Below, piece after piece: positions 1-49,282 of a stretch of 49,282 bases of DNA. Position 1 is the first letter of the stretch. Every line of letters starts with the position of its first letter. This stretch comes from a candidate division Zixibacteria bacterium HGW-Zixibacteria-1. Lineage in GTDB: Bacteria; Zixibacteria; MSB-5A5; GN15; PGXB01. The notes below the pieces were generated by a model. It had not been told where the DNA came from and ran no database searches. It saw nothing but the letters and a program-made list of their open reading frames with translations. The translations under genes were made by a program, and so were the position numbers. Where the stretch lies: assembly GCA_002838945.1 (NCBI GenBank), contig PGXB01000026.1, positions 1 to 49,282 on the forward strand. The letters are read 5' to 3'.

Positions 1-17
1 ATCTATAATAATACTCC

Positions 18-116
18 GAGAAAATGTCTGGACTTTCAAACACCGTCTGAAGTATTTTTAGAGCAATTGTTGCACTTCAAATGTGAATCCACCTTCCCGT
101 TTCCACGGGAATGACA
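18..116 (+). repeat. Left copy of a terminal inverted repeat containing a hairpin
   Basis: These 99 bases match the reverse complement of 49184-49282 at 95 positions, and 18-99 match exactly. The inner end holds a hairpin with stem 94-100/105-111 (TTCCCGT/ACGGGAA) and loop TTCC. Three of the four differences lie in this loop and the closing pair. The closing pair is T-A here and C-G in the other copy, so pairing is kept. This looks like a dispersed palindromic intergenic repeat at which the assembly stopped. It lies downstream of the SulP stop codon and contains no gene. Confidence 0.85.
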
Positions 117-184
117 AGCGGGGTGCCCTCGACCGGTTATTAAGATTTATGAATTTCACAAAAGAGAAATTGACTGAAATCATT

Positions 185-2377
185 TTACCAGCGGGGTTTG
201 CCGCCGCTGTCGCCGTCCAGGTAGACCACTTCCAGAAGCGGGCAGGGAGCCTCATCCGATCCGATATGCGCCTCGCGGTGCAGGGCATCGATGGCCCTGG
301 CTACGTTGCGGAAAAGCTGGTTCTCCCCGATTTTCTCATAAAGATGTGTCCGCCGCATGACGTCGAGAACCGAATCATTCAGCCCCGTTACCGAAACGCC
401 CAGGCCGTTTTCGCGGAGCCGGTCGGCCAGAAGCGAGAGGATATCCTCACCCGAGGCATCGAGCTCGTTGATGCCGTTGCCGACGATGATGACCTGTTTC
501 AGGTGGGGCATCGAAGATACCAGCTCGAGAATTTTATCTTCAAGGTAATTCGTGTTGGCAAAAAACAGGGAGCCGTTGTACCGAACCACCGCCAGGTGTT
601 TGCATCGCGCCAGGCCGAAACGCTCGCTGTTGCGCCAGGTTCCGTCGGGGTGTTTCGCGAGCAGCGCAATATCCGGTTTCATGTTACGCAGCATATACAA
701 TCCGAGCGACAGAATGACGCCGACCATTATGCCCCACTCGAGATGCGGCGCGAATCCCAGCGTCAGGACAAACGTGATCAGGCCGATAATGCCGTCATAT
801 TTCTGCGCTTTCCAGGAATGAATGAATCCCTTCACATTCAGCAGGCCGATCACCGCCATCATGATGATGGCGGCCAGAACCGCCTGCGGCAGATAGTACA
901 GCAGCGGCGTCAGAAAAATCAGCACGATCACCACGACCAGACTGCTGACGACATTCGACAACCCGCTCACCGCGCCCGACTGGATATTCACCGCCGACCG
1001 CGAAAACGAGCCCGATACGGCATAACTCTGGAAAAACGAGCCGACAATATTGGACATGCCCTGACCGATCAATTCCTGGTTGGGATCAAGCCTCTGCCCC
1101 GTCCGGGCGGCCATCGCCTTGGCAATCGAGATGGCTTCCATAAAGCCCAGAAGAGATATGATAATGGCGATCGGCAATAAATTAAAAGCTACCGAGGTAT
1201 CAAATTTGGGAAAAATCAGTGACGGTAAACCACGCGGGATATTTCCGACGACACTTCCGCCGCAGGCCATCCTGACGGCGGCGCTGTCGATGCGCCTGTT
1301 CCCCACCAGAAGCCGCCAGTTATATTGATCATATTGCATCCCGGCAATATTGGTCTGAAGATCATAAAACTCCATGGCACCATCGTGGGTCCCGGTTGAC
1401 TTCAGGTGTATCATCCATAATTGCTGCTTCAGCAGCTGGTTCCGCTCTTTCAATTCCTCGATTTCGATATTCAAAAGCGATAATTCATTATGAACCGAAG
1501 CGGCCGCCAGAGAATTTTCGCCATAGACACCGACAGCCTTTTTCATATCCGCACCGAGTTGAATTCTTTGATCGACCAGTTCCTGAATCCTGTCAACGGT
1601 CTCATTAAATTGATTTATGGTCCTGACGGCCTCATGGCTCTTTATCTGATTCAATTTCATGGCGCAATTATGTTCAAAACCGGTCGCCCAGGAAATAATC
1701 GTTGTCACTCCCACCGCAACCAGAACATATGGCAGCCGCGGATTTATCCGGCGTATGGCATACATGATAATAAAGGCCAGAATGGCCAGACCGAGGGTCG
1801 GCCAGTGCGTAAAATACCACGCCGCCCTGAATATATTATAGACGGTTTCATATTGATGTTCGGCTTGGACGACATTGACACCGAAAATTTTGGCCAACTG
1901 TGATGAGGCAATAATCAGCGCCGCCGCATTGGTAAAACCGTTCACCACCGGGTGCGACAGGAAATTGACGACCAGCCCAAGCCTTAAAACGCCCAGCAGA
2001 AGCTGGAAAAGTCCGACCAGCAGAGCCAGGAGAATGGCATAGGCCACAAACATCTCGCTTCCGGCCGTGGCCAGCGGTTCCAGCGCCGTGGCCGTCATCA
2101 ATGAAACAACGGCAACCGGTCCTGTGGCAAGCTGCCGGCTGGACCCGAACAGGGATGCTACCAAAGGTGGTAAAAAGGCGGCATATAAGCCGTAATATGC
2201 GGGCAGGCCGGCCAGTTGCGCATAAGCCATCGACTGCGGAACCAGAACCAGTGCCACCGTGATGCCGGAGACAAAATCCAGTCGGAAGTGATGTATGGTA
2301 TAGCCCTTAAACCATTCCAGAAACGGCAGGAATCTTGCTATAATCGGCTTTCGGGAATTGCGGCTATTATTGGACAT
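185..2377 (-). CDS. SulP-family anion (sulfate/bicarbonate-type) transporter with coiled-coil insert and STAS domain
   Basis: This is a 730-residue inner-membrane transporter of the SulP/SLC26 family. The N-terminal half has the family pattern (LVPQSMAYAQLAGLP near 45-59, then YYGLYAAFLPP), followed by many hydrophobic segments. A C-terminal cytoplasmic STAS domain occupies about 593-700. The substrate could be sulfate, bicarbonate or another anion; sequence alone does not decide. It is longer than the usual 550-600 residues because about 135 residues (roughly 236-372) are inserted between the segment ending ISWATGF and the conserved IPRGLPSL motif. The insert is polar and shows heptad-like stretches typical of coiled coil. 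The gene is divergent from a two-component cluster starting at 2755, which suggests a functional link. The start at 2377 gives a complete N-terminus. Confidence 0.9.
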   Translation of the reverse strand: MSNNSRNSRKPIIARFLPFLEWFKGYTIHHFRLDFVSGITVALVLVPQSMAYAQLAGLPAYYGLYAAFLPPLVASLFGSSRQLATGPVAVVSLMTATALEPLATAGSEMFVAYAILLALLVGLFQLLLGVLRLGLVVNFLSHPVVNGFTNAAALIIASSQLAKIFGVNVVQAEHQYETVYNIFRAAWYFTHWPTLGLAILAFIIMYAIRRINPRLPYVLVAVGVTTIISWATGFEHNCAMKLNQIKSHEAVRTINQFNETVDRIQELVDQRIQLGADMKKAVGVYGENSLAAASVHNELSLLNIEIEELKERNQLLKQQLWMIHLKSTGTHDGAMEFYDLQTNIAGMQYDQYNWRLLVGNRRIDSAAVRMACGGSVVGNIPRGLPSLIFPKFDTSVAFNLLPIAIIISLLGFMEAISIAKAMAARTGQRLDPNQELIGQGMSNIVGSFFQSYAVSGSFSRSAVNIQSGAVSGLSNVVSSLVVVIVLIFLTPLLYYLPQAVLAAIIMMAVIGLLNVKGFIHSWKAQKYDGIIGLITFVLTLGFAPHLEWGIMVGVILSLGLYMLRNMKPDIALLAKHPDGTWRNSERFGLARCKHLAVVRYNGSLFFANTNYLEDKILELVSSMPHLKQVIIVGNGINELDASGEDILSLLADRLRENGLGVSVTGLNDSVLDVMRRTHLYEKIGENQLFRNVARAIDALHREAHIGSDEAPCPLLEVVYLDGDSGGKPRW

Positions 2378-2754
2378 AAGCCTTACTGCTTTCGCCGGAC
2401 AACCACATCAGTGGCCGATATTTCATGCCGAATCCATGTCGGCAGGAGCATTCTAAAAGTATTAAAATTGCCTTCACACACAAATCAAATCTTTTATCAG
2501 TTCCATTGATATCAAAATTGCAAATTATGGGATTATCCCCAACATCGCAAGTCAAATTTCACCTTCACTGCCTCCCATCATTATTTTCGGTTTTTTTCTC
2601 TATTTTTTACCCCATTATTATAAGAAAAATGAAAATCGCCAATTTTGCGGATGTTCCGATTTGTCCACAAAAAAATGGATTCTGGCTTGCCAAAACATTC
2701 AAGTAATATTATTTTCAATTATGGGCGGCTTAATGGCTGGAAAGGGATAAACCT
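2378..2754. promoter_or_regulatory. Divergent intergenic region between SulP and the signalling cluster
   Basis: This AT-rich spacer of 377 bases must hold the promoters of both divergent genes. No convincing gene is present. A short inverted repeat, TGCCGA (2426-2431) with TCGGCA (2439-2444), lies about 50 bases upstream of the SulP start. No strong -35/-10 pair was recognised for SulP. For the plus-strand cluster a weak sigma-54-like element is listed separately. Confidence 0.5.
2676..2690 (+). promoter_or_regulatory. Weak candidate sigma-54 (-24/-12) promoter
   Basis: TGGATTCTGGCTTGC has the diagnostic GG-N10-GC spacing (GG 2677-2678, GC 2689-2690) and a good -12 part (TTGC). The -24 part is TGGATT rather than TGGCAC. 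It lies about 65 bases before the start at 2755. The call is tentative and depends mainly on spacing and on sigma-54 activators being encoded nearby. Confidence 0.3.
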
Positions 2755-4011
2755 GTGGCAATAATTTCTATTTTCAGCGGTTCGTTTTGCCGCGGCGATG
2801 AAATCGCCGAAAAAACAGCACAAACCCTTGGTTATAAAAGGATCGATGAAATCCTGATCACCGAGGCAAGCTCCGAATTCGATATTCCGGAGAAGAAACT
2901 TCAGCAAACCCTTCAGGGTGAAACTCCCACCTTGAACAAAATAACCCGGGAAAGAGAAAAAAATATTGCCTTTCTTAAAATGGCTCTGGCGAAACTCATT
3001 CTGGAAGATAGTTGTGTAATCCTCGGCTCCGCCGCGCATCTTCTGCCGCGAAATATCACCCATATACTTCGGGTATGCGTTATTGCCGATTTTGCTTACC
3101 GTGTCGAGCAGGCAATTCAATCCCTGTCCATTCCAAAAGGAAAAGCGGAAGGCATGATACACGGTTATGATTCAAAGATGCGACAATGGACCGGCCAGCT
3201 GGTTGATTCCACCCCTTATGACTCAAAAATATATGATATTGTCATTCCAATTCACGATATGTCGATTGATCAGGCCGTGGAGATTATTAAAAAATATGCC
3301 GGCAGCGACCAGCTGAAAACGACACCGAGGTCACAAAGCTCCGCCGAGGATTTCCTGCTGAGTGCAAAAATCAATCTGACTCTGACGAAAGCGGGCTATG
3401 ATCTTGAGGTTTTCTCGGAAAACGGAAATGTAACGTTGCTGATCGACCACGAAGTGATCCGGATGAAGCAGCATCAGGAGAAATTGATCCAGATTACCCG
3501 GGGTATCGAAGGTGTCACCGACGTGAATGTCCGCCCGGGCCCCAAATTCCAGGCATCATCGACCAACCCCTGGGCCAATATGGATCTGCCGCCCAGAATT
3601 TTGCTGGTCGATGATGAGAAGGAATTCGTCCAGACACTTTCGGAGAGACTCCAGACACGCAACCTGGAATCCTCGATTGTCTATGACGGCGAGCAGGCAA
3701 TTGATTTTGTCAGCAGGAACCAGACTGATGTTATGGTCCTTGATTTGATGATGCCGGGAATAAACGGTATCGAGGTCCTTCGCCGCGTCAAAAAAGATTA
3801 TCCCAATGTCGAGGTGATTATTCTTACCGGGCATGGTTCCGAAAAGGAAAAAGCCATCTCGGAAGAACTGGGGGCATTTGCCTATTTGCAAAAACCGGTC
3901 GATATCGATATTCTCGCCAAGGTGATGCGGGACGCCTATCAGAAAATCAGTCGTCTGAAGGCCGACACAACCGAGGACCCGGAAAACCGGTCGAAACCGG
4001 ATTCGGAATGA
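2755..4011 (+). CDS. Cytidylate-kinase-like / BON-like / response-regulator receiver fusion
   Basis: This 418-residue soluble protein has three parts. Residues 1-185 resemble the cytidylate kinase-like family (Cytidylate_kin2): a beta strand followed by GSFCRGDEIAEK in place of a standard P-loop, where the missing lysine is typical of that family. Residues about 199-265 look like a BON domain (ISxxTRGIEGVTDVNV-type ending). Residues 281-395 are a receiver domain with acidic pair D286/D287, phosphoacceptor D330 in VLDLMMPG and K380 in LQKP. No DNA-binding domain is present, so phosphorylation may control the kinase-like part or a partner. The start is GTG at 2755, preceded by GGAAAGGGA at a proper distance; ATGs further upstream are out of frame and stop at once. 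It is the first gene of a plus-strand cluster. The actual kinase substrate is unknown. Confidence 0.8.
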   Translation: MAIISIFSGSFCRGDEIAEKTAQTLGYKRIDEILITEASSEFDIPEKKLQQTLQGETPTLNKITREREKNIAFLKMALAKLILEDSCVILGSAAHLLPRNITHILRVCVIADFAYRVEQAIQSLSIPKGKAEGMIHGYDSKMRQWTGQLVDSTPYDSKIYDIVIPIHDMSIDQAVEIIKKYAGSDQLKTTPRSQSSAEDFLLSAKINLTLTKAGYDLEVFSENGNVTLLIDHEVIRMKQHQEKLIQITRGIEGVTDVNVRPGPKFQASSTNPWANMDLPPRILLVDDEKEFVQTLSERLQTRNLESSIVYDGEQAIDFVSRNQTDVMVLDLMMPGINGIEVLRRVKKDYPNVEVIILTGHGSEKEKAISEELGAFAYLQKPVDIDILAKVMRDAYQKISRLKADTTEDPENRSKPDSE

Positions 4012-4044
4012 CTGTAATGTTTTAATAATTTATTTGCGGAACAT

Positions 4045-5775
4045 ATGACAGATTCTTCCTGGGAAAAAGGTATCGGTGAATCGGAAAGCAGCATGGTCCC
4101 AACCGGTGAGGGGCTGCCGCGCTACCGAAAACTCCGACGGCGTTCGGTGATCGCCACATCGCTGGTTGCACTGGCGCCGCTTATTATTATGGTCATCATT
4201 AACTTTTATCAGGATAAAGAGGCCTATATCGCCGAAAGCCGTTATGCCGTTACCCGCATATTATCCAATACCAAGAGGAATCTTGAATTTATTATCGAGG
4301 AGCGCCGGTCGGCGCTGTCGCTTATTCTTAACGAACAGCCTTATCAGAAACTGACCAGTCCCGAAGGGTTGAAGTCGATTCAAAAAAATCTGAACAATTC
4401 ATTCGGCGGCTTTGTCGATCTTGGCGTTATTAATGCCGACGGCATCCAGACCAATTATATCGGGCCCTATGAATTGGTCGGCCGCAACTACCGGGATCAG
4501 GCCTGGTTCAGTGAGGTGCTGGTGAGGGGAGTCTATGTCAGCGATGTCTTTCTGGGACATCGCAAACTTCCCCATTTCGTGATTGCCTTCAAACATGAAA
4601 TCGATGAGAGCAGTTTCTTCGTTTTCCGGGCTACCATCGACATGTCGCTTCTGAGCGAGCAGATAACGACCACCCAGCTTGACCAGAACACCGATGTTTT
4701 CATCGTCAACAGTGACGGTATCCTCCAGACACCCTCCGTTTTCTATGGTGAAGTCATGGAGAAAATGAGCATCCCTGTTCCCAAAAGAATTCAACTGGTC
4801 GAGACGGTCGACGAGTTCAATGAAAACGGACGTATGAACACGAGGGGTTTTTCATACATAAAAGGAACACCGTTTATATTGATGGTGCTGAAGCAGCACG
4901 AGAATATTTATATACACTGGGCCTATCATCGTGCCGGTATAATCTGGTTTCTCCTTCTGAGTATCGTCCTGATCTTGATTGTGATATTTTATGGCGCCGG
5001 TCATACCGTCAAACGGCTCCGTGAGCTTGACCGCCGGCGGGCTAAAATATTCCACAATATCGAGTACACCAATAAAATGGCAACCGTCGGGCGCATGGCC
5101 GCCGGGGTTGCTCATGAGATAAACAATCCGCTGGCAATTATTAATGAAAAGGCCGGTCTGCTCGAGGATCTCATCACCCACACAAAAGATTTTCCCAGCC
5201 GCGATAAATTCATGGCCATCACCAATTCCATCACCAATTCGGTCGAACGGTGCAGTAAAGTCACGCGGCGGCTTCTGGGTTTTGCCAAACGGATGGAGAA
5301 CAAGGTCGAGACCATCGACCTTGGCGATCTTCTCCGGGAAGTGGTCGGCTTTCAGAGCACCGAAATCAAGCACCGCAATATCATAATCGGTTACAATTTC
5401 CAGGAAAATATCCCGACTATTCAGAGCGATCGGGGCCAGCTTCAGCAGGTCTTTCTTAACATTATAAATAACGCCTTTGCGGCGGTTGACAACGGCGGAT
5501 CCATCGATATCGCCATTGCCGAGGCGGACGGCAAGAGAATTGCCGTTACCGTCACTGATAACGGTGTCGGTATTCCCAAAGATGAGCTGGAACATATATT
5601 CGAACCATTCTACTCGACCAAAGGGGAATTCGGGACCGGCCTGGGATTGTCCATAACGCAGGATATTGTCCAGAAACTGGGCGGAGAAATAATAGTGGAA
5701 AGCGAACCCGGTAAAGGCACTGATTTTAAGGTCATACTGCCGACTGCGGGCCGAGTCATTCCCTATCAGGGGTAA
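4045..5775 (+). CDS. Sensor histidine kinase with extracytoplasmic Cache domain
   Basis: This is a 576-residue inner-membrane kinase. TM1 is at about 33-53, followed by a dCache-type sensor loop (about 54-297) with the conserved stretches GFVDLGVINADG, YIGPYEL and RNYRDQAWF. TM2 is at about 298-318. The cytoplasmic part has a HisKA domain with H357 in GVAHEINNPL and a HATPase with N-box NIINNAFAAV, G1 box DNGVGI (506-511) and GTGLGLS (530-536). All catalytic boxes look intact. Cache domains usually sense small molecules such as organic anions. The sensor part is clearly paralogous to the kinase encoded at 19056. It lies 33 bases after the kinase/receiver fusion and 3 bases before a receiver gene, so these products are likely partners. 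Confidence 0.93.
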   Translation: MTDSSWEKGIGESESSMVPTGEGLPRYRKLRRRSVIATSLVALAPLIIMVIINFYQDKEAYIAESRYAVTRILSNTKRNLEFIIEERRSALSLILNEQPYQKLTSPEGLKSIQKNLNNSFGGFVDLGVINADGIQTNYIGPYELVGRNYRDQAWFSEVLVRGVYVSDVFLGHRKLPHFVIAFKHEIDESSFFVFRATIDMSLLSEQITTTQLDQNTDVFIVNSDGILQTPSVFYGEVMEKMSIPVPKRIQLVETVDEFNENGRMNTRGFSYIKGTPFILMVLKQHENIYIHWAYHRAGIIWFLLLSIVLILIVIFYGAGHTVKRLRELDRRRAKIFHNIEYTNKMATVGRMAAGVAHEINNPLAIINEKAGLLEDLITHTKDFPSRDKFMAITNSITNSVERCSKVTRRLLGFAKRMENKVETIDLGDLLREVVGFQSTEIKHRNIIIGYNFQENIPTIQSDRGQLQQVFLNIINNAFAAVDNGGSIDIAIAEADGKRIAVTVTDNGVGIPKDELEHIFEPFYSTKGEFGTGLGLSITQDIVQKLGGEIIVESEPGKGTDFKVILPTAGRVIPYQG

Positions 5776-5778
5776 ACT

Positions 5779-6144
5779 ATGGGTCTATTTAGAGTATTAC
5801 TTGTCGATGATGAAGAAGAACTGGTTACGACCTTGCAGGAGCGTCTCACCTATCGTGACATCGATGCCGAATACAGTCTGACCGGCGCCGATGCAATTCA
5901 GAAAATGCGCAAACGGCGTTTTAATATAGTCGTCCTCGATTTGAAATTGCCGGGAATCAGCGGTATCGAGACCCTGCGCGTTCTGAAAAGCGAATTCCCC
6001 AAGGTCCCCATCATTCTGATAACCGGTCATGGATCACCGGAAACTACCGATGATTTACCGAAAGGGGCTTATGAGTACCTTCCCAAACCGATCAATATCG
6101 ACAGATTGGTAGCAGTCATGAAGGAGGCGCTGGCAGCCCAATGA
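5779..6144 (+). CDS. Single-domain response regulator (CheY-like)
   Basis: This 121-residue protein consists of one receiver domain. It has the acidic pocket D10/D11, phosphoacceptor D54 in VLDLKLPG, T82 in LITGHGS and K103 in LPKP. There is no output domain, so it probably works by protein-protein contact or as a phosphorelay intermediate. It follows the Cache kinase gene by 3 bases and overlaps the next gene by 4 (ATGA), indicating translational coupling. Confidence 0.93.
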   Translation: MGLFRVLLVDDEEELVTTLQERLTYRDIDAEYSLTGADAIQKMRKRRFNIVVLDLKLPGISGIETLRVLKSEFPKVPIILITGHGSPETTDDLPKGAYEYLPKPINIDRLVAVMKEALAAQ

Positions 6145-6812
6145 CGGATGATAAAAAGGAGGCCTCCTCGCCGTTCAATGAGGAGGAGGCGCTGCGATTC
6201 TTCGGGATCATTACGGCTTCGGTCACGCATGAGCTGAATAATATCCTTTCCATAATCGATCAATCGGCGGGCCTGGTCGAGGATTTCATGGCCGCTCCCT
6301 CCGGCGGCATGGCCCTGACCGAGGAAAAACTGAAACAGATTACGGCCAAAATCAGAAAAAACTCACAGCGGGGAATCGGCGTCGTCAAACACTTGAACTC
6401 CTTTGCCCACAGTACCGATGAGCCGGATGCGGCCTTCAATGCCAACACGATGCTTGAAAACTGGGGCGCCCTGACAAAACGATTTGCGGATCTCAAAGCG
6501 GTTGTCATGGAACTGGATATCCCGCAGGCGCCAATCGAGATTAAAGCTGATGCCTACCTGGTAAGGAAAATCCTCTATGAGGCGCTCAAGGAATTACTCT
6601 TATCGGCGCAGAAAGACGATCTGGTGAAAATATCCTTAAAATCGGAGAGCGCCGATGCCGTTATTATTATGGAAGGAAAACTGACTGATATAAAGAGTGA
6701 TATGAACAGCGCTTATCTTGAAAATATTACCGCCTTTGCGGGAGGAACGCTGAAAACTGTCTCCGAAAGTTCCGGAATAAAATTTTATTTCAGCTTCCCG
6801 CTGGCGGTTTAA
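6141..6812 (+). CDS. Histidine-kinase-like protein with phosphoacceptor helix but no recognisable ATPase
   Basis: This is a 223-residue soluble protein. Residues about 16-85 form a HisKA-like dimerisation domain with H30 in SVTHELNNIL. The following helix (QSAGLVEDF) resembles the equivalent part of the neighbouring Cache kinase (EKAGLLEDL). The remaining ~130 residues have the length of a small HATPase fold but lack N-box asparagine, G1 DxGxG and G2 GxGLGL motifs, so ATP binding is not expected. It could act as a histidine phosphotransferase, phosphatase or dimer partner for the receivers on either side. It overlaps the previous gene by 4 bases. Confidence 0.75.
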   Translation: MTDDKKEASSPFNEEEALRFFGIITASVTHELNNILSIIDQSAGLVEDFMAAPSGGMALTEEKLKQITAKIRKNSQRGIGVVKHLNSFAHSTDEPDAAFNANTMLENWGALTKRFADLKAVVMELDIPQAPIEIKADAYLVRKILYEALKELLLSAQKDDLVKISLKSESADAVIIMEGKLTDIKSDMNSAYLENITAFAGGTLKTVSESSGIKFYFSFPLAV

Positions 6813-6859
6813 CTGTTTTCATGGGATTGTATATAACAGCACTCTGAAAGGAAATAGAT

Positions 6860-7291
6860 ATGGCCAATGTCAAAGTTTTAATAGTTGACGATGAAGAGGA
6901 TTTTCGCGACATCTTATCTCAGCGGATGATCGCCCGCGGTTTCGATGTGGAAACCGCCGAAAACGGTTTCAAAGCCATCGAGCTGGCTTCCCGGAAAAAC
7001 TTTGACGCTATTATCCTCGACCTGGCCATGCCCGAAATGGACGGCCTTCAAACTATGGAAAAACTGCTGGCCAAAGATGCGACGCTTCAGATTATCATGC
7101 TGACCGGTCAGGGTACGATACAGAAAGGGATCGAGGCGGTCAAAATGGGTGCCGCCGATTTTCTTGAAAAACCGGCCGAGATCGAAACCCTGGTTTCCAA
7201 AATTGAAGCTGCCCAGGCAAAAAAACTGGCTCTTTTCACTGAGGAACTTGACCAGAAAATTTCCAGCATCGCCAGGAAAAAAGGCTGGTAA
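6860..7291 (+). CDS. Single-domain response regulator with short C-terminal extension
   Basis: This 143-residue protein contains one receiver domain. The pocket is D10/D11, the phosphoacceptor is D54 in ILDLAMPEMDG, and T82 and K104 (LEKP) are present. About 25 extra basic, helical residues follow the domain and carry no recognisable output motif. A clear ribosome site (GAAAGGAAA) precedes the ATG. It is the last gene of the cluster that starts at 2755 and the third receiver in it. Confidence 0.92.
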   Translation: MANVKVLIVDDEEDFRDILSQRMIARGFDVETAENGFKAIELASRKNFDAIILDLAMPEMDGLQTMEKLLAKDATLQIIMLTGQGTIQKGIEAVKMGAADFLEKPAEIETLVSKIEAAQAKKLALFTEELDQKISSIARKKGW

Positions 7292-7687
7292 AAATACTTG
7301 CCACGGGTCCGTTTTGGTTTCTTTCCGCACGCAGGACTTCATCCTGTCGGATGTTCTGACTATTATCCTTATCCGTATAGGCCGACCTTCTTTTTGATTA
7401 TTCCAATCAGGAACACTTTTTGCTCTAATCATATTCGATAAACATCCTAATCCGCTCCAAATACCATACTTATGGCGAAAATGGAGCCCGGATTTCGGGG
7501 CTCGAAGCTGGGACCTCGACATGAAAAATGCAATAATTTGCAGCCGGCGCTGAAAACCGGTGCGATACCAGCCAGATCGCGAATTTCTCCCTGCCGGTAT
7601 GACTGAGCCCCGGCAATAAAAATAGCCACATTCGACACTTCACCCATAGAACAGGTGATCTGCCGGCAAAAGATTAGAGGCCGACTT
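7292..7687. other. Intergenic region without a supported gene
   Basis: No convincing coding sequence is present in these ~396 bases on either strand. A small hairpin (stem GAGCCC 7484-7489 with GGGCTC 7498-7503) lies in the middle but has no T-tract. No clear terminator follows the receiver gene. The promoter of the OmpA-like gene should lie here but was not recognised. Confidence 0.5.
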
Positions 7688-8641
7688 ATGAAACTTATAA
7701 TTTATACCATCGTCAGCCTGGCTCTGCTTGCGGGAATCGCTCTCCCCCAGGAAGTAATCATCGCCGATTTTCCGCTGGGAGTCGGAGGCAGCGTAAACAA
7801 GGAATTATTCCAGCCATACATGACCGACCTGAAAGCAATCTCGGACACCCTGCAAAAGTACCCTCTCGCCCGGGCCATTGTTACGGGCGGTTCCGACGGC
7901 AATCAATACCGCGAAAATCATGACGCCAAGAATCCGTCCCTGGCGCTGGGCCGGGCGCATATTCTTCGTAATCTGTTGATCAATGAGTTCAAGGTCGATT
8001 CAACGCAAATTATTATTCAGTCCAATGATTCACAGGAGAAAGCAGCCCGTTTCCGCTATGCCGGGATTCGTGTCGATATGGACCTGCAGGATATAAGCTC
8101 CCGGCTTGCCAATGTCGAAAATCGCCCGCCCATTGAAAAACATTTCACCGAAGTGAAAGAGGTCCCCGGCAGTTTCACGGAAAATCTCGGCCTTCAGTTA
8201 TGCCTCGGAGTATCTTCTTCACCCTTCGGGGGAATCCCCACCGCCTCCGGTATCCTGACATATAAACAGTTCATACATGCCGAAGGCATCGTCGGGCACA
8301 CTTTCTGGAACGGCACCTTCGATTATTACGGCCAGGAGCTTGATACCCGGCGCCGTCTTGTCGGCGGAAACCTGATTATCTTCCCGTATGAGAATCTGCC
8401 GGTGGGCATCCTCGGCGGCTGGGTGCATATCGAGGAAATTTCTCAGGATTATTATGAGTATGTAAAATTATCCGAAGGACCGCTGCTCGGTTTGCGGGCC
8501 TACCCATTTAAGTTCCTTTCGGTTACGGGAGCATATAATCCCTCGATGCACCGTCGTGCCGATGATAATAAGTCGCGAGCAAAGAACGGCCAGTTTCTTT
8601 TCGCCGTTTCGACCCATATAGCCTTTGGAGGCGCCCGATGA
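7688..8641 (+). CDS. OmpA-like envelope protein with C-terminal beta-rich domain
   Basis: This 317-residue protein begins with a signal peptide (MKLIIYTIVSLALLAGIALP). Residues about 22-130 look like an OmpA C-terminal-type domain: a predicted strand, then TGGSDG, then LALGRAHILRNLL and a further strand (TQIIIQSND). The OmpA order at the N-terminal side is unusual. Residues about 160-317 are rich in aromatic/glycine strands that could form a barrel or a surface beta domain; the last residues (HIAFGGAR) are not a standard barrel end signal. The start at 7688 was chosen because AGAGG precedes it and the signal peptide begins there. It overlaps the next gene by 4 bases. Its specific role is not known. 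Confidence 0.7.
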   Translation: MKLIIYTIVSLALLAGIALPQEVIIADFPLGVGGSVNKELFQPYMTDLKAISDTLQKYPLARAIVTGGSDGNQYRENHDAKNPSLALGRAHILRNLLINEFKVDSTQIIIQSNDSQEKAARFRYAGIRVDMDLQDISSRLANVENRPPIEKHFTEVKEVPGSFTENLGLQLCLGVSSSPFGGIPTASGILTYKQFIHAEGIVGHTFWNGTFDYYGQELDTRRRLVGGNLIIFPYENLPVGILGGWVHIEEISQDYYEYVKLSEGPLLGLRAYPFKFLSVTGAYNPSMHRRADDNKSRAKNGQFLFAVSTHIAFGGAR

Positions 8642-9144
8642 AACGAATTATCGTCCTTGCCGCTTTATCAATATTATGCATGGTCGTCAATTTTTGTGTT
8701 AATTGCTCCAATCCTTTGGACATTGAAAATGTCGCACCACCCAGTCGATTTACCGGAGTCGATACCATCTATAACCTGGATACTTTGAATACATCAGACA
8801 CCACTATCATCGTCGATACCGTTATTGTCGTGGTGCATGACACCACGGGATCCCAGATTATCTGTTCCAGAATCGACTGCAATCAAAAGGAGATAGTCTG
8901 GATGTTTCGCAATGCGGAAGGTTCCCACAAGCTGGAATTTGTCGCCTTCACAGAGGAGGATCAGCCCTGTCAGAAATTGGTGGTGGATGTTGACGGACAG
9001 GAATTCAGCTGGAAGCCGGTGGAAAACCCTGAGCTGATCATGGAACAGGACCTGAATCAAAATGCGACAATTCGGATAAGTTCAACGAATCCGAAAGCTC
9101 TCGGCCATGCCATTTATATCTGCCTCACCCTTAGCAGCATATAA
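8638..9144 (+). CDS. Putative secreted protein or lipoprotein, function unknown
   Basis: This 168-residue protein has a hydrophobic N-terminus (about 3-19) followed by FCVNCSNP. Cys23 would be the lipidation site, but the residue before it is Asn rather than Gly/Ala/Ser, so the lipobox is imperfect. A Thr/Asp/Val-rich linker (about 38-60) precedes a small domain with several Cys and Glu residues (IICSRIDCNQKEIVWMF). I recognise no family. Translation is coupled to the OmpA-like gene by an ATGA overlap, so the two probably act together at the outer membrane. Confidence 0.6.
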   Translation: MKRIIVLAALSILCMVVNFCVNCSNPLDIENVAPPSRFTGVDTIYNLDTLNTSDTTIIVDTVIVVVHDTTGSQIICSRIDCNQKEIVWMFRNAEGSHKLEFVAFTEEDQPCQKLVVDVDGQEFSWKPVENPELIMEQDLNQNATIRISSTNPKALGHAIYICLTLSSI

Positions 9145-9522
9145 TTACAGGAATCCGGGCAGACAATAATACCGTTTAGGATTTGCAGAACCTGAAGGTC
9201 AAATCTATCGATACATCTGCATCAGTTCCACGGCGTAATAAATCACTCCCCTTTTTCCGGCCCGTTAAAACACATCTTTGCGCTCCGGATCGCCGGGGCA
9301 TCATCCACGTAAAGGCTTGACAATTTTGAACATATGCTGTTTATTATAATGGTGTGATTTCATGGATAGTAACGACCATATAAGAAATACAGTCTGGCTT
9401 TCAGCGCCATGAATCGGGCAGTAAAGTAGGTTGAGATGCTCTCTCGCTCGCTCCGGTAGAAAAGCTTCTCGCTAATGAGACAGGTTGGATAAATGGTCGG
9501 ATTTTGGATGGAATAAGCGGCA
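9145..9522. other. Intergenic region upstream of the ECF sigma operon
   Basis: No gene is supported in these 378 bases. TTGACA (9317-9322) and TATAAT (9345-9350) are both perfect hexamers, but 22 bases apart, which is too wide for a normal sigma-70 promoter. The autoregulatory promoter expected for an ECF sigma operon should lie here, but no consensus can be named from one sequence. No strong terminator was seen after 9144. Confidence 0.45.
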
Positions 9523-10140
9523 ATGTTCAAGACTGACGCGGAATTATGGCAGGAAATTATTGCCAATAGCGGCAAATCCTGGGAAGAGCTGATAAAGCGC
9601 TACCAGGCTTTAGTCTATGCTGTTTCTACCCGGGCCGGGTTGACCATGATGGATGCCGCCGACTGTTTCCAGCAAACCTGGCTGGCACTTTACAAAAACC
9701 GCAAAAAATTAAAGGACCCGTCGCGGCTTTCGGCCTGGCTGGTGACTACGGCCAAGCGGGAAGCTTTGTTGCTTCGCCGCCGGGCGGACCGAGACTCGGG
9801 AATTACGGATACTTCATCCTGCCGGTACGGGAATAACCCGGTCAATAAAGAGGCGGAGTTGGTCAGCCCGGCTCTTCTTCCCGACGAGGAACTGGAGCAA
9901 CTGGAAAACCAGGCCCGGCTCGAAATCGCTCTGGATGAGCTTGACCGGCGCTGTCAGCAGGTTATGGAGGCCTTTTTCTTTGCCCCCGAAAATAAGTCAT
10001 ATGAAGAAATTGCAATATCTTTTGGAATATCTTCAAATTCCCTGGGTCCTCTTCGCCGCCGCTGTCTGGAAAGACTTAAGCAGATTCTTTTGAAAAATCA
10101 GGGGGCGGGAGAACGAAATAACGCTAAATCGACTCTGTAA
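9523..10140 (+). CDS. ECF-type RNA polymerase sigma factor
   Basis: This is a 205-residue sigma-70 family protein of the extracytoplasmic-function type. Region 2 covers about 20-90 (FQQTWLALYKNRKKL..RLSAWLVTTAKREALLLRRR). Region 4 covers about 130-190 (ALDELDRRCQQVMEAFFF, then SYEEIAISFGIS and a recognition helix with RRRCLERLKQI). Regions 1 and 3 are absent, as usual for ECF factors. It directs RNA polymerase to a specific promoter set. It is the first gene of a four-gene operon with an anti-sigma-like protein, a TPR-CHAT protease and a secreted subtilase. Only 3 bases separate it from the next gene. Confidence 0.9.
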   Translation: MFKTDAELWQEIIANSGKSWEELIKRYQALVYAVSTRAGLTMMDAADCFQQTWLALYKNRKKLKDPSRLSAWLVTTAKREALLLRRRADRDSGITDTSSCRYGNNPVNKEAELVSPALLPDEELEQLENQARLEIALDELDRRCQQVMEAFFFAPENKSYEEIAISFGISSNSLGPLRRRCLERLKQILLKNQGAGERNNAKSTL

Positions 10141-10143
10141 TGT

Positions 10144-10731
10144 ATGAAGATAAGGAGGAATATTACGAGCAGACATCTGAGTCGAAAAGAATTGATTGAG
10201 CTTGCGCAGAAGCAGCCGGAGAAACTGCCCGGGCATTTGACCGAATGTGTCGAGTGCCGGGAAATGGCCGAGTTGTTCAGGATTTATGCTGTCGCCAATC
10301 GTCCCGCATTGCCCGATGCGCCCAAAGCCTGGGTGGATAAGGCCGTTGCGATTATGAAAGGCGCCGGGGTCCGGAGCAAACTCAAACGCCTGTCGGCGCT
10401 TATCGCTTTTGACTCATGGGCAATACCTCAACCGGTTGGAGTGCGCAGCGAAGTCGCCTCCGAGCATCGCCGACTCCGCTTCACCGCCGATGATATTGTT
10501 TTTGATCTTCGCGCGGAGCGCCTTCAAAAGAGCTGGGTGCTGGTGGCACAGGTCAAGAGCAAATCAGATGTCGCAGTTGTCGTCGAGGCCGACAAGAAAA
10601 TGATATCGCCTGACAAGAGCGGCCTTTATCAATGGTCAGGAACCAAACCCCCCAGGAAAATTTCTCTCAAATCCGATGCGTTCGATATCCGACTGCCGGA
10701 GTTAGTATGGAAAAACCGCCGCTTGAAATAG
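10144..10731 (+). CDS. Soluble zinc-finger anti-sigma-like protein
   Basis: This 195-residue protein has an N-terminal H31-x3-C35-x2-C38 motif (HLTECVECRE) of the ZAS/zf-HC2 type found in anti-sigma factors. It lies directly after the sigma gene. It has no transmembrane helix, so it is cytoplasmic, unlike most ECF anti-sigma factors. Residues about 85-195 form a beta-rich domain of unknown family (RLRFTADDIVFDLRAE, SWVLVAQVKS). The ATG at 10144 has no Shine-Dalgarno site before it. Instead AAGGAGG lies inside the gene at 10152-10158, followed by in-frame ATT at 10162. Either coupling from the sigma gene starts translation, or a rare ATT start is used. The direct link to the TPR-CHAT gene, which overlaps its end by 25 bases, makes it a candidate protease substrate. 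Confidence 0.72.
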   Translation: MKIRRNITSRHLSRKELIELAQKQPEKLPGHLTECVECREMAELFRIYAVANRPALPDAPKAWVDKAVAIMKGAGVRSKLKRLSALIAFDSWAIPQPVGVRSEVASEHRRLRFTADDIVFDLRAERLQKSWVLVAQVKSKSDVAVVVEADKKMISPDKSGLYQWSGTKPPRKISLKSDAFDIRLPELVWKNRRLK

Positions 10732-13454
10732 CCGCACGCCGCTTTCTGAGTACCGGCCATATCAAGGATTTCACTGAAGATATACTCGCCAAGGAATGCG
10801 ATGCCCTGATCCAGAAAGAGGCGCGACATTCCCTGAAATCAGCCAGGGCAATGGCAGGCTCTTTTATTAAAAAAGCCGAAGCCTGTGGCCTTACTATGCA
10901 ATTGACCGCATATCGGACCCTGGCCCGCATGTCGCATATGAGCGGCGCTCATTCCGAAGCTCTTGGGGCATATTTAAAAGCAAGAAAACTGGCCACACCC
11001 GAACCGTTGGTTCGCGGCCGGATTGATCGGGCGCTGGTCGATGTCTATATGTATCTCGGCGATTTTGCCAAAGCCCGACAGGCGGCGAATCGCGCCATAA
11101 AATCATTTAATATTCTCGGCTCGGAAACCGATTTGGCCCAGACACAGGTGAATTATGCCAACCTGCTTCATCGTCAGGACCGGCACCGCGAAGCGGAAAA
11201 GCTATATCGGACCGCCGCCGAGTTTTTTGAAAAAACCGACAATCGTATCGCCGTGGCCCGGTGTTACTACAATCGGGCGAATACACTCGTACAGCTTTTT
11301 GATTTTCATCCGGCCGAGGCGCTTTATCAGCAGGCCATGAAAATTTATGACAACGAAGGGTACGCGCTCGATTCATGCGACGCCCGCTATGGAATTGCAT
11401 GGCTGCAAATGCTGAGCGGGAATTATCACATGGCCCTTTTGGAACTCGCCGCCTGTGAAAAGACATATCATGAGGGTGGAGATCCCCGAGGGGAGTCTCT
11501 CTGCTCGCTTGACCGGGCCGAAATCTATCTTAGTCTGGGCCTATATACGGATGCTCTTCAGGCTGCCAGAGACGTTGAGAAAAAATTCGCCAAACTCAAA
11601 CTTCGGTACGAACGAGTCAAAGCTTCCTTATTCAGAGGTCAGGCTGCTTCCGCACTGGGTTTAAAACGCGAGGCCAGGACCGCCATGGCTCGTGCCAGGA
11701 CCGGTTTCACAGCGGAGAAAAATAAAGGATTTACCGGTGTGGTTCATCTGCTGGCCGCCGATCTGGCCGGGCGGAATCAGAAATCCCGATTGACCGAGAT
11801 CAAATCGGCACGTAAGCATTTTGCCCAGGCGCAACTGCCGCTCTGGGAAGCGGTTTGCGATCTGCATGAAGCGGTCGATTCGAAAAAGGCAAAAAAGGCC
11901 CTGGAGCGGCTGGCACAAAACGGCGCGGCCCGCAATGTTCCGCACCTGTATGCACTCTGGCAAACGGCCTATGGCGACTTCGAAAATGCCGAGGGTCGTC
12001 CTGATGCCGCTCGCCGGCGATGGCGCCAAGCGGCCGAGCGGATCGACTCCGTGCGGGCGCAGCTTCCGCCGTTGGAACTGAGAAGCGCCTATGGGCGCAT
12101 CTACAGCTCACCGCACCTGCGGCTGATAAATTCCGAACTGGAACACGATGTTTCCATGGCCGCAATCTGGTCGGAAAGATATAAGACGGCCGGTGTCTGG
12201 TCGCCGTTGAGACCGATGAACGCCGATGAACCGGCACGGCGCCATGTCGAAGAATCACTGGATGCACTGGCCCATCAGGTTGTCGCCCTGGCTCATCATA
12301 TTTCTCCCTCAACCGGCGAAAGATCTCTCTCACCAGCGACGATAAATAAGGCAATGACGCAACTTCAAAAAAGAGTTCGCAATGAATTGATTGCCGCCGA
12401 GACAGCCGGCGATCAATCGGTAACACCGGTGGAAAAGTTATTGAGCAATATTGAAACCGTTTCCCGTCGAATGCCGGTAGTTCAGTTCCATATTCAAAAT
12501 GATGAAATTATCGCCTTTGTGCACCGATCCGGCGAAACGAAATTGCACCGCTATCACAATGGTTATGTTCGACTGGCCGGTGCCATGCAGCGCTGGCGCT
12601 TTATTCTGGAAGGCGAATTGCTTGCCTCCTATCTGGGCGAAAAGACCGATGAAAATATTGAAACCGCTTTCTGGACCGAATTGGGTGAATGGCTCTGGAC
12701 CCCATTGAAAATCGAACACGACTGCCCCAGGGTGCTGATACTTCCCGAAGGAGAATTGGCGAATCTTCCGTGGCAGGCTCTTATCGTTGACGGCAGACGG
12801 CTTGCCGAGCGCCATCATTTTATCCTTGCACCAAGTCTGCGGCATTTCCTGCATGCCGGAAGCATCCGAATCGGATCGGATAAAATCGAACTATTCAGGG
12901 GATCGGACAAGAATCTGCCTTACAGCAGCCATGAGTTGAAAATTTTCTCCAGACATGCCGGTGACCGGGCCGTCATTCATAACCCGATCCATCGGGCAGG
13001 ATGGCCGTCCCACGGCGAGGCACAATTGTGGCATTTCACCGGACATGCCGAACTGCGCACCGATAACCCGTTTTATTCGTATCTGGTTCTTGAGGATGGC
13101 CCGCTCTTTGCCGCCGATTTTCGCTTGAAGCAGTTCCATGTGGGTCTGGTGACCCTGGCCGCCTGCCGGTCCGGGGAACAGGTGGCCATGCCCGGCGAGG
13201 AATCGACCGGTTTGGTGCGATCCCTGCTGGAAATGGGCGCTCGTAATGTAATTGCCAGCTACTGGCCGGTCTCCGACCGGACCACGGCTTATTGGATGAA
13301 AGCATTTTACGATAAATTTTTCAATGGAATAAACATTCAGGATGCGGCCCGCTATGCTTCGAACATGGTCAGGGAGCAATACCCTTCCGCCTATCATTGG
13401 GCGGCCTTTTTCATATCCGGCGCGGGTGACATGGGAGGATCAAATGCAAATTAA
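10707..13454 (+). CDS. TPR-CHAT caspase-like protease
   Basis: This is a 915-residue cytoplasmic protein. Residues about 60-480 are helical tetratricopeptide repeats (for example HSEALGAYLKARKLA, HREAEKLYRTAAEFF and ALYQQAMKIYDNEG). The C-terminal ~300 residues form a CHAT domain (caspase HetF-associated with TPRs). The expected catalytic pair is present: H780 in LWHFTGHAEL and C820 in LAACRSGE, followed by GARNVIASYWPVSD and a closing AAFFISG. The protein is therefore probably an active cysteine protease controlled through its TPR part. The start at 10707 follows GGAG (10698-10701) and overlaps the anti-sigma-like gene; an upstream in-frame ATG at 10632 lies deep inside that gene and is less likely. 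TPR-CHAT proteases are known in type III-E CRISPR systems (Csx29) and other immune modules. Confidence 0.9.
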   Translation: MEKPPLEIAARRFLSTGHIKDFTEDILAKECDALIQKEARHSLKSARAMAGSFIKKAEACGLTMQLTAYRTLARMSHMSGAHSEALGAYLKARKLATPEPLVRGRIDRALVDVYMYLGDFAKARQAANRAIKSFNILGSETDLAQTQVNYANLLHRQDRHREAEKLYRTAAEFFEKTDNRIAVARCYYNRANTLVQLFDFHPAEALYQQAMKIYDNEGYALDSCDARYGIAWLQMLSGNYHMALLELAACEKTYHEGGDPRGESLCSLDRAEIYLSLGLYTDALQAARDVEKKFAKLKLRYERVKASLFRGQAASALGLKREARTAMARARTGFTAEKNKGFTGVVHLLAADLAGRNQKSRLTEIKSARKHFAQAQLPLWEAVCDLHEAVDSKKAKKALERLAQNGAARNVPHLYALWQTAYGDFENAEGRPDAARRRWRQAAERIDSVRAQLPPLELRSAYGRIYSSPHLRLINSELEHDVSMAAIWSERYKTAGVWSPLRPMNADEPARRHVEESLDALAHQVVALAHHISPSTGERSLSPATINKAMTQLQKRVRNELIAAETAGDQSVTPVEKLLSNIETVSRRMPVVQFHIQNDEIIAFVHRSGETKLHRYHNGYVRLAGAMQRWRFILEGELLASYLGEKTDENIETAFWTELGEWLWTPLKIEHDCPRVLILPEGELANLPWQALIVDGRRLAERHHFILAPSLRHFLHAGSIRIGSDKIELFRGSDKNLPYSSHELKIFSRHAGDRAVIHNPIHRAGWPSHGEAQLWHFTGHAELRTDNPFYSYLVLEDGPLFAADFRLKQFHVGLVTLAACRSGEQVAMPGEESTGLVRSLLEMGARNVIASYWPVSDRTTAYWMKAFYDKFFNGINIQDAARYASNMVREQYPSAYHWAAFFISGAGDMGGSNAN

Positions 13455-14856
13455 AATAATTCATAAGACATCGTTGATAATTTTCCTGGGGTGGCTGCTC
13501 CTGCTGTTGCCGCACTCATTCGGCTCCGGCTTGAATAATGGCTCCAACCCTGAGGAACTGGTTTGCCGGATGGAGCCCGGATATGATATTGAAATTATCA
13601 ATACTCTATATGGCACGACTGTCAGGAGCTACCAGCCGCAAATCAAGTGTTACCTGTTGATCGTTCCCGAGGGTCAGGATCCCGAAAGCCTCGCAACCAT
13701 GATCAATACCCGGTTCGAGGTCCAGTATTGCGGGGCCAATTATTATCTGGCCGCTCCCGAACCGTTCCAGCGAAGCCAGCCCTTCCTGGACAACCAGGGT
13801 ATCGGCGATCTGGAAACCCAGTTGGCCGCAACCACTCTCGATCTGGCCACGGCCCAGATTATCACCGAGGGGATTGATGTCAATGTGGCCATTTTGGATG
13901 GCGGCATAGATTTCGATCATCCCGAATTTGTCGAAAAATCGGGCGGCGTTTTTTCCGGCTGGGACTTTATCGATAATGACTCTATCGCCAATGATGAGCC
14001 GGGCGGTTCATGTTCCGGACACGGGACATTTGTGGCCGGTGTCGTCAAGCTGGTGGCGCCGGCATCCCATATTTATGCCTACCGCGTTCTGGACACCACC
14101 GGTGAGGGCGATGGTTACAATATTGCCGCCGCCGTCCTGAAAGCGATCGCCGACAGTTGCAAGGTTATAAACATCAGTTTCGGCATGATTGGCGAAAATG
14201 TCGCTCTCGATGACGCCCTGAGGTACGCCAGAGACAATGATGTCATGGTGATTGCGGCGGCCGGCAATGATTCCACCGACAGCAACCTGATCTTTCCATT
14301 TCCGGCTTCGAGATATTATTGTATCGCGGTGGCCGCCCTCGACTCGCTTAACTACCGGGCCGACTTTTCGAATTTCGGTGTTAAAGTCAATGTGTGCGCC
14401 CCCGGAACGGCGATTTACGCACCCTATCTGGACACTCTCTATGGCTGGTGGAGCGGAACCAGTTTCGCCGCGCCTTTTGTTACCGGATTGGCGGCATTAA
14501 TCTATTCATTGAACCCCGATATCGAATGGGATGATGTCTATAATATCATAAATCAGACCGCCACTAATGTCGATTCGCTTAATCCCGGTATTGAGGGCAT
14601 GCTCGGAAACGGCCTGATTAATATGACCGCTGCCCTGCAAATGGTCGGTGAGCCATATATGTCAGGCGATGCCAACCATGATGAAATTGTCAACCTGCTG
14701 GATATCATGTTTGTGATTTCATACCTGTACCGAGGAGGACCTGCGCCGATTCCCCTTATTTCCGCCGACGCCGATGGAAGCGGGAGTGTCACGATTCTGG
14801 ATCTGGCCTATTTGATCAAGTATCTTTACAAAAACGGGCCGCCTCCGGTCGGTTAA
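13444..14856 (+). CDS. Secreted subtilisin-like serine protease (S8) with C-terminal dockerin
   Basis: This 470-residue protein begins with a signal peptide (about 1-28). A short propeptide-like region leads to the S8 domain. The triad is D152 (AILDGGID), H193 (SGHGTFVAG) and S340 (SGTSFAAP), with N275 in AAAGND as oxyanion residue. Residues 406-470 are a type I dockerin of two calcium-loop repeats (GDANHDEIVNLLDIMF and ADADGSGSVTILDLAY). Dockerins bind cohesins; no cohesin is visible in this window. The start at 13444 follows GGAGG (13434-13438). The gene overlaps the end of the CHAT gene by 11 bases, so it is translated with it and is presumably part of the same response. A strong terminator follows. 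Confidence 0.92.
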   Translation: MQIKIIHKTSLIIFLGWLLLLLPHSFGSGLNNGSNPEELVCRMEPGYDIEIINTLYGTTVRSYQPQIKCYLLIVPEGQDPESLATMINTRFEVQYCGANYYLAAPEPFQRSQPFLDNQGIGDLETQLAATTLDLATAQIITEGIDVNVAILDGGIDFDHPEFVEKSGGVFSGWDFIDNDSIANDEPGGSCSGHGTFVAGVVKLVAPASHIYAYRVLDTTGEGDGYNIAAAVLKAIADSCKVINISFGMIGENVALDDALRYARDNDVMVIAAAGNDSTDSNLIFPFPASRYYCIAVAALDSLNYRADFSNFGVKVNVCAPGTAIYAPYLDTLYGWWSGTSFAAPFVTGLAALIYSLNPDIEWDDVYNIINQTATNVDSLNPGIEGMLGNGLINMTAALQMVGEPYMSGDANHDEIVNLLDIMFVISYLYRGGPAPIPLISADADGSGSVTILDLAYLIKYLYKNGPPPVG

Positions 14857-14880
14857 CAAATGGTCCCAAATTCGCCTTGC

Positions 14881-14908
14881 GGGACGGCCCTCCGGCCGTC
14901 CCTTTTTT
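14881..14908 (+). terminator. Rho-independent terminator of the sigma/CHAT operon
   Basis: A perfect 9-base-pair stem (GGGACGGCC 14881-14889 with GGCCGTCCC 14894-14902) has loop CTCC and is followed by six T. It begins 24 bases after the subtilase stop codon and closes the four-gene operon. Confidence 0.93.
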
Positions 14909-15085
14909 ATCACGCAAATAACTGCTTTTTCCACGGTGATTAATTTCCCGAAATAATCCTGAAAAATCTGAAAAATTGCCTTCCGAACACGCACGAAATC
15001 AGAACGAATATACTCTGTATATCAGACGGTAAATGAGAAACATGTTCTATGCCATAATTTCTGTGGTAAACAAAGAAAGAGGGAC

Positions 15086-15442
15086 ATGAAATCAAGATTC
15101 TATCAGGTGGTTCTTCTGGTTACGGCGATCCTTCTGGTTCTGGGCCAGAGTTGCTCGGAGAATAATCCGGCCGAGCCGGTCGCCGATATTTTGAATACTA
15201 ATGACGGTTATATACAATTTAAGGCCGTTTCGGCCTCGATAGATGTCGCCACTGGAACAGTCACATTTAAAGATGTCCCGGAAATCGGTATAATCAATAG
15301 TGAGACCCAGTTGATCGGCCTTGACGGCAGCCCTCTTGAGCTAACCGACTTTTATTTTAATGATGGTGTCCTGGTCAGGGGCAAAAGACTTTCTGAAAAC
15401 AGATTAATAATTTCACTTATGATGGAGGTAGTTGAAATATAG
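15086..15442 (+). CDS. Small putative lipoprotein, function unknown
   Basis: This 118-residue protein has a signal peptide with lipobox LGQSC, so Cys23 is probably lipidated. The mature part is short and beta-rich (IQFKAVSASIDVATGTVTFK) and matches no family I recognise. A ribosome site (AAAGAGGG) lies just upstream. The gene stands alone between two hairpins. Its position between the CHAT operon and the TIR gene does not show a functional link. Confidence 0.65.
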   Translation: MKSRFYQVVLLVTAILLVLGQSCSENNPAEPVADILNTNDGYIQFKAVSASIDVATGTVTFKDVPEIGIINSETQLIGLDGSPLELTDFYFNDGVLVRGKRLSENRLIISLMMEVVEI

Positions 15443-15502
15443 AAGATATTTCCTGCCGCCATTGAGGGTGAATTTTTTTCTAGGTTCTCCTTTTTTCATC
15501 TA

Positions 15503-15538
15503 ATAGAGCAGATGGGACCACGGTTCCATCTGTTCTAT
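15503..15538 (+). terminator. Hairpin, probable terminator
   Basis: The stem of 13 pairs (ATAGAGCAGATGG 15503-15515 with CCATCTGTTCTAT 15526-15538) has one G-T pair and a 10-base loop. The T-rich stretch after it is weak and interrupted (ATTTATGGCCGTTTTT), so efficiency is uncertain. It lies about 60 bases after the lipoprotein gene. Confidence 0.6.
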
Positions 15539-15611
15539 ATTTATGGCCGTTTTTAATGATCGGTAACAGGCTGTGACCCGACACCGCCCGAAAATCAAAC
15601 CAATTTTTCAT

Positions 15612-15640
15612 TTGTAGATTTACTAATCTTGTATTATTAT
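15612..15640 (+). promoter_or_regulatory. Candidate sigma-70 promoter of the TIR gene
   Basis: TTGTAG (15612-15617) and TATTAT (15635-15640) are separated by 17 bases. Transcription would start near 15647, about 50 bases before the TIR gene. Both hexamers are imperfect. Confidence 0.4.
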
Positions 15641-15698
15641 AAGTCAGCTTGTCGGAATCAAAGCTCGAAAAGCGAAAAGTCAGAAGTAAGGCAAATCG

Positions 15699-17897
15699 AT
15701 GAAAGATTTCTTTATTAGCTATAATAGCGCGGACCGCCAATGGGCCGAGTGGATCGCGTGGGAGCTCGAAGAGGCCAAATATACGACTGTCTTGCAGGCG
15801 TGGGATTTTCGCCCCGGAAGTAATTTCGTTCTCGAAATGCATAAGGCGGCAACCGAGGCAGAGAGGACAATTGCCCTGCTGTCTCCAACCTATTTGAAAT
15901 CGATATTTACACAACCGGAATGGGCGGCAGCTTTTGTCGATGATCCCACTGGATCGAAAAGGAAACTAATTCCCATTAGAGTCCGGGAATGCGATTTAAC
16001 CGGCCTGCTCAAGGCCATTGTTTATATCGATTTTGTCGGAAAATCTCAGGAAGCCGCCAAAGAAGCTCTCCTGACCGGTATCAAGAAGGAACGCGCCAAA
16101 CCGGATATAAAACCGGGGTTTCCGGGCGCTTCGGAGCGGACTGTTAAGGAACAACCCAATTTCCCCGGTCAATTGCCGCCGGTCTGGAATATCCCCCACC
16201 AGCGAAACCGGAATTTTACCGGACGGGAATCTCTGCTGGATAATCTTCACAAAGCCTTGACCTCGGGGCAGACAACCGCCCTGACACAAGCCATCAAAGG
16301 CCTCGGCGGCGTCGGCAAAACTCAGCTTGCCCTTGAGTATGCTTATCGTTATGCCGCCGAATATAAAGCGGTCTGGTGGCTGCGCTCCGAAGACAGTGCC
16401 ACGCTGTCCGGCGATCTGGCTTCAATGGCCGCGGCCCTATGTCTGCCGGAAGCCGAGGCTCAGGATCAAAAAGCCACAGTTCAGGCTGTCCGGAATTGGC
16501 TTGGCAAAAATAAAGACTGGTTGTTGGTGTACGACAATGCTCCCGATCCGGAGACTATCCGGGTATATTTGCCACCCGGCAGCACCGGTCATGTGATAAT
16601 CACTTCCCGACATCATGCCTGGCGCGGTGTCGCGGAACCACTGGAAGTGCAAGTCCTGGAGCGCTCGGAAGCTGTCGATTTCCTGATTAAACGGTCCGGT
16701 CTGGATGACAAGCCCGGAGCCGACAAACTGGCCAATGAATTAGGCGATCTCCCCTTGGCTCTGGAACAGGCGGCTGCTTATATCGAAGAAACCGATATAA
16801 ACTATGCTGACTATCTGGAGTTATTCAAAACACGAAGGAAAGAACTCTGGGGGGGAGCCAAACCGCCCATTGATTATCCGGAGACAGTTGCCACCACCTG
16901 GAATCTGGCCATGGAGCAGGCTCGCACTGAAGCCCCCGGCGCTCATGATCTGCTCATGCTATGCGCCTATCTGGCGCCTGACAATATCCCCAAGGAACTT
17001 CTCATTAGTGGCAAGAAATATTATCCGGAATCTTTGGCCAATACAGTAGCCGACCCCCTTAGGTTGGATCGGGCAATAGTTGCACTCAGGCATTATTCAA
17101 TGATTCAGTTGGATGGTGACTCAATATCAGTACACCGTCTGGTTCAAGCGGTCGCCCGCGACCTGGCCGAAAGTGAATCCGGAAATAAATGGGCAGAATC
17201 AGCCGCAAAATTAATAAATTTAGAATTTCCTTTTAAAGAGCATGATCTAAGCACATGGTCGCAAAGTAAGCTATTGATGCCGCATGTATTGACGGTGACA
17301 GAACATGCTGAACGGCTTGAAATATTGCCAAATGAAACAACATGGCTGTTAAATGAGGCTGGTCTATATCTAAAGGGACGTGCCGATTTCGCAGAAGCTC
17401 GAAACTTGCTTGAACGGGCCTTGAAAATCTTTGAAAAAGTTTATGGTCACAACCATCCCAAGGTGGCCACACTTGTCAACAACCTTGGCGATGTCCTGCA
17501 AGACATGGGCGATTTCAAAGGCGCAAAGTCGCATTATGAACGCGCCTTGGAAATCGATGAAAAAGCGTTCGGCTCTGATCATCCCGAGGTGGCCATAGAT
17601 GTCAACAACCTGGGTTTTGTCTTGAAAGCCATGGGCGATCTTAAAGCGGCACAGGCTCATTATGAGCGGGCCTTGAAAATCGATGAAAGGGCTTATGGTC
17701 ATGATCATCCCAATGTAGCCACTGATGTTAACAACCTGGGTGATGTCCTGCGAGACCTCGGCGACCTGAAAGGGGCACAGCCTCATTTCCGGCGCGCTTT
17801 AGACATCTTTCGGAAATTTCTGGGTGATGAACACCCCAGCACTAAAATCGTCCGGGAGAATCTGGAAATAGTTGAGAAGCAGTTGAAATCGAAGTGA
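15699..17897 (+). CDS. TIR / NB-ARC / TPR protein with NLR-like architecture
   Basis: This is a 732-residue cytoplasmic protein. Residues 1-130 are a TIR domain (FFISYNSADRQWAEWIAWEL, then LLSPTYLKSIFTQPEW); E74 is in the position of the catalytic glutamate of NAD-cleaving TIRs. Residues about 165-480 are an NB-ARC-type STAND ATPase with P-loop GLGGVGKT (201-208), LLVYDN (275-280) and a GDLPLALEQAAAYI segment. Residues about 547-720 hold kinesin-light-chain-type TPRs of 42 residues (for example HYERALEIDEKAFG), with matching 126-base repetition in the DNA. Such proteins oligomerise on ligand binding and are known as plant, animal and bacterial immune receptors. Here the TIR would be the effector, the TPRs the sensor. 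It is monocistronic. Antiphage function is an inference. Confidence 0.88.
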   Translation: MKDFFISYNSADRQWAEWIAWELEEAKYTTVLQAWDFRPGSNFVLEMHKAATEAERTIALLSPTYLKSIFTQPEWAAAFVDDPTGSKRKLIPIRVRECDLTGLLKAIVYIDFVGKSQEAAKEALLTGIKKERAKPDIKPGFPGASERTVKEQPNFPGQLPPVWNIPHQRNRNFTGRESLLDNLHKALTSGQTTALTQAIKGLGGVGKTQLALEYAYRYAAEYKAVWWLRSEDSATLSGDLASMAAALCLPEAEAQDQKATVQAVRNWLGKNKDWLLVYDNAPDPETIRVYLPPGSTGHVIITSRHHAWRGVAEPLEVQVLERSEAVDFLIKRSGLDDKPGADKLANELGDLPLALEQAAAYIEETDINYADYLELFKTRRKELWGGAKPPIDYPETVATTWNLAMEQARTEAPGAHDLLMLCAYLAPDNIPKELLISGKKYYPESLANTVADPLRLDRAIVALRHYSMIQLDGDSISVHRLVQAVARDLAESESGNKWAESAAKLINLEFPFKEHDLSTWSQSKLLMPHVLTVTEHAERLEILPNETTWLLNEAGLYLKGRADFAEARNLLERALKIFEKVYGHNHPKVATLVNNLGDVLQDMGDFKGAKSHYERALEIDEKAFGSDHPEVAIDVNNLGFVLKAMGDLKAAQAHYERALKIDERAYGHDHPNVATDVNNLGDVLRDLGDLKGAQPHFRRALDIFRKFLGDEHPSTKIVRENLEIVEKQLKSK

Positions 17898-17906
17898 TTA
17901 CTTCCC

Positions 17907-18872
17907 TCACTCCCCTTTGATTATCTTCATCTTGCGCCAGAGCGTGGCTTGGCCGATACCCAGAATCCGCGAGGCTTCAGCCCGGTTGCCGCCGGTTAAT
18001 CGAAGCATTTTCCTGATATGATCCAGTTCCACTTCTTCGAGCGTTTGCGGTATTGTTCTATCCAGCTCATGCCACACTTTGGCCGGGTCGATAATCTGCG
18101 GCGGGAGATGTTTCGCGCGCACCGCGCCGTCACCGCTCAATATCGCGGCATGCTCGAGCGCATTTTGCAGCTCGCGGACATTGCCCGGCCATGAATAGGT
18201 CTGAAACCGCTCCAGGCAGTCATCATCGAGATGCAAATTCGGAAGCTCCAGCTTTTTCGCCAGGAGTTTCAGCAGGTATTCGGTCAGCGGCACGATATCT
18301 TCCGGCCGCTCGCGAAGCGACGGCACCCGAATTTCGATCACCCGCAGGCGGTACAGTAAATCCTTACGGAAATTCCCCTCGCGCACATCACGATCCAGAT
18401 CGCGGTTGGTGGCGGCAATAATATGAATATCGACCTTACGCGGAATATTTTCGCCGACCCGCAGAATCTCGCGCTCCTGAAGCACCCGCAGCAGCTTGAT
18501 CTGTATCACTTTCGAAACGTCGCCGATCTCATCCAGAAAAATGGTCCCGCGCGCCGCCTGCTCGAACAGGCCGACCCGGTCGTTGATGGCGCCGGTGAAC
18601 GAGCCCGCCTTGTGCCCGAAAAGCTCGCTCTCGAGAAGGGTCTCCGGCAGCGCCCCGCAGTTGATGGTCAGCATGGCGTTGTCCCGCCGCGATGACAGCC
18701 AGTGAATATACCGCGCCACTACTTCCTTGCCGACCCCGGTTTCGCCGCTGATTAGGACCAAAGAATCGAATCGGGCCACCTGCGCCGCGATCTTGAGTGT
18801 TTCCCGAAATGACCGGCTGCGCACTTCCGCGATAAAATCCGGATCTTGAAATCGGCTCTCGGCATTTTTCAT
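17907..18872 (-). CDS. Sigma-54-dependent activator without sensory domain
   Basis: This 321-residue protein begins almost directly with the AAA+ sigma-54 interaction domain. It has Walker A GETGVGKE (43-50), loop-1 motif GSFTGA (90-95, Ser for Ala in GAFTGA), Walker [11 protein letters not shown] (109-118) and [12 protein letters not shown]. The C-terminus is a Fis-type helix-turn-helix (about 275-318: [23 protein letters not shown]). There is no receiver, GAF or PAS part, so activity must be set by expression or a partner protein. It is divergent from the Cache kinase operon, whose promoter is a good -24/-12 element, so that operon is its probable target. Its stop codon is 9 bases from the convergent TIR gene. 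Confidence 0.9.
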
Positions 18873-18968
18873 GACAATAGTCTTTCAAAATGAAATTATA
18901 CTTTCAATTTAATATATATCAACTTTTTGTCAAGATCAATTTTATCTTACTAATACATTGTAATATAT

Positions 18969-18982
18969 AATCTTATAAGATT
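18969..18982. promoter_or_regulatory. Perfect 14-base palindrome upstream of the sigma-54 promoter
   Basis: AATCTTATAAGATT reads the same on both strands and ends 12 bases before the -24 GG. It could bind a dimeric regulator. At about -45 from the expected start it is closer than usual for an activator site, and the AT-rich context makes a chance palindrome possible. Confidence 0.4.
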
Positions 18983-18993
18983 TTCGACAATTA

Positions 18994-19009
18994 GGGCACA
19001 CCTGTTGCT
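18994..19009 (+). promoter_or_regulatory. Sigma-54 promoter of the Cache kinase/SLC13 operon
   Basis: GGGCACACCTGTTGCT fits the consensus TGGCAC-N5-TTGCW at all but the first base. The invariant GG (18995-18996) and GC (19007-19008) are exactly 10 bases apart. Transcription would begin near 19020, upstream of the start codon at 19056. The divergent gene encodes a sigma-54 activator. Confidence 0.82.
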
Positions 19010-19055
19010 TAACCGTCATTTTGAAAGAACAAATATAAAACGGCTGGAAGATGTT

Positions 19056-20729
19056 ATGGCAAATGATGCAATAAGCAAGTTTATGGGAGCGGGCAAGGCC
19101 CTTCGCTGGCGCATTGTGGCGGTTCTTTTGTTCGCCGCTATGGTCCCGCTGGCTTTTGCCGGATTCGGATCATGGATCGTTTTCGGCGAGTTGCTCGAAC
19201 AAAGATCGCTGGAGCAAATGCGTACCGTCGTCCAGGGGCACGCCGACGCCATCGAAGCCTATTTATCCGAACAACTCCACCTGCTGCAGCTGGCCGCCGA
19301 ATCGCACACCTCCCGCGAACTGTCCAGCAATGAGAGCCTGCAGATTCTTCTCAACAATCTCAATGCTTCCAGCGATGAAGGTTTTATCGACCTAGGCGTG
19401 ATCGATGCCGACGGCAATCATCTGGCCTATGTCGGCCCGTACAAACTTCAGGACCGCAATTACCGCGATGCCGACTGGTTCAAGGAAGTCAATTTCAGCG
19501 GGAAATATATCAGCGATGTCTTTCCCGGTTTTCGACAGGTCCCTCATTGCATAATCGCCGTTCAGACTATCGAAAATAACAAACGCTGGATTTTGCGGGC
19601 GACGATCAACAGCGAGAAATTCAGCGCCCTGGTCAAAAGCGGCATTCTCGGACCCGGCAGCGATTCTTACATCGTCAACCGCGACGGGCTCTATCAGTCG
19701 CCGCCCAAATCGGGACTGCTGCTCGATAACGCGCCCGATATTACCCCTGTCATACATACCGGTGTCGAGGATCACCATGCCGTTATCGGCGGTGTCAACA
19801 AACTTCTGGTGACCACCTGGATCAATGACAATCGCTGGATGCTGGTCGTCGAGCAGGATCAGTCATACATACAGGCGCCGGTCAACCAGGCCATCGCCAA
19901 CGGAGCGTACGTGGTTCTGATCGCGGTCATATTCCTGGCCCTTATCACATTTTTTGCCACGCGCCATCTGACCGCCCAGATCGACAAAGCCACCGCCGAG
20001 CGTGAAGAAATATCGCGCGCCTTTGTTCGCTCGGCCAAACTGGCCTCGATCGGCGAACTGACCACCGGGTTGGCCCATGAAATCAACAATCCGCTGGCCA
20101 TCATCAGTGCCGAGCAGACCAATATCGCCGATATCCTCAAGGACCCCAACAGCAGCAAGGAAGAAATTTATGATGCGCTCGATTCGGTCAAGCGATGTCA
20201 GACCCAGGTTCAGCGATGCGCCGGTATCACCAAGAAACTTCTCCAGTTCGGAAGGAGTCAGGAATCAAAGCTGGAGCTGACCGATATCAAACCGCGCCTG
20301 ATGGATATTGTCAACCTGATGCATCGTCATGCCGCCGTACGCAATATCAATCTCCATGAAAATATCGAAGAGAACCTTCCTCGGGCGCTCCTTGATCCGG
20401 TGGAACTCGAGCAGGTTCTTGTCAACCTGATAAACAACAGTGTCGATGCCATGCCTTCCGGCGGTGAAATAATCGTCGGTGCGCATCGCGAGGCCAAATC
20501 GATTATCATCGAAGTCACCGATACCGGTACCGGCATCACGCCCGGCGAACTCGACCGTATCTTCGAGCCGTTCTTTACGACCAAACCGGTCGGCAAAGGA
20601 ACCGGGCTGGGTTTATCGGTCTGCTACGGCATCGTGCACAGCTGGGGCGGAACTATCGAGGCCTCCAGCAAGCAGGGCCGTGGTACAACTATGAAAATAA
20701 TTTTGCCCAATCAAACTGAAAACGGATAA
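19056..20729 (+). CDS. Sensor histidine kinase with extracytoplasmic Cache domain (paralogue of the 4045 kinase)
   Basis: This is a 557-residue inner-membrane kinase. TM1 is at about 18-40 and TM2 at about 283-302. Between them is a dCache sensor with GFIDLGVIDADG, YVGPYKL and RNYRDADWFKEV, closely matching the kinase at 4045. The HisKA domain has H341 in GLAHEINNPLAII. The HATPase has NLINNSVDAM, DTGTGI and GTGLGLS, all intact. The start at 19056 follows GGAAG (19046-19050). An in-frame ATG-less extension to 19005 would place the start inside the -12 promoter element and is rejected. It is the first gene of a sigma-54-controlled operon with a double receiver, an SLC13 transporter and a receiver-CBS protein. 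The ligand may be the transported anion. Confidence 0.93.
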   Translation: MANDAISKFMGAGKALRWRIVAVLLFAAMVPLAFAGFGSWIVFGELLEQRSLEQMRTVVQGHADAIEAYLSEQLHLLQLAAESHTSRELSSNESLQILLNNLNASSDEGFIDLGVIDADGNHLAYVGPYKLQDRNYRDADWFKEVNFSGKYISDVFPGFRQVPHCIIAVQTIENNKRWILRATINSEKFSALVKSGILGPGSDSYIVNRDGLYQSPPKSGLLLDNAPDITPVIHTGVEDHHAVIGGVNKLLVTTWINDNRWMLVVEQDQSYIQAPVNQAIANGAYVVLIAVIFLALITFFATRHLTAQIDKATAEREEISRAFVRSAKLASIGELTTGLAHEINNPLAIISAEQTNIADILKDPNSSKEEIYDALDSVKRCQTQVQRCAGITKKLLQFGRSQESKLELTDIKPRLMDIVNLMHRHAAVRNINLHENIEENLPRALLDPVELEQVLVNLINNSVDAMPSGGEIIVGAHREAKSIIIEVTDTGTGITPGELDRIFEPFFTTKPVGKGTGLGLSVCYGIVHSWGGTIEASSKQGRGTTMKIILPNQTENG

Positions 20730-20753
20730 GCCTAATAAATAAGAGGTGTTACA

Positions 20754-21608
20754 ATGGATAAAGGCACCAAAAAATACAAGCTGCTTCTCGTTGACGACGA
20801 AGAGGAATTTCTGGTCTCTTCGTCGAAGGCACTGAGCAGAAGGGGATTCGAAGTGGATGTTGCGCCCAATGGCGTCACCGCTCTTGAAAAGATCGATGAA
20901 ATTGTATTTGACGCCATTGTCCTGGATGTGAAAATGCCCGATATCGACGGGGTCGAAGTGTTCCGGCAGATTCATGAGAAATATCCCGACATGCCGGTGA
21001 TTCTTCTGACCGGTCATGCTTCGGTGGGCGATGCTTTCCAGACATCGAAGGAAGGTATTACCGACTACCTGGCCAAACCGATCGACATGGATGAACTTGC
21101 CAAGCGCATTCATCATGCCGTCGCCGCCGGAAAGAAAGCGGCCGCCGCCGAAAGCGGCTTCCCGCTGATCGACACCGGCGAACCGATCCGGCTCATGATT
21201 GTCGATGACGAAATTGATTTTCTTGATTCGCTCAAAAAAGTGCTGCAGCGCCGCAATATGGAAGTGATCACCGCTTCCGGCGGCGAGCAGGCCCTCGGCA
21301 TGCTCAGAAGCGAGCTGGTCGATATTATGATTCTGGATGTCAAGATGCCCGGGATGGATGGTATGGAAGTTTTGCGGCACGTCAAAAAGGATTTTCCCAG
21401 CGTGGAAATTATCCTCCTCAGCGGCCATCCTTCGGTCGAGGCCGCTCTCGAAGGCGTCCGGCTGGGGGCGAGCGAATATCTGAAAAAACCGCCGGATATC
21501 GATGACCTGACCGAGACCATCAGAAAACTTTACCAGGACAAGAAACGGGTCTATTTCGAGCAGCAGCAAAAACTGATCGATGAAATTCGAAGAAGGTTCC
21601 CGGAATAA
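20754..21608 (+). CDS. Tandem double-receiver response regulator
   Basis: This 284-residue protein contains two receiver domains. Domain 1 (about 8-122) has D14/D15, D58 in VLDVKMPD and K108 in LAKP. Domain 2 (about 145-262) has D151/D152, D195 in ILDVKMPG and K244 in LKKP. Both phosphorylation sites look functional. A short helical tail (about 263-284) follows and no DNA-binding or enzymatic domain is present. It could serve as a phosphorelay hub or phosphate sink between the kinase and the receiver-CBS protein. A good ribosome site (AAGAGGTG) precedes the ATG. Confidence 0.92.
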   Translation: MDKGTKKYKLLLVDDEEEFLVSSSKALSRRGFEVDVAPNGVTALEKIDEIVFDAIVLDVKMPDIDGVEVFRQIHEKYPDMPVILLTGHASVGDAFQTSKEGITDYLAKPIDMDELAKRIHHAVAAGKKAAAAESGFPLIDTGEPIRLMIVDDEIDFLDSLKKVLQRRNMEVITASGGEQALGMLRSELVDIMILDVKMPGMDGMEVLRHVKKDFPSVEIILLSGHPSVEAALEGVRLGASEYLKKPPDIDDLTETIRKLYQDKKRVYFEQQQKLIDEIRRRFPE

Positions 21609-21619
21609 TCCACCGGAGA

Positions 21620-21639
21620 CACCGGGCAGCAGCCCGGTG
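21620..21639 (+). other. Hairpin between receiver and transporter genes
   Basis: A perfect 8-base-pair stem (CACCGGGC 21620-21627 with GCCCGGTG 21632-21639) has loop AGCA. No T-tract follows directly, so it is probably an mRNA-processing or stabilising element, or a partial attenuator, within the operon and not a full terminator. Confidence 0.5.
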
Positions 21640-21677
21640 AATGCGGTTTTCAAATATATGGGAAAGGGTGTGTAACA

Positions 21678-23525
21678 ATGCAAGAATCAACAAAGCCTAA
21701 ATCATCGGCTTACGATCGTTATGTGGACTACAAGCGATTCTCGATTGCGGTGGCACTGTTCGTCATCATTATCATGCTGCCCATTCCTCGAAGTATGCTG
21801 GATGTTGCCGTCGAATACACCATGGGAGAGAAATATGTCCAGAACTTCTATTCCCAGCAACTATTCGGCAAAGACCGCCAGGATATCGAGCAATGGCAAA
21901 AAGTGACCGTGGAAGCGCTTGATGCATGTATGAAACAGGGGGTCTCCAGAAAAGAAACCGTCCTCAAGCGAAGTGATAAGGAACTTCAAAAGGCCGGGGT
22001 CCGAGGCGAAGACGTTCACTTCAAACAATATCGTGCCCTCATCGAAGGTACCGATAAAACAGTTGTCGACAATCTTCTGATGCAGGGACGACAGCTTCGT
22101 AACGACAAACTCGACTACGGCATGCTGACCGAAAAGGAACAGAAAGACGTCAGCAAAGCCGCAAAAAATATTCTTGTCTGCATTGCCATGGTCGCCTTTG
22201 TCGTCGTCTGTTTTGTCACCGAGGCGATTCCTCTGCCCGGTGTCGCTTTCTGCATCGGATTGATTCTTGTCTTTTCGGGGATCGTATCGCGCAGCGACAT
22301 CGCCCAACTGTTCTGGTCCGACGCCTGCTGGTTTATTATGGGCAGCCTTATGTTTGCCGCCGCCTTCGTCAAGACCGGTGTCGATAAGCGTATCTGCCTG
22401 ACCATCTTCCGGTACCTCGCCAAACCCAACGTCAAATGGGTCACCTTTATAATGATTCTTGTGATTTCACCGGGGGCGTCGTTTATATCGGATCATGCCC
22501 TGGCGGCTATCTTCCTGCCGATCGGCGTCATCCTGTATTCCAACAGCCTGACAAAGTCGGTCCCGGAAGATAACGAACTGGCCAAGCTGCTTATGATTAC
22601 CATCGCCATGGCCTGTAACATCGGCGGCTTCGGCGCCCCATCGGGAGGCGCCCGGAATGTCATCATCATGACATATTTGGAGGACATGTTCGGCATTTCA
22701 ATCGGCTATGGTCAGTGGATTCTCTATGGCATGCCGTTCGTCATCATCATGATGCCGGTCCTGTGGATCACCCTCAACCGCGTTTTCAAGCCGAAAATAC
22801 AGGACCTCCGCCCCGCTTTGATCTCGCTGCAGAAAGATATCGATCATATGGGCGGCTGGAACAGAAAACAGGTTATTGCGCTGATCATATTTCTTGTCAT
22901 GCTCTTCGGGTGGATTACCGAGCAATCGCTCATCACAAAATTGATCGGCGTCCGCCTCGGTATCGGCGTGATCGCCATTGCCGGTGCCGTGGCATATCTT
23001 CTGACCGGGGTGGTCAACTGGCGCGACTATCAGGAAAAGGTTGACTGGGGCGTGGTCTGGCTGTATGCCGGAGCCATTGTCTTCGGACGTTTGCTCGATC
23101 AAACCGGCGCCGCTTACTGGATGGCCCGCTCCATTGTGGAAGGACTGGCCGCTATCGGGCTCAAATCGGGAACAATTCTGCTCGGTGCCGGCGGCGCGGT
23201 GACGGTGTTCATGACGAATCTGATGGCCGACGGGCCCGCCGCCGCTGCGGTCGGCCCGATTACATTGAATATGGCTTCGGTCGCCAATCCCGGAACGACG
23301 CTGGTGCCGTTCATGGGTCTGGTTACCGCCTGCGCCTCATCGATGGCATATCTCCTGATTATAGGCACCCCGCCCAATGCCATCGTATATTCCAGCGGGT
23401 ATCTTACGGCTAAAGATTTCCTGCGGGCCGGCATCGTTTGCACCATTATTGCCTTTGCGCTTTTGATTGTATTGAGTATGTTTTACTGGGGCATTCTTGG
23501 ATTCGGCGGCCTGCCGTCGGCATAA
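21678..23525 (+). CDS. SLC13/DASS-type sodium:anion symporter with large inserted soluble segment
   Basis: This 615-residue inner-membrane transporter belongs to the divalent anion:sodium symporter family (sulfate, di- or tricarboxylates). The two family hairpin motifs appear as FISDHALAAIFLP in the first half and FMTNLMADGPAAAAVGP in the second, the first with SDH where SNT is usual. GTPPNAIVYSSGY near the C-terminus is also typical. TM1 is at 21-38, but the next helix begins only near 164. The ~125 residues between them are polar and mostly helical (DIEQWQKVTVEALDACMKQG), a segment not found in standard members. The gene lies between a double receiver and a receiver-CBS gene in one operon, so transport is probably regulated by this two-component system. 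The substrate is not known. Confidence 0.88.
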   Translation: MQESTKPKSSAYDRYVDYKRFSIAVALFVIIIMLPIPRSMLDVAVEYTMGEKYVQNFYSQQLFGKDRQDIEQWQKVTVEALDACMKQGVSRKETVLKRSDKELQKAGVRGEDVHFKQYRALIEGTDKTVVDNLLMQGRQLRNDKLDYGMLTEKEQKDVSKAAKNILVCIAMVAFVVVCFVTEAIPLPGVAFCIGLILVFSGIVSRSDIAQLFWSDACWFIMGSLMFAAAFVKTGVDKRICLTIFRYLAKPNVKWVTFIMILVISPGASFISDHALAAIFLPIGVILYSNSLTKSVPEDNELAKLLMITIAMACNIGGFGAPSGGARNVIIMTYLEDMFGISIGYGQWILYGMPFVIIMMPVLWITLNRVFKPKIQDLRPALISLQKDIDHMGGWNRKQVIALIIFLVMLFGWITEQSLITKLIGVRLGIGVIAIAGAVAYLLTGVVNWRDYQEKVDWGVVWLYAGAIVFGRLLDQTGAAYWMARSIVEGLAAIGLKSGTILLGAGGAVTVFMTNLMADGPAAAAVGPITLNMASVANPGTTLVPFMGLVTACASSMAYLLIIGTPPNAIVYSSGYLTAKDFLRAGIVCTIIAFALLIVLSMFYWGILGFGGLPSA

Positions 23526-23544
23526 GTTTGAAGGAGTACCAATT

Positions 23545-24426
23545 ATGGATAACAATAAAACAAAATTGAATCTGCTGCTGGTTGATGATGAAGCCGATTT
23601 CCGGCGGGCCACGACACAGGGACTCTCGCGGCGGGGATTTAATGTGGAAGAAGCCTGCGGCGGCGAGGAAGCGCTCGAAAAAATCAAAAAGCAGCGTCCC
23701 GATGTCATCCTGCTCGATCAGAAAATGCCGGGACTGAGCGGTATCGAAACGCTCCAGCGCATCCGCAAGAATGACCCGACCCTGCCGGTCATCATCCTGA
23801 CCGGGCACGGCGACTATTATACCGCCCTGGCCGGAATACGGCTCGACATCACCGAGTTCATGCAAAAACCGGTCGATATCGACCAGTTGGCCGCACGGAT
23901 ACATACGCTTCTGGAAAAAGGCGCGGAACAGCCCATGACCGAGCCGACCATCGCCGAACTGATGGCTCCGCCGAGCCTGTATCCCAAGGTGTATATCGAT
24001 GATCCGCTTACAACCGTTCTTAAGGCCATCCATGAGGCCTATACCAAACCGGTACCGGAGACGTCCAAATACGGCCAGGTGCGCTCGGCGCTCGTCTTTG
24101 ACCGCAATGAGAACTTTCTGGGGCTGGTCAGATTTTCCAATCTGTTGAGCCTGCTTATCCCTTCATTTCTGAGTGACTCGCCCTATGCCAGTTTCTTCAC
24201 CGGGATGTTTCTGGCGCAGACTAAGGTCTTCGGAAGACTGACTATCAGCGGTCTGGTCAAAGAGCGGGTCTTTGTCGATGTCGAGGCGCCCATTATGGAA
24301 GCGATTCATCTGCTGGTGGAGCACAAGCTGATCAACATACCTGTGTTGAAAGACGGCAAGCTGGTCGGTATCCTGCGCGGCCGCGACATCATTGTCGAGA
24401 CCGCCCGCCTCGCCGGAGCGTTGTAA
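23545..24426 (+). CDS. Receiver-CBS response regulator
   Basis: This 294-residue protein has a receiver domain at about 8-122, with D14/D15, D58 in LLDQKMPG and K108 in MQKP. A pair of CBS domains follows at about 134-290 (SLYPKVYIDDPLTTVLKAI; later IMEAIHLLVEHKLINIPVL and LVGILRGRDIIVETA). CBS pairs bind adenosine nucleotides and often regulate channels and transporters. Its position directly after the SLC13 gene suggests it links phosphorylation to transporter activity. The start at 23545 follows AAGGAGT at good spacing; an upstream in-frame ATG at 23497 lies inside the transporter gene. It is the last gene of the operon. Confidence 0.9.
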   Translation: MDNNKTKLNLLLVDDEADFRRATTQGLSRRGFNVEEACGGEEALEKIKKQRPDVILLDQKMPGLSGIETLQRIRKNDPTLPVIILTGHGDYYTALAGIRLDITEFMQKPVDIDQLAARIHTLLEKGAEQPMTEPTIAELMAPPSLYPKVYIDDPLTTVLKAIHEAYTKPVPETSKYGQVRSALVFDRNENFLGLVRFSNLLSLLIPSFLSDSPYASFFTGMFLAQTKVFGRLTISGLVKERVFVDVEAPIMEAIHLLVEHKLINIPVLKDGKLVGILRGRDIIVETARLAGAL

Positions 24427-24490
24427 AGAAAAGAAGCTGTTCACTATAAGCGAACGGCTGTCAAAGTCAGTCCGGGAGAGACTGTATCCA

Positions 24491-24522
24491 AATGGTGTCG
24501 GGTGCATCAACCCGACACCATT
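24491..24522. terminator. Bidirectional terminator between convergent operons
   Basis: A perfect 13-base-pair stem (AATGGTGTCGGGT 24491-24503 with ACCCGACACCATT 24510-24522) has loop GCATCA. It sits between the receiver-CBS gene (plus) and the kinase gene ending at 24559 (minus). The T-rich run after it on the plus strand is short (ACTATTTT). Confidence 0.8.
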
Positions 24523-24558
24523 ACTATTTTGTAAGATTGACTACTGATTGAAAAGACC

Positions 24559-25881
24559 CTACGCCATCACACCCGCGTCGCTGAAATCAATCCGAAATTC
24601 GGTGCGGCCCGGTTGAACTGTCTCCAGATCAAACGAAAAATTGTGATTGATGAGTATTTCGCGAATAAGCGTCAAACCTATCCCCTGGCCGTTCTTGCGC
24701 GTGCTGTAAAATGGCGTGAAAAGGTACGGCCGCGCCTGCGAAGAAATCCCTTCGCCGCTGTCGATGATTTTCAGAAATTGTGAATTCGAGTTTTCGGTTT
24801 GCACTTCAATGGTCCCGCCGGTGTCGATGGCCTCGATGGCGTTCCGGAACACATTCACCAGCACCTGTTCCATCTGCTGAACATCGACCTCGACCATCAG
24901 CGGCACCGGCGCCAGTTTCCAGCGTATCTCTATGTTCCGTCCCCGGCATTCGGCATCCATCAGGATGCCGATCGACTCCAGCAGTTTATGAATATCATAC
25001 GGCACTTTTTGGGGCGGCGGTATCCGCACCACGTTGGCGAAATTGGACATAAACTCATTGAGGTTGATATTGCGCTCGATCGCCACCTTGATAATATTCT
25101 CATAATCAGCCCGGTCATCAGGCGTCAACTGCTCCTTGTAATTAAGCGAGCTCTGTAAAATCGAATTGACCGCCCCGACCGAGTTGTTCACCTCATGCGA
25201 CATCATCCGGATTACCTTATCATAGGCCCGTTTCTGTGAGGCGATAATTTCCCTGGTCAATTCCTCGATGACGACAAAATGCCGGTGAAAGCCGCGGTCG
25301 AGAAACTGCGACTTGCGGCAGCGGTATGTTTTAACACCGCTGACCCGGATAATGCGCACCTCGCCCGGATTCATCCCGGCCAGCTGGCTTCCCAGGGCGT
25401 CTTTGAAATCATCCAGCGAACAGCCGTAAGTTTCATCCTCATGCAGTCCGAGCATGGTCCGGGCGGCCGGATTGATCATGTTGATCTTCTCATCCAGATC
25501 GAAAATTATGACGCCGATCGGCGTGACTTCGATCAGGCGCTCCAGGAAAAAGTGTTGCTCACGCTGCTTGACGCGCTCGTTCCGCAGCTGCTCGATCATC
25601 CGGTTATAGACATCAATAAGCTGGTCCAGTTCATGCTGACCGGTCTTGAGAAAAGTGGTACTGAATTCGCGGTCCTTGATCGATTCTATCCCGGCCGTCA
25701 ACAGATTGAGCGGTTTGAGAAAGGCCCGGTAAAGATGAATGGTGACAACCAGGCTGGCAATGATGAAGATTTCTATTACAAGAAAAAGATAACGGCTCTG
25801 CTCGATCAGTAATATCGATAATCCGAGAATAAGAACATGCACCAGAACCGCAAAGGTTATGAATTTGTGGCGAAGCTTCAT
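24559..25881 (-). CDS. NtrY-like sensor histidine kinase with HAMP and PAS
   Basis: This is a 440-residue inner-membrane kinase. Two hydrophobic segments at about 8-26 and 31-52 leave almost no periplasmic loop, so it probably senses within the membrane or through its PAS domain. HAMP is at about 52-105, PAS at about 112-205 (TPIGVIIFDLDEKINMINPAA). The HisKA-like helix has H229 in MMSHEVNNSVGAV. The HATPase has NVFRNAIEAI, DSGEGI and GQGIGLT. It overlaps the NtrC-type regulator gene by 4 bases (ATGA), making the two a cognate pair. It is the last gene of the minus-strand operon from 31705. Confidence 0.92.
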   Translation of the reverse strand: MKLRHKFITFAVLVHVLILGLSILLIEQSRYLFLVIEIFIIASLVVTIHLYRAFLKPLNLLTAGIESIKDREFSTTFLKTGQHELDQLIDVYNRMIEQLRNERVKQREQHFFLERLIEVTPIGVIIFDLDEKINMINPAARTMLGLHEDETYGCSLDDFKDALGSQLAGMNPGEVRIIRVSGVKTYRCRKSQFLDRGFHRHFVVIEELTREIIASQKRAYDKVIRMMSHEVNNSVGAVNSILQSSLNYKEQLTPDDRADYENIIKVAIERNINLNEFMSNFANVVRIPPPQKVPYDIHKLLESIGILMDAECRGRNIEIRWKLAPVPLMVEVDVQQMEQVLVNVFRNAIEAIDTGGTIEVQTENSNSQFLKIIDSGEGISSQARPYLFTPFYSTRKNGQGIGLTLIREILINHNFSFDLETVQPGRTEFRIDFSDAGVMA

Positions 25882-27266
25882 ATTGATATGCCGTACTTTT
25901 CAAGCCGTCGATACAGCGCCGCCCGGCTCAATCCGAGTGATCGGGCGATTTTGCTGATGTTGTTGCCGTGAAACTCAAGCGCCTTTTTTATCATGGATTG
26001 CTCCATTTCTTCCAGCGTAATGGTCCCGACCGCCGGCAGGGCGCCGCTGCTGATAGTACCCGATGTGCGGTTCATTTGTGCCTGAAAGTCAGGGTGATCG
26101 AGACGGTCGTGACTGCTTACCAGCACCGTCCGCTCGACAACATTTTTCAGCTCCCTGATATTACCCGGCCACGGCAGGTCACTCAGCCAGTCGAGCGCAC
26201 TGTCGGTCACGGTCAAGTTATTCCGCCCATAGATGGTCTTCAGATTATCAATGAAGTAATGCACCAGTAAAGGGATATCTTCTTTGCGCTGCCGGAGAGG
26301 CGGCAATCTTAACATTATCAGATTTATTCGATAGAACAGGTCCTCGCGGAAACGGCCGTTCTTGACAAGATCCTCGAGATCGCGGTTGGTGGCGGTAATC
26401 AATCGAAAATCAGCCGTCACATTATCGGATGAACCGAGGACCTCAAAACTCCGGTCATGAAGCACACGCAGAAGTTTGACCTGGCTGGCGGCATCGAGAT
26501 CGCCGATTTCATCGAGAAATATCGTCCCACCATCCGCCATTTTGAAGCGCCCGATACGATCGTACAGGGCATTGGTAAAGGAGCCTTTTCTGTGTCCGAA
26601 CATCTCGCTTTCGAAAAGCGTGGATGGGATACTACCGAGGTTGACTTTGACAAACGACCCGTTACAGCGATCACTGTTGACATGGATCGCCTCGGCGATC
26701 AGCTCCTTGCCGGTACCGCTCTCACCCATGATAAGAACCGCGGCATCGGTCGTGCTGACCCGGCCGACCGTTTCCAAAATCGCCAGCAGCTCCTTGTTGA
26801 TACCGATTATATTATCGAAATTATACAGCTTATTTAATTCATCCCGGCTTGAGACTCTTTTTTTATCGACATTACTGCGCCGGGACAGGCTCAGCGCCGT
26901 TCTGACCGACTGCAGAAAACGCTCGTTGTTCCAGGGTTTGGTAATAAAATCGACGGCCCCGATTTTCATCCCCTCGACCGCCAGCGGAATGGTCCCCCAG
27001 GCGGTTATCAGAATAACCGGACGGTCCGGGCAGACCGACTTTATTTCCCGAAGCAGGGCCAGCCCTTCCTCGCCGGATGTCTTCATCGAGAAATTCATAT
27101 CAATGATAAACAGATCGGGCAGAGTCGGCTCAAGGAGGCTCAGGGCGCTCTCGGGAGAATCGGCGGAAATCACCTTATGGCCGGCTTGTTTAAGCATCAG
27201 GCTCAACGAGGATCTGACGGCGCTGTCATCATCGACTATTAGTACATTCGCAGCTTGCATATCCAT
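25878..27266 (-). CDS. NtrC-type sigma-54-dependent response regulator
   Basis: This 462-residue protein has a receiver (about 1-125; D12/D13, D56 in IIDMNF, K110 in ITKPW) and an AAA+ domain (about 150-385) with Walker A GESGTGKE (181-188) and Walker [11 protein letters not shown] (247-256). A Fis helix-turn-helix ends the protein (about 418-460: NNISKIARSLGLSRAALYRRLEKYG). The sigma-54 contact loop reads GSFTNA (228-233) instead of GAFTGA. F and T, the residues most important for contact, are kept. It lies 28 bases after the permease gene in the efflux operon. The -24/-12-like promoter and twin palindromes upstream of 31705 suggest that it activates its own operon. Confidence 0.92.
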   Translation of the reverse strand: MDMQAANVLIVDDDSAVRSSLSLMLKQAGHKVISADSPESALSLLEPTLPDLFIIDMNFSMKTSGEEGLALLREIKSVCPDRPVILITAWGTIPLAVEGMKIGAVDFITKPWNNERFLQSVRTALSLSRRSNVDKKRVSSRDELNKLYNFDNIIGINKELLAILETVGRVSTTDAAVLIMGESGTGKELIAEAIHVNSDRCNGSFVKVNLGSIPSTLFESEMFGHRKGSFTNALYDRIGRFKMADGGTIFLDEIGDLDAASQVKLLRVLHDRSFEVLGSSDNVTADFRLITATNRDLEDLVKNGRFREDLFYRINLIMLRLPPLRQRKEDIPLLVHYFIDNLKTIYGRNNLTVTDSALDWLSDLPWPGNIRELKNVVERTVLVSSHDRLDHPDFQAQMNRTSGTISSGALPAVGTITLEEMEQSMIKKALEFHGNNISKIARSLGLSRAALYRRLEKYGISI

Positions 27267-27294
27267 AATGCTATACGTTTACGGACCAATAAAG

Positions 27295-28485
27295 TTACTC
27301 ATCATGAAGCGCCTCCGCCGGCTGAATACGGGCAGCCAGCCGGCTCGGATAAAGGGCGCATATCGTAATTATAAGATATATCATACCGGCTGCAAAAACC
27401 ACTGCCAAAATATAGGTCGAGGTCCTGATATCTTCGATAAATTGCAGCAACGGCGCCTGTATGGCCACAAATATCCCGACAATAATGCCAAAAGTGGCCA
27501 GGGCCAGCGCTTCACCGGTAATCTGCTTGAATATCTGACTCGAATCGGCGCCGACCGCCCGCCGCAATCCGATTTCTCCGCGGCGGCGGTTAATCGAATA
27601 CCAGAGTACCCCGAATATTCCCAAAGCGACATTGAAAATCAAAAAGCCGGCAACAATCCCGTACAAAAGCATCCCCATCAGCATATCTTTAACATTTCCT
27701 GCATGGAGATCTTCCAGACTGGATATTTTCATAACCCACCCCGGCGTCATGGTACCCAAACGCTGTATCAGCCTGTCCTCGAATTCAATTCCGGTGCCGT
27801 CAGCGACCGAGAATATGAAATAGTCGGGAGTCTGGGATGAGCCTTCCTCAAGCTTCAGCCGCCGGAAGAATCCGCCCCGGTGAGTCATAAATTCGCCCCG
27901 ATAATGGTAGTTGCCGATGACCCCGACAATTACATACTCATCATCCTTTCTAGGTATTACTTTTCCCAAAACCTGCTGATCACCGAAAATCCTCTCTTTT
28001 ACGTCATTTTCGATAACGATCGGTATTCGGGGTGAAGCATCATCCTCTTTACCGAACCAGCGACCCTCAAGAATCGGGATATCGAGGACGCGGGCATAAT
28101 CATCCCCGGCCATACATATATCCGTCGAAAATTCCTGTCCGTCAATTTCCAGTGAAGTCCCCCACTGAGAATTGAAAAATGGAACATTTCCGGAAACCCA
28201 GCTGACATTGACGACTTCCGGAGATGCCTTCAACTCGGTATAAATCTGCTGCAATTTGGCAACAAGCTCCGGCTTGGAAATTTCATTAATGATGCTGTTC
28301 CATCCGGTATTCAGAACCATGACATTTTTGTACTTATATCCAACCGGCTCCAGATAATTAGTGATATTCGAAATGGCCATGGTACCCACCGCGAACAAAA
28401 CCAAAAACGAGAAAAATATTTCGCTGATAAGCAGGAAATTACGCATTTTGCGATTCCAAATCAGTCTAAATATATGCCGTATCAT
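27295..28485 (-). CDS. FtsX/MacB-type ABC transporter permease
   Basis: This 396-residue inner-membrane protein has a first TM at about 14-36, then a large periplasmic domain of MacB_PCD type, then three C-terminal TMs (about 278-300, 323-346 and 358-383). The motif GEIGLRRAVGAD before the third helix and the ending SRLAARIQPAEALHDE are typical of FtsX-like permeases. It overlaps the preceding permease gene by 4 bases and has a good ribosome site there (AAAGGAGTGGAGG). With its sister subunit it probably forms a heterodimer driven by the ATPase at 29750. Confidence 0.9.
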   Translation of the reverse strand: MIRHIFRLIWNRKMRNFLLISEIFFSFLVLFAVGTMAISNITNYLEPVGYKYKNVMVLNTGWNSIINEISKPELVAKLQQIYTELKASPEVVNVSWVSGNVPFFNSQWGTSLEIDGQEFSTDICMAGDDYARVLDIPILEGRWFGKEDDASPRIPIVIENDVKERIFGDQQVLGKVIPRKDDEYVIVGVIGNYHYRGEFMTHRGGFFRRLKLEEGSSQTPDYFIFSVADGTGIEFEDRLIQRLGTMTPGWVMKISSLEDLHAGNVKDMLMGMLLYGIVAGFLIFNVALGIFGVLWYSINRRRGEIGLRRAVGADSSQIFKQITGEALALATFGIIVGIFVAIQAPLLQFIEDIRTSTYILAVVFAAGMIYLIITICALYPSRLAARIQPAEALHDE

Positions 28486-29738
28486 GCCTCCACTCCTTTC
28501 AGGGCGTCAACCGGATTCAGTCTCGACATCTTCCATGCCGGCAGGACCCCCGAGAGCAGCCCAAAAAACAAGCAAATCAACAGACTGTACAGGAAGATAG
28601 TAATGTTGACTGTAAATTTGCCGAAGGGAACCAGACCGCTGTCGGTTACAATATTCAGAATAATAGAAGCCAGGACGAACGCAATGGCACCGCCTATCAA
28701 AGTCAGGACAATATTTTCGACGATGAACTGCCCCACGAGGGTCATCGATGACGCCCCGAAGGCCTTGCGAACGCCGATTTCCGAAGACCTCTCGATAATC
28801 CGGCTGATATTCAGATTGACCAGATTTATGGCCGGAAAGATCATAAACAAGACCATCAGTGCCGCCAATGCGGCAAAACGCCTGGCTTTCTCACTTTCCG
28901 ATTCAGTGCCGAATATGTGCGCCGATATAAGATCGGCTTGTGTTCCAACAGTGCATTCAACGACATTGAATTCACCTTTGAGATCCTCCCTGGCCCGATC
29001 CAGCGCCTTATTCATATCATCTTTTATTGCCGGGAAATCCGACTTGTCGCGGGCCATAACGATAGCATGAAAATTGGAGAAGGGACGGTCTATTGTCATG
29101 GCGGCACGGGAAATTGTCACCGGAACATAGACATCGGCATAAGACTGCATCAGTGTTATATCTTCGGCCCTTATGACACCTATTACCCGGAAACTGCCTG
29201 AGGTGGTTTCGATATATTTACCGATTGGGGACGATTTACCGATTGGGGACGATTCCCCGAATAACTGGCGGCTGGTTCGGTCGGTTATGACCGTCACCAT
29301 TTCGGCATTGGAATTATCAACAGCCTCGAACGGCCGGCCCTCGATAAAATCGAATTCAAGGATATCCCAGAAAACATCATCACAGTACATTATCTTGACA
29401 GTGAGCTTCCTGTTATTTACATAAGTATCCGTCTCGGCGGCGCTGCTGTAGAGCGATACAACCTCGGGACTGTTCATCGGCCTGACATATTTATCGAGAA
29501 AATGGTAGCTCGGCTGTGCTGAGATCGATGTGTTTTCGCCACTGAGATATATCCGCTCAATGAATAATGACCGGTCCAGTTTGGAGCCGGGCTTGGCCGG
29601 CGACAATGTATGCACCAGCATGGACACGACGATGGTCAGGACCAAAAGAGTGAATGTGATTCCGAATAGACTGACGAAAGTGAAGAACTTTCTTCGCATC
29701 AGTACTTTCAGGGCAATCTTGATGTAATTTTTGAACAT
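28482..29738 (-). CDS. FtsX/MacB-type ABC transporter permease
   Basis: This 418-residue sister of the next permease has one N-terminal TM (about 13-38), a periplasmic domain and three C-terminal TMs. It carries the family motifs SSEIGVRKAFGASS and, at the end, SRLNPVDALKGVEA. The ATG at 29738 follows AAAGGGGCGAG; a TTG 15 bases further upstream is a weaker alternative. An 18-base tandem duplication (29221-29254) repeats six periplasmic residues (SSPIGK). The gene begins 11 bases after the ATPase stop. Confidence 0.9.
   Translation of the reverse strand: MFKNYIKIALKVLMRRKFFTFVSLFGITFTLLVLTIVVSMLVHTLSPAKPGSKLDRSLFIERIYLSGENTSISAQPSYHFLDKYVRPMNSPEVVSLYSSAAETDTYVNNRKLTVKIMYCDDVFWDILEFDFIEGRPFEAVDNSNAEMVTVITDRTSRQLFGESSPIGKSSPIGKYIETTSGSFRVIGVIRAEDITLMQSYADVYVPVTISRAAMTIDRPFSNFHAIVMARDKSDFPAIKDDMNKALDRAREDLKGEFNVVECTVGTQADLISAHIFGTESESEKARRFAALAALMVLFMIFPAINLVNLNISRIIERSSEIGVRKAFGASSMTLVGQFIVENIVLTLIGGAIAFVLASIILNIVTDSGLVPFGKFTVNITIFLYSLLICLFFGLLSGVLPAWKMSRLNPVDALKGVEA
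29221..29254. repeat. 18-base tandem duplication inside the permease gene
   Basis: CCGATTGGGGACGATT occurs at 29221 and again at 29239, an 18-base period that keeps the reading frame. It adds a second SSPIGK hexapeptide to the periplasmic domain. The near identity of the copies points to a recent event. Confidence 0.85.
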
Positions 29739-29749
29739 ACTCGCCCCTT

Positions 29750-30415
29750 TCAATCGACCTGGCTGCCGTCATAGAGGCGGATGGTCTTCTCGGTTTTCCT
29801 GGCCAGTTCCTGATTATGAGTCACCATGACAATGGTCGTTTTTTCATTCTTGTTCAGGCCAATGAGAATATTCATGATTTCATCGCTCATGGCGGAATCA
29901 AGATTTCCGGTCGGCTCATCGGCCAGAATAATATCCGGCTCGCCCACAATGGCCCGGGCAATGGCCACCCGCTGGCACTGGCCGCCCGACAACTGGGTGG
30001 GAAAATGCTTGGTGCGCGCATTCAGGCCCACCTTATCGAGCGCCGCCAACGCCTTGCGACGGCGTTCCGATGATGATATACGCCGATACAGCAGCGGCAG
30101 TTCGACATTATCCAGAACCGTCAGATCGTTTATTAAATGATAGCTCTGGAATATAAAGCCGATTTTGCCATTCCTGAATCGGGCCATGGCCCGGTTATCA
30201 AGATTCATGACCGCCTGCCCCTCGATCTCGACCTCTCCCTTGCTCGGCGTATCCAGAAGCCCCATGATGTTGAGAAGGGTGCTTTTTCCGGAACCGGAGG
30301 GCCCCATAACCGACATAAAGGCCCCGTCATCAATTACGATATTGATATCCTTCAGGGCCAGTGTTTCTACCGTGTTCGTACGATAGACCTTTTCGACATT
30401 CGCTAATTGTATCAT
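29750..30415 (-). CDS. LolD/MacB-type ABC transporter ATP-binding subunit
   Basis: This 221-residue ATPase has Walker [10 protein letters not shown] (38-46), Q-loop in FIFQSYHL, signature LSGGQCQR (142-149), Walker B with DEPTGNLDS (166-174) and the switch histidine in MVTHNQ. Its length and motifs fit the MacB/LolD/FtsE group, which drives mechanotransmission-type exporters. It lies between the adaptor gene and the two permease genes of the same operon. Confidence 0.94.
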
Positions 30416-30445
30416 GACTCACTCTGCAATATTTAAAAGTTGTTT

Positions 30446-31705
30446 CTATTTACGTTCATTGTTCTTGATTTCGACTTCATCCATATGGCGATATTTTTCC
30501 ATGCTTGATATTATTACTTCATCACCGGGCGAAATATCCCCCTCTATTTCCACATAATCAAAATTCGACACCCCGATTTTGACATCTCTGCGGACGGCGA
30601 TATCACCTTTCACGACAAACACTTCCTGATCCATCCGGCCGGTATAAAACGGGCCGTTCTTGACACGAATGACATTATTTTTGGATGATGTGATGACATA
30701 AACATCGCCCCTGATGTTCGGACGGAGTATTTTGTCGGCTCTGTTATCGAGCTCCACAAGAAATGTAATAACCCCGTTCTGCACAGCCGGGCTGACCGAG
30801 CCGATGCGGCCCGTCAGATATTTTTCGCCGATACGGATTTTTGCCGGCCCGCCGACCAGAATTTTGTCGGCATGAATATCCGAAATGTTTGCATCCACCC
30901 GGAAGCTGCCCAGGTCGGCGACACGCGCCAGAATGTCGCCGCGGTTTACTGAAGATCCTATATTCTCGTTGACCCAGGTAAGAACACCGTCGCGTGATGA
31001 CTTGACATCAGAAAGATTCAGCTCCCGCTGTACCTCGTCGATTTTATTCTTCTGGATGCTGATTTGAAGGTTAAGCCCCTTCAGCTCGGCTTCGAGAAAA
31101 GCCTTTTGATTATCAATTTGCTTTTCCCACTGTTGCACTTCCTGAAGCGCGATTTTGACATTGAGATCCGCCCGCTGAAGATTCTCTTCCGTTTCGGCGC
31201 CGATATCATGAAGATGTTTCACTCTGTCGTATTGCGTCTGGATAAACTGCGCCTGCAAGCGGCTTATTTCAAATGATGCCTGGAGATCGATTAACTTTCT
31301 TTCCAACTCAAGCCGCAATTGCTCCTTGTTGTTCTGCAACATCCCCAGTTCGTCGGTGAGTTGCTTCAGGGCCATTTGTGACAGATCTTTGTTGATTTCC
31401 AGAATGGTTTCGCCGGTTTTGACACTGTCGCCAGATCTCCGGTATACTTTCTCTATGGTCGAATTCACCGGCGAAGTGATAACCTGTTCATATTCCGGTA
31501 CAACCACCCCGGAGGCGGACAAGGTGGCCTCGACCAGCCCGATTTCCGCAACATATGTTTTGATTTTTTTTGCGTCCAGAGTCGGACTGATGACTTCGCG
31601 GAGTGCCCAGACACCCCCGGTCAGCAAAATCACTATCGCGGCTATTCTGATGACAAATTTTAATCTTCGTTTCCGTTTTACTTCGGCGGGAAGCTCTCTG
31701 TCCAT
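30446..31705 (-). CDS. MacA/HlyD-type periplasmic adaptor
   Basis: This 419-residue protein is anchored by an N-terminal TM (about 15-33). Residues about 60-250 contain a split lipoyl/barrel-sandwich domain (ITSPVNSTIEKVYRRSGDSV and later SRDGVLTWVNENIGSSV), with a long coiled-coil hairpin between the halves. Beta-barrel and membrane-proximal domains follow. It would connect the FtsX-type permeases to an outer-membrane channel; none is encoded in this operon. It is the first gene of the minus-strand operon and is preceded by a candidate sigma-54 promoter. A loose ribosome site (AGGAG) lies 11 bases before the ATG. Confidence 0.9.
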   Translation of the reverse strand: MDRELPAEVKRKRRLKFVIRIAAIVILLTGGVWALREVISPTLDAKKIKTYVAEIGLVEATLSASGVVVPEYEQVITSPVNSTIEKVYRRSGDSVKTGETILEINKDLSQMALKQLTDELGMLQNNKEQLRLELERKLIDLQASFEISRLQAQFIQTQYDRVKHLHDIGAETEENLQRADLNVKIALQEVQQWEKQIDNQKAFLEAELKGLNLQISIQKNKIDEVQRELNLSDVKSSRDGVLTWVNENIGSSVNRGDILARVADLGSFRVDANISDIHADKILVGGPAKIRIGEKYLTGRIGSVSPAVQNGVITFLVELDNRADKILRPNIRGDVYVITSSKNNVIRVKNGPFYTGRMDQEVFVVKGDIAVRRDVKIGVSNFDYVEIEGDISPGDEVIISSMEKYRHMDEVEIKNNERK

Positions 31706-31745
31706 CTGCTGATCAACTCCTGTTTTGTATTCTTATATTCTATAT

Positions 31746-31761
31746 TCAATTTCCGTGCCAA
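31746..31761 (-). promoter_or_regulatory. Candidate sigma-54 promoter of the efflux operon
   Basis: On the minus strand TTGGCACGGAAATTGA has a perfect -24 element (TTGGCACG) and, at the right spacing, TTGA in place of TTGC at -12. Transcription would start near 31735, 30 bases before the adaptor gene. The A for C at -12 lowers certainty, but the enhancer-like palindromes upstream and the NtrC-type regulator in the operon support the call. Confidence 0.65.
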
Positions 31762-31812
31762 AATAAACTTGTTGAATTTCAATATGTTACAGCCACCACT
31801 CTTCTCAAAAAG

Positions 31813-31847
31813 TGTCCGAAAACGGACAGTCTGTCCGATTACGGATA
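31813..31847. promoter_or_regulatory. Tandem palindromes, probable enhancer sites for the NtrC-type regulator
   Basis: Site 1 is TGTCCG-AAAA-CGGACA (31813-31828), a perfect palindrome. Site 2 is TGTCCG-ATTA-CGGATA (31832-31847), with one mismatch. Their centres are 19 bases apart, close to two helical turns, and about 85 and 105 bases upstream of the expected start. Number, symmetry and distance fit binding of two dimers of a Fis-type activator. Confidence 0.75.
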
Positions 31848-31861
31848 AGGGTCATTCGCAT

Positions 31862-31894
31862 AAAAAAAGCCGGGCAGTATCGACGGCCCGGCTT
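31862..31894 (-). terminator. Rho-independent terminator of the DinB-family gene
   Basis: On the minus strand a 9-base-pair stem (AAGCCGGGC 31867-31875 paired with GCCCGGCTT 31886-31894) is followed by a run of seven T (31862-31868 as A on the plus strand, two of which also pair in the stem). It starts 6 bases after the DinB gene stop. Confidence 0.9.
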
Positions 31895-31899
31895 GCAAC

Positions 31900-32394
31900 T
31901 TAAGTCCTGTCGTATCCAAAGGGTTGCTCGCGCTTGAGAATTTTCCGGATATTTACAATTTGACCCGCATGATAAAAATCATGCATACATAAAAATGAGA
32001 CCGGTTTCCAGGCGGGTAATTTCTTATCGCCCCAGTCGGCATCGGCTTCCAGAGCCTTGTCGGAAATTTTCTCCGCCGCCGTGATTGATTGCTCCTGGAG
32101 TTCATAAAGGCGGGCCCGAAGCTCGTCCATGGACGGATAAACCGAAGGATTGTCGGAAATTTTCGAGCCGCCGCCGAAAAGTTTTTCATATCTTTCCGAA
32201 TCCTCGACGATCCCTCCGAGCCGCCTCAAGATGGAGGCATTGCTGTGGACAATATGGCCGGCCTGCCAGCGGATATGATTATGACCGTCCGCGCCCTGCT
32301 CGAGCGATTCCTCTTCCGTTATGTCATCGAGCAGCCTTTTCAAAACCTGCTGATTGACTTTAAGCATATACAAAATATTTTCGCGGGAAGACAT
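31900..32394 (-). CDS. DinB-family four-helix metalloprotein
   Basis: This 164-residue protein matches the DinB/YfiT-like fold. The probable metal ligands are H47 (WQAGHIVHS), H138 and H142 (MHDFYHAGQI). Members include thiol transferases and enzymes of unknown substrate. The start at 32394 follows GGAG at good spacing; an ATG 12 bases upstream overlaps that site. It is a single gene, divergent from the RNase gene at 32572, and has its own terminator. Confidence 0.85.
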   Translation of the reverse strand: MSSRENILYMLKVNQQVLKRLLDDITEEESLEQGADGHNHIRWQAGHIVHSNASILRRLGGIVEDSERYEKLFGGGSKISDNPSVYPSMDELRARLYELQEQSITAAEKISDKALEADADWGDKKLPAWKPVSFLCMHDFYHAGQIVNIRKILKREQPFGYDRT

Positions 32395-32510
32395 GATTAT
32401 CTCCATGGTTATTAGTTTTTGTTTGTTATTGCTTACGTTCTGATCCGCGCAATGTTCTAAAACCTGTGAAATCCCATGCCCGGTCTCACAGACTGCGAAA
32501 CATTTCTAAA

Positions 32511-32539
32511 TTGCCTTCGCGTCTTTTTATGGGTATAAT
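32511..32539 (+). promoter_or_regulatory. Sigma-70 promoter of the beta-CASP RNase gene
   Basis: TTGCCT (32511-32516) and a perfect TATAAT (32534-32539) are 17 bases apart. Transcription would begin near 32546, about 26 bases before the start codon. Confidence 0.7.
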
Positions 32540-32571
32540 AAACTATAAACCTTATTTAAGCAGGATTATTT

Positions 32572-33969
32572 ATGGCAAAGCTGACTTTTTATGGAGCCAC
32601 GGAAACGGTGACCGGGTCACGGTTTCTTCTGGAAATAAAGGATCTTAAGCTTTTGATAGACTGCGGCTTATTTCAGGGCCCCAAGGAAAACCGGCTGAAA
32701 AACTGGGAACCGTTCCCGGTCCCGCCGTCCGAAATCAGCGCCGTCCTCCTGACTCACGCCCATATCGATCATATCGGCTACCTGCCGCGTTTGAGCAAGG
32801 ATGGATTCAGCGGCCCGATAATCTGCACCCATCCCACCGCCGAATTGAGCAAAATTCTTTTGAAAGACAGCGCCCATCTTCAGGAGGAGGATGCCGCGTG
32901 GGCCAACAAGAAGGGTTTCTCCAAGCATGACCCGGCTTTGCCTCTTTTCACGGTTGAGGACGCCGAAGCATGCATCGGCCAGTTTTCCTCTTTTCATTAC
33001 GGCGATGAGGTCTCTCTCAACGGCGATATTCGCTTGAAGTTCAGGGATTCCGGCCATATCCTGGGTTCTGCTTTCATCGATATCAAAATTTCCCATGGTG
33101 AACAGGACAGCCGCAAAATTCTCTTTTGCGGAGATTTGGGACGACCGGCCCGCGTCATTCTTCGCGATCCGGTTCAGGTGTACAACATCGACTATCTGGT
33201 TGTCGAATCGACGTACGGCGACCGCCTGCATGCTGACAATTCATTTTATGATGAATTAACAAAGGTGATTAATGAGAGCATAGAACGCGGCGGGGTTTTG
33301 ATTATACCCTCGTTTGCCGTCGGGCGCACCCAGACCCTGTTGTATGTTATCAGGGAACTCGAGGAACTTGGAAAGATCCCGATCCTGCCTGTTTATCTCG
33401 ATTCGCCCATGGCACTCGAGGCCACGACTATATACGAAAAACAAATACCAAGTCAGAATCTGAGAAGCCGCGTTCAGACTATTATGGGCAAAAAAATATT
33501 CCGCACCGGTGATATGCGCCTGTGCGAATCCAGGAAAAAGTCGCAGGCCATCAATGATGTTCGCGACAGGGCTATTATTATTTCTTCGAGCGGTATGATT
33601 ACCGGCGGCCGAATCATGCATCACATGATGCAGCGCCTGCCCAATCCGAAGGATACCGTACTGTTTGTCGGTTATCAGGCGGAAGGTACCCGCGGGAGAA
33701 CCATACTCAACGGCGCCCCGACCGTCAAAATACATGGCGAAGAGGTCCCGATTAAGGCCAAAATCGAAAATATTACCGGCTTATCCGGTCATGCCGACTA
33801 CAATGAAACCCTGGCCTGGATGATGGGTTTTAATCGTGGGCCAAAAAAAATATTTGTCGTCCATGGCGAAAAGGATGCCCGGAAATCGCTCGCGGAAAAA
33901 ATAACGACACAATTTGAATGGGAAGTGGCGCTTCCCGAATTTCAAGAAAGCTATATTTTGGACCTGTAA
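32572..33969 (+). CDS. Metallo-beta-lactamase / beta-CASP ribonuclease
   Basis: This 465-residue protein belongs to the bacterial beta-CASP group related to CPSF73 and TTHA0252. The metal motif is THAHIDHIGYLP (H62, H64, D66, H67). Further family elements are SGHILGSAF, FCGDLGR, ESTYGDR (beta-CASP insertion start), SSSGMITGGR and GLSGHADYNE near the C-terminus. It probably degrades or processes RNA as endo- or exonuclease. It is followed after 14 bases by the L,D-transpeptidase gene, with no obvious functional link. Confidence 0.93.
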   Translation: MAKLTFYGATETVTGSRFLLEIKDLKLLIDCGLFQGPKENRLKNWEPFPVPPSEISAVLLTHAHIDHIGYLPRLSKDGFSGPIICTHPTAELSKILLKDSAHLQEEDAAWANKKGFSKHDPALPLFTVEDAEACIGQFSSFHYGDEVSLNGDIRLKFRDSGHILGSAFIDIKISHGEQDSRKILFCGDLGRPARVILRDPVQVYNIDYLVVESTYGDRLHADNSFYDELTKVINESIERGGVLIIPSFAVGRTQTLLYVIRELEELGKIPILPVYLDSPMALEATTIYEKQIPSQNLRSRVQTIMGKKIFRTGDMRLCESRKKSQAINDVRDRAIIISSSGMITGGRIMHHMMQRLPNPKDTVLFVGYQAEGTRGRTILNGAPTVKIHGEEVPIKAKIENITGLSGHADYNETLAWMMGFNRGPKKIFVVHGEKDARKSLAEKITTQFEWEVALPEFQESYILDL

Positions 33970-33983
33970 TTGACTGGGATGTT

Positions 33984-35702
33984 ATGCTGTTCGACAAAAT
34001 AATCATGAAAAAATACACTTTAATAATTATGCTGATTTCGGTTCTTTTTTTCCTTGGTGCGATATCAACCTTCTCTTTTGATATAAATGGTGGAAAGATC
34101 GACAATGCCATTGCCGAGCAGATCCGTAACCGTATCGAATCATCCGCAATACTGGAAACCATTATTATCGGTGATGAACTTGTATATGCTTCAATGGCTC
34201 TTCCTGTTTTTTATGAGCGACGGGGGTACTATCCGGGCTGGATCGATAGCGGGATGATTCTACAACAGGCGGATTCTTTGATCGGGATAATAAAACTGGC
34301 CGGTGCCGAGGGACTACGCCCTAATGATTACCATGTTGCAAAAATAGACAGCCTTGTTTCTACCGTCCGAAGGTCATTCAGGTTATCCGAGGCCAAAAAA
34401 GTAATAATACTGGCCGATCTCGATTTACTGCTGACGGATGCTTTCCTTATTTATGGATCGCATCTTATCTCGGGGAAAGTCAATCCGGTGACGATCGATC
34501 CCGAATGGTTCACTAATCTGTGCGAAGCTGATTTGATATCCATCCTCGATAATGCGCTGACTGAAAATTCCATCTCTTCAACCCTTCGGAACCTGGCCCC
34601 GCCCCAGGCGGGTTATACCTTGCTTAAAAAGGCATTGCGACGCTACCGCGCCCTCGATTCCCAGGGCGGCTGGCCCGCCGTGCCCGAGGGACCGACACTC
34701 AAAAAAGGTGACGCCGGCGAGAGGATCCCCGTTCTGCGCCAACGGTTGACCATCACCGGCGATCTGGCCGAATACAGCGCGCCTGATTCAATCCTTTTTG
34801 ACGACTCGTTGGAAGCAGCCGTCAAAAGGTTCCAAAACCGCCATGGACTCGATATTGACGGAAGCGTGGGAAAAAGCACCCTCGCGGCATTAAATGTCCC
34901 GGCCAATCAAAGAGTCCGGCAAATTCTCCTGAATCTGGAGAGATGGCGCTGGCTGCCCCAGGATCTCGGGAAAAGACATATCCTTATCAATATTGCCAAC
35001 TATGAATTGGATGTTAATGAGGATACGGTCACGGTCCTCACAATGCGCATCATCGTCGGAAAAACATATCGGCGGACCCCGGTCTTCAGTGATAAAATGA
35101 CTTACCTTGTGTTGAGCCCGTACTGGAACATCCCGGCTAACATAACCTCGCAGGACGTTATTCCCATGATGAAGAAGAACCCCGAATACATCAAAGAACA
35201 AAACATAAAGATCTTCAGGGGATATGGCTCGGAGAGGGTGGAAATCAGGCCTGAATCAATCGACTGGGCAGCACTCTCACCGAAGAAATTTGATTTCTGG
35301 CTTCGGCAGGAGCCGGGCCCAAAAAATGCGCTCGGCGGAATTAAGTTCATGTTCCCCAATAAGTTTAATGTCTATTTACATGACACCCCGGATAAAAATC
35401 TGTTTTCAAAATCATCGCGTGGATTCAGTTCGGGATGCATCAGGATAGAAAAACCGTTTGATCTTGCCTTATATCTCTTAAGAAATCTCCCGAATTGGAG
35501 CAGAGAGGAAATGATAAAAGCCGTTAATGCCGGCGCGGAACGGACTGTCCCCCTTCCCGAACAGATTCCGGTGCATGTTTTGTACTGGACCGCCTGGGTT
35601 TCCCCTGACGGCGGAGTTAATTTCCGGGAAGACATTTACAATAGAGACAGCGTCTTATCGGCCGCTCTGAATGAAGAACACCCGGAGCCGCTTGAAAATT
35701 GA
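33984..35702 (+). CDS. L,D-transpeptidase of the YcbB (LdtD) type
   Basis: This 572-residue envelope enzyme has an N-terminal signal or anchor (about 11-31), a helical scaffold region, a peptidoglycan-binding domain at about 240-305 (KKGDAGERIPVLRQRL, then FQNRHGLDIDGSVGKST) and a YkuD catalytic domain at about 330-500. Catalytic residues are H466 (VYLHDTPD) and C485 in SSGCIRIE. It would form 3-3 crosslinks or attach proteins to peptidoglycan. The start at 33984 fits the signal; M8 (34005) is an alternative. The next gene encodes a YcbK-like peptidase, the same pairing as ycbB-ycbK in Escherichia coli. Confidence 0.9.
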   Translation: MLFDKIIMKKYTLIIMLISVLFFLGAISTFSFDINGGKIDNAIAEQIRNRIESSAILETIIIGDELVYASMALPVFYERRGYYPGWIDSGMILQQADSLIGIIKLAGAEGLRPNDYHVAKIDSLVSTVRRSFRLSEAKKVIILADLDLLLTDAFLIYGSHLISGKVNPVTIDPEWFTNLCEADLISILDNALTENSISSTLRNLAPPQAGYTLLKKALRRYRALDSQGGWPAVPEGPTLKKGDAGERIPVLRQRLTITGDLAEYSAPDSILFDDSLEAAVKRFQNRHGLDIDGSVGKSTLAALNVPANQRVRQILLNLERWRWLPQDLGKRHILINIANYELDVNEDTVTVLTMRIIVGKTYRRTPVFSDKMTYLVLSPYWNIPANITSQDVIPMMKKNPEYIKEQNIKIFRGYGSERVEIRPESIDWAALSPKKFDFWLRQEPGPKNALGGIKFMFPNKFNVYLHDTPDKNLFSKSSRGFSSGCIRIEKPFDLALYLLRNLPNWSREEMIKAVNAGAERTVPLPEQIPVHVLYWTAWVSPDGGVNFREDIYNRDSVLSAALNEEHPEPLEN

Positions 35703-35728
35703 ACCATATAGTGCAATAAAAACAACTT

Positions 35729-36706
35729 ATGCATTTTTTCACGAAAATTTCATTTAGTGTAATTGCGCTGGTTTGCATCACGGTGATGAGCGTTGCGGCC
35801 ATGCCTGCGCCTGATTCAGCCTATGTTACCGACAAGGCGTCCTTTACCGTCAAAGTCAATGATCTTACTTTTGACTATTCCATCATGAGCCTGTTTTTGA
35901 TGCCGTCGGAAGAGATAACCATCGAAATACCGGTCACCGATAAACCCTGCAGTTTCGATATAACCGCTTTGGCCGATACCATTGCCATGTCGGGGGATAT
36001 GCATTGGCAATGGACGGCTCCCGAACAATCGGGGCTTTATCAGCTCAATATTGTCTGCCGGGAACACAGCGATACCACGACCGTCAACATTTTCGTCCTG
36101 ATACCGTACGGACAGATGAATGGCGAATATCTTAACGGCTATCATATCGGGCGTTACCCCAAAGCGCTATACAAGGGGCTCCCCACCTATAAGCCGCCGC
36201 CGGGATTTGTCGAAATCACCGAAGAGAATGCCGAAACCAGATTAACTCCCCACTTCCGGCTCAAACAGTTTGCCTGCAAGCAGAATAACGGCTATCCCAA
36301 GTATGTTGTTCTTAGAGAATTGCTTCTGATTAAACTTGAGGTGATTCTACAGGCGCTTAATGAAAAAGGCTATCGCTGCGGTACTTTCAATATCCTCAGC
36401 GGTTATCGTACTCCTCAGTATAACAAGACAATCGGCAATGTCAAATACAGCCGCCACCAGTGGGGCGATGCCGCAGATATATTTATCGATGAAAACCCGA
36501 AAGACGATATGATGGACGATCTCAACAAGGACGGTAAAATCAACTGGAAAGATGCCGCGGTGATGTATGATATAATCGACGACATGTCCGGGAAAAAAAT
36601 CTTCGAAAGACTTATCGGCGGTCTGGCCAGGTACAAAAGAACCGGCGACCACGGGCCGTTTGTCCATGTCGATGTGCGCGGCTACCGGGCGCGCTGGGGA
36701 TATTAG
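35729..36706 (+). CDS. Secreted M15-type (YcbK-like) peptidase with EF-hand-like insert
   Basis: This 325-residue protein has a signal peptide (about 1-24), a beta-rich N-terminal domain (about 35-125) and a C-terminal peptidase M15_3-like domain (about 170-325). Zinc ligands are H243 and D250 in SRHQWGDAADI and H313 in FVHVDVRG; SGYRTPQYN is also conserved. Between them lies DLNKDGKINWKDAAVMY (264-280), a calcium-loop of EF-hand/dockerin type that is unusual here. It probably trims peptidoglycan stem peptides. The stop codon overlaps that of the convergent barrel gene by 4 bases. Confidence 0.85.
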   Translation: MHFFTKISFSVIALVCITVMSVAAMPAPDSAYVTDKASFTVKVNDLTFDYSIMSLFLMPSEEITIEIPVTDKPCSFDITALADTIAMSGDMHWQWTAPEQSGLYQLNIVCREHSDTTTVNIFVLIPYGQMNGEYLNGYHIGRYPKALYKGLPTYKPPPGFVEITEENAETRLTPHFRLKQFACKQNNGYPKYVVLRELLLIKLEVILQALNEKGYRCGTFNILSGYRTPQYNKTIGNVKYSRHQWGDAADIFIDENPKDDMMDDLNKDGKINWKDAAVMYDIIDDMSGKKIFERLIGGLARYKRTGDHGPFVHVDVRGYRARWGY

Positions 36707-38016
36707 AAATAGACCCTGAATGATGTGAAATAGTAATCGGGATAATTACCGAATTCCGATTTGCATGTAAGATGCAGGACAATGGGAAGCGAGTCTGAGT
36801 CCCCCCTGCAATCGGCGCCTCCCCCAAAACCGAGATAAGCTCCCCCGGACAGATAGATGTTCTCGGCAATATTATATTCGACCGTCGGCATCACAAATAC
36901 CGAAGGGTCACTCAGATTGGCCAGCAATTGTCTTCCGATCGTTATCAGTGGCGTCAACTGATGGTTTACCCCCGGGGCCAGATAATGTTTTCCGACCAGA
37001 TAGCCGGATGCTTCACCATAGGCTTCATTGCTGATAGTCTCAGACGAGTTTTCGAAATCATTGACACCGGCGCCGTTATAATGATATTCGATAAACAGAT
37101 AGGTGCCGTCGCGAAGACTGTAATCGCATCCGATAGTGCCCCGGAAGAAATCATAATCACCGTCGCGTTCGTCTGAATTAAGGGCCTTATCGAAAACATA
37201 AGCGCCTTCGAACCAGAACCCGGCACCGCCGATCGGCCGCGCCACATCAAGCCCGATCATCAGATTTTCCCGAAAACCGACCGCCAGAAGCGATATATCG
37301 GAACGACGGTAATTGATTTTTCCCCTCAAAAACATGGCACTTTTCTTAGATTCGAAATCATCCCCAAAAACATATCCGGCGTCGATTTCGCTCAGCAACC
37401 CGATTGGCATCCTCAGGCGAACCGCATCGACACCGATACGATCTTCGACGTCAAGCTCGTTGAAAGCATACGGCGCCAGGACATCAGTTGGATTGATCAC
37501 GCGGGCCGAACCCCAGGCAATCGCCTGGCGGCCGACATAGATATCCGCAAAGCGGCTGTTGACCGTCAGAAACAATCGGTCAAGGTTTTGATAAATGCCA
37601 AAATTACCCATTGTATCTTTCGGCCCGGGATAAAGGCGGTACCTGATATCATCAACCCGGTAACCGGACCTTGTTGTGGAAATGGACGCCAGCCACGATG
37701 GAACCGGATTAAGGGTCGTATCACGTTCAGCCCGGGGAGAAAAATCATACGCGCCCGTAAGCGACAGCCTGTCTGTTATCAGGGCGGTTGTCTTGAGCCG
37801 CAGGTGGTTATCCACCGCCGCATACACCGGCGACTCTTTCGTATAATCAAATTTGTTGCTTATAAAAAAATCGATATCGGGCCAGTCATAGGCAGTGAAA
37901 TAACTTTTATAATAACCATGAACGGATAGCCAGTCAGCAGGATATGCATTCGGCGTGGTCAGCAGCAAACCAATAAGGATCAGAAAGATCGTCGATGTCA
38001 TTGACTTATCAAACAT
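36703..38016 (-). CDS. Outer-membrane beta-barrel protein (porin/DUF1302-like)
   Basis: This 437-residue protein has a signal peptide (about 1-27), then alternating hydrophobic and aromatic strands up to a terminal Phe (SFRVYF), the usual barrel end signal. The segment VGRQAIAWGSARVINPTDVL resembles DUF1302-type and related barrels. It is the last gene of an operon with LolA-like carrier, two permeases and an ATPase, so it may form or serve the outer-membrane end of that pathway. The start follows GAGGTAGAAA. The family assignment is tentative; the barrel call is firm. Confidence 0.75.
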   Translation of the reverse strand: MFDKSMTSTIFLILIGLLLTTPNAYPADWLSVHGYYKSYFTAYDWPDIDFFISNKFDYTKESPVYAAVDNHLRLKTTALITDRLSLTGAYDFSPRAERDTTLNPVPSWLASISTTRSGYRVDDIRYRLYPGPKDTMGNFGIYQNLDRLFLTVNSRFADIYVGRQAIAWGSARVINPTDVLAPYAFNELDVEDRIGVDAVRLRMPIGLLSEIDAGYVFGDDFESKKSAMFLRGKINYRRSDISLLAVGFRENLMIGLDVARPIGGAGFWFEGAYVFDKALNSDERDGDYDFFRGTIGCDYSLRDGTYLFIEYHYNGAGVNDFENSSETISNEAYGEASGYLVGKHYLAPGVNHQLTPLITIGRQLLANLSDPSVFVMPTVEYNIAENIYLSGGAYLGFGGGADCRGDSDSLPIVLHLTCKSEFGNYPDYYFTSFRVYF

Positions 38017-38046
38017 TTTCTACCTCACCTGTGTCTCTGGCTGGAT

Positions 38047-38748
38047 TCAACTTCTTGTTTCATCGCTGTCGATCATGCCGTCCTTCAGCGTCACCAGCCT
38101 TCTGGCGCGCTCCATTATCTGCCGGTCATGCGTCGAGAAGACAAAAGTAATACCGCTTTTTTCATTCAGCTCCCGCATCATATCAAGCAGCTCCGCCCCG
38201 GTTTTGGAGTCGAGATTGGCCGTCGGCTCATCGGCGAGAATCAGCGACGGCCGCGAAACCATCGCCCGTGCCACCGCCACCCGCTGCTGCTGACCGCCCG
38301 AGAGCTTGGTTGGGAGCCGTCCCGCGAATCCCTCGAGACCCATCTCCGCAAGAATCTGCTCCACTCTTTTATGCCGCTCGATCTTATCAATTCCCTGGAG
38401 CAGCATGATGTATTCGACATTTTCTTCCACCGTCAGGACCGGAATCAGGTTGTACGCCTGGAAAATAAAACCGATATGATCCCGCCGAAAATCGGACAGC
38501 TCCGAGCCGCTCATCGATGACAGCTCTTTTCCCGCCAGCCAGATTTGGCCCTCGGTGACATCATCAAGACCGGAAATGATATTCAGGAATGTCGTCTTGC
38601 CTGAACCCGATGGTCCTACAATGGCAGTGAACTCCCCTTTTTTTATCGTCAGGTCGATTCCGCGAAGGGCCGGCACCGGCACACCATTGTCATGATAAAC
38701 CTTCTTGATGCCCCTTGTGACTATCACATCATCTATTAATTGTGGCAT
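38047..38748 (-). CDS. LolD-like ABC transporter ATP-binding subunit
   Basis: This 233-residue ATPase has Walker A GPSGSGKT (45-52), FIFQAYNL, signature LSGGQQQR (149-156), Walker B LILADEPTANLDS and switch FSTHD. It is of the MacB/LolD/FtsE type. Its two membrane partners are encoded just upstream (38761-41220), separated by 12 bases. Confidence 0.94.
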   Translation of the reverse strand: MPQLIDDVIVTRGIKKVYHDNGVPVPALRGIDLTIKKGEFTAIVGPSGSGKTTFLNIISGLDDVTEGQIWLAGKELSSMSGSELSDFRRDHIGFIFQAYNLIPVLTVEENVEYIMLLQGIDKIERHKRVEQILAEMGLEGFAGRLPTKLSGGQQQRVAVARAMVSRPSLILADEPTANLDSKTGAELLDMMRELNEKSGITFVFSTHDRQIMERARRLVTLKDGMIDSDETRS

Positions 38749-38760
38749 ATTTATCTCCTC

Positions 38761-39987
38761 CTAAAAACTCCGCCGCATCGCTTTGGCCGGAGAAATCCGC
38801 GCCGCATAAAAAGCGGGGTAAAAACCGACCAGCACCGTAAATATAAAAACCACGATCGGGTATTCGATAAACTGCCGCCACCTCATCACCGGATACAGAA
38901 GATCCCGATATGTTACCCCCGAAAACTCGATCCCGGTATAGTCTATCCCGACATGTGATATAATATATGTTATTAAGTACCCAAGAATCGTTCCCAGAAT
39001 TATACTCAGCACTGCCAGCGCCCCGGCTTCGAAAAGAATTAATCGAGCCATGCCAAAGGGGCGCGTCCCGACCGCCCGCAATACCCCGAATTCGAACATC
39101 CGTTCATGCAGCGACATGAACAATGTGTTTATTATACCCAGTGCCACGACACCGAAGAGGATCAAACCGACAATATACGTCGCAAACTGCGACATCTCGA
39201 AAGCCGCCTGAAGCTCGGGAAGGATCACCGTCCAGCTAACCGCTTCATTGCCGTCGGTCGAATATTTTTTCCAGAAGGGGTGACTCTTGTCACGGGCATA
39301 ACCGCTGTTTTTAAAACGCAGCGCTATTTCATGCACATTATCTCCGAGCGCCAGCATCTGCTGCGCCTCCTTCAGGCGCACAAAGACCATGGAGCGATCC
39401 ATTTCCTTTATATTGAAATGATAAATCCCCGAAATCCGGAACATCTCCTGCGACAGATCACCCGAATGCGCCTGGGCCACCGTCAGAACCACGCGGTCGC
39501 CAAGACCGACTTCGAGGATCTCAGCCAGTTTGCTGCCGACCAGAATATCACGCTTGTTATCCCCATCGAAATAGCTCCCGTCAATTATCGCCTCATCAAC
39601 CTGTGAAAGATTCTTTTCCGTGCCCGGATCGACACCGACCATCGTTACCGCGCTCAGGTTTGCCGGCGAGGTAATCATGGCAAAGGTCATGGTTCGCTCG
39701 GTAAAATCAGCCACGACACTGTCCTGTCTCAAACCGGCGGCCACTTCGGGGAGATCACTGATGGTCTTTTCGACCGCATATGAATCGCGGAAATCAGCCT
39801 GGTGTATCTGTCCTTCTCCGAGAAAGGATTCCGTCGCCGAGGCGATCATGTTTTGCTCCATGCCGATAATCAGGGCATCCGTGAATATCAGTGCAGCCAG
39901 ACCGATGCCAATGGCGCTCCCGGCAATAAATGTCCGGCGTTTGTTGCGGAAGAGATTGCGAATGGCCAGCTTGATGAATAACTTCAC
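38761..39987 (-). CDS. LolC/E-like FtsX-type ABC permease
   Basis: This 408-residue protein has a TM at about 19-38, a periplasmic MacB_PCD-type domain and three TMs near the C-terminus (about 272-298, 325-347 and 370-392). The motif MFEFGVLRAVGTRP precedes the third helix and the protein ends with SPAKAMRRSF. It is paralogous to the permease at 40000 and probably forms a heterodimer with it. It has a 12-base gap on each side in the operon. Confidence 0.9.
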   Translation of the reverse strand: MKLFIKLAIRNLFRNKRRTFIAGSAIGIGLAALIFTDALIIGMEQNMIASATESFLGEGQIHQADFRDSYAVEKTISDLPEVAAGLRQDSVVADFTERTMTFAMITSPANLSAVTMVGVDPGTEKNLSQVDEAIIDGSYFDGDNKRDILVGSKLAEILEVGLGDRVVLTVAQAHSGDLSQEMFRISGIYHFNIKEMDRSMVFVRLKEAQQMLALGDNVHEIALRFKNSGYARDKSHPFWKKYSTDGNEAVSWTVILPELQAAFEMSQFATYIVGLILFGVVALGIINTLFMSLHERMFEFGVLRAVGTRPFGMARLILFEAGALAVLSIILGTILGYLITYIISHVGIDYTGIEFSGVTYRDLLYPVMRWRQFIEYPIVVFIFTVLVGFYPAFYAARISPAKAMRRSF

Positions 39988-39999
39988 GATCTTGCTCCC

Positions 40000-41220
40000 C
40001 TAGTGCGACCTCAGCGCCCTGGCCGGCGCAATCCGCGCCGCCTTGATCGCCGGGAAAATACTGATGAACATCGCCGACAACATAACCGTTATCGCCGGTA
40101 TATACAGGCTGTGCGCATTAACTTCACTGAAGTAATGCGTGAACTCCATGCCGCCGTAAGTGAACGACATCGGCATCGGTATGCCGGGCACCGAAAACCA
40201 ATAATTTATAAAAATACTTAATATTGTTCCGATGATTACACTGATTATGCCCATAAGCGCCACTTCGATTATTACGAGCCTGAAAATTTGCGGCGGTCTC
40301 GTGCCGACCGCACGAAGGACACCGTACTCACGCGTCCGCTCCAGAACCGTCATTAGAACCGTATTCAGAACCCCGATCGCAACAATCAGTATCACCACGA
40401 AAAGCATCACCCAGGAACCTTTTTTATCCGCCTCCATGGCGACATAAAACGATCGTGCGAATTCCTGCCATGGCGCGACATCAAGATTGAATTCACTCAG
40501 CCGCTGCCGCAGCAGAGTTGTTGCATCTTCAACCTCATCCAATTTATTTGCAATTACCACAATCTCATGAATCGACCCTTCCAGCACCAGAAGCTCCTGG
40601 GCATCGACCAGGTGCAGATAAAACGCGCTTTGATCCATGACAGCGTCGCCCGTCTCGACAATGCCGATCACATTATAGAGATCATTGGCGATCGAGCCGT
40701 CCGCCCCCTGCGATACGATCACGATTTCATCTCCGGGTTTTGCCTGAAGCGTCCGAGCCACCGCCTTGCCGAGAATTGCCTCATGGGCCGGCGCCGTCGA
40801 AAAACTTCTTCCGTCAATGACCTTTTTCTCGAACCTGGTTGCGTGTGACTCGCGTTCGGGATCGATTCCGATTATCTGCACGCCGGCGGTCTTGTCACCG
40901 ACCGAAGCCAGCCCGGCCGAATATAACCGCGGCGCCCATGAATCCACATACTCGGTTTGCCCGACGATGCGCCCGACTTTTTCATAATCATCGATTTTAC
41001 GATACAACGACGGTTTGTCGAGATATCCGACGGCATGGATCTGGACATGTCCCAGCCGGTTGCGGGTGAACATTTCGATTATGCGATTGTACGTGCCGTC
41101 CGCCCAGCCGATCGATATCGCCGACAGCGTAAACCCGCCGAACATGGTCAGCACCGTCAATATGGTGCGGCGTTTTTGCCGGAATATATTCCGCCAGGCT
41201 ATTTTTAATGTCAGCATCAC
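40000..41220 (-). CDS. LolC/E-like FtsX-type ABC permease
   Basis: This 406-residue protein has the same plan as the permease at 38761: N-terminal TM (about 16-38), periplasmic domain, then three C-terminal TMs. The motif TREYGVLRAVGTRPPQ and the ending APARALRSH are typical. It begins 8 bases after the LolA-like gene. An ATPase and LolA-like carrier in the same operon favour a lipoprotein- or lipid-handling role over drug efflux. Confidence 0.9.
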   Translation of the reverse strand: MMLTLKIAWRNIFRQKRRTILTVLTMFGGFTLSAISIGWADGTYNRIIEMFTRNRLGHVQIHAVGYLDKPSLYRKIDDYEKVGRIVGQTEYVDSWAPRLYSAGLASVGDKTAGVQIIGIDPERESHATRFEKKVIDGRSFSTAPAHEAILGKAVARTLQAKPGDEIVIVSQGADGSIANDLYNVIGIVETGDAVMDQSAFYLHLVDAQELLVLEGSIHEIVVIANKLDEVEDATTLLRQRLSEFNLDVAPWQEFARSFYVAMEADKKGSWVMLFVVILIVAIGVLNTVLMTVLERTREYGVLRAVGTRPPQIFRLVIIEVALMGIISVIIGTILSIFINYWFSVPGIPMPMSFTYGGMEFTHYFSEVNAHSLYIPAITVMLSAMFISIFPAIKAARIAPARALRSH

Positions 41221-41228
41221 AGCCGGCC

Positions 41229-41996
41229 CTATTTATCCGCTCTTAAATTCCGCAGTGAAAATATTTCCTCATCGATCTTGATGTCGAAATCAAGTTTATT
41301 ATAACGAATTACGGTTTTATTGCCTTCTTTATTCTGCGGAATCATCTCCATTGCCGCCGGAATCATCCGCCCGCCGAAATCCCTGACATCACTGTAGTTC
41401 AGGACACGCATCAACTTGCCGTCCTCATCGTAATATTTCTGCCAGATCGGTATATATTTATCCTTCGTGGCGGCAATCACAATACTGCCCCAGACAACCG
41501 GCAAATCCTCCCGCGGGATGCACCTGACATAAATTCGGTCATCAAAACCTTCATCTATCTTAATCAGCTCATAGCTGTAATCATCGAATAACGAAAACTC
41601 TTTGACCAGGTCATCATTGGTGAAATCCGAGCCCATCCATGAGCTCATCATCATTGACGGCGGTATTTTCATGACCTTATTTGTCTTGGGGAGATAGTTC
41701 CACATTTCGTTTTCGATCCGAAGCGTCGCCACGCCCCTGTCCTTTTCCGGCTCATTGATGCGAATGAATGTCTTTTTCTGACCGATTGTCCAGGCATCCA
41801 TAACCATGGTGCGCTGCCAGTGCGGGGTCACGATTTCCATCTCGAATTCCGAATAGCTGCTCTCCGAGCGATACAACTCGTCGATCCGGCGGATGATTTT
41901 CTCGACTTCAGGATCGTTTTTCCCGGCGGCTTTATCGCCTTGCGCCCACAGACAAGGCACAACAAATAACCAGAGCAATATTATAACCTTTTTCAT
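41229..41996 (-). CDS. LolA-like outer-membrane lipoprotein-sorting protein
   Basis: This 255-residue periplasmic protein has a signal peptide (about 1-19) and the features of the LolA_like/Outer_lipo_sort family: strands such as FEMEIVTPHW, then NEMWNYLPKTNKVMKIPPSM and the diagnostic SSWMGSDFTNDDLVKEF, then a long beta-rich C-terminus. The half-barrel fold carries lipid or acyl chains in its hydrophobic cavity. The start at 41996 follows AAGGA and begins the signal peptide; an upstream in-frame ATG at 42047 would add 17 residues before it and is less likely. It is the first gene of the five-gene operon ending at 36703. Confidence 0.88.
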   Translation of the reverse strand: MKKVIILLWLFVVPCLWAQGDKAAGKNDPEVEKIIRRIDELYRSESSYSEFEMEIVTPHWQRTMVMDAWTIGQKKTFIRINEPEKDRGVATLRIENEMWNYLPKTNKVMKIPPSMMMSSWMGSDFTNDDLVKEFSLFDDYSYELIKIDEGFDDRIYVRCIPREDLPVVWGSIVIAATKDKYIPIWQKYYDEDGKLMRVLNYSDVRDFGGRMIPAAMEMIPQNKEGNKTVIRYNKLDFDIKIDEEIFSLRNLRADK

Positions 41997-42054
41997 CTTA
42001 TTTTCCTTCAAATACTTATTAATAGCTGATTGGGTCAATCCTTCCATTTGGCGT

Positions 42055-42084
42055 ATTATAATATATACATTTGTTCAGGGTCAA
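42055..42084 (-). promoter_or_regulatory. Sigma-70 promoter of the LolA-like/ABC/barrel operon
   Basis: On the minus strand TTGACC (42084-42079) and a perfect TATAAT (42060-42055) are 18 bases apart. Transcription would start near 42048, about 50 bases before the LolA-like gene. Confidence 0.75.
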
Positions 42085-42172
42085 GGATTCAAAATAAAGG
42101 TATCCTTCCTAAGTCCAAAAGAAATTTGCCGGTTTCGACAGCCGGTTTTTGGCGCGCCGGACACCTTCCCGC

Positions 42173-42201
42173 TTGACAAAAAATGGTTTTGCCGATATAT
42201 T
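42173..42201 (+). promoter_or_regulatory. Sigma-70 promoter of the papain-like protease gene
   Basis: A perfect TTGACA (42173-42178) and TATATT (42196-42201) are separated by exactly 17 bases. Transcription would begin near 42208, leaving a leader of about 130 bases before the start codon. No riboswitch was recognised in that leader. Confidence 0.8.
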
Positions 42202-42339
42202 TTAGATAAGTTCTTCTTTTAACTTATTATTTGGAAGACCGGCTCGGCGGAATATTCTGATAATTTTTTTAACTTTTGATAAAATCGACTCATCGATGCT
42301 TTAATGAACTTCTCACCACTTTGACCCGGGAGGCAGGCC

Positions 42340-44793
42340 GTGAAACGAAATATTTTTATCGTATTGATCATTACTCTATCCGCGTTCTTTATATTTTTTG
42401 GAATATCCAACCCGGATCAAAGCGCGGGATTCATCACAAGTGAGTCAAATATGTGTGGTGATGTCAACGGCAATGGCTCAATAAATATTCTCGATGTCAT
42501 TTATATAATAAATTATATCTATAAAGGCGGCCCTCCCCCGACCGATACCCTGGCCGCCGATGTCAATAATTCCGGCAATATCAATATCCTCGATATTACC
42601 TATTTAATTTCATTTCTGTACAAAGAAGGTCCGGATCCGGTCTGCCCCGGCGGCCAGCCCGGTGAACTGCCGTCCAGCTTTGATCTGCGCAATTATGACG
42701 GCATTAACTATGTGACTTCGGTAAAAAATCAGAGCGGCGGCACCTGCTGGGCCCATGGAACCATGGCTTCGATCGAAAGCAACCTGCTCATGACCGGTGC
42801 CTGGGCCGATAATGGCGAATCGGGCCAGCCCAATTTGGCCGAATATCACCTCGACTGGTGGAACGGATTCAATGATTTCTATAATGCCGATGCCGATCCG
42901 CCGACCGGCCAGGGCATCGAGGTTCACCAGGGCGGCTATTATCTTATGGCCAATGCCTATATTTCCCGCGGCGACGGCGCCGTGCGGGATATTGACGCCC
43001 AGTCTTTCTCGGTCCCGCCCGATCTGGCCAAAGACAGTTATCATTATTACTATGTGAGAGATGTTGAATTCTATATTGCCGAATCCGACCTGAGTCGAAT
43101 TGATACCATCAAACGGAAAATAATGGAATATGGTGCCATTGCCACCGCTTATAGTTCCTATGGCGAATATATGGTTAATTATATTCATTATCAACCGCCG
43201 GATGATCCGGTCGAACTTAACCATGCCGTCGCTATCGTCGGCTGGAATGATAACCTGGCTACCCAGGCGCCGCACCCGGGAGCCTGGCTGTGTAAAAACA
43301 GTTGGGGATCCGGCTGGGGATTTAGCGGTTATTTCTGGATTTCTTACTATGATAAGTACTGCTGCCAGGAATATCAGCTCGGAGCGGTTTCGTTTCAGAA
43401 TGTGGAACCGATGAAATATGACATCGTGCACTGCCATGACTATCACGGATGGAGAAACAACCTCGGATACACCTCTTATGAAGCTTTTAATGCCTTTACC
43501 GCAGCGCATAATGAGCGGCTCGAAGCGGTCAGTATCTGCACTCCGGAGGATCAGGTCAATTATACGGTTCGAATCTATGACACTTTTTCCGGCGGAGCGT
43601 TGTCCGGACTGTTGAGTGAAGTCTCGGGAAATTATGAGTATCGCGGTTTCCACACCGTTGATCTGACCACACCGGTTACACTCAGCGTCGGCAATGATTT
43701 CTACATTTACATGTACATTTCCTATCCCTCTCTGCCTTATGATTGTTCCACCGATGTCCCGACTCTCCTTGGAAGCAGCCAGAAAGTCTGGGTGCCGTCG
43801 GCGTCACAACCCGGACAGAGCTACTACAAGCTGGGAGGCACCTGGCATGATCTCTATGATTACGACAATTCGGCCAATTTCTGCATAAAGGGGCTTGGTC
43901 TCAATGTTGGGATGAATGTCAAACCGGCCGATAATCTTGAATCCGAAGGCCCCTCGGGCGGCCCCTTCGAACCGGGAGACAAGTCTTATCAGTTTTCGCA
44001 TCGATATGATGACCCCATTGATTACGAAATAACCATTGATCCTTCAATTGATTGGCTCACTCTTTCCGGCGATGTCGGCGGCAGTCTGCCCCCCAATACG
44101 CCCGCCGAAGTCCTGGTAAGTATCAACGGTAATGCGGAAGATCTGGTCGAAGGCATTCACCACGGGAGAGTCTATTTCACCAACCTGAGTGACCCCAGCG
44201 ACAACACCAGCCGCGAAGTCACTCTCACTGTCGGGACGCCTTCGGTGCGCTATGAATGGCTTCTCGACACCGATCCCGGCTGGACCTGCGAAGGTCAATG
44301 GGCCTTTGGCGTTCCGACCGGCGGCGGCGGGACTTTTGGCTGGGGGGTCGATCCAACCAGCGGCCACACCGGCGATAATGTCTATGGCTATAATCTCGAC
44401 GGCAACTATCCCCCGAATCTGCCGCCGACCCACCTGTATATGCCGGCTCTCGATTGCACTAAATTATTCCGGATCAGTCTTGATTTCTGGCGATGGCTGT
44501 GTGTCGATGGGTGGGGAATCGGTTATATCTCGATCAGCACCGACGGTTCTTACTGGTATCCGGTATATTCGCAGACCGGCTCACTGCTGGACAATAGCTG
44601 GAATGAAATGTCTATCGATATTTCGCAATATGCCGATTTCCAGTCAACTGTCTATTTGCGATTCACGATGGAGGCCAATAACGCCACTAACACTTTCGGC
44701 GGGTGGAATATTGATGATATCCAGATAAAGGCCATCTATGACTCAGCCTCAACCAAGGCCCTGCAGCAACCAGTGAGCGTGAATAATAAATAG
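42340..44793 (+). CDS. Secreted papain-like (C1) cysteine protease with N-terminal dockerin
   Basis: This 817-residue protein has a signal peptide (about 1-30) and a two-repeat dockerin at about 39-98 (GDVNGNGSINILDVIY and ADVNNSGNINILDITY). The C1 protease domain spans about 112-355. It shows Q131 and C136 in QSGGTCWAHG, H295 in LNHAVAIVGW and N320 in CKNSWGSGWG, so the active site is complete. A lectin-like or beta-rich region (about 365-530) and a C-terminal jelly-roll-like domain (about 640-800) follow. The start codon is GTG at 42340, preceded by GGGAGG. A dockerin at the N-terminus of a protease is uncommon. It probably acts outside the cell or on its surface. Confidence 0.9.
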   Translation: MKRNIFIVLIITLSAFFIFFGISNPDQSAGFITSESNMCGDVNGNGSINILDVIYIINYIYKGGPPPTDTLAADVNNSGNINILDITYLISFLYKEGPDPVCPGGQPGELPSSFDLRNYDGINYVTSVKNQSGGTCWAHGTMASIESNLLMTGAWADNGESGQPNLAEYHLDWWNGFNDFYNADADPPTGQGIEVHQGGYYLMANAYISRGDGAVRDIDAQSFSVPPDLAKDSYHYYYVRDVEFYIAESDLSRIDTIKRKIMEYGAIATAYSSYGEYMVNYIHYQPPDDPVELNHAVAIVGWNDNLATQAPHPGAWLCKNSWGSGWGFSGYFWISYYDKYCCQEYQLGAVSFQNVEPMKYDIVHCHDYHGWRNNLGYTSYEAFNAFTAAHNERLEAVSICTPEDQVNYTVRIYDTFSGGALSGLLSEVSGNYEYRGFHTVDLTTPVTLSVGNDFYIYMYISYPSLPYDCSTDVPTLLGSSQKVWVPSASQPGQSYYKLGGTWHDLYDYDNSANFCIKGLGLNVGMNVKPADNLESEGPSGGPFEPGDKSYQFSHRYDDPIDYEITIDPSIDWLTLSGDVGGSLPPNTPAEVLVSINGNAEDLVEGIHHGRVYFTNLSDPSDNTSREVTLTVGTPSVRYEWLLDTDPGWTCEGQWAFGVPTGGGGTFGWGVDPTSGHTGDNVYGYNLDGNYPPNLPPTHLYMPALDCTKLFRISLDFWRWLCVDGWGIGYISISTDGSYWYPVYSQTGSLLDNSWNEMSIDISQYADFQSTVYLRFTMEANNATNTFGGWNIDDIQIKAIYDSASTKALQQPVSVNNK

Positions 44794-44863
44794 ATTGACA
44801 TTTGGGTGATTAATTATTTCATGATAATTTACATAATGGATAAAGACTTTAATATAAGAAAGA

Positions 44864-45340
44864 ATGGTATTTACAATGGCAGAATTTAAAATCTCGCTTG
44901 ATGAGCATAGAAATAAAGAATATTATACGATTATTAATGATTCAAATGAGCTAATGTACAGATGGAATGAGATAAATAATTTTATACATCATACACATAT
45001 ATCTTCTTTAAGGCCGTGGCTGTTCAAAAAAGCAGCAAGGCCATTTGCGAAAAAAATGAGTGCACTTCAAGAGGATTATTCTAAATGGCATGATATGGCA
45101 ACAAGATTTCAAGCTAATCCAAATTTGGTTATTGAAATAAATGAAATGCATCATTTTATTTTCTTGCATTATATGAGTGTACTACGAACAAGGATACAGC
45201 AGCTAAACACAGACATGAAAATTATTATTGACAATTTTAATTTGAAATACGCCGAATCGGAAAATAAAAGAAATTTCCTAATTGCATTAATATCACTAAC
45301 TTTTTCTTTAATTTCGTTCATTTTGGCTTTTATTAAATAG
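44864..45340 (+). CDS. Small AT-rich gene for a C-terminally anchored membrane protein, function unknown
   Basis: This 158-residue protein is mostly helical, with a hydrophobic segment only at the C-terminus (about 137-156: LIALISLTFSLISFILAF). The rest would be cytoplasmic. I recognise no family. The gene is clearly more AT-rich than its neighbours, with many ATA, AAT and TTA codons, which suggests acquisition from elsewhere. The ATG at 44864 has a purine-rich stretch too close to it; ATG at 44876 is an alternative start. A possible transposase scrap lies just downstream. Confidence 0.6.
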   Translation: MVFTMAEFKISLDEHRNKEYYTIINDSNELMYRWNEINNFIHHTHISSLRPWLFKKAARPFAKKMSALQEDYSKWHDMATRFQANPNLVIEINEMHHFIFLHYMSVLRTRIQQLNTDMKIIIDNFNLKYAESENKRNFLIALISLTFSLISFILAFIK

Positions 45341-45442
45341 ATTTTAAATTATATTTGAATATTATTCTAAGCCCTGATGGTTTAAATTCTGGGAATGTAT
45401 TCTGGTAGGTCGGCGTCATAATCAGTGGTAATACTAATGAGA

Positions 45443-45506
45443 AACCCGACAAATTACCTATTATAACATTTATAATGGTGCATATGTACGTGCCCAATGT
45501 CGGGTT
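45443..45506. repeat. Inverted repeat of 9 bases with 46-base spacer
   Basis: AACCCGACA (45443-45451) pairs exactly with TGTCGGGTT (45498-45506). It might be the end of a decayed insertion element or a small palindromic repeat. No second copy was found in the window. Confidence 0.4.
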
Positions 45507-45588
45507 ACTCGTTCACTCGCCACCGCTCATTCTCTCGGAACCCAACCCGCCTTATTAAAATTTTCCCTTACAATCTCCGACAAGCTGT

Positions 45589-45696
45589 TCAATTATAATA
45601 CATGACGGCCGAACAGGCAAGTTTGAGGAATTTGGAGAGGTTTTTGTTTGTTTTATTGTAGCGTCTTCCGCTTTCAATCGCCCAAGGCCTTTTCTC
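45589..45696 (-). pseudogene. Possible C-terminal fragment of an IS5-like DDE transposase
   Basis: On the minus strand 35 codons between two stop codons read EKRPWAIESGRRYNKTNKN followed by LSKFLKLACSAVMYYN. The pattern W-x-I-E ... RRY-N-K ... FL-x-LA resembles the end of IS5-group transposases (WVVER-F-WL-RRRLxKxxE ... LxLACxxI). No other part of the transposase remains nearby. The match is by eye and weak. Confidence 0.3.
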
Positions 45697-45917
45697 TCAT
45701 AAAATTAGCTCAGGTTTAAACGCAGTTTTTGCGCCAAAACTTCTTGTAATTCATAAAGTTATCTGCAAGAAATGCCGGTTAGCGGAACCCCTTTTAAAGG
45801 AGTAATGTACAATGATGCCTATGCCGAACAATTATAGCCTAAGATATGCGGAAACACACCAGTCATTTGGACGTAGAGATACAGAGAATGATTGTTGAGG
45901 AACGAAAGGTGGTCAAT

Positions 45918-46527
45918 ATGGCCCGATTGGAAAACAAGAAAAGAGATAGTATTCTCAGGGCAGGGGAACAGCTGTTTTAACCAGTATGGTTTGGGAAAGA
46001 CGACGATGGAGGATATTGCCCGGGCCGCTCATGTCGCCAAAGGTACACTTTATAAGTATTTCCCGAGTAAAGAAGAAGTCTTCAGCAGTGTCGTCCAGCA
46101 TGAGGGAAATATTCTGGTCAAATCTATGATGGAGGCGGTTACCAAAGAAAATACCCCCCTTGATAAAATCCGCGCCCTGATTACCGTTAAGACAAAAATG
46201 ATGAAGGAACTGGCCAATTTCTACCGGGTCACCCGGGAAGATGCTCATCGTATCTGGCCGTATCTTGAAGACACCAGACTGGGCTTCTTTGATAAAGAAG
46301 CTAAAATTCTTGAAGAAATCCTTCTCGAAGGCAAGATTGCGGGAATATTCAGAATTGAGGATCCGGCCAGGGCCTCCAGGTCGATGGTGGCCGCCTTGAA
46401 GGGCCTGGAAATTGAGTGGATACTTGATAATGGCGCCGGAAATCAGATGGCCGATATCGATATGATCCTCGATGTCGTGGCCTGGGGTATTATGGCCCAT
46501 GAAAGGGAGCCCAGCCACCAGGTATAA
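45918..46527 (+). pseudogene. TetR/AcrR-family regulator interrupted by a +1 frameshift
   Basis: The start ATG at 45918 follows AAAGGTGG and encodes MARLENKKRDSILRAGEQLF, a typical TetR N-terminus. It then meets TAA at 45978-45980. Reading on with one base skipped gives NQYGLGKTTMEDIARAAHVA and KGTLYKYFPSKEEVF, the rest of the helix-turn-helix, followed by a complete ligand-binding domain to 46527. One extra T in TTTT (45975-45978) explains the break. It may be an assembly error, a recent mutation, or programmed frameshifting at TTT-TAA-C, which resembles the CTT-TGA-C site of prfB. A terminator follows. Confidence 0.8.
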
Positions 46528-46566
46528 AAAGTAATTTTTTGTTGTCCCTCCTTATTGTTTTTACCA

Positions 46567-46602
46567 GCCCGCTTCGGTTGCTTCTGATGCGGGCCTTTTT
46601 TT
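46567..46602 (+). terminator. Probable terminator after the TetR-type gene
   Basis: Stem GCCCGC (46567-46572) with GCGGGC (46589-46594) encloses a 16-base loop and is followed by seven T (46596-46602). Confidence 0.75.
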
Positions 46603-46789
46603 AGAATTAGTCGCCATCTCAAATAACAGTTTGTACATGAAATTATTGAAATAAATGCCCATAAAGTGATTTCGCTTTTTGGACGGATTTCGTATAATTT
46701 TGGTGTTCGGCCGCTTTGTCTTATTACAGTAAAGCCGCTGATCGCAGCAAATTTATCACGAAATTTCTCATTTAAGGAGGAGAGGTGCA

Positions 46790-47275
46790 ATGAAGAAAGC
46801 ATTAGCAGCAATTATTTTTGTCGGGTTTCTTCTTGTCATGGCGCTGCCCATCGGCGCCGAAGAAGCCCCGTGGTTCGATATGGTCAACTGCGAATTCTGC
46901 AAGCATCTGATGGATGATCCGGCCATGCTGAACCATACTGTCTGGGAGCACCATAATATATCCAATGGTATTATCAATGTCACCACCGTCGAGCCGGAGT
47001 TTATGGAATCTTACCATAACTGCACCAAGGCGATGGGTGAAGTTGAAGCCTGCCTGATGAAAGGCGAGAAGGTCAAAATGTGCGGCATGTGCCAGGCGAT
47101 GGGCGAACTGATGATGGCCGGGGTCAAGGTCGAACATGTGCCGACCGAGCGTGGTCATGTTATGCTGATTACATCCGATAATCCGGAGATGGTCGCCAAA
47201 ATCCAGGCCTGGGGCAAGCGCAATCAGGATGAGATGGATAAGATGCCGCCCATGCCGGTGCAGTTGGATGAATAA
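46790..47275 (+). CDS. Cys/Met-rich secreted protein, function unknown
   Basis: This 161-residue protein has a signal peptide (about 1-23). The mature part has two CxxC pairs (C34/C37 in CEFC, C98/C101 in CGMC), two further cysteines (C78, C88), several histidines and many methionines (KMCGMCQAMGELMMAG). This could bind metal, be redox-active or use disulfides; none can be decided here. An unusually strong ribosome site, AAGGAGG at 46774-46780, suggests high expression. TATAAT at 46693-46698 may be its -10 box, without a clear -35. It lies after the TetR-type gene, but a terminator separates them. Confidence 0.7.
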   Translation: MKKALAAIIFVGFLLVMALPIGAEEAPWFDMVNCEFCKHLMDDPAMLNHTVWEHHNISNGIINVTTVEPEFMESYHNCTKAMGEVEACLMKGEKVKMCGMCQAMGELMMAGVKVEHVPTERGHVMLITSDNPEMVAKIQAWGKRNQDEMDKMPPMPVQLDE

Positions 47276-47301
47276 ATAATCATTGAGAAGACTCCTTGCG
47301 G

Positions 47302-47336
47302 AAACGGCGGGGCATTTCTGCACCGCCGTTTTGTTT
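47302..47336 (+). terminator. Rho-independent terminator of the Cys/Met-rich protein gene
   Basis: A 9-base-pair stem (AAACGGCGG 47302-47310 with CCGCCGTTT 47323-47331) can extend inside the loop (GCA/TGC around TTTC). TTTTGTTTT overlaps the stem end and forms the T-tract. It lies between convergent genes. Confidence 0.82.
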
Positions 47337-47350
47337 TGCTATAAGATTTA

Positions 47351-48996
47351 TCAGGCTTTGACAAGCTTCCGATAGCGGTTGCGGCGGTTTTCGAATAATT
47401 TCCCGCGTAGTTGCCCTCGAACCAGCGCACCTTTCCCTCACCTTCAAAAACCAGCAGGTGGGTGCAAATCCGGTTGAGGAAAAACCTGTCATGGCTGATG
47501 ACCAGGGCACACCCGCGGAAATTCATAATCGCTTCTTCGAGCATCCGCAGCGTATTGACATCGAGGTCATTAGTAGGCTCATCGAGCAGAATTATATTGC
47601 CGCCGATTTTCAATATTTTGGCCAGATGTGCGCGATTGCGCTCACCGCCCGATAGTTGATCGACCGATTTTTGCTGATCGGCCCCGCGGAACCCGAATCG
47701 CGCCAGATATTGCCGGATCGGTATCGCCCGCTTGCCGAACATGATTTCATCCGCGCCGTCGCCGATATCCTCGACCAGACTCCGCGAACCGGCCAGCGAT
47801 TCCCGCCCCTGGTCCACATAGGCGGTATTGACCGTCGGCCCGATTTTGACTTCGCCGCTGTCCGGTTTTTCCTGACCGACCAGCATCTTAAGCAAGGTCG
47901 TCTTCCCCGTCCCATTCGGCCCCACCAGCCCGACAATGGCCGATTTCGGGACGATAAACGAGAGATCCTTGAAAAGAAGATTATCCCCGAACTGTTTCGA
48001 CACGCCGTTAAACTCGATCACCTTGTCGCCCAGCTCCGGGCCGGGCACAATCTGGATAACATCGCCGCTCTCGCGGTCGGCGGCGTTCTCGCGGGCGATA
48101 AGCTGCTCATATTCCAAAAGCCGCGAGCGGGTCATATTCTGCCGGTCCTTGTTGCTCATTTTTATCCAGGCCAGTTCGCGCTCGAGGGCGCGGGCGCGCG
48201 GACTGTCTTTTTTCTCCTGCGCCGCCAGCCGGGCCAGTTTCTGCTCCAGCCATGATGAATAATTGCCCTCGTACGGTATCCCGCGGCCGTTGTCGAGTTC
48301 CAGTATCCATTTGGTGATATTATCAAGGAAGTACCGGTCATGCGTCACGATAATCACCGTTCCCGGATATTCGCTGAGCTGCATTTCCAGCCAGTCCACC
48401 GTCTCGGCATCGAGATGGTTGGTCGGCTCATCGAGCAGAAGCAGATCGGGCTGTTCCAGAAGCGCCTTACCCAGCGCTACCCGCCGCCGCTCACCGCCCG
48501 ACAGGGTCCCGACAATCCGGTCATCATCGGGAAGGCAGAGGGCATCGCCGGCCAGATTCATTTTCTGGTCAAGGTTCCAGGCATCGGAAGCATCGAGCTG
48601 ATCTTGAAGTTCCCCCATCCGGTCCATGGCCTTCTGCATTTCATCATCGTCCATCGGTTCGGCCATGCTTTCCGAGATTTTTTCATATTCCGCCATCATC
48701 GCCATCTGCGCCCCAAAAGCGGTTTCGAGCGTCTTGCGCACGGTCAGCTTTTCGTCAAGAATCGGCTCCTGGAGAACCACCCCCGCCTTGTAACCGGAAC
48801 TGATCTCCGCCGTCCCCTTGAACTCCTCATCGAGCCCGCCCATAATGCGCAGGACGGTCGATTTGCCGGCGCCGTTTTCGCCGACAATTCCGATTTTCGC
48901 CCCCGGATAAAAGCTCAGATTGATATTATTAAGAACCTGCTTCTGGCCATAGTATTTATTGAGGCCGATCATGGTAAAAATATATTGTTGTGCCAT
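47351..48996 (-). CDS. ettA: EttA-type ABC-F translation factor, with an apparent C-terminal frameshift
   Basis: This soluble protein of about 548 residues has two ATPase domains. Walker A motifs are GENGAGKST and GPNGTGKTT, signatures are LSGGERRRVA and LSGGERNRAH, and DEPTNHLD and DEPTNDLD follow. The EttA arm (SDAWNLDQKMNLAGDALCLP) and linker (SNKDRQNMTRSRL) are present, which identifies the EttA branch. EttA gates entry of ribosomes into elongation according to ADP/ATP. After WFEGNYAG the frame is lost: with one added base near CCC 47402-47404 the next frame reads KLFENRRNRYRKLVKA and stops at 47351, the expected EttA ending. Without it the frame runs antisense into the Cys/Met-rich gene to 47224. 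The start follows GGGGAG. Confidence 0.9.
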
Positions 48997-49031
48997 TCTG
49001 GTAACTCCCCGGCAAAATTATTTATCGCATT

Positions 49032-49059
49032 AAGATATACTCTGCCCAAATTACGTCAA
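49032..49059 (-). promoter_or_regulatory. Sigma-70 promoter of the EttA-type gene
   Basis: On the minus strand TTGACG (49059-49054) and TATCTT (49037-49032) are 16 bases apart. Transcription would begin near 49025, about 30 bases before the ATG. Confidence 0.6.
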
Positions 49060-49101
49060 AATCGTCCGCGATTCAATAAAATTCTGGGGTAAAGACATCC
49101 C

Positions 49102-49138
49102 CAAAGATGTTTCATGGCTTCGCAATGAAACATCTTTG
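49102..49138. repeat. Long palindromic hairpin near the right end
   Basis: A 14-base-pair perfect stem (arms 49102-49115 and 49125-49138, core AAAGATGTTTCAT/ATGAAACATCTTT) has a 9-base loop. It lies between the EttA promoter and the terminal repeat and may belong to the same family of intergenic palindromes. Confidence 0.75.
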
Positions 49139-49183
49139 AGGCTGCCACTCCATACCGCGCCTGTCATTCCCGCCTACCACGTA

Positions 49184-49282
49184 TGTCATTCCCGCGCAGG
49201 CGGGAAGGTGGATTCACATTTGAAGTGCAACAATTGCTCTAAAAATACTTCAGACGGTGTTTGAAAGTCCAGACATTTTCTC
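49184..49282 (-). repeat. Right copy of the terminal inverted repeat
   Basis: This is the reverse complement of 18-116 with four differences. The hairpin (TTCCCGC/GCGGGAA in that orientation, loop CTGC) is kept by a compensatory change. GTCATTCCCGC occurs twice here (49163 and 49185), showing a mosaic of repeat units. The contig ends inside the repeat. Confidence 0.85.

Follow-up and report, generated by a model that had tools for sequence, protein, structure and literature searches.

An ECF sigma factor, a soluble anti-sigma-like protein, a TPR-CHAT protease and an exported subtilase form a conserved module in Zixibacteriota and Acidobacteriota: a possible peptide-triggered sigma switch

What cue might join a sigma factor, its presumed inhibitor, a CHAT protease and a secreted protease within one operon is the question raised by contig PGXB01000026.1 of a 3.8-Mb draft genome from the Zixibacteriota, of which a stretch of 49,282 nucleotides was analysed (the window). 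On its forward strand the genes SIG, ZAS, TPR-CHAT and SUB adjoin or overlap, with a gap of 3 bases between SIG and ZAS and overlaps of 25 bases between ZAS and CHAT and of 11 bases between CHAT and SUB, and a single strong terminator lies 3' of the four, its core at 14881-14902 consisting of a GC stem of 9 pairs with TTTTTT after it. Both the coupling, with coordinates that proved right, and the terminator had been described in an earlier note made from the letters alone, which proposed that the operon is a protease-triggered sigma switch; this is a plausible outline, partly anticipated in the literature, in which cleavage, signal and regulon are the conjectural elements. The operon, its conservation, its domain make-up, the invariant dyad of the CHAT domain, a conserved patch in the TPR array and a fusion with an oligopeptide importer operon in Acidobacteriota are established here by computation. 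The features are as follows.

9523-10140, + strand: SIG, ECF-type sigma factor of 205 aa (TIGR02937, Sigma70_r2, fold match)
10144-10731, + strand: ZAS, soluble anti-sigma-like protein of 195 aa (AlphaFold2 model, family alignments)
10174-10362, + strand: residues 11-73 of ZAS, class I anti-sigma-like domain (helices of the model; zf-HC2 in homologue L112)
10234-10257, + strand: Hx3Cx2C zinc-ligand motif of ZAS, H31, C35 and C38 (motif conservation in homologues)
10384-10701, + strand: ZAS beta-sandwich, about residues 81-186, with a DS...GVR...R motif (D90, S91, R101, R109)
10707-13454, + strand: TPR-CHAT protein of 915 aa (PF12770 9e-35, TPR_12 2.5e-15)
10884-11726, + strand: TPR array, about residues 60-340 of TPR-CHAT (conserved patch)
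12675-13421, + strand: CHAT peptidase domain (PF12770, 124 bits, cut-off 24)
13044-13046, + strand: catalytic His H780 of CHAT (column invariant where present)
13164-13166, + strand: catalytic Cys C820 of CHAT (column invariant where present)
13444-14856, + strand: SUB, exported subtilase of 470 aa, triad D152/H193/S340 (Peptidase_S8 3e-39)
13444-13524, + strand: signal peptide of SUB, a hydrophobic N-terminus (sequence; homologues alike)
14665-14826, + strand: dockerin type I domain of SUB (PF00404, Dockerin_1)
14881-14908, + strand: intrinsic terminator, 9-pair GC-rich stem, loop of 4, run of T

The first gene product is a sigma factor of the ECF type, with a sigma2 region (about residues 19-95) and a sigma4 region (about 120-191) and neither sigma1 nor sigma3. 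It scores 86.4 bits against TIGR02937 over residues 19-189 (cut-off 42.9), stands above the cut-off for Sigma70_r2 (4e-11) and just under that for Sigma70_r4, and matches region 2 of E. coli sigmaE in fold with a Z of 12.9. Its neighbours are constant. Of 132 genomes of Zixibacteriota searched with ZAS, 38 hold relatives of it; sigma lies directly upstream of ZAS on the same strand in all 40 loci read, CHAT lies downstream of it in 37 of the 37 with enough contig, and SUB follows CHAT in 29 of the 30 whose contig runs past the CHAT end, the sole exception (L066) having a shortened CHAT. The four-gene order thus recurs in every long-enough ZAS locus except one degraded copy, which is far beyond chance. 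The source genome holds four copies of the module, namely that of the window, a tandem pair on contig C1 and one on contig C11. Two of these copies (L159 on C1, 5141-7916; L077 on C11, 7578-10333) have a CHAT gene broken up over two reading frames, which may reflect sequencing error, decay or frameshifting.

Beyond this phylum, a CHAT-based scan of named genomes met module parts or CHAT relatives in Acidobacteriota, in a TA06 genome and in a Chloroflexota genome, where only CHAT and SUB were seen, and the same four parts stand in other orders in Acidobacteriota, one TA06 genome and one actinobacterial locus. Most Acidobacteriota have SIG-CHAT-ZAS-SUB and others SIG-ZAS-CHAT-SUB, and in an independent acidobacterial search ZAS adjoined SIG, CHAT or both in nearly every stretch that allowed judgement. 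An unannotated locus of Nonomuraea reads SUB-SIG-(sandwich protein)-CHAT and matches the module profiles at 9e-40 for sigma, 2.5e-54 for CHAT and 1.6e-4 for the sandwich; by comparison, ECF-like frames near unrelated CHAT genes in the source genome score 1.8e-9 and 2.7e-7. The actinobacterial ZAS homologue is without the zinc part, and the subtilase there has no evident signal peptide. The gene order, for which the earlier note had suggested a search in related genomes, is therefore conserved across phyla and not unique to the source contig.

ZAS itself has no match in Pfam or NCBIfam. Its AlphaFold2 model (pLDDT 85) places helices at residues 14-23, 30-34, 36-47 and 61-73, forming a four-helix N-terminal domain, and a C-terminal beta-sandwich from residue 81. 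The N-terminal part agrees with the class I anti-sigma domain layout (PMC7406223), and the Hx3Cx2C motif is located where that layout expects it; with its four helices the domain looks like one of class I, where the layout occurs with or without the motif. Ligands of the form Hx3-4Cx2C are present in 63 of 86 homologues, zf-HC2 is above its cut-off in one of them (L112), the ZAS profile matches RsiW weakly (E 0.25), and a membrane-like helix is absent from all homologues examined. The ligand positions and the missing membrane anchor are thus as the earlier note had them, and its reading of ZAS as a soluble zinc-finger anti-sigma factor gains support from the four-helix domain with Hx3Cx2C, from zf-HC2 and from the absent membrane helix, while binding to sigma is a predicted property. 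The anti-sigma-like domain carried on a carboxypeptidase-regulatory-like protein, usually with zinc ligands, is new here for Zixibacteriota and Acidobacteriota.

Sensing of oxidation is frequent among soluble zinc anti-sigma proteins (PMC8999054), and on that precedent SIG and ZAS might answer another cue, such as zinc or oxidation, the operon would then hold no more than co-regulated proteolysis genes, and CHAT would have separate substrates. However, the zinc ligands are lost in 23 of the 86 homologues with CHAT linkage kept, and the 25-base overlap of ZAS with CHAT is common among ZAS loci, so that we consider an arrangement of this kind quite unlikely. The best-conserved part of ZAS is the beta-sandwich (R101 in 86 of 86, D90 in 85 and S91 in 83), which resembles carboxypeptidase-regulatory-like domains weakly by sequence, with CarboxypepD_reg matches in homologues. 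A named fold for it was dropped, as the fold search returned generic Ig-like matches only (Z no higher than 7.1). Between helix 4 and the sandwich runs a linker of 14 residues in 63 of the 86 homologues; the earlier note had suggested looking for a conserved cleavable linker, and the length is nearly fixed whereas the sequence is unconserved. Cut sites in Craspase are likewise unconserved (PMC11106740).

Contact between sigma and ZAS was approached through a fused SIG-ZAS model, built by reading through the in-frame stop, and through covariation. In the fused model the domains are good and their mutual placement is unsure (pTM 0.55). Compared with solved structures over the sigma part only, the placement of sigma2 and sigma4 lies at an rmsd of 10-12 to several anti-sigma complexes and of 22-29 to RNA polymerase complexes, which is a loose agreement. 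Covariation of sigma with ZAS (86 pairs, Neff 70) is dominated by phylogeny, the top pairs mirroring deep clades; ZAS helix 1 is enriched, though not with sigma4 in particular. It could also be that TPR-CHAT or the subtilase degrades sigma itself and that proteolysis is an off-switch, as proposed for ECF54 sigma factors: on the strength of the same neighbouring genes, a review suggests that these are controlled by proteolysis and have no anti-sigma factor (PMC8999054). We regard this as unlikely, since in the window and in most homologues the gene of a protein with an anti-sigma-like domain adjoins those of sigma and CHAT or separates them, and an exported subtilase would not meet a cytoplasmic sigma factor.

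In the CHAT domain, H776, H780 and C820 are identical in the 86 homologues wherever the columns are present, in agreement with the intact H780/C820 dyad of the earlier note, at the positions it gave, and the residues do not vary freely. Invariance across phyla indicates that selection keeps the dyad, and argues for probable catalysis over mere binding. The same evidence bears on a reading in which ligand-bound TPR-CHAT would pull ZAS off sigma by binding and without cutting: TPR scaffolds do bind proteins, and soluble anti-sigma systems with partner switching are on record (PMC8999054), but a pure binder would not need a His/Cys dyad, invariant here in homologues of three phyla, and partner switching of this sort seems to us a poor prospect. 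The TPR array in turn carries a patch of N149, N152, H155, R156, D158, N189, D269 and E302 that is about 99% conserved in the 86 homologues, and in an alignment with the Pins TPR both N149/N152 (at the NLGN asparagines) and N189/N192 fall on paired asparagines. Pins and its relatives grip peptides through such asparagines. Further profile matches of the TPR part are to LGN, kinesin light chain, AfsR and RapJ. The array thus looks like a groove of the ligand-binding type and is the probable peptide-sensing part. The earlier note had made the TPR part the sensor of a signal, which is still a supposition as to the signal, but had missed the patch.

The last gene encodes a protein that matches Peptidase_S8 at 3e-39, with the triad columns D152/H193/S340 invariant in homologues and a hydrophobic N-terminal stretch near-universal among them; SUB is, on this evidence, a predicted exported protease with an intact D/H/S triad. 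Its dockerin was considered as a sign of a cellulosome and this was rejected: dockerin type I matches occur at 109 places in the source genome, mostly in long open frames (14665-14826 and 42457-42618 in the window, for example), and this suggests a tag for surface sorting in general. Some Zixibacteriota loci (L061, L067 and their relatives) have an operon subtilase of 1000-1700 aa, and the two such proteins tested carry a type IX-like C-terminal sorting domain (Por_Secre_tail) instead of the full dockerin.

A hint at the possible ligand came from a search for promoters. A shared motif upstream of the operon, which the earlier note had proposed to look for, was not borne out by a bipartite search upstream of sigma: nothing convincing beyond shuffles appeared in Zixibacteriota (best 6 of 41 loci), and the strong acidobacterial motif (17 of 46) consisted of codons of the upstream OppA gene. 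This supposed promoter, in fact the 3' part of the coding sequence for an oligopeptide-binding protein, led to the finding that in a large acidobacterial clade a complete Opp operon (two ATPases, two permeases and SBP_bac_5) runs immediately 5' of sigma in the same direction, and in many such loci sigma starts before oppA has ended (8234 and 8237 in L131). Members of the Opp transporter adjoin the module in most Terriglobia-type loci; on the CHAT tree the linkage falls mainly in one clade of 31 rows and in one separate case, with some losses and 4 state changes. No Opp neighbour was seen in the Zixibacteriota loci. Taken with the exported protease, the Opp fusion points to extracellular peptides as the cue, and as evidence for such a cue it is strong for the acidobacterial clade and only suggestive for Zixibacteriota.

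These data allow a model to be proposed, in which we infer four steps, namely sigma binding by ZAS, ZAS cleavage, a peptide ligand and a regulon. At rest, the N-terminal domain of ZAS would hold the ECF sigma factor, with the beta-sandwich serving as the part recognised by TPR-CHAT. The TPR groove may bind a ligand, most likely an imported peptide from extracellular proteolysis, upon which the CHAT site would be activated and would inactivate ZAS, most likely through a cut inside one of the two ZAS domains or in the stretch that joins them. The freed sigma factor could then drive its own operon and transcribe a regulon including the secreted subtilase, which would provide positive feedback on protein use. 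Precedents are the cleavage by Csx29 of Csx30, the inhibitor of CASP-sigma (PMC10028731), and that by the CHAT protein HetF of the negative regulator PatU3 (PMC12288457). The whole explanation, a cytoplasmic sigma/anti-sigma pair wired to a caspase-like TPR-CHAT protease, triggered by peptides and with the exported subtilase as one output, we regard as evenly poised between right and wrong.

A literature search on CHAT with ECF sigma and subtilase found only PMC10028731 and PMC8999054. According to the latter, ECF54 sigma genes are accompanied by genes for a carboxypeptidase, a subtilase and a CHAT protein, from which the review deduces proteolytic control without an anti-sigma factor, and by this gene context the module is clearly of the ECF54 kind: sigma, CHAT, subtilase and a carboxypeptidase-type protein are common to both, and the Nonomuraea locus, of that make-up, has a homologue of the ZAS beta-sandwich beside its closely matching sigma. 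In contrast, ECF54 is described without an anti-sigma factor, whereas Zixibacteriota and Acidobacteriota carry the anti-sigma-like domain and an exported subtilase. The earlier note had taken no account of this neighbourhood of sigma, CHAT, subtilase and carboxypeptidase, already described for ECF54, and had missed the Opp link as well. The anti-sigma-like domain fused to the sandwich, the TPR patch, the Opp operon, and the occurrence in Zixibacteriota and Acidobacteriota, where the subtilase is exported, were not found described, although the founding papers on ECF54 may mention some of these. The ECF54 group is said to belong to the Actinobacteria and reportedly goes back to Huang 2015 and Casas-Pastor 2021. 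A possible mechanism is here offered for a sigma group of this context, whose control is listed as unproven, and with the hidden anti-sigma-like domain and the Opp link testable hypotheses can be framed for what had been an unexplained neighbourhood.

Craspase (Cas7-11, Csx29, Csx30, CASP-sigma) likewise encodes a TPR-CHAT protease with an ECF sigma factor and a likely inhibitor of it, and the CHAT domain is common to both (profile match to Csx29 structures 4e-6). However, the module has no Cas7-11 or Csx30-like sequence, its TPR part is unmatched, and it has an exported subtilase as partner and another presumed trigger. The source genome contains no Cas7-11 effector, that is, no protein with several RAMP domains; its sole RAMP match is a 225-aa frame near cas1 on another contig (the two genes within 20009-22418 of C62), unrelated to the operon. 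Against the Csx29 family NF041237 (cut-off 300 bits), the TPR-CHAT of the window has no match at E up to 1, and of two homologues scanned one scored 45.9 bits and one had no match; among the Csx30 chains of the PDB the ZAS profile has no match at E up to 1, and the fold search was too weak to argue against a kinship of the two. The earlier claim that the same kinds of parts stand together without a Cas gene thus stands as to Cas7-11, but the kinship to Craspase appears limited to the CHAT fold: the module is an analogue and not a member, although by analogy it may work like Craspase. That it is a peptide-sensing counterpart, possibly a cousin of the stock that supplied the CRISPR module with its protease and sigma output, is a tentative idea that we hold to be rather doubtful.

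HetF/PatU3 of Anabaena (PMC12288457) shares with the model a CHAT protease that cleaves away a negative regulator, but is without a sigma/anti-sigma pair and has its role in cell division and heterocyst differentiation. With ChrR/RsiW-type class I zinc anti-sigma factors ZAS shares the four-helix domain, the Hx3Cx2C motif and a gene position next to an ECF sigma factor, but it is soluble and has a carboxypeptidase-regulatory-like sandwich in place of the cupin or membrane anchor. In the Rap/RRNPP family, TPR sensors respond to peptides imported by the Opp transporter; the idea is alike, whereas the output of the module is a CHAT protease and sigma, and the TPR likeness is general (Pins, KLC, RapJ), the ligand being putative. 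Membrane stress (RseA, RsiW) and one CRISPR subtype provide the known cases of sigma factors released by a protease. If the proposed switch is true, such an output, here chromosomal and multi-phylum, would be a general bacterial device and not a CRISPR curiosity.

A role in defence or cell suicide, in which infection would activate CHAT, ZAS and other targets would be cut and the sigma response would protect the population, is what Craspase, with related parts, performs (PMC10028731; PMC11106740), and a TIR-NB-ARC-TPR gene (15699-17897) follows the operon closely. However, PADLOC has no match for SIG, ZAS or CHAT and generic subtilase matches only for SUB, the source genome has four copies of the module, which occurs widely in two phyla, and its constant partner is an exported protease, joined in Acidobacteriota often by a peptide importer, which nutrition fits better; we consider defence very improbable. 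The TIR-NB-ARC-TPR gene itself begins about 840 bases 3' of the operon, matches TIR_2 at 5e-34 and NCBIfam FxSxx_TPR at 445 bits (cut-off 300), and is perhaps an independent gene of the NLR-like or defence type.

Some CHAT relatives lie outside the module. No module was recognised beside a CHAT match in Streptomyces chartreusis, and plasmid relatives (Caballeronia, Nostoc and others) were rejected as members, their contexts being other and the module absent. On the Caballeronia plasmids (L078, L079) TPR-CHAT has type VI secretion genes on one side and a two-partner (ShlB/FHA-type) secretion pair on the other, which is a different, unexplained context.
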